From contig NZ_CP095491.1 in the NCBI RefSeq assembly GCF_023028105.1, positions 3,348,001 through 3,412,000 of the forward strand: a stretch of 64,000 nucleotides of DNA, given 5' to 3'. A model generated the notes under the pieces. It saw only the letters and a list, made by a program, of their open reading frames with translations. It had not been told where the DNA came from and ran no database searches. A program made the position numbers and the translations under genes. Source of the DNA: Halosolutus gelatinilyticus. Its GTDB lineage: Archaea > Halobacteriota > Halobacteria > Halobacteriales > Natrialbaceae. This document shows positions 1 through 64,000 of the stretch, piece after piece (the stretch's first letter is position 1; every line of letters starts with the position of its first letter).

Positions 1-986
1 CGATCGCCGACTACGTCGCCGACCGGTTCAACCTCGGCTACGACCCCGACGAGGAGATCATCGTCACCGCCGGCGCGAGCGAGGCGGTCGACCTCGCCTT
101 TCGCGCGTTCGTCGATCCGGGCGACACGGTGGCGATCGCCCAGCCGTCGTACATCTCCTACGAACCCGGCGTGATCTTCGCCGGCGGCGAGGTCCTGCCC
201 GTTCCGACCCGGAAGGAGGACGACTTCCGGCTCACCGCCGAGGCGCTCGACGCGGCCGGCGCCGCGGACGCCGACGCACTCGTCTGTTGTTACCCGAACA
301 ATCCGACGGGCGCGATCATGCGCAAGGAAGATCTCAAACCGATCGCCGACTTCGTCCGCGAGCACGACCTCACGGTGCTGTCGGACGAGATCTACGCCGA
401 GTTGACCTACGACGTCGACGAGTCACACTCGTCTGCTCGGAAGACGAAGTCTTCCGTTGGCGACCACGCGTCGATCGCGACGTTCGACGGGATGCGCGAG
501 CGGACGATCGTGTTCAACGGCTTCTCGAAGGCCCACGCGATGACCGGCCTCCGACTCGGCTACGCGCTCGGGCCCGCCGGCGCGATCGGGGCGATGAACA
601 AGATCCACCAGTACACGATGCTGTCGGCGCCGACGACCGCCCAGCACGCCGCCCTGGAGGCGCTCGACTCCTGCGACGACGACGTCCGGGAGATGGTCGA
701 CCAGTACGATCGTCGCCGCCGGTTCGTCCTCTCGCGGTTCCGCGAGATCGGCATGGACGTGTTCGAGGCCCGGGGTGCGTTCTACTGCTTCCCCGAGGTG
801 CCCGGGAACTTCACCGCGGAGGAGTTCGCCGAGGAGGTCCTCCGCGAACAGGGCGTCGCGGTCGTCCCGGGCGACGTCTTCGGCGCGGGCGGCGAGGGAC
901 ACCTTCGGATCTCCTACGCGACGGGGCTCGACGACCTCCGCGAGGCGCTGAACCGAATCGAGGCGTTCGTCGACGAACACGTCTGA
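1..986 (+). CDS. PLP-dependent aminotransferase, class I/II (5' end missing)
   Basis: Transfers an amino group between an amino acid and a 2-oxo acid using pyridoxal phosphate; cytoplasmic. The reading frame is open from base 3, so the true start lies left of the window; 327 residues are visible. Family marks are PNNPTG near base 294, SDEIYAE near 379 and the PLP-lysine motif GFSKAHAMTGLRLGY, with the lysine codon at 528-530. The substrate cannot be told from the sequence. An oddity is a stretch of about 17 extra residues between SDEIYAELTYD and HASIATFDGM, rich in Ser/Lys and encoded by two DNA hairpins (417-433 and 438-456). Relatives as I know them run straight through here, so this looks like an in-frame insertion. 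Confidence 0.93.
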   Translation, partial: IADYVADRFNLGYDPDEEIIVTAGASEAVDLAFRAFVDPGDTVAIAQPSYISYEPGVIFAGGEVLPVPTRKEDDFRLTAEALDAAGAADADALVCCYPNNPTGAIMRKEDLKPIADFVREHDLTVLSDEIYAELTYDVDESHSSARKTKSSVGDHASIATFDGMRERTIVFNGFSKAHAMTGLRLGYALGPAGAIGAMNKIHQYTMLSAPTTAQHAALEALDSCDDDVREMVDQYDRRRRFVLSRFREIGMDVFEARGAFYCFPEVPGNFTAEEFAEEVLREQGVAVVPGDVFGAGGEGHLRISYATGLDDLREALNRIEAFVDEHV

Positions 987-1089
987 GACGGGACCTGCGT
1001 CGCGGCGGCCCGGACGGCGACGGACGGAGTCGTGACACGAGGTATCAGACCCCCGCAACGTACTTTTCGCTCCCGTTCCCCTCCACCGT

Positions 1090-2298
1090 ATGGTCGAGTA
1101 CCGTCCTGTTCCCGACGCAACGCAAGCGATCTTCCACGAGTACGTGGGCTACGCATTCAACCCGGAGGACGGTCCGCCAGAGTACGACCCGGACGACGTG
1201 CCGGACGTGATGAAACTCGGCGGCGCGCGGGGGCTGTACGGCGACGATGCGCCGCCTGACGCCGATCCGTTGTGCGTCTGCCGACACTACTGGTTCGACA
1301 CCCAGGTCCGAGGGGCCGTCCACCCGACACCCGGGCTCTCGATGGTCGCGTCGCCGCCGGAGCACCGCCGCGACGGACACGTTCGGCGCATGCTCGCCGC
1401 TTCCCTGGAGGAGTACCGGGAGCGCGGCGCCCGGTTCTCGGTCCTGTGGCCGTTCCGATACCGATTCTACCGCCGGTACGGCTGGGACACCTGCAACCAG
1501 CGTGCGACCTACGAGTGCGACCCGGAGGCGTTGTCCTTCGCCGCGAACGCCATCGGCGACGCCGGCGCGTACCGGAAGATCGAAACGGACGACTACGAAC
1601 GGCTCGTTCCGGTGTACGAGTCCCACGCCGCCGACTACGCGCTCTCGATCGATCGCGACGCGGACTGGTGGCGACACCGCATCTTCTTCGGCTGGGAGAA
1701 GGACCCGTTCGGTTACGCCTGGGAGCGCGACGACGAGGTGCGCGGCTACCTGCTCTACGACATCGACGGCGACTGGAGCGATCGAACGATGCGGGTCCGC
1801 GAACTGGCCTTCGTCGACCGGGAGGCGTACCTGGCGCTGCTGGCGTTTTGCTACAACCACGACTCGCAGGTCTCGACGGTGAAACTCGGCGCGCCGGCCG
1901 ACTCGTCCCTGCTCGATCTCGCTCCCGATCCGGACGAGATCGATCGCGAGGTCGAAACCGGCCCGATGGTTCGGATCGTCGACGTCGCCGACGCCCTGGC
2001 GTCGCTCTCGTACCCCGAGATCGACGCACGCGTCACGATCGCCGTCGAGGACGAGTTCGTCGACTGGAACGACGGGGTGTTCGCCCTGGACGCGGCCGAC
2101 GGCGCGGCGACCTGCCGGCGCGCGGACGCAGACCCCGACGCGCGGATCGACGTCGCCGCCCTCGCCCAGCTCGCGGTCGGCTACCGATCGGCGCCGGCCC
2201 TCGAGTGGGCCGGGCGGCTCGACGCCGACGCGGAGACGACGGCGGCGCTCGATCGGCTCTTCCCGGAGACGCCGGTCTACCTCCGGGACGGGTTCTGA
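1090..2298 (+). CDS. Eis-like GNAT N-acetyltransferase (copy 1)
   Basis: 402 residues. Architecture matches the Eis family: an N-terminal GNAT fold, a second GNAT-like segment and a C-terminal SCP2-like domain (about residues 300-402). Such enzymes move acetyl from acetyl-CoA to amines, but the substrate here is unknown. The segment VLWPFRYRFYRRYGWD (about residues 119-134) is shared almost word for word with the next gene. The ATG start gives MVEYRPVPD, matching the MVDYRPIPD start of the neighbour. The two genes are a tandem duplication on the same strand, separated by about 90 bases. Family assignment is firm; function is inferred. Confidence 0.88.
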   Translation: MVEYRPVPDATQAIFHEYVGYAFNPEDGPPEYDPDDVPDVMKLGGARGLYGDDAPPDADPLCVCRHYWFDTQVRGAVHPTPGLSMVASPPEHRRDGHVRRMLAASLEEYRERGARFSVLWPFRYRFYRRYGWDTCNQRATYECDPEALSFAANAIGDAGAYRKIETDDYERLVPVYESHAADYALSIDRDADWWRHRIFFGWEKDPFGYAWERDDEVRGYLLYDIDGDWSDRTMRVRELAFVDREAYLALLAFCYNHDSQVSTVKLGAPADSSLLDLAPDPDEIDREVETGPMVRIVDVADALASLSYPEIDARVTIAVEDEFVDWNDGVFALDAADGAATCRRADADPDARIDVAALAQLAVGYRSAPALEWAGRLDADAETTAALDRLFPETPVYLRDGF

Positions 2299-2387
2299 TC
2301 CCGACTCGACCCGCGTGACCCGGCCGATCGCGGAGTCGGCGTCCGTCCATCCGAACGTTCTTCGTGTCCGCTCACGCTGTCGTCCGT

Positions 2388-3626
2388 ATGGTCGACTACC
2401 GTCCCATCCCGGACGAGCGGGACGTCTTTCACGAGTACCGGTACTACGCGTTCGCGCCGGAGACGGGAGTCCCGGCGTACGATCCCGAGGAACACGACAC
2501 GCCGCGATCGACGCTCGGCGCCCGTCGCGGCCTGTACGAACGGGCCGGGGACGATCGGCCGCGCTGCGTCTGTCGCCACTACTGGCTCGAAGCGTCCGTT
2601 CGCGGGGAGCCACACGCCGCGGCCGGGTTGGCGTCCGTCGCGACGCCGCCCGAATACCGGCGCCGCGGATACGTGCGCCAGTTGCTCGCCCACTCGTTCG
2701 CGGAGTACCGCGACCACGGGATCCGGGTTTCGGTTCTCTGGCCGTTCAGGTACCGGTTCTACCGCCGGTACGGCTGGGACACCGCGAACTGGATCGTCAC
2801 CCACGAGTGCGACCCCGACGTCCTGTCGTTCGCCGCCGACCGCCTCGGATCGCCGCGCGATCGAGGGCGGTTCCGCCCCGTCACGGGCGACGCGTACGAG
2901 GCGATCGAACCCGTCTACGAAGCTCACGCCGATCGGTACGCGCTCGCGCTCGAGCGCGACGCCGACTGGTGGCGCCACCGGGTTTTCGGCGGCCACGACG
3001 TCGATCCGTTCGTCTACGCGTACGAGCGCGACGGGGAGCCCCGCGGGTACGTCCGGTACGCGATCGACGACGGCGACGACGGGCCGATCATGGACGTAAC
3101 CGAGCTGGCGTTCGTCGATCACGACGCGTTTCTCGCACTGCTGTCGTTCTGTGCCGACCACGACTCGCAGGTCGATCGCGTCCGGCTCCAACTGCCGGCA
3201 TCGGTCCCGCTCCGGGCCGTCGCGTCGGACCCCGACGAGATCGAGACGACCGTCGAAACGGGGCCGATGGTCCGGCTCGTCGACGTCGAATCGACCCTCG
3301 CGGCGCTCTCCTATCCGGACGTCGACGAGACCGTCACGATCGGCGTCGAGGATCCGCTGGTCGGCTGGAACGAGGGGACGTACAGGCTGGCGGTGAGCGG
3401 CGGGACGGCGACCTGCGAGCGCGTCCCCGAAACGATCGACGCGGATGCCGCCGACGAGCCCGACGCGGCCCTCGACGTCGGCGCGCTCTCCCAACTCGCG
3501 GTCGGCACCCGCTCGGCACCCGATCTCCATCGGACGGGGCAACTCGACGTGTCGGGAGACGACGCCGTCGCGGCGATCGACGCGTGCTTCCCGGAGACGG
3601 ACGTCTACCTCGGGGAATTCTTCTGA
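2388..3626 (+). CDS. Eis-like GNAT N-acetyltransferase (copy 2)
   Basis: 412 residues, a diverged tandem copy of the preceding gene with the same order: GNAT, second GNAT-like part, C-terminal SCP2-like domain. Shared landmarks include YRPIPD at the start, LWPFRYRFYRRYGWD, RDADWWRHRVF and VETGPMVRLVDV. An in-frame GTG lies 24 bases upstream at 2364, but ATG 2388 is chosen because it aligns exactly with the start of copy 1. Identity is spread along the full length, so both copies are probably functional and may differ in substrate. Confidence 0.88.
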   Translation: MVDYRPIPDERDVFHEYRYYAFAPETGVPAYDPEEHDTPRSTLGARRGLYERAGDDRPRCVCRHYWLEASVRGEPHAAAGLASVATPPEYRRRGYVRQLLAHSFAEYRDHGIRVSVLWPFRYRFYRRYGWDTANWIVTHECDPDVLSFAADRLGSPRDRGRFRPVTGDAYEAIEPVYEAHADRYALALERDADWWRHRVFGGHDVDPFVYAYERDGEPRGYVRYAIDDGDDGPIMDVTELAFVDHDAFLALLSFCADHDSQVDRVRLQLPASVPLRAVASDPDEIETTVETGPMVRLVDVESTLAALSYPDVDETVTIGVEDPLVGWNEGTYRLAVSGGTATCERVPETIDADAADEPDAALDVGALSQLAVGTRSAPDLHRTGQLDVSGDDAVAAIDACFPETDVYLGEFF

Positions 3627-3683
3627 ACGGGCGGACGAGCCACGCGGGCGCCGAGCGCGGACGCAGCCTTCGGCCGCCCGACG

Positions 3684-4871
3684 TCACACGACGTTCCGCT
3701 CAGTGCGGGCGACGCCCGACTCGAACCGATCGCTCGAGAGCGGGTCGATGTCGACCAGCGAGGCCGAACCGTCGACGACGAGTTCGGCGACGATCCGGCC
3801 GGTCGCCGGCGCGTGCTGGAAGCCGTGTCCGGAGAAGCCGGCCGCTGTGATGAATCCGGGAACCGTCTCCTCGACGATCGCGTTGTCGTCCGGCGTCACG
3901 GCGTACAGCCCCGCCCAGCCGCGTTTGATCCGCGACTCGGGGCCGAAGTAGGTCGCCCACTCCGCGGCGGTTCCGACGACCTCGGCGGCCCAGTCGAACG
4001 CCATCGATTTCTCGTAGGCGTCGGGGTCGCGGTCCGGATCAGCGTCCCCGAGGTGGCCGCCGACCAGCGCCGCGGCGTCCTGGTCCGGTCGGAAGTAGGT
4101 GCCCGTCCCGAGGTCGATCGTCAGCGGATCCGTCTCCGGAACCGGCGTCTCGGGGTCGACGACGGCGATCTGGCGGCGCTTGGGTGCGATCGGCAAGGAT
4201 ATATCGGCCATCGCGGCGACCTCCCGGGCCCACGGGCCGGCGGCGTTGACGACGAGCTCGGCATCGATCCGTCCGTCGGGCGTTTCGACGCCGGTCACCG
4301 GCCGATCGTGGTCGGACCCGGCGTCCGAGCCGGAACCGGCGCCGTCCTCGCGGAGCACGTCCGTGACCGGCGTCTTCGTCCGCACGTCGACGCCCGCGTC
4401 GGCCGCCGCCCGCGCGTAGGCCTGCAACGCGAGGTGTGGATCGGCGAAGCCGTCCGTCGGAGAGTACGTCGCCGCGACGAACTTCTCGGGGTCGATCCCC
4501 GGACAGCGCTCCCGCGCCATCTCCGGATCGAGCACCTCGCTCGGCACCCCGCGATCGTTCTGCATCGCAACCGTCTCCTCGAACGCCGCGGCGGTCTCCG
4601 CGGTTCGCGCCAGAAAGAGATAGCCGTTGCGCCGGTAGTCGATGTCGATCCCGAACCGGTCCTCGAACGCGTCCCAGACGCGCATGCTCTCGCGGGACAG
4701 CTCGACATTCACCGGCGTCGAGAACTGCGCACGGATGCCGCCGACCGCGCGATCGGTGCTTCCGCCGCCGATCGACCCCTTCTCGCAGACGATCACGTCC
4801 GCGCCGCGACCGGCCAGCGCGTACGCGCTCGAGAGGCCGACGATGCCACCGCCGACGACGACGACGTTCAT
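3684..4871 (-). CDS. FAD-dependent oxidoreductase, DAO family (copy 1)
   Basis: 395 residues from ATG at 4871. The N-terminus MNVVVVGGGIVGLSSAYAL is the FAD-binding Rossmann motif (GxGxxG), followed by an acidic strand end (VIVCEKG). The rest matches the DAO family (glycine/sarcosine oxidase, D-amino-acid dehydrogenase, glycerol-3-phosphate dehydrogenase). A GFSGHGFQHAPATG motif near the C-terminus is the usual second FAD/substrate region. It likely oxidises a secondary amine or D-amino acid; the substrate is not decided. The frame is open 33 codons further upstream, but the Rossmann motif fixes the start. A 7-3-7 inverted repeat overlaps the start codon and may be an operator. Confidence 0.88.
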   Translation of the reverse strand: MNVVVVGGGIVGLSSAYALAGRGADVIVCEKGSIGGGSTDRAVGGIRAQFSTPVNVELSRESMRVWDAFEDRFGIDIDYRRNGYLFLARTAETAAAFEETVAMQNDRGVPSEVLDPEMARERCPGIDPEKFVAATYSPTDGFADPHLALQAYARAAADAGVDVRTKTPVTDVLREDGAGSGSDAGSDHDRPVTGVETPDGRIDAELVVNAAGPWAREVAAMADISLPIAPKRRQIAVVDPETPVPETDPLTIDLGTGTYFRPDQDAAALVGGHLGDADPDRDPDAYEKSMAFDWAAEVVGTAAEWATYFGPESRIKRGWAGLYAVTPDDNAIVEETVPGFITAAGFSGHGFQHAPATGRIVAELVVDGSASLVDIDPLSSDRFESGVARTERNVV

Positions 4872-4887
4872 GTGAAACGTTTTCACA
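4871..4887 (-). promoter_or_regulatory. Inverted repeat over the oxidoreductase start codon, possible operator
   Basis: TGTGAAA, a 3-base loop, then TTTCACA: a perfect 7-base inverted repeat that includes the first base of the minus-strand ATG (4869-4871). On the minus strand a TTAT element lies 26-29 bases before the ATG, the spacing expected of a leaderless haloarchaeal promoter. The repeat would then lie between TATA box and start, a typical repressor position. No regulator is identified. Confidence 0.35.
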
Positions 4888-5083
4888 CAACGCGGGATAA
4901 GCGTACCTCCCGTTTCGCGTTCGCCGATCGGCTCGCGCGGTCTCGGTACCGAACCGATCGAGAACGCCACGAAGGCCCCCTTTCACCCACCTGTGCCGGC
5001 TTCGGGATGCCTGCGGGCGGACTGATCGGGTCAGGGGCTTTCGTGGTGGGAATGATTCCTTCGATACCGATCGCGAATCTCGT

Positions 5084-6187
5084 CTACTCGGTCGATCGGA
5101 ACCGATCGGGCGAAAGCCGATCGCGAACCTCGGAATCGACGCTTCCATCGATCGTCTTCCGGACGACGTCCGCGACGGCCGGGGCGATCGTGATGCCCTG
5201 GCCGGTCATCCCGCAGGCGACGACGAAGCCCTCGACGCTCGTCTCGCCGACGATCGGCTGGCCGTCGGGCGTGACGGTTCGGAGGCCGACCCACTCGTCG
5301 ACGATCGACGCGTCGGCCAGTGCCGGCACGACGGCGTCCATCTCGATCGCGGACTCGCGAAAGCCCTCCGGGATCGAGATCTCGGCGGGGTCGTACAGTC
5401 CGCCGGCCTCGTACGCGGTTCGATACTCGCCGATCCAGGCCCGCCGATCGCCGGCGGGGCGGACGTAGCGCTCGGATTCGAGGATCGTCACCGGGATCTC
5501 GATCGGAGCCGGGGCCTCGAGTTCCGCCATCGGCCCGAGCGTGTGACGAAGCGGGAGCGAGACGCCGGCCAGGTCGTTCAACCGCGGCGCCCACGGCCCG
5601 GTCGCGTTGACGACGACGTCCGCCTCGACGGTCCCGCCGTCGGTGACGATCCCCGTTACGGAGCCGTCGTCCGTGCGCACGTCGACGACCGCCTCGCCCG
5701 TTCGCACGTCGACGCCGCCGCGAGCCGCGCAGTCGGCGAACCACTCGGCGATCGCGGTCGGCTCGCAGAGTTCGTCCTCGGGGGTGTGGAGGGCGCCGAC
5801 GGATCCGTCGGAATCGAGGCCGAGGTCGGGAAGGACTTCCGGCGGGACGAACGACGCCTCGACGCCGTGTTCGCGGAGCGTCGCCGCCGACGCTTCGAGT
5901 CGATCGGCGAACGACGCCGTCTCCGCGACGTAGAGGGTTCCGACGCGGGTCGTCTCGATCGATTCTCGCTCGAACAGCCGCCGGTACACCGATCGCGCGC
6001 GGGTCCGAAAGCGGCACCCGAACGCGTCCGGGTCGACCGCGGTTCGCATCACGATCCCCGCGGAGGCGGCCGTCGTCTCGCCGCCGATCGCGTCCCGCTC
6101 TAAGAGCGTCACGTCGCGGTCGGTCGCGGCGAGGCGAGCGGCGATCGCCGTCCCGACGATACCACCACCGACGATAACGGTGGACAT
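5084..6187 (-). CDS. FAD-dependent oxidoreductase, DAO family (copy 2)
   Basis: 367 residues from ATG at 6187. It begins MSTVIVGGGIVGTAIAARLAA, a Rossmann FAD motif, with the acidic residue of TLLERDAIGG closing the nucleotide site, and has a C-terminal GMTGQGITIAPAVADVV motif typical of DAO enzymes. It shares fold and layout with the gene at 3684-4871 but is only moderately similar, so this is an old paralogue pair rather than a fresh duplication. About 210 bases separate the two, so co-transcription is uncertain. Substrate unknown; an amino or imino acid is likely. Confidence 0.88.
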   Translation of the reverse strand: MSTVIVGGGIVGTAIAARLAATDRDVTLLERDAIGGETTAASAGIVMRTAVDPDAFGCRFRTRARSVYRRLFERESIETTRVGTLYVAETASFADRLEASAATLREHGVEASFVPPEVLPDLGLDSDGSVGALHTPEDELCEPTAIAEWFADCAARGGVDVRTGEAVVDVRTDDGSVTGIVTDGGTVEADVVVNATGPWAPRLNDLAGVSLPLRHTLGPMAELEAPAPIEIPVTILESERYVRPAGDRRAWIGEYRTAYEAGGLYDPAEISIPEGFRESAIEMDAVVPALADASIVDEWVGLRTVTPDGQPIVGETSVEGFVVACGMTGQGITIAPAVADVVRKTIDGSVDSEVRDRLSPDRFRSTE

Positions 6188-6542
6188 ACGACTCGATACC
6201 ACGGCGGACCCTATACATCCTCCCCCGCGACCGCGCCGACCGAGCCGCCAGACGACGGCACACTCGCCGTTCGCAGGCATAGCGTCTGACGCACACTGAA
6301 GTGGACCGGACTCGACGGTCGCGTAACGTGCGCGTGTGGGGGTCCGTGTCCGATCGGTGCGAGGGGCGACGCGCGGCTGGCGACCGGCCATCGCGCCGGC
6401 CGTCGGCCACGAGACTGAAATACCGGGTTCGAGAACAACTTGTACACCTGTTACCAGCAATGATCTGCACGGGAGCGGGGCCGCACTGTCGCGATCGACG
6501 CGGCGGGCCGAGCCGACGAACGGGGAGCGGAGGTGGACCGTC
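6188..6542. other. Non-coding stretch of 355 bases between divergent genes
   Basis: Lies between the minus-strand oxidoreductase and the plus-strand sensor. Short ORFs here are antisense-like and Arg-rich with no recognisable product. A less GC-rich patch at about 6410-6450 may hold the sensor promoter. GGAGGT at 6529-6534 sits 8 bases before the GTG at 6543 and reads as a Shine-Dalgarno site. Confidence 0.6.
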
Positions 6543-8420
6543 GTGAGCGGCCGGTCGGTTCCGATCGTCGACCGCGTCACCGACGCCTTCTTCGCGCTCG
6601 ACACGGACTTTCGGTTCACCTACCTCAACGACCGAGCCGAGACGCTTCTCGAGCGATCGCGCGACGACCTGATCGGGCGGGTCATGTGGGACGAATTCCC
6701 GGACACCGTCGAGACCCAGTTTCCCGACGGGTTCCACCGAGCGATGGACGAGCAGGTATCAGTCTCGTTCGACATCTACCACGCGCACTTAGAGACTTGG
6801 TTCGAAACGCGGGCGTACCCCTCAGAAGGCGGGCTCTCGGTGTACATGCGCGACGTCACCGAGCGAAAACGCCAGGAGACGACGCTGGCCCAGCACGCCG
6901 CCGTCGTCGAAGCGACCCGCGACGGCGTCGTCACCCTCGACCGCAACCGCCGGATCGTGACCGTCAACGCCGCCCTCGAGTCGCTACTCGGCGTCGATCG
7001 ACGGGAGCTGATCGGCGAGCACGTCGAGATCGTGCCCGAGCTGGCCGCGATCGACGACGCGGAGACGCTCGAACTCGGCCGGGCGATCACCGACGTCGAC
7101 CTCGGCAACGCCGGTCGGCGACACCTCGACGTCGCGTTCACCGACGCGGACGGAACCGATCGAATGGGCGAGCTCCGGGTCGTTCCGATCCACGACGACA
7201 CGGCGACCGTCGCGGTCGTGATCCGCGACGTCACCGACCAGCACGAGTACGAGCGCGTCGTCACCTCGCTCCACGAGGTCACGCGGTGGCTCCTCGACTC
7301 GGACGATCCCGAAGAGATCTGCGCGATCGCCGTCCACGCGGGCAGCGACCTGCTCGACTTTCCGATCAGCGGCGTCTGGTTGCTCGACGACGAGCGCGGC
7401 TACCTCGAGCCGGTTGCCGGCACCGCCGGCGCCCACGAGAAGTTCGGCGGGCTCCCTCGATTCTACGCGGGCGAAGGCCTCATTTGGGACGTCTTCGAGT
7501 CCGGCGAGGTCGAGCGGTTCGACGACCTCCGGGCCGTCGACGATCTCTACAATCCGGAGACGCCGATCCGCTCCGAGATCATCGCGCCGATCGGAACCCA
7601 CGGCGTCCTGATGACCGGCGCGTTCGAACCCGATCAGTTCGACGAGACCGACGGCGACCTGCTCTCGACGCTCGTCGAAAACACCCGGGCCGCGCTCGAC
7701 CGCGCCGATCGCGAGCGGGTGCTCCGCCGCCGATCGGCGGACCTCGAGCGCCAGACCGAACGGCTGGAATCGATCGCTGAGATCCTCTCGAGCGACCTGA
7801 AGCGGCAACTCGAGGCCGTTTCCGAGGCCCTCGACGCGGACGGCGCAGATTCCGAGTGGGAGTTTCCACTGGCGGAAGATACCGTCGACGCGACCCTCGA
7901 CAGGGCCGAACAGCTCGTCGACGACGTCCGCGAGTTCGCCCGAAACGCGTCCGACGTCAGGACCCGGAGCCGGCTCGACCTCGAATCGGCGATCGAGTCG
8001 GCGATCGGCGCGTCCCGGCTCGACGACGATTGCGTCGTCCTCGAGCGGCGGGCGACGCTCAGAGCCGACGCCGAGCGGTTCCACCGCCTCCTCGAGACCG
8101 CATTCGACAACATCGCGGCGCGCGCCGACGACGACGTGACGGTCCAGATCGGCGTCGTCGGTTTCGAAACCGACGGGTCACGGGGCTTCTTTCTGCTGGA
8201 CGACGCCACAGAGATTCCGCCCACCGCCCACGAGCGGGTTCTCGATCCCGCAACCGACGACGACACCGCCATCGACGGACTCGGACTGGCGCTCGTGCGG
8301 GCCATCGCCGAAGCGCACGACTGGCGGATCTCGATCGATAACGGCCAACACGGCGGCACGCGGATCGAGATCAGAGACGTAACGACCCTCGAACTGGCGG
8401 AATCAACGCCGTCCGCGTAG
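6543..8420 (+). CDS. PAS-PAS-GAF histidine-kinase-like protein lacking the phospho-histidine
   Basis: 625 residues from GTG 6543, chosen because GGAGGT lies 8 bases upstream and the first PAS domain starts directly after it; the frame is open further upstream. Order: PAS (about 5-110), PAS (about 120-235), GAF (about 245-400), a short helical linker, then a histidine-kinase-like end (about 405-610). No membrane segments, so a cytoplasmic sensor. In the dimerisation helix, where relatives read SHDL, this one has SSDL (Ser at residue 417). The G1 box is also degenerate (DDATEIPP) while a GLGLALV motif remains. It may be a pseudokinase that senses and binds rather than phosphorylates. A HalX regulator lies convergently downstream. 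Confidence 0.82.
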   Translation: MSGRSVPIVDRVTDAFFALDTDFRFTYLNDRAETLLERSRDDLIGRVMWDEFPDTVETQFPDGFHRAMDEQVSVSFDIYHAHLETWFETRAYPSEGGLSVYMRDVTERKRQETTLAQHAAVVEATRDGVVTLDRNRRIVTVNAALESLLGVDRRELIGEHVEIVPELAAIDDAETLELGRAITDVDLGNAGRRHLDVAFTDADGTDRMGELRVVPIHDDTATVAVVIRDVTDQHEYERVVTSLHEVTRWLLDSDDPEEICAIAVHAGSDLLDFPISGVWLLDDERGYLEPVAGTAGAHEKFGGLPRFYAGEGLIWDVFESGEVERFDDLRAVDDLYNPETPIRSEIIAPIGTHGVLMTGAFEPDQFDETDGDLLSTLVENTRAALDRADRERVLRRRSADLERQTERLESIAEILSSDLKRQLEAVSEALDADGADSEWEFPLAEDTVDATLDRAEQLVDDVREFARNASDVRTRSRLDLESAIESAIGASRLDDDCVVLERRATLRADAERFHRLLETAFDNIAARADDDVTVQIGVVGFETDGSRGFFLLDDATEIPPTAHERVLDPATDDDTAIDGLGLALVRAIAEAHDWRISIDNGQHGGTRIEIRDVTTLELAESTPSA

Positions 8421-8524
8421 CCGACGCCGGCGCGGTCCGATCGACGCGTCGAACCGTCCGCGCGACCCGGCAACTCACCGGCGCGGGCGTCGAACCGCCT
8501 GCAGTGTTCGCCGCGCCGGCTCCG

Positions 8525-9112
8525 TTATCCGTCGAGAAGCGTTTCGCGCGTGATGTCCTGACAGAGCCGTCGGTACCCGTCCCGTTCGAGGAGCTCTTCC
8601 ATCGTGTCCGTCACTTGCGCCCTGAGCACCGCCAGTCGATCCTCGAGCCGTGCGTACTCCTGGCTCGACTTGCGTTCGGCGTCGGTCTTCTCGCCGTCGA
8701 GCAGCGCCTTCTTCGACGCGAGCGCGAAGAACTCCAGCAACTGTTCGTCGTACGCCGATCGGAGCAACAGTTGTTCGATAATCGCGTAGAGCTCGTCCTT
8801 CGAGACCGGTTTGACGAGATAATCGTCGAACCCCATCCCGACGATGTCGAAGTCGGGTTCGACCGCCGTCACCATCGCGACGCGACAGTCGAGGGCCCGG
8901 TCGCGGATGGCGTCGAGGACGGTATCGCCGGAGAGCCCCGGCATCCGTCGATCGAGCAGGACGACATCGATCTCCCCGTCGATGGCTGCGAGCGCCTCGG
9001 TACCGTCGTACGCCGTCTCCACGTCGTACTCCTCGTCGAGCCACGCCGCGTACAGGGTCGCGAGACCCGGCTCGTCTTCGACGATCAAAACGGACGAGTG
9101 GGCGGCAACCAT
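8525..9112 (-). CDS. Response regulator with HalX domain
   Basis: 195 residues. A receiver domain (about 1-120) is followed by a HalX domain (about 125-190), a haloarchaeal output module without a known DNA-binding motif. The receiver is complete: acidic pair VEDEPG, phospho-acceptor Asp in VVLLDRRMPG, and conserved Lys in DDYLVKPV. ATG 9112 places the receiver at the normal distance from the N-terminus. The gene converges on the PAS/GAF kinase-like gene, but that protein lacks its histidine, so the partner kinase may be elsewhere. The target of HalX regulators is generally not known. Confidence 0.9.
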   Translation of the reverse strand: MVAAHSSVLIVEDEPGLATLYAAWLDEEYDVETAYDGTEALAAIDGEIDVVLLDRRMPGLSGDTVLDAIRDRALDCRVAMVTAVEPDFDIVGMGFDDYLVKPVSKDELYAIIEQLLLRSAYDEQLLEFFALASKKALLDGEKTDAERKSSQEYARLEDRLAVLRAQVTDTMEELLERDGYRRLCQDITRETLLDG

Positions 9113-9279
9113 CGAATGTGTCCTCCGAACGTACAGTTCGTTGGCTTCGAGGAACCGAGAGTATATCAAAATACCGGGCGAGTCCCGATCGATATCGTCG
9201 ATTCGAGGGACGAACGGGGCGAACGAGCGCGACCCGACGGGCGCGGTACCGGTGGACCGCCGACGTCGCCCGAGAGCCG

Positions 9280-11433
9280 TCACTCCAGTTCGCGTTCGAT
9301 CGTCGCGCGGAGGTCGCGGATCGTAGCCGCGTCGATCTCGATCATCCGGCCGTCGCCGAGGTCGATCGCGAGCGCGCCGTCGGCCGTCGCCGAGCCGAGT
9401 TCGCGGACCGGCGCGACGCCGTCGAACGCCTCGCGGACCGCTCCGGGCGATTCCGTCTGGACGAGCGCGCGACCCGGCTGTTCGTGGAACAGCGCCGCCG
9501 CCGGGTCGTCGCCCGGAACGGTTACGTCCAGGCCGGCGTCCTCGGTGACCATCTCTGCGAGCGCGACCGCGAGGCCGCCGTGGCTGACGTCGTGGACCGC
9601 GAGCGTCGCGTCGTCGTTCGCGACCGCGGCCAGCGTCTCGACGAGGGCCGCGGGTTCGGAGGGGAGCGCGGGGAACCGATCGCTGCCGTCGAAGCGCGCG
9701 AGGTACTCCGACCCGCCCAGTCGGCGGTCGCCGGTCTCGAGACCGACGTCGCCGACGAGCAGGAGCGTTCCCTCCCCGGCCGCCTCCAGCGGCGGAGCGT
9801 CGTAGCCGTCTTTCGTCCCGACCATCGCCAGCGTCGGCGTCGGCGGGATGGGGCCCGCGACGGAGTCGTTGTACAGCGAGACGTTCCCGCCGACGACCGG
9901 CGTCGACAGCGTCTCGCACATGTCCGCGAGGCCGTCGACGATCCCCGTGAACCCGCCGTAGACGTCGGGCTTTTCGGGGTTGCCGCCGTTCAGACAGTCG
10001 ACCGCGGCCAGCGGCGTCGCGCCCTTGGCCGCGATGTTCGTCGCGTTCTCCAGCGCGATCGCCCGCGCGCCCTCGTATGGCGCGGTCGAGGTCCAGTTGG
10101 GCGCGGCGCCCGAGGAGATGGTGAGTCCCTGCTCGGCTTCCCTGATGGCGATTATCGCCGCATCGTCCCCCGGCCCGACGCTCGTTCGCACGCCGACCTC
10201 GTGGTCGTACTGGCGGTACACCCACCGCTTCGAGGCCGTGTTGGGGCTCGAGACGATCGCTTCGAACGCCTCCTCGAGATCGACCTCCGGGAGGTCAGTC
10301 GCTGGCTGTTCGGGTCCCACCCTCTCGAGGTCGTTCATCGGCGCGCCTTCGCCGAGGAAGTGCGCGTCGACGTCGACCACGGGTTCGCCTTCGAAAGTGC
10401 AAACGTAATTCCCGTCCGTGACCTCGCCGATGACCGAACAGCCGAGGTCGAACCGCTCGGCGATCTCGCGGACGCGATCGACGTCGTCGGGTTCGACCTC
10501 GTAGCACATCCGTTCCTGGGATTCGGCGAGCAGGATTTCCAGCGGCGACATGTTGGGTTCGCGCTGGTGGACCCGATCGAGCTCGATGCGCGCGCCGAGA
10601 CCGCCCTTTGCGACCAGTTCGCTGGACGCGCCGCCGAGACCGGCGGCCCCGAGGTCGCGGGCCGACTGGATCAGTCCCTCGTCGACGAGCACCTCGTTGG
10701 CCTCGATGAGAAGTTTTTCTGCGTAGGGGTCGCCGACCTGAACCGCGGGCCGGTCTTCGGTCTCGGCGTCCTCCGCGAGGTCCTCGCTGGCGAAACTGGC
10801 GCCGCCGAGCCCGTCGCGGCCGGTGGCGTTGCCGACGAGCACGAGCTTGTTGCCGGGCTCCTGGGCTTCGGCGGTGACGAGTCGCTCCTCGTTCGTCAGC
10901 CCGACGCAGGCGACGTTGACCAGCGGGTTGCCCTCGTAGTCGGGGTGGAAGTCGACGCTGCCCGCCACCGTCGGGACGCCGATGCAGTTGCCGTAGTGGC
11001 TGATCCCCTCGACGACGCCCTCGAAGAGGTACTTCGAGTGCTCGCGGTCGAACTCGCCGAAGTACAGCGAGTCGGCGAGCGCGATCGGGTAGGCTCCCAT
11101 CGAGAGCGTGTCCCGAACGATGCCGCCGACGCCCGTCGCGGCGCCGTCGAACGGATCGACGTAGGAGGGATGGTTGTGGCTCTCGATACCCATCGTGATG
11201 TACGTCGCGCTCTCTTCGTTGTCCTCGCCCGGCAGCGCGACGACCGCGGCGTCGTCGCCCGGCCCGACGACGACCTGGTCGCCCTCGCTCTCGAACGCCG
11301 ACAGCAGGGGTCGCGAGGAGCGGTACGCGCAGTGTTCGCTCCAGAGGTTCTCGAACAGCGTCGCCTCCGCCGGAGTGGGCTCTCGCCCCAACTCCTCGAC
11401 GACGAGTTCGCGGTCCGAATCGGCAAGACTCAT
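9280..11433 (-). CDS. purL: Phosphoribosylformylglycinamidine synthase subunit PurL
   Basis: 717 residues, the length of small-type PurL used in archaea and Bacillus. It carries out the ATP-dependent amidation of formylglycinamide ribotide to the amidine in purine synthesis, with PurQ supplying ammonia and PurS bridging. Landmarks: [15 protein letters not shown] near the N-terminus, [18 protein letters not shown], the repeated VGPGDDAA in the second half, and [15 protein letters not shown] near the C-terminus. PurQ and PurS are not in the window. It is divergent from the PHP gene, with about 250 bases between. Confidence 0.97.
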
Positions 11434-11531
11434 TCACCTAAGTGGTGAAAGCCGGGCGGTAAAGGGGTTTCTATGTGCACGTTCGTGTATTAGTCGACTG
11501 CGTTAATCGAGTCCCGCTTCGCGCTGGAAAC

Positions 11532-11580
11532 GTCCGTTTGTGGAGGCGATCGCTCATCGTTACTGCCTCCACAATACGGT
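11532..11580. repeat. Long inverted repeat in the purL-PHP intergenic region
   Basis: Two perfect 10-base arms, TTGTGGAGGC at 11538-11547 and GCCTCCACAA at 11565-11574, separated by 17 bases. Short flanking bases (CCGT on the left, TACGG on the right) extend the pairing with one bulge. It lies between divergent promoters, so it could be an operator, a structured element or the relic of a mobile end. No coding sequence overlaps it. Confidence 0.55.
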
Positions 11581-11682
11581 CCCGCGATCGTCGATCGCGG
11601 CTCGGCTGCCGATACGACGTGAAGCCGCTGGCACCCGCCCACGATCGGGGCGCTTTTGATCAGCCGCACAAAACGATCACCT

Positions 11683-12369
11683 GTGCTGTCGGTCGAACTC
11701 CACACGCACTCGTCGCTCTCCTACGACGGCCGCGATCCGGTCGAACTCATCCTGGAGCAGGCCGAAGCGATCGGCCTGGACGCGATCGCCGTGACGGACC
11801 ACGACGAGATCGACGCGAGCCTCGAAGCCGTCGAGCGCGCGCCCGACTACGGACTGGTCGCCATTCCGGGGATCGAAATTTCGAGCAAGGCCGGCCACAT
11901 CCTCGGACTCGGCGTCGAAGAAGCCGTCCCGCCCGGACTCTCCTACCGATCGACGATCGACGCCATCCACGAGCAGGGTGGCCTCGCGGTCATCCCGCAC
12001 CCCTTCCAAGAGGCGCGCCACGGCGTCATGGCCCGGATCACGCGCGAGGAACTCGCGATGGGCGACGCGATCGAGATCTACAATTCGCGGCTGTTCACCG
12101 GCCGAGCGAACCGGCAAGCCGAGCGGTTCGCCAGGAGCCGCGGTCTGCCGATGACCGCCGGCAGCGACGCTCACATCAGCGAGATGGTCGGCCAGGCCGT
12201 CACCCGCGTCGACGCCGAGGAGCGATCGGCGGACGCGATCCTCGACGCGATTCGCGAGGGCAAGACCTCGGTCGAGGGCAAGCGCACGCCGTGGCACATC
12301 AGCTTCCGACAGTTCGGCGGTGGCGTCACGCGCCGAATCAGGAGCGCCGTCCTGGGGTTGTTCGGATGA
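11683..12369 (+). CDS. PHP-domain metal-dependent phosphoesterase
   Basis: 228 residues from GTG 11683; the frame extends to a TTG at 11656, but the PHP domain begins right at LSVELHTHSSLSYDG. Metal-binding motifs of the family are visible: HTHSSLSYDG, TDHDEID, GIEISS, PHPFQEARHG and GSDAHI. These coordinate a two- or three-metal centre used in phosphoester hydrolysis. Small stand-alone PHP proteins include 5'-3' RNA/DNA exonucleases and nucleotide phosphatases; the substrate here is not known. Its TGA overlaps the ATG of the next gene (ATGA), implying translational coupling with the asparagine-synthase-like enzyme. Confidence 0.88.
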   Translation: MLSVELHTHSSLSYDGRDPVELILEQAEAIGLDAIAVTDHDEIDASLEAVERAPDYGLVAIPGIEISSKAGHILGLGVEEAVPPGLSYRSTIDAIHEQGGLAVIPHPFQEARHGVMARITREELAMGDAIEIYNSRLFTGRANRQAERFARSRGLPMTAGSDAHISEMVGQAVTRVDAEERSADAILDAIREGKTSVEGKRTPWHISFRQFGGGVTRRIRSAVLGLFG

Positions 12370-13511
12370 CGCTCCGCGGCGCCGATCGGGAGGCCGTCCG
12401 CGAGGCGATCGAGACCGGCGACCCGCTGCCGGGCACGAGCGGTTTCGCCGGGAGCGTCGACGGCCGCCTCGTTCGCGACGTACTCGGACGGGTTCCGCTG
12501 TTCGTCGATCGCGGGCGGAGCGGGCCGATCGACGGGACTGCCGATCCGGACGACGAGACGACCGACTCGACGAGGAGTCCGGCGTGGTCGTTCGACCCCG
12601 CCTCGCTCGACGATCCGACGCCGTTCCCCGCCGGCGCGGTTCTGGAACCCGGAGCGGCCGAACCGACCGCCGCGTGGGCGCTCCCCGACCCCGAACCGGA
12701 CTCCGATCGGGGGGCGGCGCTGGATCGGCTCGCCGACGCGATCGAGGCCGCGGCGGCCGACGCGCGAGCGAGCGACGCCGCGATCGCCGTCGCGTTCTCC
12801 GGCGGCGTCGACTCGGCGCTGGTCGCCGAACTCCTCGACGCGCCGCTGTACGTCGTCGGCTTTCCGGACAGCCACGACGTCGACGCGGCCCGCACCGCGG
12901 CGGCCGCGATGGGGCGCGATCTGACCGTGGTCGAGCTCGAACCGGCCGACCTCGAGCGCGCGGTCCCGGAAGTGGCGCGGGCGATCGATCGCACCAACGC
13001 GATGGACGTCCAGATCGCGCTCCCCCTCTATCTGGTCGGCGAGCGGGTCGCCGCGGACGGGTTCGACGCGGTCGCGCTCGGCCAGGGCGCCGACGAACTG
13101 TTCGGCGGGTACGAGAAGGTCGTGCGGCTCGACCACCGCGTAACGGCCGACACGGTCCGGGGCGCGGTTCGGGAGCAGATCGCCAGCCTCCCCTCGCAGC
13201 TGCCGCGGGACGTCCTCGCGGTCGAAGCCGCGAACCTCGACCCGGTGACGCCGCTGCTCCACGACGCCGTGGTCGAGGCGGCGCTTCGCCTCCCCGACGA
13301 CCTCCTCGCGCACGAGGAGACGCGAAAGCGCGGCCTCCGGCTGGTCGCGAGCGACTACCTGCCCGAGTCGGTCGCGTACCGTGACAAAAAAGCGGTCCAG
13401 TACGGCAGCCTCGTGGCCCGCGAACTCGATCGGCTGGCGCGCCAGGCCGGCTACAAGCGCCGGATGGACGACCACGTCACGAGGTACGTCGAATCGCTGC
13501 TCGAAAACTGA
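12366..13511 (+). CDS. Asparagine-synthase-like PP-loop ATPase without glutaminase domain
   Basis: 381 residues. The C-terminal two thirds match the asparagine synthetase ATP-pyrophosphatase domain: PP-loop FSGGVDSALV at residues 144-153, then GQGADELFGGYEK and a late RDKKAVQYGS motif. AsnB normally starts Met-Cys, with the Cys as glutaminase nucleophile. Here the first 45 residues only echo that domain (GFAGS, DVLGRVPLFVD) and lack the Cys. It therefore probably activates a carboxylate with ATP using free ammonia or another nucleophile. The start overlaps the stop of the PHP gene. Confidence 0.85.
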   Translation: MTLRGADREAVREAIETGDPLPGTSGFAGSVDGRLVRDVLGRVPLFVDRGRSGPIDGTADPDDETTDSTRSPAWSFDPASLDDPTPFPAGAVLEPGAAEPTAAWALPDPEPDSDRGAALDRLADAIEAAAADARASDAAIAVAFSGGVDSALVAELLDAPLYVVGFPDSHDVDAARTAAAAMGRDLTVVELEPADLERAVPEVARAIDRTNAMDVQIALPLYLVGERVAADGFDAVALGQGADELFGGYEKVVRLDHRVTADTVRGAVREQIASLPSQLPRDVLAVEAANLDPVTPLLHDAVVEAALRLPDDLLAHEETRKRGLRLVASDYLPESVAYRDKKAVQYGSLVARELDRLARQAGYKRRMDDHVTRYVESLLEN

Positions 13512-13530
13512 TCTCTCGGACGCCGCGGCG

Positions 13531-14622
13531 TCAGTCCTCGGTCTCGGTGGGCAGCTTGTTGTCCGGGTCGCCGCCCATGTGCTCGGCGACCGTTCGGCGG
13601 TTGGTCTCGCCGACGCGATCGCTGATTTCGGCGACGAGGTCCGCGAGCGTCTCCTGGACCTGACTGTCCTCGTCCTTGACGAGTGCACCGTTGGTGCCGT
13701 CGGCCCCGAAGTCGGGGTGGATCGGGACCCGGCCGAGCAGCGGGACTTCGTACTTGTCGACGATGGTGTCCGCGCCGCCGGTGCCGAACAGGCCGTGTTG
13801 GTCGCCACAGGACGGACAGATGAACGAACTCATGTTCTCGACAACGCCGAGGACGGGCGTGTCGTGCTTGTTGAACATCTGAATGCCCTTGCGGGTGTCG
13901 TCCAGCGCCATCTCCTGGGGCGTCGTTACGACGACGGCGCCCGTCACCGGCATCGACTGCAGAAGGTTCAACGTGGCGTCGCCGGTCCCCGGCGGCAGAT
14001 CGACGATGAGGTAGTCGAGGCGGCCCCACTCGACGCCTTCCAGGAACTTCAGCATGAACTTGTTGACCATCGGGCCCCGAAGGATGGCCGGGTCGTCCTC
14101 TTCTTCCATCATGAAGCCCATGCTGATGACGCGAACGCCGTCCGATCGGGGCGGGACGATGTCCTCGCTCGGGGTCACGCCGGGATCGCTCTCGACCGGC
14201 AGAATCCGGGGCACGTTCGGACCGTGAATGTCGGCGTCGAGGATGCCAACCATGGCGCCGCGCTTCTCGAGGCCGGCGGCGAGGTTGGCCGCGACCGTCG
14301 TCTTGCCGACGCCGCCTTTCCCGGATGCGACAGCGATCACGTTGCGGACGCGGGGCAGGACCTCCTCGTCGAACCCGTGTTCCTGGCCGACGTGGGCGCG
14401 CAGGTCGGCTTCGAGGCCGACTTCGTCGCAGACCTCTCGGATCCGGTTGCCGAGTTCCATCTCGGAGGGGGCATACGGCGCGTTCAGCGCGAGCGAGATT
14501 CGCGCCGTCTCGTCGTCGATGGCGACGTCGTTGACCAGCCCGAGCGAGATTATGTCCTCCCCGATGTCCGGGTCTTTGACGTCCTCGAGTTTGATCTTGA
14601 GTTCGTGTTCTGTAATACTCAT
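13531..14622 (-). CDS. apbC: Mrp/NBP35-type P-loop ATPase, iron-sulfur carrier
   Basis: 363 residues. The N-terminal MIP18/DUF59 domain (about 1-85) is followed by the deviant Walker A motif GKGGVGKTT of the ParA/MinD superfamily, then DADIHGPN and a Walker-B-like LIVDLPPGTGD. CPSC in FICPSCGDQHGLFG is the CxxC that binds a bridging 4Fe-4S cluster between subunits. The family carries and delivers Fe-S clusters. It lies directly upstream, on the same strand, of no visible partner; the respiratory Fe-S module at 14.8-18.6 kb is transcribed toward it and may be a client (inference only). Confidence 0.93.
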   Translation of the reverse strand: MSITEHELKIKLEDVKDPDIGEDIISLGLVNDVAIDDETARISLALNAPYAPSEMELGNRIREVCDEVGLEADLRAHVGQEHGFDEEVLPRVRNVIAVASGKGGVGKTTVAANLAAGLEKRGAMVGILDADIHGPNVPRILPVESDPGVTPSEDIVPPRSDGVRVISMGFMMEEEDDPAILRGPMVNKFMLKFLEGVEWGRLDYLIVDLPPGTGDATLNLLQSMPVTGAVVVTTPQEMALDDTRKGIQMFNKHDTPVLGVVENMSSFICPSCGDQHGLFGTGGADTIVDKYEVPLLGRVPIHPDFGADGTNGALVKDEDSQVQETLADLVAEISDRVGETNRRTVAEHMGGDPDNKLPTETED

Positions 14623-14804
14623 AGTGCGTCGTGTGTGTTACTGGTCGTAAGGGACCGAACCGGGATACGTGTGATGGTTCGGCGATCGAACGAGCGATCG
14701 ACGGGAGGGCCTTCGCGGCTCGACGGCCGGTAAAGAGGGTGTCCGTCGAGCGAGGACCGTCGGTCAACGAGGGATCGCCGATCGGGTTCGGGACGTCGAT
14801 CGAG

Positions 14805-15107
14805 TCAGGGGACGATCGGAAGGAAGGAAAAGACCCGCGGCAGACCGCCGTAGAAGATGATACCGAGCAATAGCGTGAAGATCAGCATGCCGACCCACAT
14901 CTGGGTCGCGATGCCGACGAGGTAGGTGACCCCGAGCAGGCCGGTTTTCGTATCGCGGGGAGAGCCGAGAAACCACGCCGCGACCATGATGTAGATCGGC
15001 ACGAGGATGACGCCGAAGATGAGCCAGGTCCCCGTGTTCGGATAACCGGTGAGTCCTTCAGTCCCCTCGTAGCCGTGATAGAGCACGGCAGCGAGCGCGG
15101 AATGCAT
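14805..15107 (-). CDS. Small membrane protein of the NrfD module (copy B)
   Basis: 100 residues with two or three membrane helices. It is a clear paralogue of the preceding operon gene: both share LYHGYEGTEGLTG, RDTKTGL and TQMWVGM. I do not recognise a named family. It is the last gene of the run Fe-S protein, NrfD, small protein A, small protein B, with 162 bases before it. The conserved pattern next to an NrfD subunit suggests a small structural subunit of the same membrane complex, comparable in size and place to small subunits of alternative complex III; that comparison is inference. Confidence 0.75.
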   Translation of the reverse strand: MHSALAAVLYHGYEGTEGLTGYPNTGTWLIFGVILVPIYIMVAAWFLGSPRDTKTGLLGVTYLVGIATQMWVGMLIFTLLLGIIFYGGLPRVFSFLPIVP

Positions 15108-15269
15108 ACCGAAGGTATGGTTGCCGTCGCGGTTGATGGTCCGCCCTGCGTGCTCAGGGGGGTTGTTAAGGCGCGATCGACTGCACCGGGGCTGATCGGG
15201 TCGGCGGTGAGCGTCGAAGAGACGAAAAACGGTGAACCGAAGCGTAGTCCGAAGGCGATCGAATCGAAT

Positions 15270-15587
15270 CTACGGCGGACCGACCGCACTGAACGGTTCG
15301 GGGAGACCGCCGTAGAAGAGGGCGCCGATGATCATCGTCAAGATGAACATTCCGACCCACATCTGGGTCGTGATCCCGACGAGGTACGAGACGCCCATCA
15401 GCCCGGTCTTCGTGTCGCGCGGTTCGCCGAGGAACCACGCGGTGACCATGGCGTAGACCGGAACCAGGATGACGGCGAAGATGAGGTACGTCCCGATGTT
15501 CGGGAAGCCGGTGAGTCCTTCGGTCCCCTCGTAGCCGTGGTAGAGGACCCACGAGAGGCCATTCAGAAGCTCGGGCGTCAGCGTCAT
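15270..15587 (-). CDS. Small membrane protein of the NrfD module (copy A)
   Basis: 105 residues, two or three predicted membrane helices (around residues 30-50 and 70-92). Paralogue of the gene at 14805-15107, with a nearly identical core (VLYHGYEGTEGLTGFPN, GEPRDTKTGLMG, TTQMWVGMF). Its ATG overlaps the NrfD stop codon, so the two are translationally coupled. Function is unknown; tight coupling points to a subunit of the NrfD complex. Confidence 0.8.
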   Translation of the reverse strand: MTLTPELLNGLSWVLYHGYEGTEGLTGFPNIGTYLIFAVILVPVYAMVTAWFLGEPRDTKTGLMGVSYLVGITTQMWVGMFILTMIIGALFYGGLPEPFSAVGPP

Positions 15588-16951
15588 ACTTTCACCTCCT
15601 GCTCAGCGGCGGTTTCGTGCACCGATTCGTGTTCGTGGTCGTGTTCGCCGTTCAAGTGTTCGATCGCGTGGAGCTCCACCACGGGAACGACCTTGGAGAC
15701 GGTCAGGAAGACGAGGATGACCAGGCCGATCGTACCGGCCAGCGACAGCCACTCGATCGCGCTCGGGAAGTACTCGCCGGGAGTCGCCTCGTAAATCATG
15801 AAGGCGGGGTGCAGGAAGCCCTCGATGACGAACAGGAGCTTCTCCGTGAAGGTCGCGGCGAGCACGCCCACGCTGACGACGAGCGCGCGCTTCTTGCTGA
15901 ACAGTGCCGGCCGGATGATCGTCGCGAAGATGTACGCGAGCGAGAGGCCGATCGTGCCGATCGCGATCCGGTAGATGGGGTTGGCGACCTTCGCTTCGCT
16001 CGCGTGGGCGCGGGCGAGCGGCGCCTTGAACAGCCCGTTCACGCCGAACTGCAGCTGGAACCAGAGGAACAGCATGCAGAAGAATCCGAGCCAGAGGAGC
16101 AGGCCGCGGAAGATGTCGTCGGTGATGATGTGTTCCCAACCGTAAGCGCGCCGGAAGCCGTACGCGACGAGGGTGACGCCGCTGATCGCGGACATGAGCG
16201 CGATCGAGAGGAACGTCGGCCCCTGGATGCCGCCCTCCCAGGCGGGCATCGCCGGGAGCAGGGAGAACAGCCACGGAATCACGCCGCCGTGGAGCAACAG
16301 CGGGGCCATGATGATGACCGCGAGCGCGAGCCACCAGACCATCCGCTCGATGATCGGATCTTCCTTCTCGGAGTAGCCGAGGGTCATGAGCTTGTAGATC
16401 GGCTCGAAGCGGTCCGGAAGCTGGTCGCGCAGTCGCGTGATGTCGTATCGGAGCGTGAGAGCGAGGTAGGTCGCCGTCAGCACGAAGTAGGCCGTGATGA
16501 CGGTGACGTCCCACACCAGCGGCGAGTTGTTGACCGTGATGTGGTAGTGGCCGAGGACGCTCGTGACCATCCGATCCGGACGGCCCATGTGGACGAGAAT
16601 GTAAAAGCCCGCCGCGGAGAGGCCGGCGATCGTCAGCAGTTCGGCGAGGCGGGCGACCGGCATGTACCGGTCCATCCCCAGCAGTCTGACGGACGCTGAC
16701 AGGATAATCCCGCCGTGGGCGATGCCGACCCACCAGATGAACGCCCCGATGTACAGCCCCCACGTGACGCCGCCGCCGGAGCCCCAGTCGCCGAGACCGG
16801 TAACGATGAGTCCCTTCTGGAGCTGGTAGGCCCAGGCGACGAGGAACGCGCCGAGCGCCAGCGCACAGGCGGCGAACAGGGCGATGTACTGCTTGCTGAT
16901 GTTGTTGATCGGCCGGAGGATGTCCGCTTCGGACGGGGTCTTGGTGCTCAT
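15584..16951 (-). CDS. NrfD/PsrC-family membrane quinone-oxidoreductase subunit
   Basis: 455 residues with about ten membrane helices. The sequence around GGGVTWGLYIGAFIWWVGIAHGG and LVHMGRPDRMV is typical of NrfD/PsrC/ActC proteins, which exchange electrons between menaquinol and an attached Fe-S subunit. The His-rich tail (residues about 433-450) is soluble. Its start overlaps the stop of the Fe-S gene and its stop overlaps the start of small protein A, so this is one operon. Menaquinone, its likely partner, is made by the men cluster in this same window. Confidence 0.9.
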   Translation of the reverse strand: MSTKTPSEADILRPINNISKQYIALFAACALALGAFLVAWAYQLQKGLIVTGLGDWGSGGGVTWGLYIGAFIWWVGIAHGGIILSASVRLLGMDRYMPVARLAELLTIAGLSAAGFYILVHMGRPDRMVTSVLGHYHITVNNSPLVWDVTVITAYFVLTATYLALTLRYDITRLRDQLPDRFEPIYKLMTLGYSEKEDPIIERMVWWLALAVIIMAPLLLHGGVIPWLFSLLPAMPAWEGGIQGPTFLSIALMSAISGVTLVAYGFRRAYGWEHIITDDIFRGLLLWLGFFCMLFLWFQLQFGVNGLFKAPLARAHASEAKVANPIYRIAIGTIGLSLAYIFATIIRPALFSKKRALVVSVGVLAATFTEKLLFVIEGFLHPAFMIYEATPGEYFPSAIEWLSLAGTIGLVILVFLTVSKVVPVVELHAIEHLNGEHDHEHESVHETAAEQEVKV

Positions 16952-18573
16952 TTAATCCGCACCCCCGCGTCGCCGACGGTCCCCTTGTCGAGGACTTCCT
17001 TGCGATTGTCCGTCAGGTCGAGGTCATCGTAGGCGACCGGACCGTCGACCTGGTGGGCGTGCGCGCCGGGTTCGTCACCGATGTACGTGATGTTCGGATT
17101 GGTCCCCATATCCTCGAGCAGCTTGAACTTCGAGCTCGGGTTGCCGGCGTACTCCCGCAGCCGACCGTTGGCGTCGTTCGCGCTGCCCCCGCCGAGTCGC
17201 AGTTCGGAGAGCGTATCCTCGCTCTCGAGGTCGACGTACTCCTCGAGCGCGTCGAGGGACTCGAGGATCGTCTGTTCCTTCTCGAGGATGGTGTTGTTCT
17301 CCGCGTCGCCGGGGCCGAGCCGTTCGCTGACGATGTCGATCGCCTTCATGACGCTGACCAACTCGCGATCGATCTCGAGCGCCTCGATCGCGGACTGGAG
17401 GTCGTCGTCCTCGCTGAGGGTCTCATCGACTGTGTCTGGCGACGGCACGGCGTTGTGGATGTCGATGATGGCCCGGCTCTTGCTCGGGTGCTCGCGGTGC
17501 TGGGAGGGATCGCTCCGCTTGTTATGGACGTCGCCGAACTGGATCGCGTTCGGCGGGCAGGCCTGCTCGCAGGCGGTCGTGCCGACCATCTCGTCGCCGC
17601 GATCCCCGTCCTGGTGGGACGGGCACATCGTACACTTGCTCATGACGCCGCGGGGAGCGCGAGCGTCGACCCAGCGCTCGCCGTGTTCGTACTCGGCGAT
17701 CGTAGCGTTGCGTGGGTCCGAGTCGTCCGGAATGCGTTCCGACTCTTCCGGAATGTCCTCGTACGCGACGTCGGGTTCGTCCCACTGGAAGTAGTTGACG
17801 CCGTACGGGCAGGCGACCTGGCAGTAGCGGCAACCGATACAGACGTCGTAGTCGGTCAGTACGAGGCCGTCTTTATCGCGGGTGTGTCGAGCCGTCGTCG
17901 GACACACCTTCTCACACGGCGCGTCGGTGCAGTGCTGACACGGCCGTACGAGCATGTTCTGGGGCACCCCGCCTCTCACGTCCGGCGGGGTGGACGGGCT
18001 ATTGGCGGTCCCGTCTTCGAAGGCCATGACGTACATCCAGTTCACCCCCTGATCCAGCTGGTTTTCCTCGGAACAGGCGTTGACGCAGGAGAGACAGCCG
18101 TCACAGCGTTCGAGGTCGATCGTCATCCCCCACTGGAGGCCGTCGTGCCCCCCTTCTTCGGGCGCCTCCGCGGCTGCGACGTTGGCTTCGCGACTGTTTT
18201 CGGCCGTGCCCCAGGCGCCGAGCCCGACGGCCGCCGCGCCGGCTCCCATCTTCTTCATCGCCTCGCGGCGGCTCTCTTCGCCGTCACCCCCGAACTTCTC
18301 GAGCATCCGGGAGACCGTGCCCTTGGCCTCCTTCTGGGCGGTCTCGAAGGCTTCGGCGGTCGGGCGGCTGTCCTCGCCGAATTCCTCCATCACGTCCTCG
18401 TGATACATCTCGTGGAATTCGGCTTCGGATAGCTCGCCCTTGGTGACGCGCATCGCGTCCTGGGCCATTTGCATACCGAGTTCGGTATCGTACTCGGTAT
18501 CGTCGAGCATCGACTCGAGTTCGTCTTCCCACTCGCTTCCGAGCGGGTGGAATGATTCGTCGTCCGTACTCAT
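16948..18573 (-). CDS. Four-cluster ferredoxin subunit (PsrB/ActB-like) with internal Tat-like motif
   Basis: 541 residues. A 100-residue acidic N-terminal extension precedes SRREAMKKMGAGAAAVGLG (residues 101-119), which looks like a Tat signal in an unusual internal place; ActB of alternative complex III also has an extended region before its Tat motif. Cysteine groups follow at about 157-167, 212-224, 245-255 and 320-344, enough for four cubane clusters. The C-terminal 170 residues are helical and of unknown role. An unusual segment (residues about 189-205) is encoded over a 9-base-arm DNA hairpin. It probably passes electrons between the NrfD subunit and an unidentified catalytic partner on the outer face. 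Confidence 0.88.
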   Translation of the reverse strand: MSTDDESFHPLGSEWEDELESMLDDTEYDTELGMQMAQDAMRVTKGELSEAEFHEMYHEDVMEEFGEDSRPTAEAFETAQKEAKGTVSRMLEKFGGDGEESRREAMKKMGAGAAAVGLGAWGTAENSREANVAAAEAPEEGGHDGLQWGMTIDLERCDGCLSCVNACSEENQLDQGVNWMYVMAFEDGTANSPSTPPDVRGGVPQNMLVRPCQHCTDAPCEKVCPTTARHTRDKDGLVLTDYDVCIGCRYCQVACPYGVNYFQWDEPDVAYEDIPEESERIPDDSDPRNATIAEYEHGERWVDARAPRGVMSKCTMCPSHQDGDRGDEMVGTTACEQACPPNAIQFGDVHNKRSDPSQHREHPSKSRAIIDIHNAVPSPDTVDETLSEDDDLQSAIEALEIDRELVSVMKAIDIVSERLGPGDAENNTILEKEQTILESLDALEEYVDLESEDTLSELRLGGGSANDANGRLREYAGNPSSKFKLLEDMGTNPNITYIGDEPGAHAHQVDGPVAYDDLDLTDNRKEVLDKGTVGDAGVRIK

Positions 18574-18630
18574 CAGGTCAGAACACCTCTGTACACGGCG
18601 GTTTCGTAGAGCAGTAACTTGCCGGGGTGT

Positions 18631-18640
18631 ACTTTAATAT
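18631..18640 (-). promoter_or_regulatory. TATA-like element for the Fe-S/NrfD operon
   Basis: On the minus strand this reads ATATTAAAGT, about 60 bases before the Fe-S gene start. It is one of the few AT-rich spots in the intergenic DNA and would give a short 5' leader. A second AT-rich patch (about 18733-18750) lies nearer the regulator gene. Confidence 0.3.
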
Positions 18641-18828
18641 GTCCATCTATTCCTCTAACCCGAGACTCACGACCAGATCTAGTTGAAATATGGACCCGGT
18701 TTCCACTTCGCGAGAATCGGCGCGAACATGTTCGGTTATACATATAGGTCGCAATTCATCACCGAGAGTCCAGCATACGGATAGCTAGAAACAAGCTGGC
18801 CTCTGAGTCAGCGACCTGGGTCGATTGA

Positions 18829-19500
18829 TCAGTTCGCGGCGAATCGCCCCTCGAGCGATTCGTCCTCGAGTCCCGGCAGATCCTCGACGAACCGCTTGAT
18901 GATCGCCTCTTCGGCCCGGTGGAGCGTCTCGCTGCAGGTCGACTTCGCGATCTCGAGGTGTTCCGCCAGCTCCGTCAGCGAACACCGACGCGGCGTATCG
19001 TAGTACCCCTGCTCGACGGCGGCGGCCACAATTTCGAGTTGGCGCTCCGAGAGTAACTGACTCTCGTGGAGCCGTTCCTTGACGTGCTCGATCCGGTACC
19101 GCAGGCCGAACCGTTCCAACTGGTCGGCCAGTTCGGCGATCCGCTCGCGCGACCCGGTCACGTCGATCGTCGCCTCCCCGTCCCGAATCTCGACCGGGAG
19201 TTCGATCGGCATCCCCGGCTCCCGCGGGGAGAACTGCAGGAGCGGTTCCGTCGTCTCGAAGTGGACCGTCGCCTCGTTCTCGCTCCGCTGGACGAGCGTC
19301 AGTTCGGTGAGCTGCGGGTGCTCGCTCATGTCGTTGAGCACGTCGGCCACCTCGGGGCCGGCGATCCGAACGAGCGCGAAGCCGGACTCCGAGCCCGGAA
19401 CGGCCGCGAGGACTCTGAACGTCGCGTCCGGGTAGGCCGTCGAGATCTGGTGTACCCAGACCTCCTCGGGCATCGTAATCGTGAGTGTCGCTTGAGCCAT
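18829..19500 (-). CDS. Bat/DmsR-type helix-turn-helix regulator (HTH_10)
   Basis: 223 residues. The N-terminal 150 residues form a ligand- or signal-sensing region. The C-terminus (about 155-210) carries the HTH_10 domain: LSERQLEIVAAAVEQGYYDTPRR, then a recognition helix region LAEHLEIAKSTCSETLHRAEE. This family includes bacterio-opsin activator (Bat) and DmsR, which switches on DMSO/TMAO respiration in Halobacterium. The gene lies just upstream of, and on the same strand as, the Fe-S/NrfD operon, with about 255 bases between, so it is the obvious candidate regulator of that operon (inference from position). Confidence 0.85.
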   Translation of the reverse strand: MAQATLTITMPEEVWVHQISTAYPDATFRVLAAVPGSESGFALVRIAGPEVADVLNDMSEHPQLTELTLVQRSENEATVHFETTEPLLQFSPREPGMPIELPVEIRDGEATIDVTGSRERIAELADQLERFGLRYRIEHVKERLHESQLLSERQLEIVAAAVEQGYYDTPRRCSLTELAEHLEIAKSTCSETLHRAEEAIIKRFVEDLPGLEDESLEGRFAAN

Positions 19501-19622
19501 GCGAGCGTATTCCGATCGAACCTACGCCTCGGTGGCTACGAATACATTCGGCCGATTCCTACGCCGCGGGAATGCCCAGGTGGGCGACGATCGTCGCCCG
19601 TCGGTCGCCGTCAACCGGAGGG

Positions 19623-20534
19623 CTAGTCCGCGTCGGCCAGGTGATCGAGCAGGAGGTCCGTCAGTTCGTCCGGCCGTTCGCTCGGGACCCAGTGGCTCGT
19701 CTCGGGGAGGAGTTCGAGGCGGCCGTCGTCGCAGTACCGGCGGCTCGCGGTCGCGAGCGCGGGGACGAGCGCCTCGTCGTCTTCGCCCCAGACGACGATC
19801 GTCGGCGCCGTGACGCGATCGCGGCCGTACTCCGGCGGGTACCGGGCGCTGGCCCGATACCAGTTGAGCATGCCGGTGAGCGCCCCCTCCCGGTTCCAGG
19901 CGCGCCGGTAGCGAGCCAGCGCCTCGTCGGAGAACGTTCCCTGTGCGGACGTCTCGCGCAGTCCGCGTTCGAGCAGGGCGAAATCGCTCGCCTGGAGGAC
20001 GAGTTCGGGCACGCGGGGGATCTGAAACGAGACCGCGTACCAGCTTCGAAGAAGCTGTTCGGGATTCGATCGAAGCTGGTGGCGATAGGCCGTCGGGTGG
20101 GGCATGTTGACGACCCCGACGCGATCGACGACGTCCGGGTACCGGAGCGCGAGGTCCCAGCAGACGCCGCCGCCCCAGTCGTGGCCGACGACGTGCGCTG
20201 ACTCGCGATCTTCGGCGGCGACGAGATCGACGACGTCGCGCGCGAGGTCGCGCCGGCGGTACGCCCGAACGGTTCTCGGTTTCTCGCTCAGGTTGTACCC
20301 CCGCTGGTCGGGGACGAGGACGCGATAGCCGGCGTCCACGAGCGGTTCGATCTGGTGGCGCCAGCCGTACCAGAACTCGGGGAAGCCGTGGAGCAACACG
20401 ACGAGCGGACCGTCCTCGGCCCCCGCAGTGACGGTGTGGAGCCGAACGCCGTTGACCACCCGGTGGTTCGAATCGACCTCGACGGTCGACAGCAGCGACG
20501 CGTCGGTCCCCGGAGCGCCCGAACCTTCGTGCAT
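19623..20534 (-). CDS. Alpha/beta hydrolase, epoxide-hydrolase-like
   Basis: 303 residues, cytoplasmic. The oxyanion motif HGFPEFWYGW and the nucleophile elbow GHDWGG, with Asp in place of the usual Ser, mark the epoxide hydrolase/haloalkane dehalogenase branch. A catalytic Asp is likely in WGEDDEAL and the His in TSHWVPSERP near the C-terminus. The substrate is unknown. The ATG at 20534 is followed by about 20 disordered residues; a shorter start is possible but no better candidate is seen. Confidence 0.87.
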   Translation of the reverse strand: MHEGSGAPGTDASLLSTVEVDSNHRVVNGVRLHTVTAGAEDGPLVVLLHGFPEFWYGWRHQIEPLVDAGYRVLVPDQRGYNLSEKPRTVRAYRRRDLARDVVDLVAAEDRESAHVVGHDWGGGVCWDLALRYPDVVDRVGVVNMPHPTAYRHQLRSNPEQLLRSWYAVSFQIPRVPELVLQASDFALLERGLRETSAQGTFSDEALARYRRAWNREGALTGMLNWYRASARYPPEYGRDRVTAPTIVVWGEDDEALVPALATASRRYCDDGRLELLPETSHWVPSERPDELTDLLLDHLADAD

Positions 20535-20648
20535 GCGTTCCCGAGGTTGTGCGGCGATCGGGATAGCGGTTGGGGAGCTGACACGGGGCGCGGTCGAGTC
20601 GATCGATCTCCGCGCCGACCGCGAGCCGCCCCGAACCAGGCGCCGGGT

Positions 20649-20777
20649 TCAAGTCCAGACGCGGAGACAGTCCGTCGAACAGAAATGCAGATCGACGGCC
20701 TCCTCGGAGCCGCCGTCGACGTACGTCGTAAGGGTGTACGCGATCTCGTCTTCGGAGTCACAGTTATCGCACTGCAT
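20649..20777 (-). CDS. Tiny CxxC zinc-finger protein
   Basis: 42 residues. It begins MQCDNCDSEDEIAYTL and ends HFCSTDCLRVWT, so two cysteine pairs could bind one zinc. Such single-zinc-finger microproteins are common in haloarchaea and mostly uncharacterised. A second ATG at 20807 would add ten residues (MNIGGFVVDG). I prefer 20777 because the AT-rich stretch TCATAATGAATAT then lies 24-36 bases upstream, fitting a leaderless promoter. Flanked by the hydrolase and tfb on the same strand. Confidence 0.75.
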   Translation of the reverse strand: MQCDNCDSEDEIAYTLTTYVDGGSEEAVDLHFCSTDCLRVWT

Positions 20778-20916
20778 ACCGTCGACGACGAATCCTCCGA
20801 TATTCATTATGAGGTAATTATCACGACGGTCGATCAGTTAGCGCGGGGATAACTGGCGTCAAGCCGATCTTGACCCGACGGGGGGAACTGGGCCGTGCCG
20901 CGCTCTCGGACGGAGA

Positions 20917-21897
20917 TCAGACGCGGGTACCGTCTTCGGCCTCGAGCAATTCGTGATACCGATTTCGAATGGTCACTTCGGAGATGCTGGCGACCTCGCT
21001 GACGTCGTTCTGGGTGACCTTCTCGTTGGTCAGCAGCGCCGCGGCGTAGACCGACGCGGCCGCGAGGCCGACCGGTGACTTGCCGCTGTGGACGCCCTTC
21101 TCCTTGGCCGTCTTCAGGAGGTTGCGCGCGCGCCGTTCGGTCTCGTCGGAGAGCTCGAGGTCGCTCGCGAAGCGGGGGACGTAACTCTCAGGGTCAGCGG
21201 GCTGGACTTCGAGGCCGAGTTCCCGGACCACGTAGCGGTACGTGCGGGCGACTTCGTCTTTCTCGACGCGGCTGACGGCCGTGATCTCGTCGAGGCTGCG
21301 CGGCGTCCCCGCCTGTCGGGCGGCGGCGTACAGCGAGGCCGTGGCGACACCCTCGATCGATCGGCCGGGGAGGAGGTCCTCTTCGAGCGCGCGGCGGTAG
21401 ATGACCGAGGCGGTCTCGCGGACGTTCTCGGGGAGGCCGAGCGCGCTTGCCATCCGATCGATTTCGCCGAGCGCCTGCTTGAGGTTGCGCTCCTTGGAGT
21501 CGCGGGTGCGAAAGCGCTCGTTCCAGGTGCGCAGGCGCTGCATCTTCTGGCGTTGACGGTTCGAGAGGGCCTTCCCGTAGGCGTCCTTGTCCTGCCAACC
21601 GATGTTGGTCGAGAGCCCCTGGTCGTGCATCATGTTCGTCGTCGGGGCGCCCACGCGGCTCTTCTCGTCTTTCTCGGCGGCGTCGAACGCGCGCCACTCC
21701 GGCCCGCGATCGATCTCGCCTTCCTCGACGACCAGTCCGCAGTCCTCGCAGACGGTCTCGGCGTGCTCGTCGTCGGAGACTAGGCGACCGTCGCACTCCG
21801 GACACTGCTCTCGCTCCTGTTCGTCGGCCTCAGCCGGACCCTCGGACTCGCGCTGGCGTCGCTCACCCGTCCGGGTTCGGATGGTGGAGTCTGTCAT
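20917..21897 (-). CDS. tfb: Transcription initiation factor TFB
   Basis: 326 residues. The N-terminal zinc ribbon (CPECDGRLV ... CEDCGLVV, about residues 33-56) recruits RNA polymerase. The B-finger/linker follows (GPEWRAFDAAE, GAPTTNMMHD), then two cyclin-like repeats (about 125-215 and 220-315) that bind TBP and the BRE element, including the recognition helix region SEVTIRNRYHEL. Full family length. Haloarchaea carry several TFBs, so this is one of a set. It is divergent from gatC-gatA, sharing about 200 bases of promoter DNA. Confidence 0.97.
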   Translation of the reverse strand: MTDSTIRTRTGERRQRESEGPAEADEQEREQCPECDGRLVSDDEHAETVCEDCGLVVEEGEIDRGPEWRAFDAAEKDEKSRVGAPTTNMMHDQGLSTNIGWQDKDAYGKALSNRQRQKMQRLRTWNERFRTRDSKERNLKQALGEIDRMASALGLPENVRETASVIYRRALEEDLLPGRSIEGVATASLYAAARQAGTPRSLDEITAVSRVEKDEVARTYRYVVRELGLEVQPADPESYVPRFASDLELSDETERRARNLLKTAKEKGVHSGKSPVGLAAASVYAAALLTNEKVTQNDVSEVASISEVTIRNRYHELLEAEDGTRV

Positions 21898-22096
21898 TGT
21901 ATTGGGAACCAGTAGGAACGATCGGTGGAGAACCGTTCTAGCGTTCGCAACGCTAACGGAGTTCTATCACTTAAATTCTTCGATAGTACGGACCGATGAA
22001 CGGGCGACTGCCCTCCGGACCGCGTCGAGATCGAACGCCGACGGTTGCGCCGGCGGTATCGAAACCCTTACTCTCCGGAGACCGGTGGGGTTGCAT

Positions 22097-22375
22097 ATGA
22101 GCGACGACGCCGTCAGTCCCGAGGAGGTTCGCCACGTCGCGGAGCTCGCTCGCGTCGACCTCGACGACGACGAGGTCGAGCAGTTCACGGGCCAGTTCGC
22201 GGACATCCTCGAGTACTTCGAGACGCTGGACGAGGTGCCGGAGGTCGATCGCGAGGCGACGCTTTCGAACGTGATGCGTCCGGACGAGGAGCGCGACTCG
22301 CTCGACAGCGAGGAAGCGCTCCGAAACGCGTCCGAGACCGAGGACGAATATTTCAAAGGACCGAACGTTTCCTGA
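22097..22375 (+). CDS. gatC: Aspartyl/glutamyl-tRNA amidotransferase subunit C
   Basis: 92 residues, normal for GatC. Motifs VSPEEVRHVAELARVDL and FADILEYFETLDEV are typical. GatC holds together the GatCAB complex, which amidates misacylated Asp-tRNA(Asn) and Glu-tRNA(Gln). It is followed by gatA after two bases. gatB is not in the window. Confidence 0.95.
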   Translation: MSDDAVSPEEVRHVAELARVDLDDDEVEQFTGQFADILEYFETLDEVPEVDREATLSNVMRPDEERDSLDSEEALRNASETEDEYFKGPNVS

Positions 22376-22377
22376 TC

Positions 22378-23646
22378 ATGTCAGCGAACATCTTCATCAC
22401 CGAGGAACGGATCGAGGGCGACGGCGACGGCCCGCTGGCCGGGACGACCGTCGCGGTCAAGGACAACATCTCGACGGCGGGTGTCCGTACCACCTGCGGC
22501 TCCAGGATGCTCGAGGAGTACGTCCCGCCGTACGACGCGACGGTCGTCTCGCGGCTGAAGGACGCCGGCGCGACGATCGTCGGTAAGGCGAACATGGACG
22601 AGTTCGGAATGGGGACGACGAATGAGACGTCGTACTTCGGACCCGTAGAGAACCCGGCCGCGCCCGGACGGGTCCCAGGGGGCTCCTCCGGCGGCTCCGC
22701 GGCGGCCATCGCGGCCGGCGAAGCCGATCTCGCGCTCGGTTCCGACACCGGCGGATCGATCCGCTGTCCGGCCGCCTTCTGTGGCATCGTCGGGATCAAG
22801 CCCACCTACGGGCTGGTCTCGCGATATGGGCTCGTCGCCTACGGAAACAGCTTGGAGCAGATCGGCCCGTTCGCGAACACCGTCGAGGACGCGGCGGCGC
22901 TCCTCGACGTCATCGCCGGCAGCGACGACCGAGATGGAACCACCCGCGAGGCGGGTGACGACGCGAACTACGCCGACGCCGCCACCGGCGACGTCGAGGG
23001 GCTCTCGATCGGCGTTCCCACGGAACTGCTCGACGGCGCCCACGAAGGCGTCGTGGAAACGTTCTGGGATGCGATCGCCGATCTCGAGGATCGGGGCGCG
23101 GAGTACCACGAGGTCACGCTTCCGTCGGTCGAACATGCCGTCGAGGCCTACTACGTGATCGCGATGTCGGAAGCCTCATCGAACCTTGCCCGGTTCGACG
23201 GCGTCCGGTACGGCCACTCGGCCGACGCCGACGGCAACTGGAACGAGACCTTTGCACGGACCCGCAAGGAGGGGTTCGGCGACGAGGTCAAACGCCGCAT
23301 CCTGCTCGGGACGTACGCCCTCTCGGCGGGGTATCACGACAAGTACTACAAGAAAGCCCAGGACGCCCGCGCATGGGTCAAGCAGGATTTCGACGAGGCG
23401 CTCTCCGAGGCGGACGTCCTCGCGTCGCCGACCATGCCGGTGCCGCCGTTCGAGCTCGGCGAGAGTCTCGACGACCCGCTCCAGATGTACCTCGCCGACG
23501 CGAATACGGTCCCGGTCAACCTCGCGGATCTCCCCGCGATCTCGGTTCCGGCCGGCGAGACCGACGGCCTCCCGGTCGGCCTGCAGCTCGTCGGCCCCGC
23601 GTTCGGCGAAGCGCGTCTAATTCGCGCCGCGAGCGCGCTCGCCTGA
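22378..23646 (+). CDS. gatA: Aspartyl/glutamyl-tRNA amidotransferase subunit A
   Basis: 422 residues. Amidase-signature enzyme that releases ammonia from glutamine for the GatCAB reaction. The catalytic Lys is in VAVKDNIST; the Ser-cisSer-Lys triad continues through PGGSSGGSAAAIA and GSDTGGSIRCPAAFCG. ATG 22378 lies two bases after the gatC stop and leaves a slightly short N-terminus compared with bacterial GatA. A small hairpin in the DNA at 22941-22957 falls in the ordinary RDGTT loop and is not thought meaningful. Confidence 0.96.
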   Translation: MSANIFITEERIEGDGDGPLAGTTVAVKDNISTAGVRTTCGSRMLEEYVPPYDATVVSRLKDAGATIVGKANMDEFGMGTTNETSYFGPVENPAAPGRVPGGSSGGSAAAIAAGEADLALGSDTGGSIRCPAAFCGIVGIKPTYGLVSRYGLVAYGNSLEQIGPFANTVEDAAALLDVIAGSDDRDGTTREAGDDANYADAATGDVEGLSIGVPTELLDGAHEGVVETFWDAIADLEDRGAEYHEVTLPSVEHAVEAYYVIAMSEASSNLARFDGVRYGHSADADGNWNETFARTRKEGFGDEVKRRILLGTYALSAGYHDKYYKKAQDARAWVKQDFDEALSEADVLASPTMPVPPFELGESLDDPLQMYLADANTVPVNLADLPAISVPAGETDGLPVGLQLVGPAFGEARLIRAASALA

Positions 23647-23695
23647 TCGCGACGCGGCTCGTCCGCCCGTCGTACCGGCGGATTCGGAGGTATCT

Positions 23696-23703
23696 TTTTA
23701 TAG
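23696..23703 (+). promoter_or_regulatory. TATA-like element upstream of the unknown gene at 23749
   Basis: TTTTTATA sits in otherwise GC-rich DNA about 50 bases before the ATG, after gatA. It would start transcription near 23725 and give a leader of about 20 bases. Confidence 0.35.
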
Positions 23704-23748
23704 TGATCGTGCGAACGTTCAGCACACCGAACCAGTCGAGCGTACGTC

Positions 23749-24162
23749 ATGAAAATCACGCGAGGTCACGAGGTCGAGTTCGACGAGTTCTCGCGGGCCT
23801 GCGATCTCGTCGAAGGCTACTTCGGCGAGACGATCGACGACGTCGCGTTGCACGCGCCGGTCTCGCGACGGCAGCTCATCGCCGTGCTCGCGCGGGCCCA
23901 GCTTACCGGTCGCCAACTGGCGATCGACGGCCTCGCCGAGCAGGGAGCGGTCGTCTACCAGTCGAGCGACGAGACGCTCCTCTGGCTCGACGGCGGGTTC
24001 TGGACCGACATGCGGGGGCTACACCACCTCGATCCGGACGAGGGTCGCGCCGCCCGCGAGGTTCACCGGCGACTGATCGAGGTGATCGACGGCGACGTTC
24101 CCTACTACAATCGAGAGCGCGACCCGTTCGTCCTCATCGAGCGATTCTATCCGTACGACTGA
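23749..24162 (+). CDS. Conserved haloarchaeal protein of unknown function
   Basis: 137 residues, no membrane segment or signal peptide. The middle (HAPVSRRQLIAVLARAQLTG) is helical, and the C-terminus ends in an aromatic run (PYYNRERDPFVLIERFYPYD). No catalytic motif is recognised. It has its own TATA-like element and normal haloarchaeal codon use, so it is very probably a real gene. Confidence 0.75.
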   Translation: MKITRGHEVEFDEFSRACDLVEGYFGETIDDVALHAPVSRRQLIAVLARAQLTGRQLAIDGLAEQGAVVYQSSDETLLWLDGGFWTDMRGLHHLDPDEGRAAREVHRRLIEVIDGDVPYYNRERDPFVLIERFYPYD

Positions 24163-24214
24163 CGACGTCGATCGACGAGCCGGCGGCGTCCGAAAAATCG
24201 ATCCGACCGCGAAC

Positions 24215-24565
24215 TCACTCCTGATACGCGAGGTTCATGATCCACTGCGAGAAGGCGTCGCTGTTCGGATCGACTTCCTCTTCGCCGATGAACGGCGAGA
24301 GCATGTCGCCCGCCATCAGCAATCTGAAATCGAGGTCGCGGGCGGTCGGCGTGATGTAGTAGGTGTTGTGCCCGTCGTAGATCGTTTCCTCGCGATCGAC
24401 GAGGCCCTTCTCGACGAGCGACTCGACGATTCGACTTCCCTTGCGCGACGAAACGTCGAGGTCCTTCCAGAAGTCGCTCTGGTGAATGCCGCCGGTCTCG
24501 CGGACGAGCTCGAGTCCGGCGCGCTCGTCCTCGGAGAGTTCCGCTTCGATCGCAGAGACGCTCAC
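24215..24565 (-). CDS. Winged-helix transcriptional regulator (MarR/Lrp-like)
   Basis: 116 residues from GTG 24565; another GTG lies three codons upstream at 24574. The first is preferred because GAGGTGG sits just upstream as a Shine-Dalgarno site and because its GTG overlaps the stop of a 16-codon upstream ORF (GTGA). HTH pattern: ETGGIHQSDFWKDLDVSSRKGSRIVESLVEKGLV, followed by a wing ending in YYITPTARD. The short C-terminal tail (AFSQWIMNLAYQE) probably aids dimerisation. Target unknown. Confidence 0.82.
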   Translation of the reverse strand: MSVSAIEAELSEDERAGLELVRETGGIHQSDFWKDLDVSSRKGSRIVESLVEKGLVDREETIYDGHNTYYITPTARDLDFRLLMAGDMLSPFIGEEEVDPNSDAFSQWIMNLAYQE

Positions 24566-24612
24566 GGCGACCACCTCTCCATGTACGTCGCGGCAGGCAG
24601 GAATCCGTCCAT
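24562..24612 (-). CDS. Possible 16-codon upstream ORF coupled to the HTH gene
   Basis: ATG at 24612 opens a 16-residue peptide (MDGFLPAATYMERWSP) whose TGA overlaps the GTG start of the HTH gene. A TATA-like TTTAAG lies 25-30 bases before this ATG, so the transcript would begin at the small ORF itself. It may be a leader peptide or simply a ribosome-loading device. The evidence is positional only. Confidence 0.4.
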   Translation of the reverse strand: MDGFLPAATYMERWSP

Positions 24613-24636
24613 GTCTATACGAGGTGGATCGATCCG

Positions 24637-24642
24637 CTTAAA
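24637..24642 (-). promoter_or_regulatory. TATA box of the upstream ORF/HTH unit
   Basis: On the minus strand TTTAAG, centred about 28 bases before the ATG at 24612. This is the spacing of a leaderless haloarchaeal promoter. Confidence 0.45.
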
Positions 24643-24670
24643 TGTGCCTTTCGTCGGCGAGGGATCCGTC

Positions 24671-25426
24671 TCAGCCGACCTCGCTCGCGCCGTCCCCGAG
24701 GTCGACTCGCTCGTAGTCGGTCACGCACGGCGGTCCCGGTGCGTAGCGATACCGCGGCTCCGCGCCGATCGCGAGCAGCGACGACGATCGGGTGCCGAAC
24801 CCGTCGCCGTGGATACAAACGCCGTACTCGTGGTCGCCCAGCACCTCGCCCGCGCGATCGAGCCACTCCGTCGCGGTTTCGTTCGGTCGGGCTGCGAGTT
24901 CCGCCCGCACCGCACGGGCATTCGCAGCCTGCTGGCGGGCGGCGTCCCGCCGGATCGACGGGATTTCGGCGTCGTCGTCGACCGCGACGTTGACGACGAC
25001 GTGGACGCCGGGCTCGAACGTCGTTCGACGCAGGTCGCCCTCCCACCGGAAGCAGAACGCGTCCGACGCGTCGGCGACGACGAGGTAGAACCCCTCGTAC
25101 TCGTATTCGTCGGTGGTCTCCTCGACGATCGTCGCCGCCTCGGCCGCGGATTCGGCTTCGAGAACGTCGGCGACGAGCAACCCTCGCGACCGATCTCCGG
25201 CGAGATCGGCGTCGGTCCAGCGGTTCGTGACGCCCGCGAAAACCCCGAACTCGTTGTAGCCGATCCAGGTTCCGCCGGCTTCGGCGTCCTGCGGCGCGAT
25301 CACGAACGGGTCCTCGCGGTAGACGCCGGGGGGTATCGACTCCCGATCGAGTCGCTCGTCACGGTTCGCGGCCACGGCGATCGGCGCCTCGTCGAACGCC
25401 CGCCAGGCGAGAGTCAGCGTACACAC
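24671..25426 (-). CDS. NRDE family (TANGO2-like) protein
   Basis: 251 residues from GTG 25426, read MCTLTLAW. The conserved Cys at position 2 and the motif VAANRDERLDRES (about 18-30) define the NRDE/TANGO2 family, with GGTWIGYNEFGVFAGVTNR following. The fold resembles Ntn hydrolases, with Cys2 as possible nucleophile. In animals TANGO2 is linked to heme or lipid handling; the archaeal role is unknown. It stands alone between the HTH gene and the men cluster. Confidence 0.88.
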   Translation of the reverse strand: MCTLTLAWRAFDEAPIAVAANRDERLDRESIPPGVYREDPFVIAPQDAEAGGTWIGYNEFGVFAGVTNRWTDADLAGDRSRGLLVADVLEAESAAEAATIVEETTDEYEYEGFYLVVADASDAFCFRWEGDLRRTTFEPGVHVVVNVAVDDDAEIPSIRRDAARQQAANARAVRAELAARPNETATEWLDRAGEVLGDHEYGVCIHGDGFGTRSSSLLAIGAEPRYRYAPGPPCVTDYERVDLGDGASEVG

Positions 25427-25508
25427 GACTCGCTGTAGGGGCGCGAGCGCCTTAACTTCGGTTCCGGGTGGGGCGACGACGACCCGTCGGCGCCATCGAC
25501 GACCGCGC

Positions 25509-27089
25509 TCAGTCGGACTCGGTCACGTCGACCCCCTCCGCGAGTAGCCGCTCACGAACGGCGTCCCGATCGACGGTTCCCGAGGGCGTCCGGGGAAGGG
25601 CACCGACGACGCCGATCGTCTTCGGGCGTTTGAAGCCGGCGAGTCGATCGTCGCAGTGGGCCAGCACCGCCTCGACGTCGATCGAGTCGGTCGATCGCGC
25701 CTCCGTCGCCGACGCCGATCGTCCGTCCGGCGTCGATGGTCCGTCGGCGTCGGGCGCGACGAGCGCGGCGACCCGCTGGCCCCACTCCTCGTCGGGGAGG
25801 CCGACGACGGCCGCCTCGGCGACCCCTTGGTGCTCTCGGAGGACAGCTACCACCTCGTCGGGATCGACGTTCTCGCCGCCGGTCACGATGCGATCGTCGA
25901 CGCGACCCGTGATCCAGAGCCGGCCGGTTTCGTCGCGGTAGCCGACGTCCCCGGTGCGGAGGCCGCGCTCGCCGAACGCCGCCGCGGTCCGATCGGGATC
26001 GAGGTAACCCGGCGTCACGGTCGGTCCCGAGACGACGACCACTCCTCTCTCGCCCGGGTCGACGAGTTCGCCCGACTCGTCGACGATCGAGACGTCGGTG
26101 CAGACCAGCGGCCGGCCCACCGTCCCCGGATTCGAGAACGCGTCTTCGGGTCGCGCCGTCGCGATCTGGGACGCCGTCTCGGTCATGCCGTACGTCGGGT
26201 GGACCGGCACCCCTCGATCGCAGCAGCGATCGATCAGCTCTCGCGACGCGGGCGCGCCGCCGAGCAGGACGAACCGCAGCGACTCGGGCGGCGTCCAGCC
26301 GGCGTCGAGCAGCCGCGTCAGCATCGTCGGCACGAGCGAGACGCCCGAAATGTCGCGCTCGTCGATCGCGCGGGCCGTCTGCTCGGGGTCGAACTCGCGC
26401 TGAATTACGACGGTCGTCCCGTAGAGGGTCGATCGGACGACCGGCGCCAGCCCGCCCATGTGGTACATCGGCAGACAGCAGAGCCACCGATCGTCCGGCA
26501 ACACGCCGAGGCGGAACGCCGACGCGGTGGCGCTGGCGACGAGGTTGCCGAGCGTCAGGCGGACGACCTTCGGTTCGCCGGAAGTGCCCGACGTGAACAT
26601 GAGCAGGTGCGTTCGATCGCGGTCGAGTCGAACCGGTGTCGCGTCTCCGTCCCCGTCGGTATCCGCCCGGAGCGACGAGACGCCGTCGCGTTCGGGCTCG
26701 TCGACCGAGACGACCGGACCGTTCGCGAGTTCCGCGGCGCCCCCTTCCGTCGCCGACTCGCAGACGATCGCGTCGAGTTCGATCCGCCGCACCTTCGATC
26801 GGAGTTCGCCGACCGTCTCGCGGACGTTCAGGGGAACGACCGTCGCGCCGCGGCGCATCGCGGCGAAGTACACCGCAGCGAAGGCGGGTCGAGTCCCCAA
26901 GAGCACGCCGAGCCGATCGTCCTCTCTCACCGCGAGCACTCCGGCGACCGAGTCGACGCGCCGATCGAACTCGCCGTACGTCCACTCCGCACCGGCGTCG
27001 GCGTCGACGATCGCTGTCCGGTCCGGCGTGGTCGCCGCGCGGTGAGAGAGGAGATCGCGTGTCGGCCACGCGACCGGCTCGCCGTTCAT
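25509..27089 (-). CDS. menE: o-Succinylbenzoate-CoA ligase
   Basis: 526 residues. Adenylate-forming enzyme that joins CoA to o-succinylbenzoate in menaquinone synthesis. Motifs: P-loop-like MFTSGTSGEPKVVRLT, then PTYGMTETASQIA, GYRDETGRLWITGRVDD and a C-terminal PSGTVDRDAVR replacing the usual catalytic-lysine region PRTxxGK. The ATG overlaps the menC stop (ATGA). Last gene of the menA-menC-menE run. An Asp-rich linker near residues 450-480 is a haloarchaeal addition. Confidence 0.93.
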   Translation of the reverse strand: MNGEPVAWPTRDLLSHRAATTPDRTAIVDADAGAEWTYGEFDRRVDSVAGVLAVREDDRLGVLLGTRPAFAAVYFAAMRRGATVVPLNVRETVGELRSKVRRIELDAIVCESATEGGAAELANGPVVSVDEPERDGVSSLRADTDGDGDATPVRLDRDRTHLLMFTSGTSGEPKVVRLTLGNLVASATASAFRLGVLPDDRWLCCLPMYHMGGLAPVVRSTLYGTTVVIQREFDPEQTARAIDERDISGVSLVPTMLTRLLDAGWTPPESLRFVLLGGAPASRELIDRCCDRGVPVHPTYGMTETASQIATARPEDAFSNPGTVGRPLVCTDVSIVDESGELVDPGERGVVVVSGPTVTPGYLDPDRTAAAFGERGLRTGDVGYRDETGRLWITGRVDDRIVTGGENVDPDEVVAVLREHQGVAEAAVVGLPDEEWGQRVAALVAPDADGPSTPDGRSASATEARSTDSIDVEAVLAHCDDRLAGFKRPKTIGVVGALPRTPSGTVDRDAVRERLLAEGVDVTESD

Positions 27090-28162
27090 TCCTCCCACGC
27101 TCCGTCGACGCCGAGTCCCTTGGCCTGCGGAACCACGGCGGACCCCTTTTCGAGGAGGACCGGGTCGCGAGCGAGGTCGTCGGCCAACAGCTCGCCCGTC
27201 GCGAGCCCGCAGGCCGGCACGTCGGCGATCGCCGCCGCGAGGTGGACCGCGCCGGTGCGCGCGACGACACCGTCGATCGTCGTCGTCACCAGCGGCGTGA
27301 CGTCGAGTTCGGTCGCCCACGCCGCGACCTGTCGGGCGACGTCGATTCCGCCGAGCGCCATCGGTTTGAGCACGGCGACGTCCGCCGCGCCGGCCTCGCA
27401 GATCGTGTCGATGCCGTGATCGAGCAGCCCCTCGTCGAGGGCGATCGAGACGCCCTTCCCGCGGAGCGCGGCGTGTCCCTCGAGCGCGCCGGCGGGCAGC
27501 GGCTGCTCGAGGATCGAGACGTCGAGGGCGGCGAAGGCCTCGATCGCGGACTCCGCCTCCTCGTAGGTCCAGGCCTCGTTGGCGTCCGCGCGGAGTTCGA
27601 CGCCCGGCCCGACGGCGTCTCTGACCCGGCGCAGCCGCTCGACGTCCTCCTCGATCGATCGGAGCCCGACTTTCACCTTGCAGACGTCGAACCCGCGTTC
27701 GTGCGCGCGCCGGGCCGCCGCGGCGGTCTCGCTCGGATCGCCGTCGCCGACCGTCGCGTTCACCGGGACTCGTCCGACGAGCGGCCCCCTGCTGAGATAC
27801 CGGTACAGCGGGGTCGCTTCACGAGTCGCCTCCAGGTCCGCGAACGCGAGGGTGACCGCGTGCCTGGCCGCGACCGTCCGATCGACGGCCTCGAGCGCGC
27901 CGCGCTGGTCTCCCCGCTCGACGGCGTCGCCCGCCCGCTCGAGCGCCGATTCGCAGTCGTCGATCGATTCGGTCCAGCCGGTCAGCGGCGTCGCCTCGCC
28001 GTATCCGACGTTCCCGTCGTCGTCGACGAGTCGGACGAGAAAGCCGTCGCGGGACTCGATCGTCCCGGTCGCGCTCTCGAGCGGGCGCTTCAGCGGCAGC
28101 GAGAAGGAGCGATACTCGAAGGCGGGGCCCGACCCGCAGCCGCCTTCCTCGGGCGAACTCAT
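27086..28162 (-). CDS. menC: o-Succinylbenzoate synthase (enolase superfamily)
   Basis: 358 residues. Dehydrates SHCHC to o-succinylbenzoate. Enolase/mandelate-racemase marks: VCKVKVGLRS (catalytic Lys), ELRADANEAW (metal Asp), EQPLP (metal Glu) and ALDEGL (metal Asp), followed by AVLKPMALGG with the second Lys. The frame is open far upstream but ATG 28162 fits the family N-terminus and overlaps the menA stop. Position between menA and menE supports the OSB synthase call over other superfamily members. Confidence 0.92.
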   Translation of the reverse strand: MSSPEEGGCGSGPAFEYRSFSLPLKRPLESATGTIESRDGFLVRLVDDDGNVGYGEATPLTGWTESIDDCESALERAGDAVERGDQRGALEAVDRTVAARHAVTLAFADLEATREATPLYRYLSRGPLVGRVPVNATVGDGDPSETAAAARRAHERGFDVCKVKVGLRSIEEDVERLRRVRDAVGPGVELRADANEAWTYEEAESAIEAFAALDVSILEQPLPAGALEGHAALRGKGVSIALDEGLLDHGIDTICEAGAADVAVLKPMALGGIDVARQVAAWATELDVTPLVTTTIDGVVARTGAVHLAAAIADVPACGLATGELLADDLARDPVLLEKGSAVVPQAKGLGVDGAWEE

Positions 28163-29097
28163 ACGATCAGCCCCGCGGCGAACAGGATCGCATACAGCGC
28201 GAGCAGCTTTCCGGTGCGCTCGAGCGCGGGGTTGAGCGCCGCCCCGTCCGTCCGGGTGCAGACCGTCCGCGCGACCAGCGCAGCGTAGGGGAGCGTCACG
28301 AGCGGCAGCAGGATCGTCGGGTCGAAGCCGGCGGCGAGCCAGAACCACGGCGGCGTGACGTACGCCAGCGCGAGCAGGCCGACGTACTCGAAGCGGCTCG
28401 CGCGATAGCCCAGCCGCACGGCGAGCGTCCGCTTGCCGGCCTCGGCGTCGGTCTCCAGATCTCGGACGTTGTTCACGACGAGGATCGCCGTCGAGATGCC
28501 GGCGATCGGGAGGCTCGCGACGATGGACTCGCGCGTGATCGTCCCCTCCGGAATCGCGATCGTCAGCGGCTCGAGGGCGGCCGCCGCCTGAACGTAGTAT
28601 GTGCCGATTACGGCGACGAATCCGAAGAAGACGAACACGAAGAGATCGCCGAGGCCGTGATACCCCAGCGGGTAGGGGCCGCCGGTGTAGGCCCACCCGC
28701 AGAAGACGCTGACGGCGCCGATCGCGAGGACCGGCAGTCCCCCCACGTAGACGAGGTACGTCCCCGAGAGGATCGCCAGCCCGAAGGCAACGATCATCGC
28801 GAGTTTGACTCGCTCGGGCGGGATGAGGCCCGCCTGCGTGACCCGCGTAAAGCCCTCTCGATCGTCCGTATCCGCACCCTTGATCGCGTCGTAGTAGTCG
28901 TTTGCAAAGTTCGTCCCCACCTGGATTAGCACCGTGCTGACGAGGGCCATCATCGCCGGGAGGAGGGCGAACACGTCCTCGTGGATCGCGAGCCCGGTTC
29001 CGACGATAACGGGCGCCGCCGCCGCGGGAAGCGTTTGCGGACGCGCGGCCATCAGCCACGCCTTCGTCCGCGAAGTCTCGACTTCGGCCGTACTCAT
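28159..29097 (-). CDS. menA: 1,4-Dihydroxy-2-naphthoate polyprenyltransferase
   Basis: 312 residues with about eight or nine membrane helices. UbiA-superfamily enzyme that attaches the polyprenyl tail to dihydroxynaphthoate in the membrane. The first aspartate-rich motif is NFANDYYDAIKGADTDDR (about 65-82) and the second NNVRDLETDAEAGKRTLAVRLG (about 187-208); both bind the diphosphate through Mg. ATG 29097 overlaps the stop of a tiny lipoprotein-like ORF; downstream it overlaps menC. Confidence 0.95.
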   Translation of the reverse strand: MSTAEVETSRTKAWLMAARPQTLPAAAAPVIVGTGLAIHEDVFALLPAMMALVSTVLIQVGTNFANDYYDAIKGADTDDREGFTRVTQAGLIPPERVKLAMIVAFGLAILSGTYLVYVGGLPVLAIGAVSVFCGWAYTGGPYPLGYHGLGDLFVFVFFGFVAVIGTYYVQAAAALEPLTIAIPEGTITRESIVASLPIAGISTAILVVNNVRDLETDAEAGKRTLAVRLGYRASRFEYVGLLALAYVTPPWFWLAAGFDPTILLPLVTLPYAALVARTVCTRTDGAALNPALERTGKLLALYAILFAAGLIV

Positions 29098-29258
29098 TTT
29101 CTCGAGTATCCCACTCGGGAGAGTGTCAACGTTGGCATTGCGCGCGACGGATCGCCGGCCTCGTCGCTGCCGACATCGAACGTCCCGAGACAGCCGGAAC
29201 CTGCAGCGAACGCGGCGATCGCGCCGAACAGAAGTCGTCTTCGCGTCGAGTAGCTCAT
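29094..29258 (-). CDS. Tiny Tat-lipoprotein-like ORF coupled to menA
   Basis: 54 residues reading MSYSTRRRLLFGAIAAFAAG, then a lipobox SGC and a short tail. A twin-arginine start, hydrophobic core and lipobox cysteine are all visible, as in haloarchaeal Tat lipoproteins, but the mature part is only about 30 residues. Its TGA overlaps the menA ATG. It may be a real microprotein or the truncated 5' end of a lost lipoprotein gene. Confidence 0.45.
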   Translation of the reverse strand: MSYSTRRRLLFGAIAAFAAGSGCLGTFDVGSDEAGDPSRAMPTLTLSRVGYSRK

Positions 29259-29317
29259 TCGAGGTGCCGTTCGCTTCGCGGACCGAATAGATCAAATCAC
29301 CTGAACGTATCGCGGAC

Positions 29318-30256
29318 TCAGTAGTGCCACGGGTAGTCGTCGAAGTCCGGATCGCGGCCCTCGACGAACGCGTCGCGGCCCTCCTCGGCCTCGTCGGTCA
29401 TGTATCCCAGTCGCGTGGCCTCGCCGGCGAACACCTGCTGGCCGATCATGCCGTCGTCGGCCATGTTGAACGCGTACTTGAGCATCCGCATCGCCGTCGG
29501 GCTCTTCGAGTTGATCCGCCGGCCCCACTCCAGGGCCGTCTCCTCGAGTTCGTCGTGGGGGACGACCTCGTTGACCATCCCCATCTCCGCGGCCTCCTCG
29601 GCCGAGTAGGTCTTGCCGAGGAAGAACACCTCGCGGGCCTTCTTTTGGCCGATCTGCTGGGCGAGGTAGGCGGAGCCGAAGCCGGCGTCGTAGCTCGCCA
29701 CGTCGGGATCGGTCTGGAGGAACTTCGCGTGCTCCTCGCTCGCCAGCGTCAGATCGCAGACCACGTGCAGCGAGTGGCCGCCGCCGACGGCCCACCCGGG
29801 GACGACGCAGACGACGACCTTCGGGATGTGCCGGATAAGCCGCTGGACTTCGAGGATGTGGAGCCGCCCCTGCTCCGAGGCCCGTGCTCGCGGGCGCTGT
29901 CCGCTCGAATTTTCCGAGGCGCGTTGCGCCTCGCTCTCCTCGTCACCTTCGTACTGGTAGCCGTCCTCCCCGCGAACCGTCTGATCGCCGCCCGAACAGA
30001 ACGCCCAGCCGCCGTCCTTCGGCGACGGCCCATTGCCCGTCAGCAGGACGCAGCCGACGTCCGTCTGCCGCTTGGCGTGATCCAACGCGTCGTAGAGTTC
30101 GTCCACGGTCCCCGGCCGAAAGGCGTTGCGGACCGCGGGCCGATCGAACGCGATGCGGACCGTCCCGGAGTCGACGGCCCGATGGTAGGTCAGATCGCGA
30201 AAGTCGAAGCCGTCGATCGGTTCCCACCGATCCGCATCGAAGAGTTTCGAAACCAT
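29318..30256 (-). CDS. menB: 1,4-Dihydroxy-2-naphthoyl-CoA synthase
   Basis: 312 residues. Crotonase-fold enzyme closing the second ring of the naphthoquinone. Motifs: FRPGTVDELYDAL, CSGGDQTVRG, VVPGWAVGGGHSLHVVCDLT (oxyanion hole), QTDPDVASYDAGFGSAYLAQ and the C-terminal MTDEAEEGRDAFVEGRDPDF. Start ATG 30256 fits MenB; the longer frame is not used. Residues about 105-130 are a Glu/Ser/Arg/Ala-rich insert not found in bacterial MenB. It is encoded over a perfect 8-base hairpin at 29915-29933 and lies in the flexible loop before the active site. Such a loop may tolerate it. Confidence 0.95.
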   Translation of the reverse strand: MVSKLFDADRWEPIDGFDFRDLTYHRAVDSGTVRIAFDRPAVRNAFRPGTVDELYDALDHAKRQTDVGCVLLTGNGPSPKDGGWAFCSGGDQTVRGEDGYQYEGDEESEAQRASENSSGQRPRARASEQGRLHILEVQRLIRHIPKVVVCVVPGWAVGGGHSLHVVCDLTLASEEHAKFLQTDPDVASYDAGFGSAYLAQQIGQKKAREVFFLGKTYSAEEAAEMGMVNEVVPHDELEETALEWGRRINSKSPTAMRMLKYAFNMADDGMIGQQVFAGEATRLGYMTDEAEEGRDAFVEGRDPDFDDYPWHY

Positions 30257-30425
30257 TGCCTCCAGTTTGGCGGGCAGCGCCTGAAATAGATTCGCGTCCG
30301 CGGTCGGTGCCGCGAACTTCGCACCCGGTCCGTCGCGTCGCTCTGTCGCTATCCGGACCGGTCTCCGCCGCGATCGGCGCGGTTCGCGACAACAGTTATT
30401 CACCACCCAGAGAAATGGCGGACAG

Positions 30426-31283
30426 ATGGACCAGTCCGATCGGACGGAGCCCGAATCGTTCTACGACGAGTACGGCGAACGCGAGTGGGAACGGCTCGAT
30501 CGAGACTTCTTCCACCGCCTCGAGTGGGAGGGGACGATCGATCGACTCGAAGCGCACCTTCCGCCGGCGAGCGGATCCGACGCCCCGCGCGTCCTCGATA
30601 TCGGCGGCGGGGCGGGCCGGTACAGCGTCTGGCTCGCCCGGCGGGGGTACAAGGTGACGCTCGCGGAACCGAGTGAAACCCAGCGGACGATCGCCCGCGA
30701 GAAGATCCCAGAGCGCGACGTCGAAGAGGCCGCGACGGTCGTCGACGGCGACGTCCGCGACCTCGCGTTCGACGACGACGCGTTCGACGCGACGTGCTGT
30801 CTCGGCGGGCCGCTCTCGCACGTCCTCGACGCGGACGAGCGGCGCCGAGCGGCCCGCGAACTGAAACGAGTGACGAACCCCGGAGAACCGGTCTTCGTCT
30901 CCGTCATGGGGTTGCTCGGAATCGTGCTGATCACGGCCCAGTACGCCGGTCGCGACGAGGAACCCCTCGATCCCTCGTTGCTGCCCGCGATCGTCCGAGA
31001 GGGGGATCACACGGGCGACCTCGTGCGGAGTCGCGGCACGGAACCGACGCTCTTCGACTGCCACTTCTTCCGGCGCGACGAACTCGAAGCCCTCCTCTCG
31101 GACGCGGGACTCGCCGTCGAGACGATCGTCGCGCTCGAAGGCGTCGCCGCGACCCGTCGAACTCGCTTCGACGACCTGACCGCGGCCGATCGGGACGCGA
31201 TTCGCGAGGTAAACGACCTGCTGCGGACCGATCGATCGGTGGCCGACCTGTCGCCGCACATGCTCGCCGTTTGCAGGGCCTGA
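30426..31283 (+). CDS. Class I SAM-dependent methyltransferase
   Basis: 285 residues. SAM-binding motif I is VLDIGGGAGRYSVWLARRG, followed by an acidic motif II (TLAEPS) and VVDGDVRDLAFDDDAFDATCCLGG (motif III/post-I). The acceptor is unknown. It lies on the opposite strand inside the men cluster. The final menaquinone methylation needs a methyltransferase, but this protein lacks the UbiE/MenG signature I would expect, so that role is not assumed. Confidence 0.87.
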   Translation: MDQSDRTEPESFYDEYGEREWERLDRDFFHRLEWEGTIDRLEAHLPPASGSDAPRVLDIGGGAGRYSVWLARRGYKVTLAEPSETQRTIAREKIPERDVEEAATVVDGDVRDLAFDDDAFDATCCLGGPLSHVLDADERRRAARELKRVTNPGEPVFVSVMGLLGIVLITAQYAGRDEEPLDPSLLPAIVREGDHTGDLVRSRGTEPTLFDCHFFRRDELEALLSDAGLAVETIVALEGVAATRRTRFDDLTAADRDAIREVNDLLRTDRSVADLSPHMLAVCRA

Positions 31284-31744
31284 GACCGTCGAACCGGGAG
31301 TCGTGCGATCGCGACCGATCCCGATCCGCTGCGGCGAAGCTAGCCGATCCGCCGAAAGCGGCCGCCGTCACAGTTCCTTCGTCATCTCGACGATCGTCCC
31401 AGTTACGCCGGTCTCCTCGTGGCTGGAGAACTCGTGCGATCGCTCGTTGACCCGCTCTATACACCCGTCACTTCCGCGTCTGCCGTCAACTCGGACCATC
31501 GTGCTCGACGAACCGATCGTCGAACCACCGGATTTGATATAGCACATTATAGTGTATCCGTCGGAGATGAGCCGATCCGACAACGGCCAGTTACCGACGG
31601 TAATTCCGCCTGCTAGCCGATAGTCCAGGTCTCGATCGAGAAGTCAACCGGCCCGGCACCGAGGCGCCGGCGCGTCGATCACCTCGGCTGACAGTCGCCG
31701 GATCCGAGGGATTTTTCGCCCGGACGCCTACCCAGACCCGATCG
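31284..31744. other. Non-coding stretch of 461 bases
   Basis: Between the methyltransferase and the J-domain gene, both on the plus strand. An AT-rich patch at about 31535-31560 could carry a promoter on either strand. A minus-strand frame of up to 71 codons (TTG start at 31583, inner ATG near 31547, ending at 31368) is open, but I recognise nothing in it and do not call it a gene. Confidence 0.55.
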
Positions 31745-32235
31745 ATGGGCGAGACGTACTACGACGTTCTCGGGGTCGATCCGGACGCGACGCAGGCGGA
31801 GAGCCGGGCGGCGTACCGCGGCCGCGTCCTCGAGACGCACCCGGATCACAACGACGACCCCGACGCGGCCGAGCAGTTCACGCGCGTCTCGACCGCCGAG
31901 TCGGTCCTCGCGGACGAGACCGAACGCGCGCGGTACGATCGGCTCGGTCACGAGTCGTACGTCCGTCTCGCCGACGCGACCGCCTCGTCCGCGGACGAGG
32001 CGGCCGATTCCGGGGCCGAACGAACCGAGAAATCGAGGACCGCGTCGAGAAGGAAAACCGCCCGTTGTGCGACGGGGACGAGCGATTCGCGGACGACTGG
32101 ACGAACTGGACGACGCCGATCGGGCTCTACGCGGCCCCGGTGGGTCCGCTCTCGATTCGCGGCCTGCTCGCGATCGCGTGCTGCTGGATCCCGTTCGGCT
32201 ACGCGATCGGGGTCTGGTGGGTATTACGACCCTGA
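31745..32235 (+). pseudogene. J-domain (DnaJ-like) membrane protein, apparently frameshifted
   Basis: The N-terminus is a J-domain: YYDVLGVDPDATQAESRAAY, HPDHND in place of the usual HPD, and YDRLGHESY. The frame then degenerates into Arg/Ser-rich sequence after about residue 92. In another frame the sequence continues sensibly from about base 32020: NREIEDRVEKENRPLCDGD, then a hydrophobic segment and the end IGVWWVLRP with stop TGA at 32233-32235. Joining the two gives a J-domain plus a C-terminal membrane anchor that ends 17 bases short of menD. Without the shift the frame would run about 230 bases antisense into menD. A deletion of one base or insertion of two between about 31990 and 32035, or a sequencing error, explains it. 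Confidence 0.75.
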
Positions 32236-32252
32236 TTCGGGCACCCTGCCGT

Positions 32253-34049
32253 CTACGATTCGCTCCCGTCTCGCTCGACTGCGGTTTCGACCCGTCGGCG
32301 AAGGTCTTCCCGACGTCTGTGACTCGCCGCCGAGTCGAACTCGATCGAAAGCACCTGCGTCCCGTCCGCATCGAGCGACCGCCGGTACGCGTCCGGAAAG
32401 TCGGCCAGCTCGACGCGTTCGAACTCGAACCCGTAGAGGTCGGCGAGCGGTTCGAAATCGAGCCCGTGTGGCGTCTTGAACTGGCCGGTAAACGGCGGAT
32501 CGAACCCTTCGATCGGGAGTTTGTGGAAGATGCCGCCGCCGTTGTTGTCGAGCAGGACGATCGTGGCGTCGACGCCGCAGCGATCGAGCGCGAGCAGGCC
32601 GTTCGAATCGTGGTAGAAGGCGAGATCGCCGGTGACGAGCACGAGCGGGTCGGCGTCGACGCTGCCGGCTCCGAGCGCGGTGCTCGTGATGCCGTCGATC
32701 CCGCTCGCGCCGCGGTTGGCGAGCACCGTGAGGTCCGCGCGACGGGGCCGGCCGAACCGATCGGCGTCCCGGATTGGCATGCTGTTCGAGACGAAGACGG
32801 TCGCCCGATCGGGAGCGTCGGCGAAGACGGACGCGAGGATCGCGCCTTCGAAGGGCGATTCGGAGGGTTCGTCCGCCGTCAGGGCCTCGTCGCGGATCTT
32901 CCAGTGTCGGCGCTCGACGGCGTCGAACCGGGCGATCCACTCGTCGCTGTCAGAGTCGATATCGCCGTCCGCCGCGTCGAGGCCGTCGACTAGGCTCTCG
33001 ACGACCGATTCCGGCGTCGCGGCCAGCAGATCGGTCGCGGTGAACGTCGCCTCGCGCCACTCGCCGGCGGGGTCGATCAGGTACTGGTCCGCGTCCGCAT
33101 CGCGTAGCGCGTGTCGCAGCGCTTTCGAAGTCGGCGAGGCGCCGAACCGAAGCACGACGTCAGGAGCCGGCATCGCGCCGATGTACGCGTCGTACCCTCC
33201 GTATATCGGGGCGCCGTCGACGTGGGGTCCGAACCGCAGATTCGAGAGCGGGTCGGCGAGCACGGGCGCGCCGAGTCGGGCCGCGAGGGCGCTCACGCTG
33301 TGCCGATCGAGCCCCGCGAGATCCGCGGGATCCGCCGGTCCGGCGACGATCAGCGGCCGATCGGCGTCGACGAGCGCCTCGCGGAGGGCGCCGATCGGCT
33401 CGCGATCCACGGTCGGCCGGCCGGCGACGGTATCGACGAACGGCCCGTCCCGGCCCCGTCCGGCCAGCGTGTCCGAGAAGGCGTCCGGCACGTCCCCCGG
33501 CACGTCGATCGGTTCGAGCGGCTTTCGGAACGGACAGTTGAGGTGGACGGGGCCAGCCGGGGTACCGGTCGTCTTCGCGAGCGCTCGTGCGGCGGTCGTG
33601 CGAAGGCTTCGAACCTTCCGCTCGTCGGCTTCGGGGTCGGGGAGTTCCGCGTCCCACCGGACCGCGTCCCCGTAAAGGTCGACCTGGTCGATCGTCTGGT
33701 TCGCGCCGCTGTCCCGCAGTTCGAGGGGGCGATCGGCCGTGAGCACGAGCAGCGGGACGCGCGCCCGGTCCGCCTCGATCACGGCGGGGTGAAAGTTCGC
33801 CGCCGCCGTGCCCGAGGTGCAGACCAGCGCGGTAGGCTCGGCCGTTCGCCGGGCGCGACCGAGCGCGAAGTACGCGGCCGATCGTTCGTCGAGGTGCGAA
33901 AAGACCTCGATATCCGGATGTTCGGCGAACGCGACCGTCAGGGGCGTCGATCGGCTTCCCGGGGCGATACAGACGGCCTCGAGGCCGCCGGTCGCGAGTT
34001 CGTCGACGAGAACCCGCCCCCAGAGCGTCGCGCGATTAGGTGCCGTCAT
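32253..34049 (-). CDS. menD: SEPHCHC synthase, thiamine-diphosphate enzyme of menaquinone synthesis
   Basis: 598 residues. Joins isochorismate and 2-oxoglutarate. The N-terminal Pyr domain contains APGSRSTPLTVAF and the catalytic-Glu region, with GTAAANFHPAV typical of MenD. The C-terminal PP domain has the thiamine-diphosphate motif VTGDLAFYHDSNGLL ... NNGGGIF. Full length for the family. It overlaps menF by 14 bases, and with it forms the first step pair of the pathway. Confidence 0.96.
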   Translation of the reverse strand: MTAPNRATLWGRVLVDELATGGLEAVCIAPGSRSTPLTVAFAEHPDIEVFSHLDERSAAYFALGRARRTAEPTALVCTSGTAAANFHPAVIEADRARVPLLVLTADRPLELRDSGANQTIDQVDLYGDAVRWDAELPDPEADERKVRSLRTTAARALAKTTGTPAGPVHLNCPFRKPLEPIDVPGDVPDAFSDTLAGRGRDGPFVDTVAGRPTVDREPIGALREALVDADRPLIVAGPADPADLAGLDRHSVSALAARLGAPVLADPLSNLRFGPHVDGAPIYGGYDAYIGAMPAPDVVLRFGASPTSKALRHALRDADADQYLIDPAGEWREATFTATDLLAATPESVVESLVDGLDAADGDIDSDSDEWIARFDAVERRHWKIRDEALTADEPSESPFEGAILASVFADAPDRATVFVSNSMPIRDADRFGRPRRADLTVLANRGASGIDGITSTALGAGSVDADPLVLVTGDLAFYHDSNGLLALDRCGVDATIVLLDNNGGGIFHKLPIEGFDPPFTGQFKTPHGLDFEPLADLYGFEFERVELADFPDAYRRSLDADGTQVLSIEFDSAASHRRREDLRRRVETAVERDGSES

Positions 34050-35400
34050 CGTCGTCTCGAAGTTCGTCGAGGATCGGTCGAAACTTCAGCTGTACCTCGT
34101 CCCACTCGTCGTCCGGATCGCTGTCGGCGACGATGCCGTTCCCCGCGAAGAGCGTGACGGTCTCGTCCGCGGCGATCGCGGAGCGAATCCCGACGGCGAA
34201 TTCGCCGTCGCCGTCGGCGTCGAACCAGCCGACGGGGGCCGCGTACCAGCCGCGATCGAACGTCTCCGTGTCCCGGATCGTCTCCCAGGCCGCGCTCGGG
34301 GGGACGCCGCCGACGGCGGGGGTCGGGTGCAGCGCCTCCACGAGTTCGAGGACGTGCCGATCGCCGTCGAGCGTCGCCTCGATCGGCGTCTGCAGGTGTT
34401 GGATCGTCGCCAGTCGCCGGATCGTCCGGTCGTCGACGACGAGTTCCGCGGCGACGGGGCGGAGTTGTTCGGTGATCGCCTCGACGACGAGGCCGTGTTC
34501 CCGCCGGAACTTCTCGCTTGCGAGCATCCGATCGACGTACTCCTCGTCCGCTTCGGGCGTCTCGCCGCGGGGAACCGAACCCGCCAGAGCCTCGGTCTCG
34601 ACGTGCCTGCCGCGCTTGGAAACGAGGCGCTCGGGTGGCGCGCCGAAGAACGTTCCCCCGTCCGCCGCACCGATCAGGAACCGGTAACAGTTCGGGTACT
34701 GTCGTCGGAGCCGTTCGAGGGTCGCCGGCACGTCGATCGGTCCCTCGATATCGACCGTCAGCGCCTGCGCGAGCACCACTTTCGTTAGCCGACCGTCCGC
34801 GATCCGTTCGAGGGCGGTTTCGACCTGGTCGGTCCACACCGCGGGCGACGTGGTTCGGCGCGTCTCGGCGACGCCCGGACCCGTTCCGCTCGGGCGCATC
34901 GCGGCCACCGCGGTGAGTCGATCGTACCAGCGATCCAGCCGATCGGTCGCCGTCTCGTCGTCGGTTGCGACCGCCGTCAGCCACGTTCCCTCGTCGCTTC
35001 GGGTGACGAGAATCTCCGGGACGACGAACGACGCCGCGTTGAATCCGGCCCAGGGCGCCCGCGGTTCGTGGCCGTCGTGAAATGAAAAGCCGCCGAACGC
35101 GCGCGGCCGAGCGACGGCGGGGCCGTCGTGGTCGAGGCCGTCGAACACCGCGCTCGCCGCCGCGCGAACGCGATCGAACCGGTCCGCGCCGCCGGCCGTA
35201 ATCCGTGCGGCGACGCCGCGACCGGCGATCTCCAATCCGTTGGGCGTGGCCCACTGGATTCGCGCCGCGTCCGCGGCGTCGACGATCGCGGCGAAGGAGA
35301 CATCCTCGAGTTCGCGACATCGGCTGATAAGAGCATCCGCTGTCCGCGGACCCGACGCTGCCTCACCCGCCAGTCCTCCCTCCCCCGGCGTGTGGTCCAT
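34036..35400 (-). CDS. menF: Isochorismate synthase
   Basis: 454 residues. Chorismate-utilising fold: LTKVVLAQALTVD, FFGAPPERLVSKRGRHVETEALAGS, the ALHPTPAVGG motif and late AGNGIVADSDPDDEW that binds Mg. It converts chorismate to isochorismate, the entry to menaquinone. Anthranilate synthase is less likely because menD follows directly. The first 25 residues are weakly conserved, so a start slightly further in is possible. Confidence 0.93.
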   Translation of the reverse strand: MDHTPGEGGLAGEAASGPRTADALISRCRELEDVSFAAIVDAADAARIQWATPNGLEIAGRGVAARITAGGADRFDRVRAAASAVFDGLDHDGPAVARPRAFGGFSFHDGHEPRAPWAGFNAASFVVPEILVTRSDEGTWLTAVATDDETATDRLDRWYDRLTAVAAMRPSGTGPGVAETRRTTSPAVWTDQVETALERIADGRLTKVVLAQALTVDIEGPIDVPATLERLRRQYPNCYRFLIGAADGGTFFGAPPERLVSKRGRHVETEALAGSVPRGETPEADEEYVDRMLASEKFRREHGLVVEAITEQLRPVAAELVVDDRTIRRLATIQHLQTPIEATLDGDRHVLELVEALHPTPAVGGVPPSAAWETIRDTETFDRGWYAAPVGWFDADGDGEFAVGIRSAIAADETVTLFAGNGIVADSDPDDEWDEVQLKFRPILDELRDDDDGT

Positions 35401-35453
35401 CGAACGCAGTTGGGAACTGACGTGCCTTCAGCCTAACTATTCGCGAAGCGACG

Positions 35454-36044
35454 CTAGCTGTATCGCTCTTCGCGCCACGGATTCGCCGTCTGAGAGTATC
35501 CTCGCCGTTCCCAGTAGCCGCGCTGGGGTTCGGTGAGGAACTCGATCCCGTCGACCCACTTGGCCCCTTTGTAGGCGTACTTGTGGGGCGTGACGACCCG
35601 AAGCGGTCCGCCGTGCTCCTCGGGCAGGGGCTCGCCGTCGAATTTCCAGGCGAAAAGCACCCCGTCGCGGAGGCACGCCTCAAGCGGCAGGTCCGTGGTG
35701 TAGCCGTCCAGCGCGGAGAACATGACGTGGACGGCATCCTCGTGGACGCCCGCTCGCTCCGCGAGTTCCGGAAACGGGACGCCAGTAAACTCGCAGTCGA
35801 ACTTGCTCCAACCGGTCACGCAGTGGAAGTCCTGACGCTGGGTTTCGCCGGGGAGAGCGCGGAACTCGTCCCACGAGAAGCCGAGTTCGGTCTCGACGGC
35901 GCCCGCGACGGTGAACTCCCAGGTATCGGGGTCCCAGTCGGGCGTCCCGCTCTTCGAGAGCACCGGAAACGCGGTGGTCTCGCGCTGTCCCGGGGGCAGC
36001 CGATCGTCCCCGAACTCCCGATAGAGGTCCGTGACGTCTCTCAT
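35454..36044 (-). CDS. Sulfite-oxidase-fold molybdopterin protein
   Basis: 196 residues from ATG 36044 (a longer frame exists but its extra part is unlike a protein). The molybdenum-ligating Cys is in QRQDFHCVTGWS (about residue 91), followed by GVPFPELAERAG, YTTDLPLEACLRDG and VTPHKYAYKGAKWVDGIEFL, all features of the sulfite oxidase/YedY (MsrP) catalytic domain. No Tat signal is seen, so it is probably cytoplasmic. Stand-alone domains like this are common in haloarchaea; their substrate is not established. Confidence 0.9.
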   Translation of the reverse strand: MRDVTDLYREFGDDRLPPGQRETTAFPVLSKSGTPDWDPDTWEFTVAGAVETELGFSWDEFRALPGETQRQDFHCVTGWSKFDCEFTGVPFPELAERAGVHEDAVHVMFSALDGYTTDLPLEACLRDGVLFAWKFDGEPLPEEHGGPLRVVTPHKYAYKGAKWVDGIEFLTEPQRGYWERRGYSQTANPWREERYS

Positions 36045-36337
36045 ACGGATCCGTACCGGCGTCGCCGACGTAACGCTGGCGTTTCGGTCACGATCGCCGA
36101 GACCGGCGAGGGCGGTCTCGACGGCGAAAATGAGATCGACCGATCGGCCACCCGTCCAGCGTCGACCTGCGGAAGGGAAAACACAGTTCGTGATACGAGT
36201 TCTCGCGATAACGTGGCGTTTCCCGGACTGCACCGGGGTCGAAACGGTCCGGAATAGTGCGAGCGGAACCACAATTGGGCTGTTGCTCTCGAAACCCTCG
36301 TCACCCCTTAGTAACGACTCCGCGACCGTACGTCCGT

Positions 36338-36637
36338 ATGGCTAGTAGACAGCAGATCACCGAGCGTGAAATGTCAGGACAGGCAGCGGAAGAGGTGGGC
36401 GAACAGGCCATGGGGCCCGCGTTCATCGCGTCGGCGGCCTCCGTCGGGCTGTCGTGGTACTACTTTTTCCTGCGCGGCGAGCGAGAGCGCGGGCTGTTCA
36501 TCGGCCTGTGGCCGCCGACGATCCTCGCGTTCGCGAGTTACTTCAACCAGCGCAAGATGCGCCAGCAGCTGGACATGATCACCCAGCCCGGCTCGACGCT
36601 GAAGAACGCGATCGACTCGATGATGGGCAACCGGTAA
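36338..36637 (+). CDS. Small two-helix membrane protein, conserved in haloarchaea
   Basis: 99 residues. Two hydrophobic stretches (about 30-46 and 53-69) separated by RGERERG, with a basic C-terminal helix (YFNQRKMRQQLDMI). ATG 36338 is preferred over upstream in-frame starts because the sequence before it is not protein-like. Function unknown. Confidence 0.75.
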   Translation: MASRQQITEREMSGQAAEEVGEQAMGPAFIASAASVGLSWYYFFLRGERERGLFIGLWPPTILAFASYFNQRKMRQQLDMITQPGSTLKNAIDSMMGNR

Positions 36638-36680
36638 CTCGATCGACTGCATCGCCGCCGCCGAGCGATCGCGGGAACGC

Positions 36681-36686
36681 TTTTTT
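36681..36686 (+). terminator. Oligo-T terminator after the small membrane protein gene
   Basis: TTTTTT about 45 bases after the stop at 36637 in very GC-rich surroundings. Archaeal termination commonly uses oligo-T tracts. Confidence 0.4.
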
Positions 36687-36930
36687 GGACGGGTACGACG
36701 TGGAGTCCTCCGACTGTCGGCCGTCGCCGGTCACCGGTCGCGGCGTCGCCGCTTGGATTACGGCCGACGGCGCGGACCGAGCCGATCGTCCGATCCCCGC
36801 CCGACGCCCTGCCAGACGCGGTTCCAGGCGCGTCGATCGATCGTCGGCTCGCCGACGAACGGGACGGGAAACATTAGTTACGGCCGAGAGAATTTTTCTT
36901 CCGCTTCCGTGCAGATTCCCCGTCAAAGCT

Positions 36931-36935
36931 AAATA
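36931..36935 (+). promoter_or_regulatory. TATA-like element of the RHH gene
   Basis: AAATA 25-29 bases before ATG 36960, inside GCTAAATACC. The spacing suggests a leaderless transcript. Confidence 0.4.
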
Positions 36936-36959
36936 CCCCCTCGCCGAAAGCCGAATCAG

Positions 36960-37181
36960 ATGCCGAAAGTAGAGATCACCATTCCGGAGCACCTCGAGAT
37001 GCAGATCGCGCAGATGGTAGAGCGCGGTGAATTCGTCAATCGGGAGGAGGCGATCGAGGACCTCCTCTCGACGGGCATCAAAGCCTACAAGACCAGCGGC
37101 CCGATGAGCGAGGAGGAGAGTCCGGGAACCGGACTCGAAGACGACGGGATGATGGGCCACGACGACGAGTACGTCTTCTAA
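36960..37181 (+). CDS. Ribbon-helix-helix (CopG/Arc-type) regulator
   Basis: 73 residues. Beta strand MPKVEITIPEHL followed by two helices (EMQIAQMVERGEF, NREEAIEDLLSTGIKAY) is the ribbon-helix-helix pattern. The C-terminal 28 residues are acidic and methionine-rich. It probably binds DNA as a dimer. Targets unknown; no toxin gene is adjacent, so an antitoxin role is not supported. Confidence 0.85.
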   Translation: MPKVEITIPEHLEMQIAQMVERGEFVNREEAIEDLLSTGIKAYKTSGPMSEEESPGTGLEDDGMMGHDDEYVF

Positions 37182-37187
37182 ACTCAG

Positions 37188-37376
37188 TTAGAGCGACAGC
37201 GTCGCCAGCGGGATGCCGAACGCGATCGCCGCCCCGATCGCGAGGACGACGAACCCGACGCCGACGTCGCGCGCCGAGTAGTCGCTCATCGGCGCCGTCG
37301 TCCGCTCGGCGTCGAGATCGTGTCCCACGTCCGCGCCCGAATCGTCGTCCGCCGCGTGATCGGTATCGTCTGCCAT
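37188..37376 (-). CDS. Small haloarchaeal membrane protein
   Basis: 62 residues. An acidic cytoplasmic N-terminal half ([14 protein letters not shown]) leads to one hydrophobic helix ([20 protein letters not shown]). ATG 37376 is chosen; the longer frame is Arg-rich and unlikely. The gene ends 6 bases from the stop of the RHH gene, convergently. Similar one-helix proteins occur in other haloarchaea as far as I recall; role unknown. Confidence 0.7.
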
Positions 37377-37500
37377 GCGCGTAGGTTTCCGTTTCGCGCA
37401 CTTAACTTCACTGAGACGGTGTGCGGGCGACCCTCGAGATCGACCGCGAAGGATCACGTTCCTTTACTACTCCCGGTTCGAACGGACGGACAGTAACCAC

Positions 37501-38316
37501 ATGGTATTGACCAAGCGAATCATCCCGTGTATCGACGTCGATCTCGATGAAGACGGGAATCCGGCGGTCTACACCGGCGTTCACTTCGAGGACCTCGAGT
37601 ACACCGGCGATCCGGTCGAGATGGCCAAGGCGTACAACGAGTCGGGGGCGGACGAGTTCGTCTTCCTCGACATCACCGCGTCCGCGGAGGGCCGGGAGAC
37701 GATGCTTGACGTCGTCGAGCGCGTCGCCGACGAGGTCTTCATCCCGCTCACCGTGGGCGGCGGCATCCGGACCGCCGAGGACATCAAGGAAACCCTGCGG
37801 GCCGGCGCGGACAAGGTCTCGATCACGACCGGGGCGCTCGAACGCCCCGAACTGATTACCGAGGGCGCGCGCGCGTTCGGCAGCCAGTGTATCGTCATCA
37901 GCGTCGACGCTAAACGGCGGTTCGACGAGGGGGGCGAACACTACGTCGAGATCGACGGCGAGTCCTGCTGGTTCGAGTGCACGAAGAAGGGCGGCCGCGA
38001 GGGAACCGGCGTTGACGTCGTCGAGTGGGCGCGGGAGGCCGAATCCCGCGGCGCCGGCGAACTGTTCGTCAACTCGATCGACAAGGACGGCACCAAGGAC
38101 GGCTACGACCTTCCCCTCACGACGGCGGTCTGCGACGCCGTCGACACGCCGGTGATCGCCTCCTCGGGCTGTGGCGGCCCCGAGGACATGTACGACGTCT
38201 TCACGGAGGCCGGCGCCGACGCCGGCCTGGCCGCCTCGATCTTCCACTTCGACGAGTACTCGATCGAAGAGACGAAGGCGTACCTCGACGAGCACGGCGT
38301 CCCCGTTCGCCTCTAA
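37501..38316 (+). CDS. hisF: Imidazole glycerol phosphate synthase cyclase subunit
   Basis: 271 residues. TIM-barrel enzyme using ammonia from HisH to make imidazole glycerol phosphate and AICAR. Both phosphate-binding half-barrels are visible ([11 protein letters not shown] and [11 protein letters not shown]), and the catalytic Asp residues lie in [12 protein letters not shown] and [14 protein letters not shown]. HisH is not nearby, as is common in haloarchaea where his genes are scattered. Confidence 0.97.
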
Positions 38317-38424
38317 GTTCCCGTCGAACGCCGGCCGTAGCGTTCCGGCGTCGGACGCTCGCCGAAACCGATCTCGCTGCGTTATCCACTACGCTTATGG
38401 CCTCGTAGTCGCGCACTTCTACCA

Positions 38425-39288
38425 GTGAAGTGGCGGTGCACGTGGTGCGGGAAACCACACGCGGACAACGATCCGCCCTGCGACAAGTGCGGTCACAACG
38501 TCTTCGAAGAGGCGATCGTCCGCGTCGACGAAAGCGAAACCGACGACGAACTCGTCCCGCGAACGGTCGACACCGGAACGACCTACGTCTGGCGGTGTCC
38601 GAACTGCGGTCGCGATCACGTCAGAAACAATCCGCCGTGCTCGCGGTGTGGCAACCCCGACCTGGAGAAGACCGAACAGCGCTACGCCGACGTCGATCGG
38701 GACCTCGACGTTCCCGGGTGGGTCGAGGTCGCAAAGCCGTACGCGCCGATCCTCGTCGTCGTCGGGATCGTCGCCCTCCTGTTCGTCACGGGCACCGTCC
38801 CGCTCTCGATCCTCCCGGGAATCGGAACCTCGTCACCTCCCGACGCCCCGGGGAGCGGGACCGAAGCCGCGGGCCTCGATCTCGACGAGACGGAACGGGA
38901 GGTCCACGATCGGCTCGAAGCCGAGCGAGACGCCGCGAACGCCCCCTCCAGATCGCACGACGACGGACTCGGCGCGTACGCTGAGTATCTAAACCGCTAC
39001 GTGGTCGCGATCGAATACGAGGAGATCGATCCCGACGACGTCGACGTGCCGCCGCTGGACGAGTTCGATCCCGATTGCGGCGGCGACCGGGTCCTGAGCG
39101 CGCCGCTGGCGATCGGGACGATCTCGATCGACGAGTACGACGACGAAGGCGCCCTCGCCGACGATATCGCCGCCGAACTCCTCGGGTCGGAGTTCGGCGA
39201 CGAGGTTCGAGCCGGCTTCGGCGCCGAGGGGATCGACGTTCACGTCGCCCTGGACGATCGGGTCTTCGTGATGTACGCGGCGTGCTGA
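38425..39288 (+). CDS. Double zinc-ribbon membrane-anchored protein
   Basis: 287 residues from GTG 38425. Two CxxC pairs at the start (CTWCG, CDKCG), a second similar set (CPNCG, CSRCG) around residues 58-74, then one membrane helix (about 107-130), and an acidic outer domain of about 150 residues that ends MYAAC. The zinc ribbons would be cytoplasmic. The outer part has charged SCP/CAP-like flavour (YAEYLNRYVVAIEY) but I do not recognise a family. Confidence 0.75.
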   Translation: MKWRCTWCGKPHADNDPPCDKCGHNVFEEAIVRVDESETDDELVPRTVDTGTTYVWRCPNCGRDHVRNNPPCSRCGNPDLEKTEQRYADVDRDLDVPGWVEVAKPYAPILVVVGIVALLFVTGTVPLSILPGIGTSSPPDAPGSGTEAAGLDLDETEREVHDRLEAERDAANAPSRSHDDGLGAYAEYLNRYVVAIEYEEIDPDDVDVPPLDEFDPDCGGDRVLSAPLAIGTISIDEYDDEGALADDIAAELLGSEFGDEVRAGFGAEGIDVHVALDDRVFVMYAAC

Positions 39289-39372
39289 GACCGTCGGTCG
39301 GTAACTCGAAACACTACAAGCGCTCTTTGAGCTAGCTGAAGGGACTTATCGCCCCGTCCGTAACGGGATCGT

Positions 39373-40137
39373 ATGGACCGACCCACTCGACGGACGTTCG
39401 TCGCGGGAACCGGAATCGCGCTCGCGGCGATCGGCGCCGGCTGTCTCGACGAGACCAGCGACCCGGGTACGGACGCTGACGGCGAAACGGACGCTGACGG
39501 CGAAACGGATACGGACAGCGAAACCGGTACCGACGGGACGTACGGGTCGAACGGCGACCCCCGCGTCGACGAGCCGCCGCACGAGATCGAGCGGCCCGAC
39601 GTCGACGACGAGGACGAGCCGCGGGAAGCGTGGAACGACGACTATCTCGGCGAACACATGGCCGCCGAACCGTCCGTCGCGTTCGAATCTCTCGAGTCCG
39701 TGCGACTCGCCGACTACGCGCTCCGGACCGTGGATTTCGATCTCGCGGGCGGCGCGTACGCGGTTCGGCTCGTCCTCGGCGAGGACGAGTTGGGCGAGGT
39801 GGTCGACCTGGAAGAGACGAACGCGGACGCTCGGTCGACGCTCGAAACCGTCGACTTCGACCGCCGGGTCGTGATCGTCGTCGAGTCGGGCTTTGGCTCC
39901 GGTTCGGTCGAGCACCGCTGGGCTCGCGCCGAAGCCGTCGACGACGGCCTCCACCTTCACGGCTACTACACGCAGCCGTACGAGCAAACGAACGATCTCA
40001 CGTCCCGACACTCCGTCGTCGTGGCCGATCGCCCGTCCGACAGCGATTCGATCGATCTCGCTCGCGCGAGTCTAACGGTCGAGGAGGATCGGCGGGTCAC
40101 CGTCGACTCGACGGACGGCGTGGTAACTGTCGAATAA
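39373..40137 (+). CDS. Tat-exported lipoprotein of unknown function
   Basis: 254 residues. TRRTFVAGTG supplies the twin arginine (residues 6-7), then a hydrophobic core and lipobox AIGAGC with Cys24. An Asp/Glu/Thr linker follows (about 25-75) with a repeated DADGET unit, coded by imperfect 18-base repeats. The globular part (about 95-254) is beta-rich and contains no known motif. It is expected on the outer face of the membrane. Confidence 0.78.
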   Translation: MDRPTRRTFVAGTGIALAAIGAGCLDETSDPGTDADGETDADGETDTDSETGTDGTYGSNGDPRVDEPPHEIERPDVDDEDEPREAWNDDYLGEHMAAEPSVAFESLESVRLADYALRTVDFDLAGGAYAVRLVLGEDELGEVVDLEETNADARSTLETVDFDRRVVIVVESGFGSGSVEHRWARAEAVDDGLHLHGYYTQPYEQTNDLTSRHSVVVADRPSDSDSIDLARASLTVEEDRRVTVDSTDGVVTVE

Positions 40138-40181
40138 TAGGACGAGAACCGCCGTTCGAAAGCGGGCGTCGATTTCGACGG

Positions 40182-40466
40182 TTACGCCGCAGCCTCGAAC
40201 GCGTCGCGGAACGAGACCGCCTTCTCGCGGACGTTGACCGCCGCGTCCTCCAGGGCTTCGAGCGGTTCGACGCCGCTTTCGGTCTTGATCGTGAGGATCG
40301 GCTCCGTCTGTCCACCCGACTGCTCGGGGTTGACGTCGTAAGTCGCCGCGCTCACGTCCTCGTGTTCGAGAAGCGCTCCCTTGAGGACGTTCATGAACGT
40401 GTGGTCCTCGCCCGCGATTTCGATCGAGAGTTCGTCCTCGCTGCTCTCGGTAACCCGCAGTTCCAT
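40182..40466 (-). CDS. rpoL: DNA-directed RNA polymerase subunit L (Rpo11)
   Basis: 94 residues. Small alpha-N-terminal-like subunit that pairs with subunit D in archaeal polymerase assembly. [28 protein letters not shown] carries the conserved core, as in eukaryotic RPB11. Length and motif are normal. Convergent with the lipoprotein gene. Confidence 0.96.
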
Positions 40467-40711
40467 ACCCGGTATTCCGTCCGTCGGCCGCTTGTACCTT
40501 TCGAAGCCGACCCTATCGTCGCCGCCGAACGCCGCCGACTCGCCGATCGCGCGCCCCTCGCGCGATCGATGCGGAACTCGGGTCGGCGGGTCGCCCGATC
40601 AACGCTCGATCGGCCCGGCCACACGGTCGGCGAGCGCCGCCCGAACCGACCGTCCGTCGACGACACCCGCGGAATGTAAATCCCTATACGGCTCCGATCG
40701 AACCACAGGAC

Positions 40712-42529
40712 ATGGATCCGATCGCGACCGCCATCGCGGTCGTCGTTGTGGCGACGATTCTGGGTTCGATCGCAGTCGTCAAACGGCTCGACCGGCGCGG
40801 CCGACGGTGGGGCGACGTCGCCCGATCGCGGCTCGTGATGGGGGTTCCCTGGGGAACGCTCGTCGTGATCGCGCTCGTCTGCTGCGTCTACCTGTTCGTC
40901 CAGGACGGGATCGGCGATTTCGCCGACCCCGTGGTGATTCCGTTCCGAGCGTGGTCGTACTTCTACCCGCTCGGGATGCTGACGGCGGGGCTGTCCCACG
41001 CTGGACCGAACCACCTCACTGGGAACCTGATCGGAACGCTCGTCGTCGCGCCGATCGCGGAGTTCGCCTGGGGGCACTATCCGGCCGAGCGCGACTCCGA
41101 GTCGGTCGGTTCGTGGCGAACCGAGCCGTGGGTTCGGGCGCTCGTCGTCTTCCCGCTCGCCGCGATCGGGGTCGCCCTGCTCACGAGCTTCTTCGCGCTC
41201 GGCCCCGTGATCGGCTTCTCCGGGGTCGTCTTCGCCTTCGCCGGCTTCGCCATCGTCCACTATCCGATCGCGACGATCCTCGCCGTGATCGGCGTCAGGA
41301 GCGTCCTCGGGACGGTGTACCGGGCGCTGCAGTCGCCGATCTACGTCTACACCGCCGAGGCGCAGCCGCCCGCCCCGCCGTCGTGGGCGACGATCGCCAT
41401 CCAGGGCCACGCCCTCGGCTTCTTCGTCGGCCTCGTCCTCGGCGTCCTCGTCCTCCAGCAACGGAACCGCCGGCCCGACGCGCTGCGGACCTGGCTCGCC
41501 ATCCTGCTGTACGGCTTCTCGAGCTCGCTGTGGGCGATCTACTGGTTCGGCGAGTCGAACACCTACGTCCTCTTCCGGGGGCCGGGGGTCGTGATCGTCT
41601 CGATCCTCGCGCTCGTCGTCACGGTCGCGATCGTTGGGCCCGAGACGCCGCTGGTCCCGCCGCGGCTCGCACGCCGCCTCCCCGTCGTCGGAACGAGGCG
41701 GACCGGGGCCCTCGATCGGGCCCTCGAACTCGGTTCTGCGGCCGACCACGAGGGAGAAGACGGTGCGAGGACGAGCGATCGGTTCGATCGGATCCGGGCG
41801 ATCGGCGCCGGCGCCCGGACGAACGAGTCGCGCCTGTCGAACGCGACGTACCGCGGGTCCGCGTTCCTGGCGGTTCTGGTCGTGTTCGCGATCGTCGCCG
41901 GTATCGCGATTCCGGTAAACCTACTCCTCCTCGACGGAACGACCGCACCGAGCGCCTCGGAGGCGTCGGTCGAGGTCGAAGATTACACCGTGATGTACGC
42001 CGAGGACGTCGAGAACGAACTCGTCTCGGCGATCGCCGTCGGCGGGTTCGACGACGAACTGGCGATCGAGTCCAGCGGGGTGATCGTCGTAAGCGAGGAG
42101 CGCAACCTGTGGCTGGAGGCGGTGTCCGCCCAGCAGCTAGCCTTTGACGGGGAGGAAACGATCTACGTCGGCGGGCCGGGCTGGCGGGAGGCCGTCCACG
42201 TCGAGCGAACCGGCTGGAACCCCGTCGGGAACGAGACCGTCTACCAGGTTCGAATCTGGGCGGACGGTGCCGACGAACGGGTCGCGTACGAGTCGAACAC
42301 TTCGCAGGCTGACCTCCGAATCGCCGATCGGAACGTGACGATCGCGTCCGAGGACGGTGAGTTCCAGATCGAAGTCGAATCCAACGGCATCGTCGACGCC
42401 GCGGCGATTCCCGACGAGAACGAGACGGTCGAGGCGGGTGGGCTCACCTTCGAACGCGAGGGGGCGACGCTCTACGCCAGCGCGGACGGCACCGAAGTTG
42501 CCGTCGCGCGCGAAGAAACGTATCGGTAG
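40712..42529 (+). CDS. Rhomboid-family intramembrane serine protease with large C-terminal domain
   Basis: 605 residues. Rhomboid signature: HLTGN (Asn105) in the first conserved loop, catalytic Ser170 in GFSGVVFAFAG, and catalytic His233 in QGHALGFFVG. There are about nine helices up to residue 345, a cytoplasmic linker, one more helix (about 388-410, AFLAVLVVFAIVAGIAIPV) and then an extracytoplasmic beta-rich domain of about 190 residues. That tail is longer than in most rhomboids. The substrate is unknown; the tail may present or regulate it. Confidence 0.88.
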   Translation: MDPIATAIAVVVVATILGSIAVVKRLDRRGRRWGDVARSRLVMGVPWGTLVVIALVCCVYLFVQDGIGDFADPVVIPFRAWSYFYPLGMLTAGLSHAGPNHLTGNLIGTLVVAPIAEFAWGHYPAERDSESVGSWRTEPWVRALVVFPLAAIGVALLTSFFALGPVIGFSGVVFAFAGFAIVHYPIATILAVIGVRSVLGTVYRALQSPIYVYTAEAQPPAPPSWATIAIQGHALGFFVGLVLGVLVLQQRNRRPDALRTWLAILLYGFSSSLWAIYWFGESNTYVLFRGPGVVIVSILALVVTVAIVGPETPLVPPRLARRLPVVGTRRTGALDRALELGSAADHEGEDGARTSDRFDRIRAIGAGARTNESRLSNATYRGSAFLAVLVVFAIVAGIAIPVNLLLLDGTTAPSASEASVEVEDYTVMYAEDVENELVSAIAVGGFDDELAIESSGVIVVSEERNLWLEAVSAQQLAFDGEETIYVGGPGWREAVHVERTGWNPVGNETVYQVRIWADGADERVAYESNTSQADLRIADRNVTIASEDGEFQIEVESNGIVDAAAIPDENETVEAGGLTFEREGATLYASADGTEVAVAREETYR

Positions 42530-42769
42530 CCGCTGGCCGTCGGGGCATCGTTCGAAGTACGCTCCGCAACCGTGCCGTCGGGCCCGATACGGACGGACGA
42601 ATCAATCGATCGCGGCGGAGAGATCGGGCCCGACCGTCCCGAAGAGATTTCTCGTTCGTTGCCGTTCGTTCACGTAGCCCAGATCCGCGACCGGCCCGTC
42701 GGCGATTCCCAGATCGGCCGCGTCGTACCGCGGTGACGTCGAACGACCCGTCCGAGGCGATCGGATTGC

Positions 42770-43396
42770 CTACGAGGACCACTCGATTCTGAACACTTCC
42801 GCGTCGATCGACCGCTCGGCCTCGGTGTGAAACTCGAATCGTTTCGGGATGGGAAACGGCGCCTGGAACGCGTGTGTCACCGTCGCCCCGGCGTCGTCGG
42901 CGAACGACTCGACGAACTCCTGGCTCCCCGCGTTGTGGATCGTGTAGGAGACGGCGGCGACCGCCGCGGCCGTCTCGAGGAACGCCCGATCGGCGTGGCG
43001 GTTCCCGCGCTGGGCGCCGAACGGCGGGTTCGAAAGGATCGTCGCGTCCGACAGCGAGAACGGATGGCGAGTGACGTCGCCGCGGAGCCAGTCGATCGAA
43101 TCAGGGACGCCGGCCGCCGCGGCGTTCTCTCTAGCCAGTGCGAGCGCGTCGGGATCGACGTCGACGCCGACGACGCGTTTCGCACCCGAAAGCGCGGCGG
43201 CGATCGCGAGCATGCCGGTTCCGGTCCCGAGGTCGAGGACCGGGCGACCGAGGTCGTCCTGCAGGCCGGCGAGGTGACAAACGTGGGCGGCGAGGTCGGC
43301 GGGCGTCAGGTACTGTTCGAGCGACGCGGACGGGCGGCGAAAATCCGCGACCGACTCCAGTCGCCGGGCGAGCGTTCGCCGTGCGGGACCCGACAT
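42770..43396 (-). CDS. METTL5-like N6-adenine methyltransferase
   Basis: 208 residues. SAM motif VLDLGTGTGMLAIAAAL and the catalytic NPPF (within LSNPPFGAQRG) place it with N6-adenine methyltransferases; size and EQYLTPADLAAHV near the start fit the METTL5 branch, which modifies a single adenosine of the small-subunit rRNA in eukaryotes. The archaeal target is inferred. Six bases separate it from the upstream gene, so an operon is likely. Confidence 0.86.
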   Translation of the reverse strand: MSGPARRTLARRLESVADFRRPSASLEQYLTPADLAAHVCHLAGLQDDLGRPVLDLGTGTGMLAIAAALSGAKRVVGVDVDPDALALARENAAAAGVPDSIDWLRGDVTRHPFSLSDATILSNPPFGAQRGNRHADRAFLETAAAVAAVSYTIHNAGSQEFVESFADDAGATVTHAFQAPFPIPKRFEFHTEAERSIDAEVFRIEWSS

Positions 43397-43402
43397 GCCC
43401 GC

Positions 43403-43804
43403 TCAGTACTCGATCGAGACGTCGCCGTCGACGTCGAGCGTGAGGCCGTCGCGATCGGCGCGTTCGGCGCAGGCCGACAGCGCGGGGCGGACCTTCTCGG
43501 GGTCGGCGACCTCGTCGATCGCCACGGTGACGGTTCCGACGCCGAGGAACGCCCCGGCGCGGACGTAGCGTCGAATTCGATCGATCTCGTCCTGGGTCGC
43601 GAGCGAGCAGTTCTCGTCGAAACACGCGTCGACGGTCAGGGTTGCGGGCGTCAATCCCTGGTCGATCAGGGCGCGTTTGAACTCGCGGAGTTGCTGCGGT
43701 GCCGTCGATTCGAGCGCCGAGGCGTCGAGCGTCACCGGGGTGACGTCTGCGGGTCGGCAGCCGTCGATCTGGGGGTCGCGGTCGGACGCGGATGTCGTAC
43801 TCAT
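43403..43804 (-). CDS. Conserved haloarchaeal protein of unknown function
   Basis: 133 residues from ATG 43804 (the frame extends further but that part overlaps promoter-like DNA). Mixed alpha/beta with a pair of Cys in ACFDENCS and a C-terminal strand LTLDVDGDVSIEY. No known motif. It is upstream of the METTL5-like gene on the same strand, six bases away. Confidence 0.72.
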   Translation of the reverse strand: MSTTSASDRDPQIDGCRPADVTPVTLDASALESTAPQQLREFKRALIDQGLTPATLTVDACFDENCSLATQDEIDRIRRYVRAGAFLGVGTVTVAIDEVADPEKVRPALSACAERADRDGLTLDVDGDVSIEY

Positions 43805-44014
43805 TATCGGACCATACATGGGCTGCATACAAAAAGTTTGTCCAATTCGCAGTAGTAATACGACGCCGGGGATCGAGGCGTTTCGTCGAGAACTCGGGCG
43901 GCGTCGATCGACGTCGACTCCCGAGTATCTCGGACCGATTTACTAGATTTGCGAAAATAATAGTTACGTTACAGTATCGACTAGAGTTAAGAACGTACCG
44001 TGTCAGCTACAGGT

Positions 44015-44185
44015 ATGGAGCAGTGTCCACGGTGTCAGGGGTCCCTGGAGGAACTCTCCTTGGGCGACGTCTCGACCGTGACGTGTCCGCACTGTGGGTA
44101 TGCGGACGTCCCGGTCGAACACGATCGGCCACCCGAGAGGCGAGAGAGTTGGCGAGACGCGTTCAACCGATTCTACGAGGGGTGA
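44015..44185 (+). CDS. Small zinc-finger protein
   Basis: 56 residues: MEQCPRCQGSLEEL, then VTCPHCGYADVPVEH. Two CxxC pairs 20-odd residues apart make one zinc ribbon, followed by a basic tail RRESWRDAFNRFYEG. ATG 44015 is preferred over GTG 44000 because TTAA lies 25-28 bases before it. Function unknown; may bind nucleic acid or a protein. Confidence 0.75.
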   Translation: MEQCPRCQGSLEELSLGDVSTVTCPHCGYADVPVEHDRPPERRESWRDAFNRFYEG

Positions 44186-44270
44186 CGATCGGCGTCCTGT
44201 GCCGATCGGACGTTGTAAGCGACGATGAGCCGCGGCTGAGAGACGAACTGGAAACGGAAAAGCGAGGGCG

Positions 44271-45293
44271 TTACTCGTTTGCCGCGGGCGCTTCGGCCTC
44301 TTCCTTGTGGTCGATGTCCTCGTCGGAGCGGGCGGCGACGAGTCCACCGCGGGCCACGCTGTAGAGGGGTTCGTCCGCGTGCGTGACGCCGCTGATCGAG
44401 AACGGAATATTCGCGTCCTCGAGGTGGTCGCGGAAGAGCGCCTCGAACCCGCTCGGACTCGAGGTGCCGCCGGTGACGACGACGGGGACGTCGAGGCCTT
44501 CCTCCACGTCCTCGTCGTCGACTTCCGCGACGATGTTCTCGATCACGTAATCGAGCAGGTTCTCGTAGTAGATCGAGAGGGCCCCTTCGACGCCGCCGAC
44601 GTCCGTCGTGAAGTCGAGTTCGAAGTCGTCCTCCTTGATCGAGGTCACCTTGTCGACCGGCGTCCCGGTCGCGCGGGCGGCCTGCTCGTCGATCCAGTCG
44701 CCGCCGCGGGCGACGGAGAACTTCATGACCGGCACCGCGTAGTACGCCAGACAGACGTTCGTCATGCCGGCGCCGAAGCTGATCCCGAGGCCGGTGAAGT
44801 TGTTGTCCGCGAGTTCGCTGTAGATGACGGACATCCCCTCGTTGATCGGCTCGGAGTCGTAGCCCATGTCGTCGAGGAAGGATTCGATCGTCTTCTGGTG
44901 GTACAGCGTCGAGAGATCCGAGTCGATCGGATCCGCCGGAGACGAGAAGTACAGCTTCTCGTCGGGATAGGCGGGCTCGCCGACGACCTGTTCGATGATG
45001 AGTTTCATCATCGGGATCGCGCTCTTCTCGTCGTTCGAGAGGATCCCGTGTTTCATCGGTCGACGGGTCTCCTTGTTGAAGATGTTCGCGAAGTTGAGGG
45101 CGTCGTCGCCGACGACGTACACCTTGTCGTCCTTGCGGATGTGGAGTACTTCGCTTCGCGAGAGCATCTGCTCGGCCATGTCCGAGTACTCGATCTCTAC
45201 GAAGGAGTTCCGCTGCTGCACGAACACCGTGTCGTTACCATCCTGCTGTGCGGACAGGATGTTCATCGTACCAACGTCTAGGCCTTTGGCCAT
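44271..45293 (-). CDS. Salactin-like actin homologue
   Basis: 340 residues. Actin/MreB/MamK-type ATPase fold: phosphate-1 motif GLDVGTMN at the start, [13 protein letters not shown] (phosphate 2) about residues 167-179, and [17 protein letters not shown] (adenosine motif) about 274-290. It matches my memory of salactin, the dynamically unstable actin of Halobacterium needed for even DNA distribution. The acidic tail [10 protein letters not shown] is typical of halophiles. A membrane-protein gene lies just upstream on the same strand. The exact function in this organism is inferred. Confidence 0.85.
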
Positions 45294-45315
45294 GGTTTGC
45301 CAAGGCCACTGACGG

Positions 45316-45323
45316 ATTATAAA
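45316..45323 (-). promoter_or_regulatory. TATA box of the salactin-like gene
   Basis: TTTATAAT on the minus strand, 23-30 bases before ATG 45293. A strong match in spacing to a leaderless promoter, suggesting the gene can be transcribed apart from its upstream neighbour. Confidence 0.55.
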
Positions 45324-45390
45324 TCTATGTGCATTAATTTCAATTATGAGAGTAACTCGCGAAAGCCGTATTTATACGTCGTCGAGACTG

Positions 45391-46296
45391 TTACTCCCGG
45401 GCGAACAACGCCCGGAACCGGGACCGAAGCGTCGAGAGTAATGACCCGCTCTCGGCCCCCTCGGCGGCCGCCTCCTCCGCGCGTTTCTGTTCGCGGAGTT
45501 CTTTCAACTTCTGCGTCTGCTCGTCGACCGTTGAGCTGGACGTCGTCGTCTTCGTCTCGCCGCCTTTCAGGCCCTTGAGTCCGGCGACTTGCGCGTCGAC
45601 GCCGGTCGATCGAGTCTTCTTCGCGACGGTGTCGACGTCGACGTCGATGTCGTCGAACTCGTCGTTCGAGAAGTTCAGACGCGTATGATCCGTCTTCTCG
45701 ACGCCGCCCCACGAGAGGTCGACGCCCTCCATCGCGCCGTCGATATCTCGCCGGATCTCCTCGTCGGTGTACGATTCGTCCTCGGATTCGTCGTCGGCCG
45801 CTTCGACCCGTTCGACGGTGCGAGCCATGTCGAGGTAATGGGCGATCAGCGCCGCGCCGGTCGACGCCGTGATCGAGGCGAGTCCCACGGCGTAGACCGC
45901 AACGACCTCCGCGGTGTAGTCGGCGTTGTAGCCGTTCCAGTCGACCGGGTAGGCGTAGAGGAAAGCGCCGACAGCCACGATCGTCACGAGGACACCGGCG
46001 ATCGACGCGTACAGGACGCGACGCTCCGAGGGGAGCAGGACGACGATCCCGAGCATCAGGATCGGAAGCGAAACCATCGCCACCGCGTACGCGGGCTCCG
46101 CCCACGTGAGATGTGCCGGTGAACGTGGCTCGAACGTGCTGCTCCACAGGTACAGGAGCAGTGCGACGATTGCAAGGCCGATCCCACCGAGGAACAGTCC
46201 GAAGCCGAGGTAGACGTCCGTTCGATCCTCCGGTTCGCCGATGTACTGGCGATAGAGATCGAAGAGGTAGCCGCTCGGGCGCCGTTCCGCTGTCAT
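45391..46296 (-). CDS. Membrane protein next to salactin, DUF7139-like
   Basis: 301 residues from ATG 46296 (a GTG two codons earlier is possible). About five helices fill residues 28-160, followed by a cytoplasmic acidic segment (about 165-225) and a charged helical tail (TQKLKELREQKRAEEAAAEG). I know it only as a haloarchaeal family of unknown function. Its place upstream of the actin homologue makes it a candidate membrane anchor or regulator of the filament, an inference that rests on position alone. Confidence 0.72.
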   Translation of the reverse strand: MTAERRPSGYLFDLYRQYIGEPEDRTDVYLGFGLFLGGIGLAIVALLLYLWSSTFEPRSPAHLTWAEPAYAVAMVSLPILMLGIVVLLPSERRVLYASIAGVLVTIVAVGAFLYAYPVDWNGYNADYTAEVVAVYAVGLASITASTGAALIAHYLDMARTVERVEAADDESEDESYTDEEIRRDIDGAMEGVDLSWGGVEKTDHTRLNFSNDEFDDIDVDVDTVAKKTRSTGVDAQVAGLKGLKGGETKTTTSSSTVDEQTQKLKELREQKRAEEAAAEGAESGSLLSTLRSRFRALFARE

Positions 46297-46484
46297 AGGC
46301 ACCCGGTTTACACTCCAGTACTATGACTGTTGGGTCGAATAACGTGTTTTTCGTTCGTTATGTTATCGGAGCCGCAGCCGTCTCGCGATCGCTCGTCCGA
46401 TCGACCTGATAGGCGATCTGAACTATCGGCTCGGATAAAATACTTTGATACGGAGGTAGTCGGTACGTTGTCTCACAGCAATAA

Positions 46485-47087
46485 ATGCCGGACGACACGT
46501 ACACCGTCCTCGTCGTCGCCGACGAGCCAGGCGTCGTCGAGCAGTTCGAAGGCTGGCTCTCGGATCGGTACCGAGTGACAACGGTGATCGACGGTGACGG
46601 CACCCGCGAGGACCTCGACGACGTCGACGTCGCGCTCCTCGATCGGGTCTTTCCGGCCCCGTCCGGCGACGTACTCGCCCGGGAGATCGATCGGCGGGAA
46701 CGCGACCGAACGATCGCGTTGGCCGGCACCGTCGAACCGGAGACGGACGTTCTGCGCGTCACCTGTCACGAATCCCTCGACGATCCCGTCGAACGGGACG
46801 AACTCGTCGAGATCGTCGAGCGCCTTCGCAGCCGCGCCCGATACGACGATCGACTCGCCGAGTGTGCGAACCTCGCGGCCGAGCGCGCCGCGCTCGAGGC
46901 GGCTCGCTCCCGATCGGAACTCGAACGCGACGAGGAGTACCAGGAACTCTGCCGTCGTATCGCCGTTCTCCTCGACGACCTGAACGACGCGACGACGGAG
47001 TTCGACGCCGAGGATTTCCGGGCCGCCTTCGAGACGCCCGATTTCGCCGGCCGCCCGCGCGTGCAGCGGACCACCTGGCTCCCGTGA
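46485..47087 (+). CDS. Degenerate HalX response-regulator-like protein
   Basis: 200 residues. It keeps the receiver fold, with Asp53 in VALLDRVFP, and a C-terminal HalX domain (about 118-180). But the conserved Lys before Pro is Asp100 (SLDDPVERDEL), and the first acidic pair is reduced to ADEPG. Both positions are needed for normal phospho-signalling, so it is probably phosphorylation-independent or inactive as a switch. Compare the intact HalX protein at 8525-9112. Confidence 0.82.
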   Translation: MPDDTYTVLVVADEPGVVEQFEGWLSDRYRVTTVIDGDGTREDLDDVDVALLDRVFPAPSGDVLAREIDRRERDRTIALAGTVEPETDVLRVTCHESLDDPVERDELVEIVERLRSRARYDDRLAECANLAAERAALEAARSRSELERDEEYQELCRRIAVLLDDLNDATTEFDAEDFRAAFETPDFAGRPRVQRTTWLP

Positions 47088-47240
47088 CGGCGTCGTTCGC
47101 GCCGATCGTCGGTATCGAACCGAATACGGTTCCGACGCCGATACCGAGAGTCCCGAGCGGTGCGGTCCGCGCCACGGTATTCGAGCGCGGTCGGTCCCCG
47201 AAGCGTCGGCGTTATACGTCCGAGGCCATAATGTGGGCCA

Positions 47241-48287
47241 ATGAGCCAGGAGCCGGAGTACAGCGAGGGGGACCTCAGGAACACGGGAATGCGTCTCAAG
47301 CACGATCGCGAGTGGGACTACGAACTCGAACAGATCGTCGACGCGATCGAGGAGCGAGACGCCGCGAAGGTCGGGCTCCAGTTCCCCGAGGGGCTGAAGC
47401 GACGGGGGCCGGCCGTCGCCGACGATCTCCGGGAACTGACCGACGACGTGACGTTCATGCTCTCGGGCCAGCCGTGCTACGGGGCCTGCGACCTCGACAC
47501 CTACCTGATGAAACGTACCGACGTGTTCGTCCACTTCGGCCACTCGCCGATGAAGGACACGGACAAGGTGATCTACGTCCCCCTGTTCTCGAACGTCGAC
47601 GTCACGCCGATCATGAAGGAGGCACTCGACACCCTCGAACCGCCCGAAGAGACCGGCGGCGTCGGCCTCGTCACCACGGCCCAGCACATGAACCGCTACG
47701 AGGAGATGCGGGAGTTCCTCGAAGAACGGGGCTACGAAGTTCACAGCCGTCGCGGCGACGATCGGCTGACCCACGAGGGGCAGGTGCTCGGGTGCAACTA
47801 CGCGAGCGCGGACGTGCCCGCGGATCAGGTCCTCTACGTCGGCGGCGGGAAGTTCCACCCGCTCGGGCTGGCGATGGAACACCCCGACAAGCACGTCGTC
47901 ATCGCCGATCCGGTCAACAACGTCGTCACCGTCGCCGACACGGAGAAGTTCCTGAAACAGCGCTACGGCGCCGTCCACCGGGCGATGGACGCCGAGAAGT
48001 GGGGCGTGATCTTCTGCACCAAGATCGGGCAGGGCCGCTGGGAGACCGCCCAGGAGATCCTCGCGGACAACGACGACGCCTACCTCATCACGATGGACGA
48101 GGTGACGCCCGATCGCCTGCGGAACTTCGACATGGACGCGTTCGTCAACACCGGCTGTCCGCGGATTACGACCGACGACGGTCCGCGATTCCACAAGCCG
48201 ATGCTCACGCCGGGCGAGTACCGGATCGCCGTGGGCGACGAACCGCTCGACAGCCTCTCGTTCGACACCTTCCACGGCACCTGGTAA
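47241..48287 (+). CDS. dph2: Diphthamide synthase subunit Dph2
   Basis: 348 residues. Non-canonical radical-SAM enzyme that transfers the aminocarboxypropyl group to a histidine of elongation factor 2, the first step of diphthamide. The three cluster-binding cysteines are in GQPCYGACD, VLGCNYASA and NTGCPRITTDD. Length and order match archaeal Dph2, which acts as a homodimer. Confidence 0.96.
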   Translation: MSQEPEYSEGDLRNTGMRLKHDREWDYELEQIVDAIEERDAAKVGLQFPEGLKRRGPAVADDLRELTDDVTFMLSGQPCYGACDLDTYLMKRTDVFVHFGHSPMKDTDKVIYVPLFSNVDVTPIMKEALDTLEPPEETGGVGLVTTAQHMNRYEEMREFLEERGYEVHSRRGDDRLTHEGQVLGCNYASADVPADQVLYVGGGKFHPLGLAMEHPDKHVVIADPVNNVVTVADTEKFLKQRYGAVHRAMDAEKWGVIFCTKIGQGRWETAQEILADNDDAYLITMDEVTPDRLRNFDMDAFVNTGCPRITTDDGPRFHKPMLTPGEYRIAVGDEPLDSLSFDTFHGTW

Positions 48288-48503
48288 GCGACGTCGAGAA
48301 CCCGCGTCACGATTCGCTGAGTTTCGTCGCGAAGTGACGGTCGTTCGAGTATGAGATTGTGTCCTTTTACACGAAACCGAATATCGAACGGGTGGAAAAA
48401 CAGAGATATTAATTCAATTATCCTATTCTTCCCAGTAACTGATGGATGATCCCAAACTTCTTTGGAGGAGTACTTTTGCCCGAACCGACCCGAGCAGTAG
48501 TCG

Positions 48504-49238
48504 ATGACTAACTCGGAAATCGCGGACCGATCGGCGCAGTCCCTGAACACGGTGTATCGGGCCATGGCGTCCCCCCGACGGCGCGAAATCGTTCGTTTCG
48601 TCGCCGAACGGTCACCGGCCCCGGTCGGGAAAGACGAGCTTAGTCGCCGGGTCGCAGCGGTACTGACTGATAGCCGTACCGACGACGATCGGCGCGTCAG
48701 GGTCGAACTCCACCACCGCGACCTACCGGCGCTGAAGAACGCCGGCGTAATCGCGGAGACCGACGATGGAGGCGTCGTCGCCACCGACCACTGGGCGTTC
48801 GAGACGACGGCCCTCACAAAAACCTTCGCCGACGAACCGCCCGGCGAGCTCGATGCGGTGTTCGGGGCGATCGCCGACGAACGGCGGCGCGCGATCCTGT
48901 GTACGCTCGAAGCCCGAGATCAGCCCGTCTCGACGCAAGCACTCGCGAGGGCGGTCGCAGAACGCGAGACCGGGGCCGCTCCGGATTCGATCCCGGCCGA
49001 CCGCGTCGATCGAGTGCTCGCTTCGCTCGTTCACGTCCACCTCCCGGCGCTCGCCGACGCTGACCTCGTCGCGTACGATATCGACGAGTCCCGCGTCGCC
49101 TACGAGGGCCACCCCATGCTCCGCGACGAGTGGCCTGGTCTGGACGATCCCGAAGCGCACGATCGCTTGCGCGCGTCGCGCAACGCGATGACGGCGCTCG
49201 TCGCGCGAGTTGCGGGTTTCGCGCGATCCGGCGACTGA
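48504..49238 (+). CDS. Protein with two winged-helix (DUF7344-like) repeats
   Basis: 244 residues in two similar halves. The first (about 15-100) contains LNTVYRAMASPRRREIVRFV and LHHRDLPALKNAGVI; the second (about 110-205) contains ELDAVFGAIADERRRAILCTL and LVHVHLPALADADLV. Each half is a winged helix of the haloarchaeal type often called DUF7344. Likely a DNA-binding regulator with pseudo-dimeric symmetry. Upstream DNA (48360-48460) is AT-rich. Target unknown. Confidence 0.82.
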   Translation: MTNSEIADRSAQSLNTVYRAMASPRRREIVRFVAERSPAPVGKDELSRRVAAVLTDSRTDDDRRVRVELHHRDLPALKNAGVIAETDDGGVVATDHWAFETTALTKTFADEPPGELDAVFGAIADERRRAILCTLEARDQPVSTQALARAVAERETGAAPDSIPADRVDRVLASLVHVHLPALADADLVAYDIDESRVAYEGHPMLRDEWPGLDDPEAHDRLRASRNAMTALVARVAGFARSGD

Positions 49239-49332
49239 AGAACGAAGCGTCCACCGGTGCTCGCGCCCGCCGCGATTCGTCGCTCGATCGGTAACAACAA
49301 CACTTACGCGGTCGCTGTACGCACTCCCCGGT

Positions 49333-50169
49333 ATGACGCAGATCCAGAGCGACTGGGGAGACTGGTTGGTTCGCGACGTCGAAGACGCCGACCCGGACGG
49401 GGTGGCGATCTGGTACCTCGGCTGCAACGGCTTCGTGCTGAAAGGACGCGAGGGGACGACGATCTTCATCGATCCGTACGTCGGACTCGGCGATCCGCCA
49501 CGGACCGTCCGGATGATCCCCGTGCCGTTCGACCCGGCCGACGTCGCCGAGGCGGACGCCGTGCTCGCGACGCACGAACACACCGATCACGTCGACGGCC
49601 CGAGCCAGGGACCACTCCTCGCGAACGCGGGCGCAACCCTCTACGCCCCCGACGATAGCCTCGCGGTCGCGCGCGAAGAACACTGGACCGACGAGTGGGA
49701 CGTCGGCGAGGACCAGTTCGCCGACGTCGCCGAAGGCGATACCGTCGAGATCGGGGAGTTCACGCTCCACGTCGAGGACGCGTTCGACCCCGACGCCACC
49801 CACCCGGTGAGCTACGTACTCGAACACGACGCCGGGACGTTCTTCCACGGCGGCGACACCAAACCGTCCGACGAGTTCGAACGTATCGGCGAGCAGTACG
49901 ACATCGATCTCGGCGTCCTCGCGTTCGGAACCGTGGGACGGATTCCGGACAAGGAAACTCGGGAACCCGAGCGAACCCGCTGGTACAACGACGAAAACCA
50001 GATCGTCGAGGCCGCCGCCGACCTGCGGCTCGATCGACTCCTTCCGAGTCACTGGGACATGTGGCGCGGGCTCACCTCGGATCCGAAAGTGCTCCACCAC
50101 CACGCGAAGTCATTCGAGTACCCGCGCCGACTCGAGGTCGTCGAGATCGGCGATCGCGTCGATCTCTAG
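49333..50169 (+). CDS. Metallo-beta-lactamase-fold hydrolase, UlaG-like
   Basis: 278 residues from ATG 49333. HEHTDHVDGPSQG is the metal motif HxHxDH, with further metal ligands in FHGGDTKPS and the late PSHWDMWRG. This is close to the UlaG/L-ascorbate-6-phosphate lactonase branch of the superfamily. The substrate is unknown. No sugar-acid genes lie beside it. Confidence 0.85.
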   Translation: MTQIQSDWGDWLVRDVEDADPDGVAIWYLGCNGFVLKGREGTTIFIDPYVGLGDPPRTVRMIPVPFDPADVAEADAVLATHEHTDHVDGPSQGPLLANAGATLYAPDDSLAVAREEHWTDEWDVGEDQFADVAEGDTVEIGEFTLHVEDAFDPDATHPVSYVLEHDAGTFFHGGDTKPSDEFERIGEQYDIDLGVLAFGTVGRIPDKETREPERTRWYNDENQIVEAAADLRLDRLLPSHWDMWRGLTSDPKVLHHHAKSFEYPRRLEVVEIGDRVDL

Positions 50170-50213
50170 GGGCTCGAAGGGGAACCGTTCCGAATTCGAG
50201 ATCCTCCGTACAA

Positions 50214-50219
50214 TTTATA
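50214..50219 (+). promoter_or_regulatory. TATA box of the coiled-coil protein gene
   Basis: TTTATA 26-31 bases before ATG 50245; leaderless spacing. The DNA just before it is the end of the hydrolase gene region. Confidence 0.5.
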
Positions 50220-50244
50220 GTAGTGGTATGGTAACGTTGGGTTC

Positions 50245-52002
50245 ATGAGTAGCACCGCCGACACGGACGACGTGATCGAGGTCAGCGCCGATGGGTTGAC
50301 GGTCCGGAAAACCTTCACGGCGGATGAGTTTCCCGTCCCTGCGATCCGGTTCGAGATCCACTCGGATCACGACGACGACGTCAGGTTCCGACTCTCCGAA
50401 GATATCCCCGAATCGTTTCCGATGGACAGGGTGGGGTTCCACCCGGACTACTACAGCGAGGACTGGACCGCGTTCCAGGACAACCACGTCGAGTTCACCG
50501 GCACGATCGAGCCGGACGGGGAACTCGTCACGGTGTACGGCATCCGGATCGACGACGAAAGCGAGGCGACGGAGTTCCTCGCAGACCCGGCGATCGTCGA
50601 AGTCGACCCGGGCGAGGAGAGCGGTTCGGACGCCGACGAGGTCGACGACGACGTCATCGGCAGCATCGTCTCCGACGATCGGAACCAGCCCGTAAAGGAC
50701 ATGCTCTCTGGTGAGTCAACCACAGTTCCGGGTCTCGAGGACGACCCGAGAGACGACGAGCCGACTGGAGCCGATAGCGACGAGTCCGCCCTCGGAGACG
50801 CGGACGGGGAACTCGATCTCGATCTCAGCGACGTCGATCCCGAACCCGAACCGGTGGACGCCGCGGATGACGGCGAGGCGGACGACGAGACGCCGGACAT
50901 CGATCTCGGGTTCGACGACGACGAGATTCCGGAACCCGGCGACGATCCGGCGGACGCTGGCGACGATGATGACGCCGGATCGGACGGCGTCGAAATCGAT
51001 CTCGAATTCGACGAGTCGGACGCCCACGACGTCGACGAGACGGGTTCGGAGGAGGCCGACGAGTCGATCGATCTCGAAGCGGACGACACTCACGACGCCG
51101 TCGGCGACGAGTCGCCCGAGGACGAGATCGACGAACCCGAGATCGACCTCGATCTCGAAGCGGCAGCGGCCGACGTCGACGAACCGGAGACGGACGCGGA
51201 GGAAGTCGACGGATCGAGCCACCCCGAGGCGGACCCGGACGCCGCGTCCGAGCAGGAGCCCGAACAGACGGTCACGATCGACGTCGGCGGTACGGAACCG
51301 GAGTCTGACGGGGCGTCCGACGCCGAATCCGGCGACGGCGCGCACCCGGATGCGAACGAGACGGATACCGACGTCGAGGAATCCGACCTCGCGATCGACG
51401 ACGAATCGGCGCCCGCCCCCGACTCGGCCGAATCGATCGCCGCGCGTCTCGCCGCGGAGCTCCGAAACGACGAGGTCGACGACGACGATCTCGAGGTGCT
51501 CCGAGCCGAGCTCGAGGTCGAACTCACCGGGTCCGACGTGGCGAAGGTCGATCACCTCCAGTCGCGGATCGAGGAGGTCGCCGCGTACACCGACGCGCTC
51601 GAGGCGTTTCTCGACGAACACGGTACCGGCGACCAGTTGATCGAGGAGTTCAAGGAGCGACTCGCCGATTTCGAATCCGACCTCGGCGCGATGGACGAGC
51701 GCCTCACCGACACCGAAGACCACGTTCTCGACGTCGAGACCGATCTCGTCGACCGGGCCGATACCATCGAAACCGATCTCGAAGACGTCGCGGACGACGT
51801 CGCGACGATCGACGACGACGTCGACGACCTCGAAGGCGACGTGGATACCCTCGAAACCGACGTGAACGACCTCGACGAGAACGTCGACGAACTGGGATCC
51901 GACCTCGACGATCTCGAGGGCGAACTGGAGGCGGTTCGCGAGGACGTCACCGACATTCAGTCCTGGCGCGATCAGCTCGGGTCGATGTTCTCCGACAGCT
52001 GA
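50245..52002 (+). CDS. Large acidic coiled-coil protein
   Basis: 585 residues in three parts. A beta-rich N-terminal domain (about 8-125: VSADGLTVRKTFTADEFPVPAIRFEI ... EFLADPAIVEVD) is followed by about 265 residues of Asp/Glu/Ser-rich, probably disordered, sequence (about 130-395). The last 190 residues are a long coiled coil with clear heptads (DDVDDLEGDVDTLETDV), ending in an amphipathic tail SWRDQLGSMFSDS. No catalytic motif. It may be a scaffold or chromosome/cell-structure protein; that is a guess from architecture only. Confidence 0.75.
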   Translation: MSSTADTDDVIEVSADGLTVRKTFTADEFPVPAIRFEIHSDHDDDVRFRLSEDIPESFPMDRVGFHPDYYSEDWTAFQDNHVEFTGTIEPDGELVTVYGIRIDDESEATEFLADPAIVEVDPGEESGSDADEVDDDVIGSIVSDDRNQPVKDMLSGESTTVPGLEDDPRDDEPTGADSDESALGDADGELDLDLSDVDPEPEPVDAADDGEADDETPDIDLGFDDDEIPEPGDDPADAGDDDDAGSDGVEIDLEFDESDAHDVDETGSEEADESIDLEADDTHDAVGDESPEDEIDEPEIDLDLEAAAADVDEPETDAEEVDGSSHPEADPDAASEQEPEQTVTIDVGGTEPESDGASDAESGDGAHPDANETDTDVEESDLAIDDESAPAPDSAESIAARLAAELRNDEVDDDDLEVLRAELEVELTGSDVAKVDHLQSRIEEVAAYTDALEAFLDEHGTGDQLIEEFKERLADFESDLGAMDERLTDTEDHVLDVETDLVDRADTIETDLEDVADDVATIDDDVDDLEGDVDTLETDVNDLDENVDELGSDLDDLEGELEAVREDVTDIQSWRDQLGSMFSDS

Positions 52003-52054
52003 GCCGGTTCGCGAAACGCAACTCGTTTATCCGTCGCCTGTCGATGACTGACCG

Positions 52055-52981
52055 ATGGGCGAGACGATTCCGATCGCAATTCCGCGGAAGGGGCGGCCGC
52101 TCGAGTCAGTGTTTGACCGCCTCGCGGGGCGACTCGACGTTTCCGCTCTCGCGGACGACGTCACTTCGACGCTCCGACACGAAAAGGCGCTTACGAAGGG
52201 GACGGTCTCCCCCGACGAGGAGGACGTCTACCATCGTCTCGCCGCCTACAGCGCCGTCGACGATCCCACCGAACCGGAGTACACGCTCGTACGCGACGCC
52301 AGGGCCGGAAAGCCCCGGCGGATCGTCTTCGACAGCGTGACGATCCCGATCGGCGGCGTCGACGGCGTTCCCGACGGCACCGAGATCCAGTTGATCGGGC
52401 GCGAGGAGCCCTTTCGCGCGCTTCGCACGCACGAGTTCGCGCTCGGATTCGACAGCGCCGACCTCGTCCTCGAAGAGGTCGTCGAACTCCGACCGGAACC
52501 GCTCGATCGGATCGCGGACGTCAACGCTCGGATCAACCCCGCGGACACGGACGTGCGCGTGGTGACGGGACTCGGCGACACGGTGTATCACACCCTGATG
52601 GCCACCCCCGAAACGGTGCCCGCGTCGACGTCGCTCGATCGATCGTTCCTCGAGTCCTACGAGGGGCCGCTTTGCATCGAGCCGCGGTACGAGCGGCTCG
52701 TTCAAGCCGTGCTCGGAACCCGAACGCTCGACGGCGTCTCGTTCGAGTACCCGCCGGAAGGGACGGAAGAGGAAGCCGCGATCGCCGACGCCGGCGCGGG
52801 CGTCTACCTGACGATGACCGGATCGACCGCTCGCGAACACGGGCTGATACTCGGCGAGCAACTCTTCCCGAGCGAGACCGTCCTGCTTGAGAGTACGCCG
52901 GAAGTCACGGAGTCGATCGCCGCGGTTCGATCGCTGCTCGCGAACGGGACCGAAGAGACGGAACTCGCGGTCGAGCTGTGA
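52055..52981 (+). CDS. Conserved haloarchaeal protein of unknown function
   Basis: 308 residues, soluble. The N-terminus IPIAIPRKGRPLESVFDRL recalls the start of HisG (ATP phosphoribosyltransferase), and FALGFDSADLVLEEVVEL fits the same type-II periplasmic-binding fold, but catalytic HisG motifs are absent. It starts 52 bases after the coiled-coil gene on the same strand and may be co-transcribed with it. Function unknown. Confidence 0.7.
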   Translation: MGETIPIAIPRKGRPLESVFDRLAGRLDVSALADDVTSTLRHEKALTKGTVSPDEEDVYHRLAAYSAVDDPTEPEYTLVRDARAGKPRRIVFDSVTIPIGGVDGVPDGTEIQLIGREEPFRALRTHEFALGFDSADLVLEEVVELRPEPLDRIADVNARINPADTDVRVVTGLGDTVYHTLMATPETVPASTSLDRSFLESYEGPLCIEPRYERLVQAVLGTRTLDGVSFEYPPEGTEEEAAIADAGAGVYLTMTGSTAREHGLILGEQLFPSETVLLESTPEVTESIAAVRSLLANGTEETELAVEL

Positions 52982-53354
52982 GCGATCGCCGGCCGGGTGA
53001 ACCCGTCCCGTCCTCAATCGCCGCCGCAAACCTGCTCGAACGGTAGTCGCCGATTCTCGGGTTCCTCGTTACCCGCAGACGCTCCTCTCTGCTCGATCGA
53101 GTACCGAACGAAACGCCAAGATCCGAACAAACCGGAACGATGCGGAGCCGAACCGCCGGGAATCGGCCTTGGCGTGTCCGGCTCTACCCCGAAGTTAGAT
53201 ATATCGGAATATGGTTTATCGGTCCGATATCGGACGGGCTCGTTTTCGAACGAGACGGAACAGCGTCTGAAATCACCCAGTAATCAGGTCTCGCACGGTC
53301 GATCGACGGGTCGTCGAACCCGTAGAGAAACACGTTCTCTCGGAGCGCGAATCG
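52982..53354. other. Non-coding stretch of 373 bases between convergent genes
   Basis: Lies between the plus-strand unknown gene and the minus-strand recombinase. It contains a perfect 8-base inverted repeat at 53201-53230 in an AT-rich patch. No gene is seen. Confidence 0.6.
53201..53230. repeat. Inverted repeat next to the recombinase gene
   Basis: ATATCGGA, 14 bases, TCCGATAT. TATCGG occurs three times here (53202, 53217, 53228). It sits about 125 bases beyond the 3' end of the recombinase gene. Possible recombination or binding site; unproved. Confidence 0.4.
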
Positions 53355-54386
53355 TTACTCCGCCAGGGAGTAGATGTGTTCGAGATAGGTCTCGCGAACC
53401 CGATCGCCCCAGTTGTGGGTGTAGGTGTCGATCACGTCGCTCGCAACGTCGCCGCGGAGGTACTGGACGATCCCGCGATCGCCGGTCCGATCCCGGAGAT
53501 GGGTCGTGAAGAAGTGCCGGAAGTAGTGTGGCGTCACGTTCTCGGACGCGCCGCCGCCGGTTCTGTACCAGCCGGCGTCCCTGGCGTACATTTCGACGGT
53601 GTGATGGACGATATTAGGCGTTAGCCGTCGGCCCCACCGATCCGCCGTTCCGAGAAATAGCGGATCGGCCGATCGACCCGATTTTGGCGGCCGATCGGGA
53701 CGAATCGCGAGCCAGCGGACGAGCGCGTCCTTCAGTTCGTCGTCGATCGGAATGACAGTCTCTCGCTTTCGCTTGTTCGAGGCCTGACGGCGCTCACCGC
53801 CCGACTCGCGGCCGTAGGTGTGCTCCGACGAGACGAACAGCGAGTCCGGTCGCCCGGCGATGTGAGCGCGGGGCTGTCGCGTCTGGGCCTCGTGGTCGAG
53901 GTTGAGATCGATCAGGTCGAGATTGCACAGTTCGCCGGCTCGGATACCGGTTTTCAGCAGCGTGACGACGAGGGCGTGATGTAGCGGGTGGCGGATACCC
54001 GCGACGAACGATCGCATTTCCGGGAGCGTGATATCCCGTCGCGTCGGGTTCGCCTCGATCGACTCGGTCATCTCTTCGAGCACGACCGTCATCGGGTTCT
54101 CGTCCGCGTGGCCGACCCGCTCTAAGTAGCCGTAAAACCGGTTGAGATACGACGCGTAGGTCGCGACGGTACTCTCCGAGTGAGTCGAGCGAAGCTCGTG
54201 GATGTAGGCCATACAGTCCCGGTAACTCGCCTCCGCCGGCGCTTCGTCGAAGCGCTCCTCGAGGAACGCCTCGTAGTCGGTCAGCACCCGTTCATAGGCG
54301 GCTGCCGTCCGTTCGTTCCGGCCGTGGTGCTCGATGTCCTGGAGGAAGTACTCGACCGCATGAGTCCGCTGTGCGCCTTCACTCAT
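53355..54386 (-). CDS. Tyrosine recombinase, XerC/D-like
   Basis: 343 residues. N-terminal SAM-like core-binding domain (about 1-100), then the catalytic domain. Visible catalytic residues: Arg in KTGIRAGELCNL, the HxxR box HYFRHFF, and the nucleophile Tyr in TYLEHIYSLAE near the C-terminus. It overlaps the upstream DUF5805-type gene by 8 bases. This pairing is, as far as I know, conserved on haloarchaeal chromosomes. No att duplications, tRNA or prophage genes are seen nearby, so a housekeeping role is more likely than an element integrase. Confidence 0.9.
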   Translation of the reverse strand: MSEGAQRTHAVEYFLQDIEHHGRNERTAAAYERVLTDYEAFLEERFDEAPAEASYRDCMAYIHELRSTHSESTVATYASYLNRFYGYLERVGHADENPMTVVLEEMTESIEANPTRRDITLPEMRSFVAGIRHPLHHALVVTLLKTGIRAGELCNLDLIDLNLDHEAQTRQPRAHIAGRPDSLFVSSEHTYGRESGGERRQASNKRKRETVIPIDDELKDALVRWLAIRPDRPPKSGRSADPLFLGTADRWGRRLTPNIVHHTVEMYARDAGWYRTGGGASENVTPHYFRHFFTTHLRDRTGDRGIVQYLRGDVASDVIDTYTHNWGDRVRETYLEHIYSLAE

Positions 54387-54768
54387 CGTTCGTGAGCACG
54401 TATCCGCCGTCTCGGCCGCTGTACCGGACCAGGTTCTCGTCCTGGAGCCGCTGGAGCGTTGCGTCGAGTTCGTCTTCGACGTCGTCGATCAGCGCGTCGA
54501 CGAGGTCGTCCCAGCCGAGTGCACCCCGTCGATCGAGCACGGCGAGGATTCGGTCGTCGAACTCGTCGTCGCCGTCGGGCTCCGGCGCCGATTCTGTCCG
54601 GGTCGACTCGCCCGCAGACGGAACCTCGAACTCCCGGCGTCCGGCCTGGACCATCGTCCGAACGAACTCGCTCTGGCTCATCTCGAGTTCGTCGGCGTGC
54701 TCGCGCCAGTGCTCTTTCTGGTATCGCGGGACGTACGTCTTCACCGCGACTCGATCGTCGTCGGTCAT
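54379..54768 (-). CDS. DUF5805-type protein, RHH-like N-terminus plus winged helix
   Basis: 129 residues from ATG 54768. KTYVPRYQKEHWREHADELEMSQSEFVRTMVQAGRREF (about 9-46) looks like a ribbon-helix-helix segment. After a Ser/Glu-rich linker, the C-terminal half (DRILAVLDRRGALGWDDLVDAL ... RYSGRDGGYVLTNDE) forms a winged helix. It overlaps the recombinase gene by 8 bases, so it probably acts with it, for example as site recognition or accessory factor (inference). Confidence 0.8.
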   Translation of the reverse strand: MTDDDRVAVKTYVPRYQKEHWREHADELEMSQSEFVRTMVQAGRREFEVPSAGESTRTESAPEPDGDDEFDDRILAVLDRRGALGWDDLVDALIDDVEDELDATLQRLQDENLVRYSGRDGGYVLTNDE

Positions 54769-56049
54769 ACGAACGTCCACGCAGTCGAGACACTTCACTG
54801 TATCCCACATTCACAAATAAGGGCATTTATTTCGCTGGATGGGCCTGCATATCCCGCCCGGTTAATACATTATTTGTGTATCTATCACCATCAAACCGCC
54901 ATTTTCAGTACTATAGAGGGATATAATCAATTCCCACGGCAGCGTTCGACCAGCCTCCCGAAACGAGATCTCTCGGCGGATGGTGTCATCTGGTTACACT
55001 CTTTTCCCGTACGGCCTGCCCATGATGTAGGAAGATAGACACCTACGGTAGGCCAATACCGCAATAGTTGACAGGAGTGCTATAGATCTCCGCACCCGTT
55101 TTCGGCGGCCACACCCTAGGGGTTACGGCCGGAAAACGGGGTAGTCGAATTCGACTCCCGGGGAGCCGAACGTGTCATATAGATATTACGAACGCCGCGT
55201 CCATCACTCGATCTTCGGATCAATCGCCGCTACCGTCGAACCGATTCCTTCGAACCGACCCATCGTCCGACCCCGGATCTGGGGCCGACCGAGGCGTCGG
55301 TACCGACCGTCAGATCCGGCTCTGTTGTTCGCCGATTTCCTCCGTCGCGTCGGATCGGACCGATCGATCGGTGCCAGGCGAGACTGCGGGCTCTCTTCGT
55401 TCGTCTCGGTCGATGGTACTCGTATCGATGCCCACGTGAACGTCCGATGGGTGTTTGCAGGATGACGCCCTGACGTCGCCGGTTATCGTATCGGTTCCGA
55501 CTCCGACGATGTGGCTGTAGACGGTTGCACCCTGAAATCCGTGCTCTGTCCTTCGTGCGTGACCACATCTTTCCTATCAGCAGGTTCAGAACGCCTTCAC
55601 GCTGTGGGGCTCGTCATATCGATACTATGGGCCACCTTGCCGTCGACGCGATCGTCCACCGCCTGCGGCGCTTCGGGGGATCCGTAACGTTCGTCCGCGA
55701 AACGCGAGTGCCCGTTCGAGATCCGGTGAACGGGCGTAACCTGCGATCGACGTGATCGAGAACCCACCGAATACGGACGGAAACGACGACCGGCGACCGA
55801 TCACGGTCCGTTCGAAGTACTCCACCTCGCCAATTCCGGAGAGAGGTACTCTCACCTGGAATAGTAATTCAGGACGTGTTCGGCCGAGATCGGACTGGTA
55901 AATCTCATATTGCTATATCCAAACGGGGAGTTCCGAACTCGCAGATCCGGTCCGCCGACTGAGAGTTTCGGTTCACCGGATGGTCGCTAGGAGCGTATGA
56001 GAACAGTTCAAGCCGTCTCGGTAACTATCCTTGAGCGAAATCCCCGACG
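54769..56049. other. Non-coding, palindrome-rich stretch of about 1.3 kb
   Basis: The longest gap in the window, noticeably richer in A/T than its surroundings at 54800-55080 and 55860-55940. Short ORFs on both strands (for example 97 codons at 55172-55465 plus, 112 codons at 55230-55568 minus) are Arg-rich and overlap each other; none resembles a protein. It holds three palindromes side by side at 55095-55165. It may be decayed DNA, a regulatory or recombination region, or an RNA gene. None of these is shown. Confidence 0.6.
55095..55165. repeat. Three stacked palindromes
   Basis: First, CCCGTTTTC (55095-55103) pairs with GAAAACGGG (55132-55140) around an inner CCCTAGGG (55114-55121). Next, a perfect 14-base palindrome AGTCGAATTCGACT (55143-55156). 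Last, CTCCC-G-GGGAG (55155-55165). All lie within 71 bases of non-coding DNA. Confidence 0.65.
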
Positions 56050-56682
56050 ATGACCGATACGAAGCCCCCGTCGATTCCAGACGAGACGTACGAGGAACTC
56101 ATCTGGGCGACGTTCGTCGCACTGTCGAAGAACGGTTACACGAACGTGAGAGTCAGGCACATCGACGACGAGTTCGAAAAGAGTCGGCAGCTGATCAACC
56201 ACTACTTCGACGGGAAGGACGAACTGATAACGGAACTCCTCTCGTTCCTCATCGAATACGGCGACGATCACTTCGATCACGATCCGGACGCCGATCCGTT
56301 GACGAAGTTGAACCACGAGATCGATTTGATTCTCCTGGGATCGGGAATGGACGAAGTCGACTTCTGGGTGTTCATGACCCCGATCTACGAGATCATGTCG
56401 CAGGCGCACCACAATCCGGACCATCAAGAACAGCTCGATCGACTGTACACCAAATTCGTCGAACGGATACGCGACATCATTCAGGAGGGAATCGACCGAG
56501 GGGAGTTTGAGGAGATCGACCCGGTTCGGACGGCGAACTTCATCGACGACCTCGTCACCGGCGCACACGTGAAGAAGATCTTCCTGGGGCACGACGACGC
56601 GCCCGCCGAGACGCGAGCGATGATCGATCGGATCGTCATCCCGCAGTTGGTCCGATCGCCGGAGGATCGGTCGCCGAGCTAG
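56050..56682 (+). CDS. TetR-family transcriptional regulator
   Basis: 210 residues. N-terminal HTH (about 12-58): YEELIWATFVALSKNGYTNVRVRHI ... SRQLINHYFDGKDELI, the standard TetR pattern. The helical ligand-binding domain follows. It lies 170 bases upstream of an ABC-2 transporter pair on the same strand and probably regulates it. An inverted repeat at 56763-56785 between them is a candidate operator. Confidence 0.92.
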   Translation: MTDTKPPSIPDETYEELIWATFVALSKNGYTNVRVRHIDDEFEKSRQLINHYFDGKDELITELLSFLIEYGDDHFDHDPDADPLTKLNHEIDLILLGSGMDEVDFWVFMTPIYEIMSQAHHNPDHQEQLDRLYTKFVERIRDIIQEGIDRGEFEEIDPVRTANFIDDLVTGAHVKKIFLGHDDAPAETRAMIDRIVIPQLVRSPEDRSPS

Positions 56683-56762
56683 CGGTTAGGGGTTCACGGA
56701 GTTCTGGAGGACGATTGCATGCGAGAGGGGCGCGGAATCGTCCGGTGGAACAGCTAGACGCG

Positions 56763-56785
56763 TGCTGGCAGCGTTCGTGCCAGCA
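56763..56785. promoter_or_regulatory. Inverted repeat between TetR gene and ABC operon, possible operator
   Basis: TGCTGGCA, 7 bases, TGCCAGCA: a perfect 8-base inverted repeat about 70 bases before the transporter GTG. TetR proteins bind such palindromes. It could also be a terminator hairpin of the TetR gene, though no T tract follows. Confidence 0.45.
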
Positions 56786-56852
56786 TCGAGCAGCTCGCGG
56801 TCTCGATAGGAGAGCTTATGCTGTTTGCCATCTGGAAAATAAACGATCAACC

Positions 56853-57818
56853 GTGCCAGCAATACAGACGAGCGCGCTCGCCCGGCAGTTCGGCGACGTC
56901 ACGGCCGTCGAGTCGCTCGATTTAACCGTCCACGACGGCGAAATCTACGGCTTTCTCGGCCCGAACGGCGCCGGGAAGTCGACGACCATCAACATGCTAC
57001 TCGGGTTCATTCCGCCGTCGTCGGGAACGGGAACGGTCGTTGGATACGACATCGAACGCGAGTCCGTCAACGTTCGCCAATCGATCGGGATCCTCCCCGA
57101 GAACTTCGGGATGTACGGGCGGCTGACCGCCCGCAAACACGTTCAGTTCGCCATCAACACGAAGGGGACGGACGACGACCCCGACGCCCTCCTCGAGCGG
57201 GTCGGCATGACCGACGCGGCCGACCGGAAGACCGGCGGCTTCTCGACCGGCATGCGACAGCGCGTCGCCCTTGCAATGGCGCTCGTCGGCGAACCCGAAC
57301 TCCTCATCCTCGACGAGCCCTCCTCTGGCCTCGACCCGAACGGCGCCAGGGAGATGCGCGAGATCATCCGCGAGGAGAACGAGCGCGGCGCGACGGTGTT
57401 CTTCTCGAGTCACATCATGGAGCAGGTCGAGGCCATCTGCGATCGCGTGGGGATCATGCGATCCGGTCGACTCGTCGCCGAAGACACCATCGGCGCGCTG
57501 AAAAAGCAGTTCGACGCGGACTCCCGACTGACCGTCACCGTTGACGCCGTCAACGACGACCTCGTCCCCGCCCTCGAAGCGCTCGACGGCGTCGCCGATG
57601 TGTTCGTCGACGGCACCGAGATCTCGGCGGCGCTCGCCGACTCGAGGCGGAAGGCGGTGATCATCAACGCCGTCGAGGAGACCGGTGCGGTGGTCACGGA
57701 CATCACGAGCCAGGAGCCGTCCCTCGAGGACCTCTTCGCCGCCTACACGCGCGACGATCGGTCGGAGGCGGCGAGTGAACCGAAACCCGCGGCGACCCCG
57801 GAGGGATCGGACGCATGA
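56853..57818 (+). CDS. ABC transporter ATP-binding protein
   Basis: 321 residues from GTG 56853 (the frame is open earlier but not protein-like). Walker A GPNGAGKST, signature FSTGMRQRVALAMA, Walker B LLILDEPSSGLDPNG, and a switch His in FFSSHIMEQ. The C-terminal 80 residues resemble the regulatory extension of ABC-2 ATPases (CcmA/YhaQ type). It powers the permease encoded by the overlapping next gene. Confidence 0.94.
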   Translation: MPAIQTSALARQFGDVTAVESLDLTVHDGEIYGFLGPNGAGKSTTINMLLGFIPPSSGTGTVVGYDIERESVNVRQSIGILPENFGMYGRLTARKHVQFAINTKGTDDDPDALLERVGMTDAADRKTGGFSTGMRQRVALAMALVGEPELLILDEPSSGLDPNGAREMREIIREENERGATVFFSSHIMEQVEAICDRVGIMRSGRLVAEDTIGALKKQFDADSRLTVTVDAVNDDLVPALEALDGVADVFVDGTEISAALADSRRKAVIINAVEETGAVVTDITSQEPSLEDLFAAYTRDDRSEAASEPKPAATPEGSDA

Positions 57819-58666
57819 GCTGGGCACACATCGCCCGCAAGGACTTCGAAGACGCGGTTCGCTCGAAGGTGTTCTGGGCGCTATCCGCGCTGACGGTCCT
57901 GATCGTGGCGGGCATCTCGGCGATTCCGAACCTCATTCACGTTCCCGGCCAGGGGCCCGCTCCGGGATTCGACGATGCGATGAGCTTCATGTTCACGTGG
58001 ATCGTGCTGATGGCCTCGATCATCGGGCTGGTCGTCGGGTATCAGTCGATCGTCAAGGAACGCGAGTCGGGAAGCATCCGCTTCCTGCTCGGCTTGCCGA
58101 ACACCCGCTTCGACGTTGTCGCCGGCAAAGTGGTAGGACGGACCGCCGTCGTCACCGTTTCGACGGTGATCGGCTTCCTGGTCGGTGCGGTCGTGATCGT
58201 TGCGCTCTACGACGGGTTCGACGCCGCCGATTACGTCGGACTCCTGGCGCTGACGATCATCACGGGGCTGGTGTACGTGTCGGTCGCCGTCGGCGTGTCC
58301 GCGTCGGTCAGCACGCGCTCGAAAGCCGTCGCCGGTGTCCTCGGCATCTACATCGTCTTCGATTGGCTCTGGACGTTGGTTCCGATGGCGATCTATCGGC
58401 TTCTCGAGGGGGAGTTCCCCGGCGCGACCGGGCTCCCGACGTGGTACGTACTCGTCGAGCGGTTCGGCATCTGGGAACCGATCGGCGCGATATCCTGGAC
58501 GCTCGTCGACATCGGCGGCGTCGAGCCGGTTCCGACGGCCGATCGCCTCGCCGGCGACGTTCCGTTCTACCTCGAGACCTGGTTCGCCTGGGTGTTCGTC
58601 GTCGCGTGGATCGTGCTCCCGCTCGGCATCGGCTACTACCGATTCAGCCGGGCCAAGCTGAGCTAA
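57815..58666 (+). CDS. ABC-2 type transporter permease
   Basis: 283 residues with about six helices. The start MSWAHIARKDFEDAVRSKVFWAL and KERESGSIRFLLGLPNTRFDVVAGKVVGR are typical of ABC-2 permeases such as the NosY/YhaP group. ATG overlaps the ATPase stop (ATGA). Direction is probably export; the cargo is not known. TetR control suggests a drug, lipid or stress response. Confidence 0.92.
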   Translation: MSWAHIARKDFEDAVRSKVFWALSALTVLIVAGISAIPNLIHVPGQGPAPGFDDAMSFMFTWIVLMASIIGLVVGYQSIVKERESGSIRFLLGLPNTRFDVVAGKVVGRTAVVTVSTVIGFLVGAVVIVALYDGFDAADYVGLLALTIITGLVYVSVAVGVSASVSTRSKAVAGVLGIYIVFDWLWTLVPMAIYRLLEGEFPGATGLPTWYVLVERFGIWEPIGAISWTLVDIGGVEPVPTADRLAGDVPFYLETWFAWVFVVAWIVLPLGIGYYRFSRAKLS

Positions 58667-58835
58667 CGCCCCGGCTCGCCGTCCGTCCTCGATCGTTCGA
58701 CTCGATTTTCCCGATGCTCGACGCGGTCGATGATCGGAACGACCGCCGCGAGCGGAACCAACGGTGTTACAAGTGGGAGCGGGAGTGGAAGAGCGTCAAA
58801 CCGATACCGAAGCGAGAAGAACGGCCGGCCAGAGA

Positions 58836-59069
58836 CTACTGCGTCGTCGCTTTGACGTCTCGTACCTGGTACAGGTCTTCTTGCAGCCCGGTGCCGTCGC
58901 AGCCTTCGTTCGGACATTCGTAATGCCACCCGTCCTGCGTCGCGTCGCGTTCGCGAAATCGATCGCCACATACCTGACAGAAAAGCTGTCCCTTTTTGCA
59001 CGTATCTCGGTGTAACTCGAGGGCGAGCTCGGTCTGGAATGACTGGTTACAGTTGCGACAGGTGTGCAT
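58836..59069 (-). CDS. Small multi-zinc-finger protein
   Basis: 77 residues from ATG 59069. A C2H2-like finger MHTCRNCNQSFQTELALELHRDTC is followed by CQVCGDRFRERD and HYECPNEGCDG, giving up to three zinc sites. C2H2-type fingers are uncommon in archaea but are known in haloarchaeal microproteins. Role unknown; may bind RNA, DNA or protein. Confidence 0.78.
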   Translation of the reverse strand: MHTCRNCNQSFQTELALELHRDTCKKGQLFCQVCGDRFRERDATQDGWHYECPNEGCDGTGLQEDLYQVRDVKATTQ

Positions 59070-59361
59070 ATTTCGTCTGACGACACCCTCCTTCAAAACT
59101 GCTTGGGTTCTTTTATTCCGCGCTGAGTGGCACTGATTCGGCGCTACTGCCCCGATTTAGGATCAACATTCCGGCAAGAAAGAACCACAGTATTTCCAGT
59201 TTACTCGAAACCGTGTTCTACGTTTCCTGTCAGAACTGGGTCGATCGAGAGCGCGGAACCGTCGTCATCGAACCAGTGTCAAAACGGTGGTAGGTGTTCG
59301 ACGGAGTGGGTCGGCTATCGGGTCAATCGGCAGTCGATGGAGTAGCGATCGGCGGCGACGA

Positions 59362-60771
59362 TCAGTCGTCCCGGCCGAGGATGCCGCGCTCGGTCATCTT
59401 CCGGGGGTCGAGCACCTCGTCGGCCTCCGCCTCGGTGAGGTAGTCCTTCTCGATGGCGACCTCGCGGACGGTCTTGCCCTCCTTCAGCGCGGTCTTGGCG
59501 ACGTCGCTGGCCTTGTCGTAGCCGATGTGGACGTTGAGCGACGTCGCGAGCGCCATCGACTGCTCGACTTCCGTCTCGCAGTGCTCGCGGTTGGCCTCGA
59601 GCTTCGCGACGAAGCGCTCGGCGAAGACCCGGCTCGCGTTCGAGATGAGTTCCGCCGACTGGAGGAAATTGTGCGCGAGGACGGGCTTGTAGAGGTTGAG
59701 GTCGATCTGGCCCTCGGCGGCGCCGGCGGAGACGGCGGCGTCGTTGCCGACGACCTGCTTGTGGACCTGGTTGACGGCCTCGGCGACGACGGGGTTGATC
59801 TTGCCGGGCATGATCGAGGATCCGGGCTGGTTCTCGGGCTGTTCGATCTCGCCCAGGCCGTTCCGCGGACCGGAGGCGAGCAGTCGGAGGTCGTTGGCGA
59901 TCTTGTTGAGCGATCCCGCGACGACGCGGAGCGCGCCGTGGGCCTCGCTCATCGCGTCGTGGGCTGCCTGGGCCTCGAAGTGGTCGTCGGCTTCGCGGAA
60001 CTGGACGCCGGTCTCCTTGGTGATGTACTCGGCCGCGCGGCCGGGGAACTCGGGGTGGGTGTTCAGGCCCGTCCCGACGGCGGTGCCGCCGAGGGCGAGT
60101 TCCGCGAGGTGCTCGCGAGTCTTATCGACGCGGGCGAGTCCCTTCTCGACCTGAGTGCGGTAGCCGCCGAACTCCTGACCGAGGGTGACGGGCGTGGCGT
60201 CCTGGAGGTGCGTCCGGCCCGTCTTGACGACGTCGTCGAACTCCTCTTCTTTCTCCTCGAGCGCCTCGCGAAGCGTGTCGAGAGCCGGCGTAACGTCCTT
60301 CTCGACCGCCTCGAGGGAGGCGACGTGCATCGCCGTCGGGATGACGTCGTTGCTCGACTGGCCGTAGTTGACGTGGTCGTTCGGGTGCACCGCTCGATCG
60401 CCGATCCCGTGGCCCATGATCTCCGCGGCGCGATTGGCGATGACCTCGTTGGCGTTCATGTTCGACGAGGTGCCGGAGCCGGTCTGGAAGACGTCCACGG
60501 GGAACTGATCGTCGTGTTCGCCGGCGATGACCTCGTCTGCGGCCGCGACGATCGCCTCCGCGACGTCCTCCTCGATCAGTCCGAGATCGCGGTTGGCCTG
60601 CGCGGCGGCCTTCTTGACGACGCCGAGGGCGCGGACGAACCGCCGGCCGAAGGTGATCCCCGAGATGGGGAAGTTCTGGATGGCGCGCTGGGTCTGTGCG
60701 CCCCAGTAGGCGTCCGCCGGGACCTGCATCTCTCCGAGGCTGTCTCGTTCGACTCTGAAGTCCTCGCTCAT
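59362..60771 (-). CDS. fumC: Fumarate hydratase, class II
   Basis: 469 residues from ATG 60771 (a start 12 codons earlier is possible). Hydrates fumarate to malate in the citric acid cycle. Signature GSSIMPGKINPVV (about 318-330), GTSSNMNANEVIANRA and GRTHLQDATPVTLGQE are all present. The catalytic Ser is in the signature loop. Full class-II length. Confidence 0.97.
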   Translation of the reverse strand: MSEDFRVERDSLGEMQVPADAYWGAQTQRAIQNFPISGITFGRRFVRALGVVKKAAAQANRDLGLIEEDVAEAIVAAADEVIAGEHDDQFPVDVFQTGSGTSSNMNANEVIANRAAEIMGHGIGDRAVHPNDHVNYGQSSNDVIPTAMHVASLEAVEKDVTPALDTLREALEEKEEEFDDVVKTGRTHLQDATPVTLGQEFGGYRTQVEKGLARVDKTREHLAELALGGTAVGTGLNTHPEFPGRAAEYITKETGVQFREADDHFEAQAAHDAMSEAHGALRVVAGSLNKIANDLRLLASGPRNGLGEIEQPENQPGSSIMPGKINPVVAEAVNQVHKQVVGNDAAVSAGAAEGQIDLNLYKPVLAHNFLQSAELISNASRVFAERFVAKLEANREHCETEVEQSMALATSLNVHIGYDKASDVAKTALKEGKTVREVAIEKDYLTEAEADEVLDPRKMTERGILGRDD

Positions 60772-60957
60772 GTCCTCTGGGTTGGCGATCGGGTGCGTAA
60801 AATCCACCGGTCCGCCGCCGGGGATCGATCCGACGCCGACGGCCGCGAGCGACTTTCCGGGTGAGCTCCGGAACGGTGGGAAAACAATTCATTCGAAGGC
60901 GAATTAATAACCGAAAACCATTAGGTACTGTCCTCGGTATACGTCAACCGGAGTACA

Positions 60958-62238
60958 ATGACCAAGGGTACGTTCTCTCGGCGAAGACTTCTGAAGGGGG
61001 CCGGAATTACTGGAACCGCGAGTCTCGTCGCGCTCGCGGGGTGTACGGGCGGCGGTGACGACGACGGTGACGGGGGCAACGCGCTCGAAGTCCTCCACGG
61101 ATGGACCGACGGCGACGGTGCCGATGCCGCCGACGCGCTCTTCGGCGCGTTCGAGGACGAACATCCCGACGTCAACCTCGAGGAGAAGCCGATCGCCGGC
61201 GGCGGGAACCAGAACCTCGACGATACGGTCAAGAATCGTCTCCAGGGACGCGATCCGCCGAGTTCGTTCGCCGGCTGGCCCGGCGCGAACCTCGAGCAGT
61301 ACGGGGACGCCGTCGGCGACATCGAGTCCGAGGTCTGGGACGAGGGCAACCTGAAGGACGCCCACGCCGAGGAGGCCGTCGAACTCTGCCAGTACAACGA
61401 CGGCTTCTCGGCGGTGCCGATCGGCTCCCACCGGATGAACGACCTCTTCTACAACGTCGAGGTCGTCGAAGCGGCGGGCGTGGACCCCGAGTCGATCGAC
61501 AGCGCCGACGCGTTCATCGACGCGCTGGACGCAGTCCAGTCCGAGACCGACGCGACACCGCTCGCGATGTCGCTCGAGCCGTGGTGTATCCTCCAGACGT
61601 GGGCCCAGACGATGCTCGGCGAGCACGGCTACGACGCCTACATGAGCTTCATCGAGGGGAACGGCGACGAGGAGCAGGTGCGATCGACGTTCGAGACGCT
61701 CGAGGAGATCCTCGACAACTACATCAACGCCGACGCCGTCACGGTCAACTTCACCGAAGTCAACCAGGACATCATGAGCGGCGACGCCGCGTTCATCCAC
61801 CAGGGGAACTGGGTCGCCGGTGCGTACATCGCGGAGGAACTCGAGTACGGCGAAGAGTGGGATGCCATCCGGTACCCGGGCACGGAAGACTACTACACCC
61901 TCCACATCGACTCGTTCATCTACCCGAGCGACAACCCGAGCCCCGAAGAGACGGCCGCCTGGCTGCGATTCGTCGGCAGCGAGCGGGCGCAGGTCGCGTT
62001 CAACCAGTACAAGGGATCGATCCCGACGCGGATGGATACGCCCACCGACGACTTCAACGCCTACCTCACGGACACGATCGACGACTTCAACAACGCCTCC
62101 GAGAAGCCGCCGACGCTCGCCCACGGCCTCGCCGTCGACCAGAAAACTCAGCCCGATCTCGAAGGAGTGCTCAGCAACAACTTCGCGGATCCGTACAACG
62201 TCGACGACGCGACGAACGGGTTCATGAACGTCTTCTAA
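60958..62238 (+). CDS. Sugar ABC transporter substrate-binding lipoprotein
   Basis: 426 residues. Tat signal SRRRLLKGAGITG and lipobox VALAGC with Cys29, then a Gly/Asp linker; the mature part is a type-1 extracellular solute-binding protein (EVLHGWTDGDGADAADALF ... GDAAFIHQGNWVAG). It captures a sugar outside the cell and feeds the two permeases downstream. TsgA/glucose-type proteins are the nearest match I recall; the actual sugar is unknown. Confidence 0.94.
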   Translation: MTKGTFSRRRLLKGAGITGTASLVALAGCTGGGDDDGDGGNALEVLHGWTDGDGADAADALFGAFEDEHPDVNLEEKPIAGGGNQNLDDTVKNRLQGRDPPSSFAGWPGANLEQYGDAVGDIESEVWDEGNLKDAHAEEAVELCQYNDGFSAVPIGSHRMNDLFYNVEVVEAAGVDPESIDSADAFIDALDAVQSETDATPLAMSLEPWCILQTWAQTMLGEHGYDAYMSFIEGNGDEEQVRSTFETLEEILDNYINADAVTVNFTEVNQDIMSGDAAFIHQGNWVAGAYIAEELEYGEEWDAIRYPGTEDYYTLHIDSFIYPSDNPSPEETAAWLRFVGSERAQVAFNQYKGSIPTRMDTPTDDFNAYLTDTIDDFNNASEKPPTLAHGLAVDQKTQPDLEGVLSNNFADPYNVDDATNGFMNVF

Positions 62239-62253
62239 CCCTCAGTCCATTTT

Positions 62254-63267
62254 ATGAAAGACGTCCTAGAACTACTGCGTAGCGTCCGGCGCGGCCGGGG
62301 TACGGGGCGAGGCCGTCCCGAGGGCAGTTCCGACGAGCGCCCGGTCAGAACCGACGGCGGGGCCGTCGACGAGCGATCGACGCTCCGCCGCTGGATCGAC
62401 AGCGATCTGGTGCAGTCGGCGCCGTTCTGGCTCCCGCCGTTCCTCCTGATGGGCTTTTTCGTCTACGCCGCGATCGGGTGGAACTTCCTGCTCTCGCTGA
62501 CGGATCACTCTGGGTTTAGCGACCCGGACTACACGAACCTCGGCTTCCACAACTACTGGGCGATGCTGGACGACCCCGAGATGTGGTCGGCAACGCGGAA
62601 CACGTTCGTCCTACTCGTGGGCTTCACCGTGGCCTGTCTGGTCGTCGGACTCGTGTTGGCGCTGTTGCTCGACCGAGAAATCCGGTTCGGCAGGTCGTTT
62701 CGAACGATCTACCTCCTCCCGTTCGCCCTGTCGTTCATCGTCACGGCCCAGTTCTGGCGGTGGATGTACAACTTCGACAACGGCATCATCAACCAGTTCA
62801 TCGGACTCTTCGGCCTCGGTCCGTACAGCTGGTTGGGGAGTCCGCGGCTCGTGCTGGGATCGGTGATCTTCGCGCTCGTCTGGCAGTTCAGCGGGTACAC
62901 GATGATCATCTACCTCGCCGCGCTCCGGGCGATCCCGAACGACCAGTACGAAGCCGCGCGGGTCGACGGTGCGAGCGCACTCCGGATGTACTGGCGCGTG
63001 ATCATCCCGCAGTTGCGGCCCGCGATGGTCAGCGCCTCCGTGGTGCTGATGCTGTTCGCGCTGAAGGCGTTCGACTTCCTGTACGCGATTTCGGGCGGCT
63101 ACCGACCCCGTCGCGGGGCCGACATCCTGGCGACGAAGATGGTTCGCGAGTCGTTCAGCCGCTCCGAGTGGGCGTACGGCTCGTCGATCGCAATCCTGCT
63201 GTTCGTGCTGTCGCTGGCCGTCATCGCGCCGTACCTGTACAACCAATACAAGCGAGGGAACCTATGA
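62254..63267 (+). CDS. Sugar ABC transporter permease, MalF type
   Basis: 337 residues. About 45 disordered residues, then six helices. The coupling EAA loop is EAARVDGASALRMYWRVIIPQLRP (about 230-253), which contacts the ATPase. It follows the binding protein after 15 bases and overlaps the next permease (ATGA). The long charged N-terminus is a haloarchaeal addition. Confidence 0.94.
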   Translation: MKDVLELLRSVRRGRGTGRGRPEGSSDERPVRTDGGAVDERSTLRRWIDSDLVQSAPFWLPPFLLMGFFVYAAIGWNFLLSLTDHSGFSDPDYTNLGFHNYWAMLDDPEMWSATRNTFVLLVGFTVACLVVGLVLALLLDREIRFGRSFRTIYLLPFALSFIVTAQFWRWMYNFDNGIINQFIGLFGLGPYSWLGSPRLVLGSVIFALVWQFSGYTMIIYLAALRAIPNDQYEAARVDGASALRMYWRVIIPQLRPAMVSASVVLMLFALKAFDFLYAISGGYRPRRGADILATKMVRESFSRSEWAYGSSIAILLFVLSLAVIAPYLYNQYKRGNL

Positions 63268-64000
63268 GCGAGAAGTCAGTTACGACCGAGACGCCGACGG
63301 CGGCGGACGGAACGATCGAGGGGATCGGACTCCGAACGATAGGGTTGTACGCCACGCTGCTCGGCCTGATCGCGTTCTACCTCATCCCGATCGAGTCGGG
63401 GCTCGTGACGTCGATCAAGACCTCGGAAGCGCTGCGCGAGACCTGGCCCTTCCTACCGCCGGGACTCAGCGGGATCACGTTCGAGAAGTGGCAGGTAGCC
63501 TACGAGTTCCTCGCGCCGGGGATGGTCAACAGCCTCCTGTTTACGATCCCGTCGACGATCCTCTGTGCGATCTTCGGCAGCATGGCCGCCTACGGCCTGA
63601 CGCTGGTCAAGTGGCGCGGCCAGATCGCCGTCCTCGCGCTGTTCATCGCGGGCATCTTCGTTCCGTACCAGGCGGTGATCGTTCCCCTCTACGAGTTCTG
63701 GGCCCAGTGGGCCCAGCTGGACACGCGCCTCGCGTTCCTGTGGGGCCTGCCGCTGCTCGACGAGCACCACGCGACGATCCTCGAACTGATCATCACGCAC
63801 ACGGCGTACGGCATCCCGATCATCACGCTGCTGTTCCGCTCGCAGTACAAGACGATGTCCGAGGAGATGATCGAGGCCGCGAGACTCGACGGCGCGTCGG
63901 TCTGGCGGGTCTACCGCCGGATCGTTCTACCGCTGTCGGTCCCGATGTTCGCGGTGGTGTTCATCTTCCAGTTCACCCAGATATGGAACGAGTTCCTGTT
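63264..64000 (+). CDS. Sugar ABC transporter permease, MalG type (3' end missing)
   Basis: About 245 residues visible from ATG 63264, which overlaps the stop of the previous permease; the gene runs off the right edge. Helices begin near LYATLLGLIAFYLIP; the EAA loop is EAARLDGASVWRVYRRIVLPLS. It pairs with the MalF-type permease. The ATPase would be expected to the right of the window. Confidence 0.94.
   Translation, partial: MSEKSVTTETPTAADGTIEGIGLRTIGLYATLLGLIAFYLIPIESGLVTSIKTSEALRETWPFLPPGLSGITFEKWQVAYEFLAPGMVNSLLFTIPSTILCAIFGSMAAYGLTLVKWRGQIAVLALFIAGIFVPYQAVIVPLYEFWAQWAQLDTRLAFLWGLPLLDEHHATILELIITHTAYGIPIITLLFRSQYKTMSEEMIEAARLDGASVWRVYRRIVLPLSVPMFAVVFIFQFTQIWNEFL

Follow-up and report, generated by a model that had tools for sequence, protein, structure and literature searches.

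We identified in the window (the whole 64,000-nucleotide stretch of DNA analysed) a locus on the minus strand, at positions 14805-18573, that encodes a Tat-type iron-sulphur (FeS) protein, an NrfD protein and a pair of small membrane proteins that resemble each other. With a probability of roughly 0.68, this module is an alternative-complex-III-like menaquinol:halocyanin oxidoreductase that is free of both haem and molybdenum, for which we infer the acceptor and the direction of electron flow. The proposed function is based on the complementarity with cytochrome b among genomes, the linkage to halocyanin genes, the CuA oxidases of the host and the likeness of NrfD to ActC, and also on the absence of a molybdenum subunit from the strong relatives and of an unpaired Tat-exported molybdoenzyme from the host. 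The features of the locus are as follows.

18829-19500, minus strand: Bat/DmsR-type HTH_10 regulator (PF04967, E = 9e-19; PF15915 weak)
16948-18573, minus strand: FeS subunit, 541 aa, with fused E domain, Tat motif and four 4Fe-4S motifs
18355-18549, minus strand: E domain (Ferredoxin_N, PF16947, E = 4e-35), FeS residues 9-73
18265-18270, minus strand: twin-arginine pair Arg102-Arg103, Tat signal of the FeS subunit, invariant among relatives
15584-16951, minus strand: NrfD/ActC-like membrane subunit, 455 aa, with predicted quinol site H121, S143, D148
15270-15587, minus strand: small membrane subunit, 105 aa, with two hydrophobic segments
14805-15107, minus strand: tandem duplicate of the small subunit, 100 aa, similar to the first copy
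13531-14622, minus strand: Mrp/ApbC (NUBPL-type) Fe-S carrier (PF10609, E = 5e-91), conserved last gene of the block

All genes named in a sequence-only reading of this DNA are present at these positions on the minus strand, in the order regulator, FeS, NrfD, small protein, tandem duplicate and Mrp/ApbC. The FeS and NrfD genes overlap by 4 bp, as do the NrfD and first small genes, while 162 bp precede the second small gene and a further 182 bp precede Mrp. Pfam matches were obtained for Ferredoxin_N and 4Fe-4S domains, NrfD and HTH_10. No catalytic, haem or molybdenum gene lies beside the module at the window locus, and the CxxCH haem motif is absent from all four operon proteins. The Bat/DmsR-type regulator is the upstream neighbour in most Natrialbaceae loci.

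Conservation of the block was analyzed in two sets of loci. The first comprised 80 NrfD relatives from one scan of species genomes together with the window and the second copy of the host (82 loci in total), and the FeS-NrfD-small block was found in 47 of them, with Mrp nearly always included; in most of the remaining loci, the NrfD gene is instead the unlinked second paralogue found in Natrialbaceae. The second set contained 40 divergent loci, and the order FeS-NrfD-small-Mrp was present in all 39 that were readable by the gene caller. At the fortieth (L134, 47% G+C), tblastn and ORF listing located the FeS, NrfD and small proteins and did not find Mrp. Because the arrangement recurs in 47/82 loci and in all 39 divergent ones, it is not due to chance, and the FeS-NrfD-small-Mrp block is conserved across haloarchaeal families, as the proposed search for conserved neighbours was meant to reveal. 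The four coupled genes recognised earlier are all present in the window, and Mrp (13531-14622) is to be counted in the conserved block.

The FeS subunit consists of PF16947 (residues 9-73), followed by the twin-arginine motif (Arg102-103) and four cluster motifs, whose 16 cysteines are invariant in an alignment with 21 relatives and make up four complete 4Fe-4S sites. In DMSO-reductase-type operons (L178, L180-184, L192-194; gene roles assigned from sequence and order), a stand-alone PF16947 protein is encoded just ahead of the molybdenum subunit. The extended leader of the FeS subunit therefore corresponds to protein E fused before the Tat signal. What had been described as an ActB-like long Tat leader is indeed long, and its length comes from this separate domain in front. 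Since the stand-alone copies always directly precede a Tat-bearing molybdenum subunit in these operons, PF16947 is suggested to act in Tat-linked maturation and not as a ferredoxin part. The FeS subunit aligns with the C-terminal third of ActB only, its N-terminus being PF16947, and its best NCBIfam match is DsrO (123 of 200 bits, well under the curated cut-off), with QrcC also among the matches below cut-off. Its predicted structure was poor, so it was left out of the fold search.

For NrfD, the sequence relatives in the PDB are the ActC chains of alternative complex III only. The same chains are the four top fold matches of the NrfD model, which has moderate confidence (pLDDT 74, pTM 0.79), with E-values from 3e-14 to 1e-11 and TM 0.77-0.80; ActF comes next and PsrC is far behind (TMq 0.39). 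The quinol-site residues of R. marinus ActC include His139, Ser164, Asp169 and Asp253 (PMC8076601). The first three correspond to H121, S143 and D148 of NrfD, which are all invariant and form the predicted quinol site, and Asp253 corresponds to Trp227 in an alignment read by eye. Archaeal DmsC was grouped with ActC, ActF and DsrP in a review (PMC8076601); the window NrfD is 33% identical to DmsC over less than half of its length, and its best NCBIfam match is DsrP (73 of 350 bits, well under the curated cut-off). Its identity is 71% with the host paralogue, 40% with L231, 36% with L221 and 30% with L191, and searches outside the class retrieved distant NrfD proteins only (best E = 1e-31). Comparison of sequences and folds, which places NrfD nearest to ActC, thus supports the earlier suggestion of a menaquinone-linked complex recalling alternative complex III.

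The module shares with alternative complex III the ActC-type NrfD fold, the His/Ser/Asp of the quinol site, a Tat-type FeS subunit and a predicted role in passing electrons from quinol to a one-electron carrier. However, it is without the MopB-like half of ActB and without the haem proteins ActA and ActE, its block has no ActD and no ActF (a second NrfD; there is one NrfD per block, and the host paralogue is unlinked), its motifs form four complete 4Fe-4S sites, and its proposed acceptor is halocyanin, whereas that of alternative complex III is cytochrome c. DsrM, DsrK and DsrJ, the other components of DsrMKJOP, are not beside the module. The cytochrome b6f/bc1-type complex (petABD) has in common with it the proposed menaquinol-to-halocyanin reaction, but the proteins are unrelated, the module contains neither cytochrome b nor Rieske protein, and the distributions are complementary.

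The petABC genes are missing from about one-third of haloarchaea, particularly Natrialbales, and electron flow in these species was described as unresolved in 2021 (PMC8305020); the same gap was noted in 2012 for Natrialba magadii, Haloterrigena turkmenica and Natronomonas pharaonis (PMC3403918). We searched 292 genomes of the class with the NrfD profile and with PF00033 cytochrome b, and scored the module as present at NrfD E < 1e-170. Both were found in 29 genomes, the module only in 68, cytochrome b only in 193 and neither in 2, which means that the module is present in 68/70 genomes without PF00033 cytochrome b versus 29/222 with it (Fisher P-value = 2e-40 by genome and 3e-10 by genus, genera hand-counted; both overstate the association because the genomes come from related lineages, about five of them independent). 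The corresponding numbers (both, module only, cytochrome b only, neither) are 8, 57, 10 and 0 in the host family and 21, 11, 183 and 2 outside it, where the module-only genomes belong to genera g39 and g58 and families f10 and f11. The two genomes with neither (G007 and G093) have no haem-copper oxidase. Among seven genomes with weak PF00033 matches, six encode cytochrome b in an operon with a Rieske protein, and in the other (G001) the sole cytochrome b adjoins nitrate reductase (L167) and no haem-copper oxidase is present. The low-G+C genome G129 (f10; loci L134 and L219, 47% in L134) has the module with a divergent halocyanin and no COX1 match. Both systems occur in 21/204 (ten per cent) of the other haloarchaea that lie outside the host family, so the module does not act solely as a replacement. 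Most of these genomes carry one NrfD subclade (11 rows, support 100/100), which may have moved horizontally and have another duty.

In four families (f1, f3, f10 and f9), the FeS gene has a halocyanin-like gene as its neighbour. This neighbour is on the same strand in several genera of f1 and, as two tandem copies, in genus g58 of f3, and is divergent in f10 and f9. The halocyanins of L057 and L134 were confirmed by Pfam PF00127, and those of other loci were recognised by similarity or copper-site pattern. Such adjacency is seen in a minority of loci, the window not being among them, and its repeated occurrence by chance is unlikely because PF00127 is matched only five times in the 4.76-Mb host genome. 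Halocyanin, which the earlier reading did not mention, is the likely partner. The genome search of the host found no PF00033 cytochrome b match and four COX1 matches, two of which have a neighbouring subunit II with a CuA motif (CTEFCGVGHSRM and CFELCGNGHSLM); the subunit II with CTEFCGVGHSRM was confirmed as COX2 and adjoins a halocyanin. CuA subunit II is also encoded in five other cytochrome-b-less genomes (G025, G117, G218, G286 and G099). One-electron donors deliver their electrons at CuA, and the host therefore needs an enzyme that oxidises menaquinol and reduces halocyanin.

It is rather unlikely that cytochrome-b-less species use menaquinol oxidases and that the module is unrelated to this step, working for example in Qrc-like reverse electron entry into menaquinone from an external donor. 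Quinol oxidases were held to be necessary in natronoarchaea, for which neither complex III nor a known alternative was found (PMC6176080), though the module may have been overlooked in that analysis since it has no haem subunits; furthermore, the FeS subunit matches QrcC below cut-off, and electron direction is not readable from sequence. The CuA subunits of the host and the five other genomes speak against quinol oxidases, which also give no explanation of the 68/70 pattern. A different use of the copper partner is suggested by L136 and L137, two loci of one genus (f3 g42) in which the module lies between NirK-like and NorB-like genes recognised by eye, which points to a possible connection with denitrification, and the subclade of these loci occurs in genomes also having cytochrome b. 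But the arrangement is limited to one genus, and most loci have no denitrification genes nearby, which makes it very unlikely that the module mainly feeds other copper acceptors such as NirK-type nitrite reductase, with oxygen respiration secondary.

The module could also be the B-C portion of a molybdoenzyme that has its catalytic subunit encoded at another site, as both subunits are homologous to the DmsB/PsrB and NrfD families and distant relatives have subunit A. The sequence-only reading had reported a module without adjacent catalytic subunit, which holds for the locus and for its strong relatives (no molybdenum subunit in the block in about 85 strong loci), and had expected an orphan catalytic subunit, for which no candidate emerged. 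The four molybdopterin proteins of the host were examined and none is suitable: one, a Tat-bearing molybdoenzyme, is accompanied by FeS and cytochrome b genes of its own, and the other three show no Tat start. This third alternative, which leaves the cytochrome b complementarity and the halocyanin linkage unexplained, is unlikely. The only Tat-bearing molybdoenzyme of the host (L089, 1121 aa), adjoined by FeS and cytochrome-b-like membrane genes, looks like formate dehydrogenase. In L125, a separate molybdoenzyme-like operon with its own FeS and NrfD-like genes lies upstream of the block.

Subunit A is present in the operons of distant relatives, with the intermediate orders E-A-B-C-D-x-Mrp (L191, L222 and L227; A of L191 confirmed by Pfam) and A-B-C-small-D (L231, a CISM operon that also encodes the small protein). 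A catalytic gene in the operon of relatives, which had been named as evidence against a new system, is thus found in these four distant loci and in none of the strong relatives. Because distant relatives retain subunit A, the module has probably descended from a molybdenum enzyme of the DMSO-reductase type. Like the CISM/DMSO reductase family, it has a four-cluster FeS subunit and a membrane anchor, but no molybdopterin catalytic subunit. Haloarchaeal DMSO-reductase-type operons (E-A-B-C-D) share with it the PF16947 E domain, a B-type FeS protein, NrfD and often a Bat regulator, and distant forms also share Mrp or the small protein, whereas in the module A is absent, E is fused to B and the Tat signal is on B. 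No TorD/DmsD-type chaperone (D) was recognised in the block, which contains Mrp instead. In the proposed origin, an E-A-B-C-D operon would have lost the catalytic A and the chaperone D, and E and a Tat signal would have been fused onto B. This is supported by the gene orders and by the tree, in which NrfD of A-less modules forms one clade (support 93/87) separate from NrfD of A-bearing operons, with the exception of the long-branched L221. L221 is a divergent A-less block (E::B-C-small-x-Mrp) in the cytochrome-b-bearing genome G046, where the catalytic subunit may have been lost independently.

As a menaquinol:halocyanin oxidoreductase, the module would work as follows. Judging from fold and residues, NrfD would bind menaquinol near the outer membrane face, and the FeS subunit, once exported by Tat, would relay the electrons through its four 4Fe-4S sites (the motifs are seen, the route is predicted) to the blue copper protein halocyanin. 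Neighbourhood and genome content suggest that halocyanin may deliver electrons to oxygen reductases of the CuA type and perhaps also to copper nitrite reductase. NrfD may pump protons, by analogy with a proposal for ActC, the small subunits may stabilise NrfD, Mrp would load the FeS clusters before Tat export, and we infer a role for the E domain in the module. It is about as likely as not that the module represents a third type of complex III, namely a haem-free and possibly proton-pumping menaquinol:cupredoxin oxidoreductase that arose when a haloarchaeal molybdenum reductase, having lost its catalytic subunit, passed its electrons on to halocyanin, and that serves nearly all bc-less haloarchaea. 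The module provides a named, deletable candidate for the menaquinol-to-halocyanin step, one that fits the phyletic pattern almost completely and comes with a partner protein, and suggests that a respiratory reductase could turn into a complex III by shedding its catalytic subunit. The earlier suggestion of an undescribed system is supported within the searchable, non-subscription literature, which contains no description of the module as a system and no paper joining halocyanin with alternative complex III. Two papers connect NrfD with Haloferax volcanii and, to judge from their titles, deal with other subjects.

The host also has a second NrfD (L090, C1:1274385-1275740, 71% identical to the window NrfD) and a second FeS protein (L095, C1:3672991-3673185, 48% identical to the window FeS), whose genes lie about 2.4 Mb from each other and have no small gene with them, while other Natrialbaceae (L187-L189) have their second FeS, NrfD and small genes grouped at one locus. 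The small proteins of the window match no Pfam or NCBIfam family above cut-off, and the two share 73% identity over 93 aa. Duplicated small membrane proteins were therefore correctly recognised in the window, but they are not a general trait, with the duplicate found in 13 of the 82 NrfD-relative loci and in some Natrialbaceae genera only. The second small gene might work together with the second, unlinked FeS/NrfD pair. Natrinema species carry a second NrfD yet a single small gene, whereas P0001 groups with the small protein of the second-type operon L084 in a quick tree.
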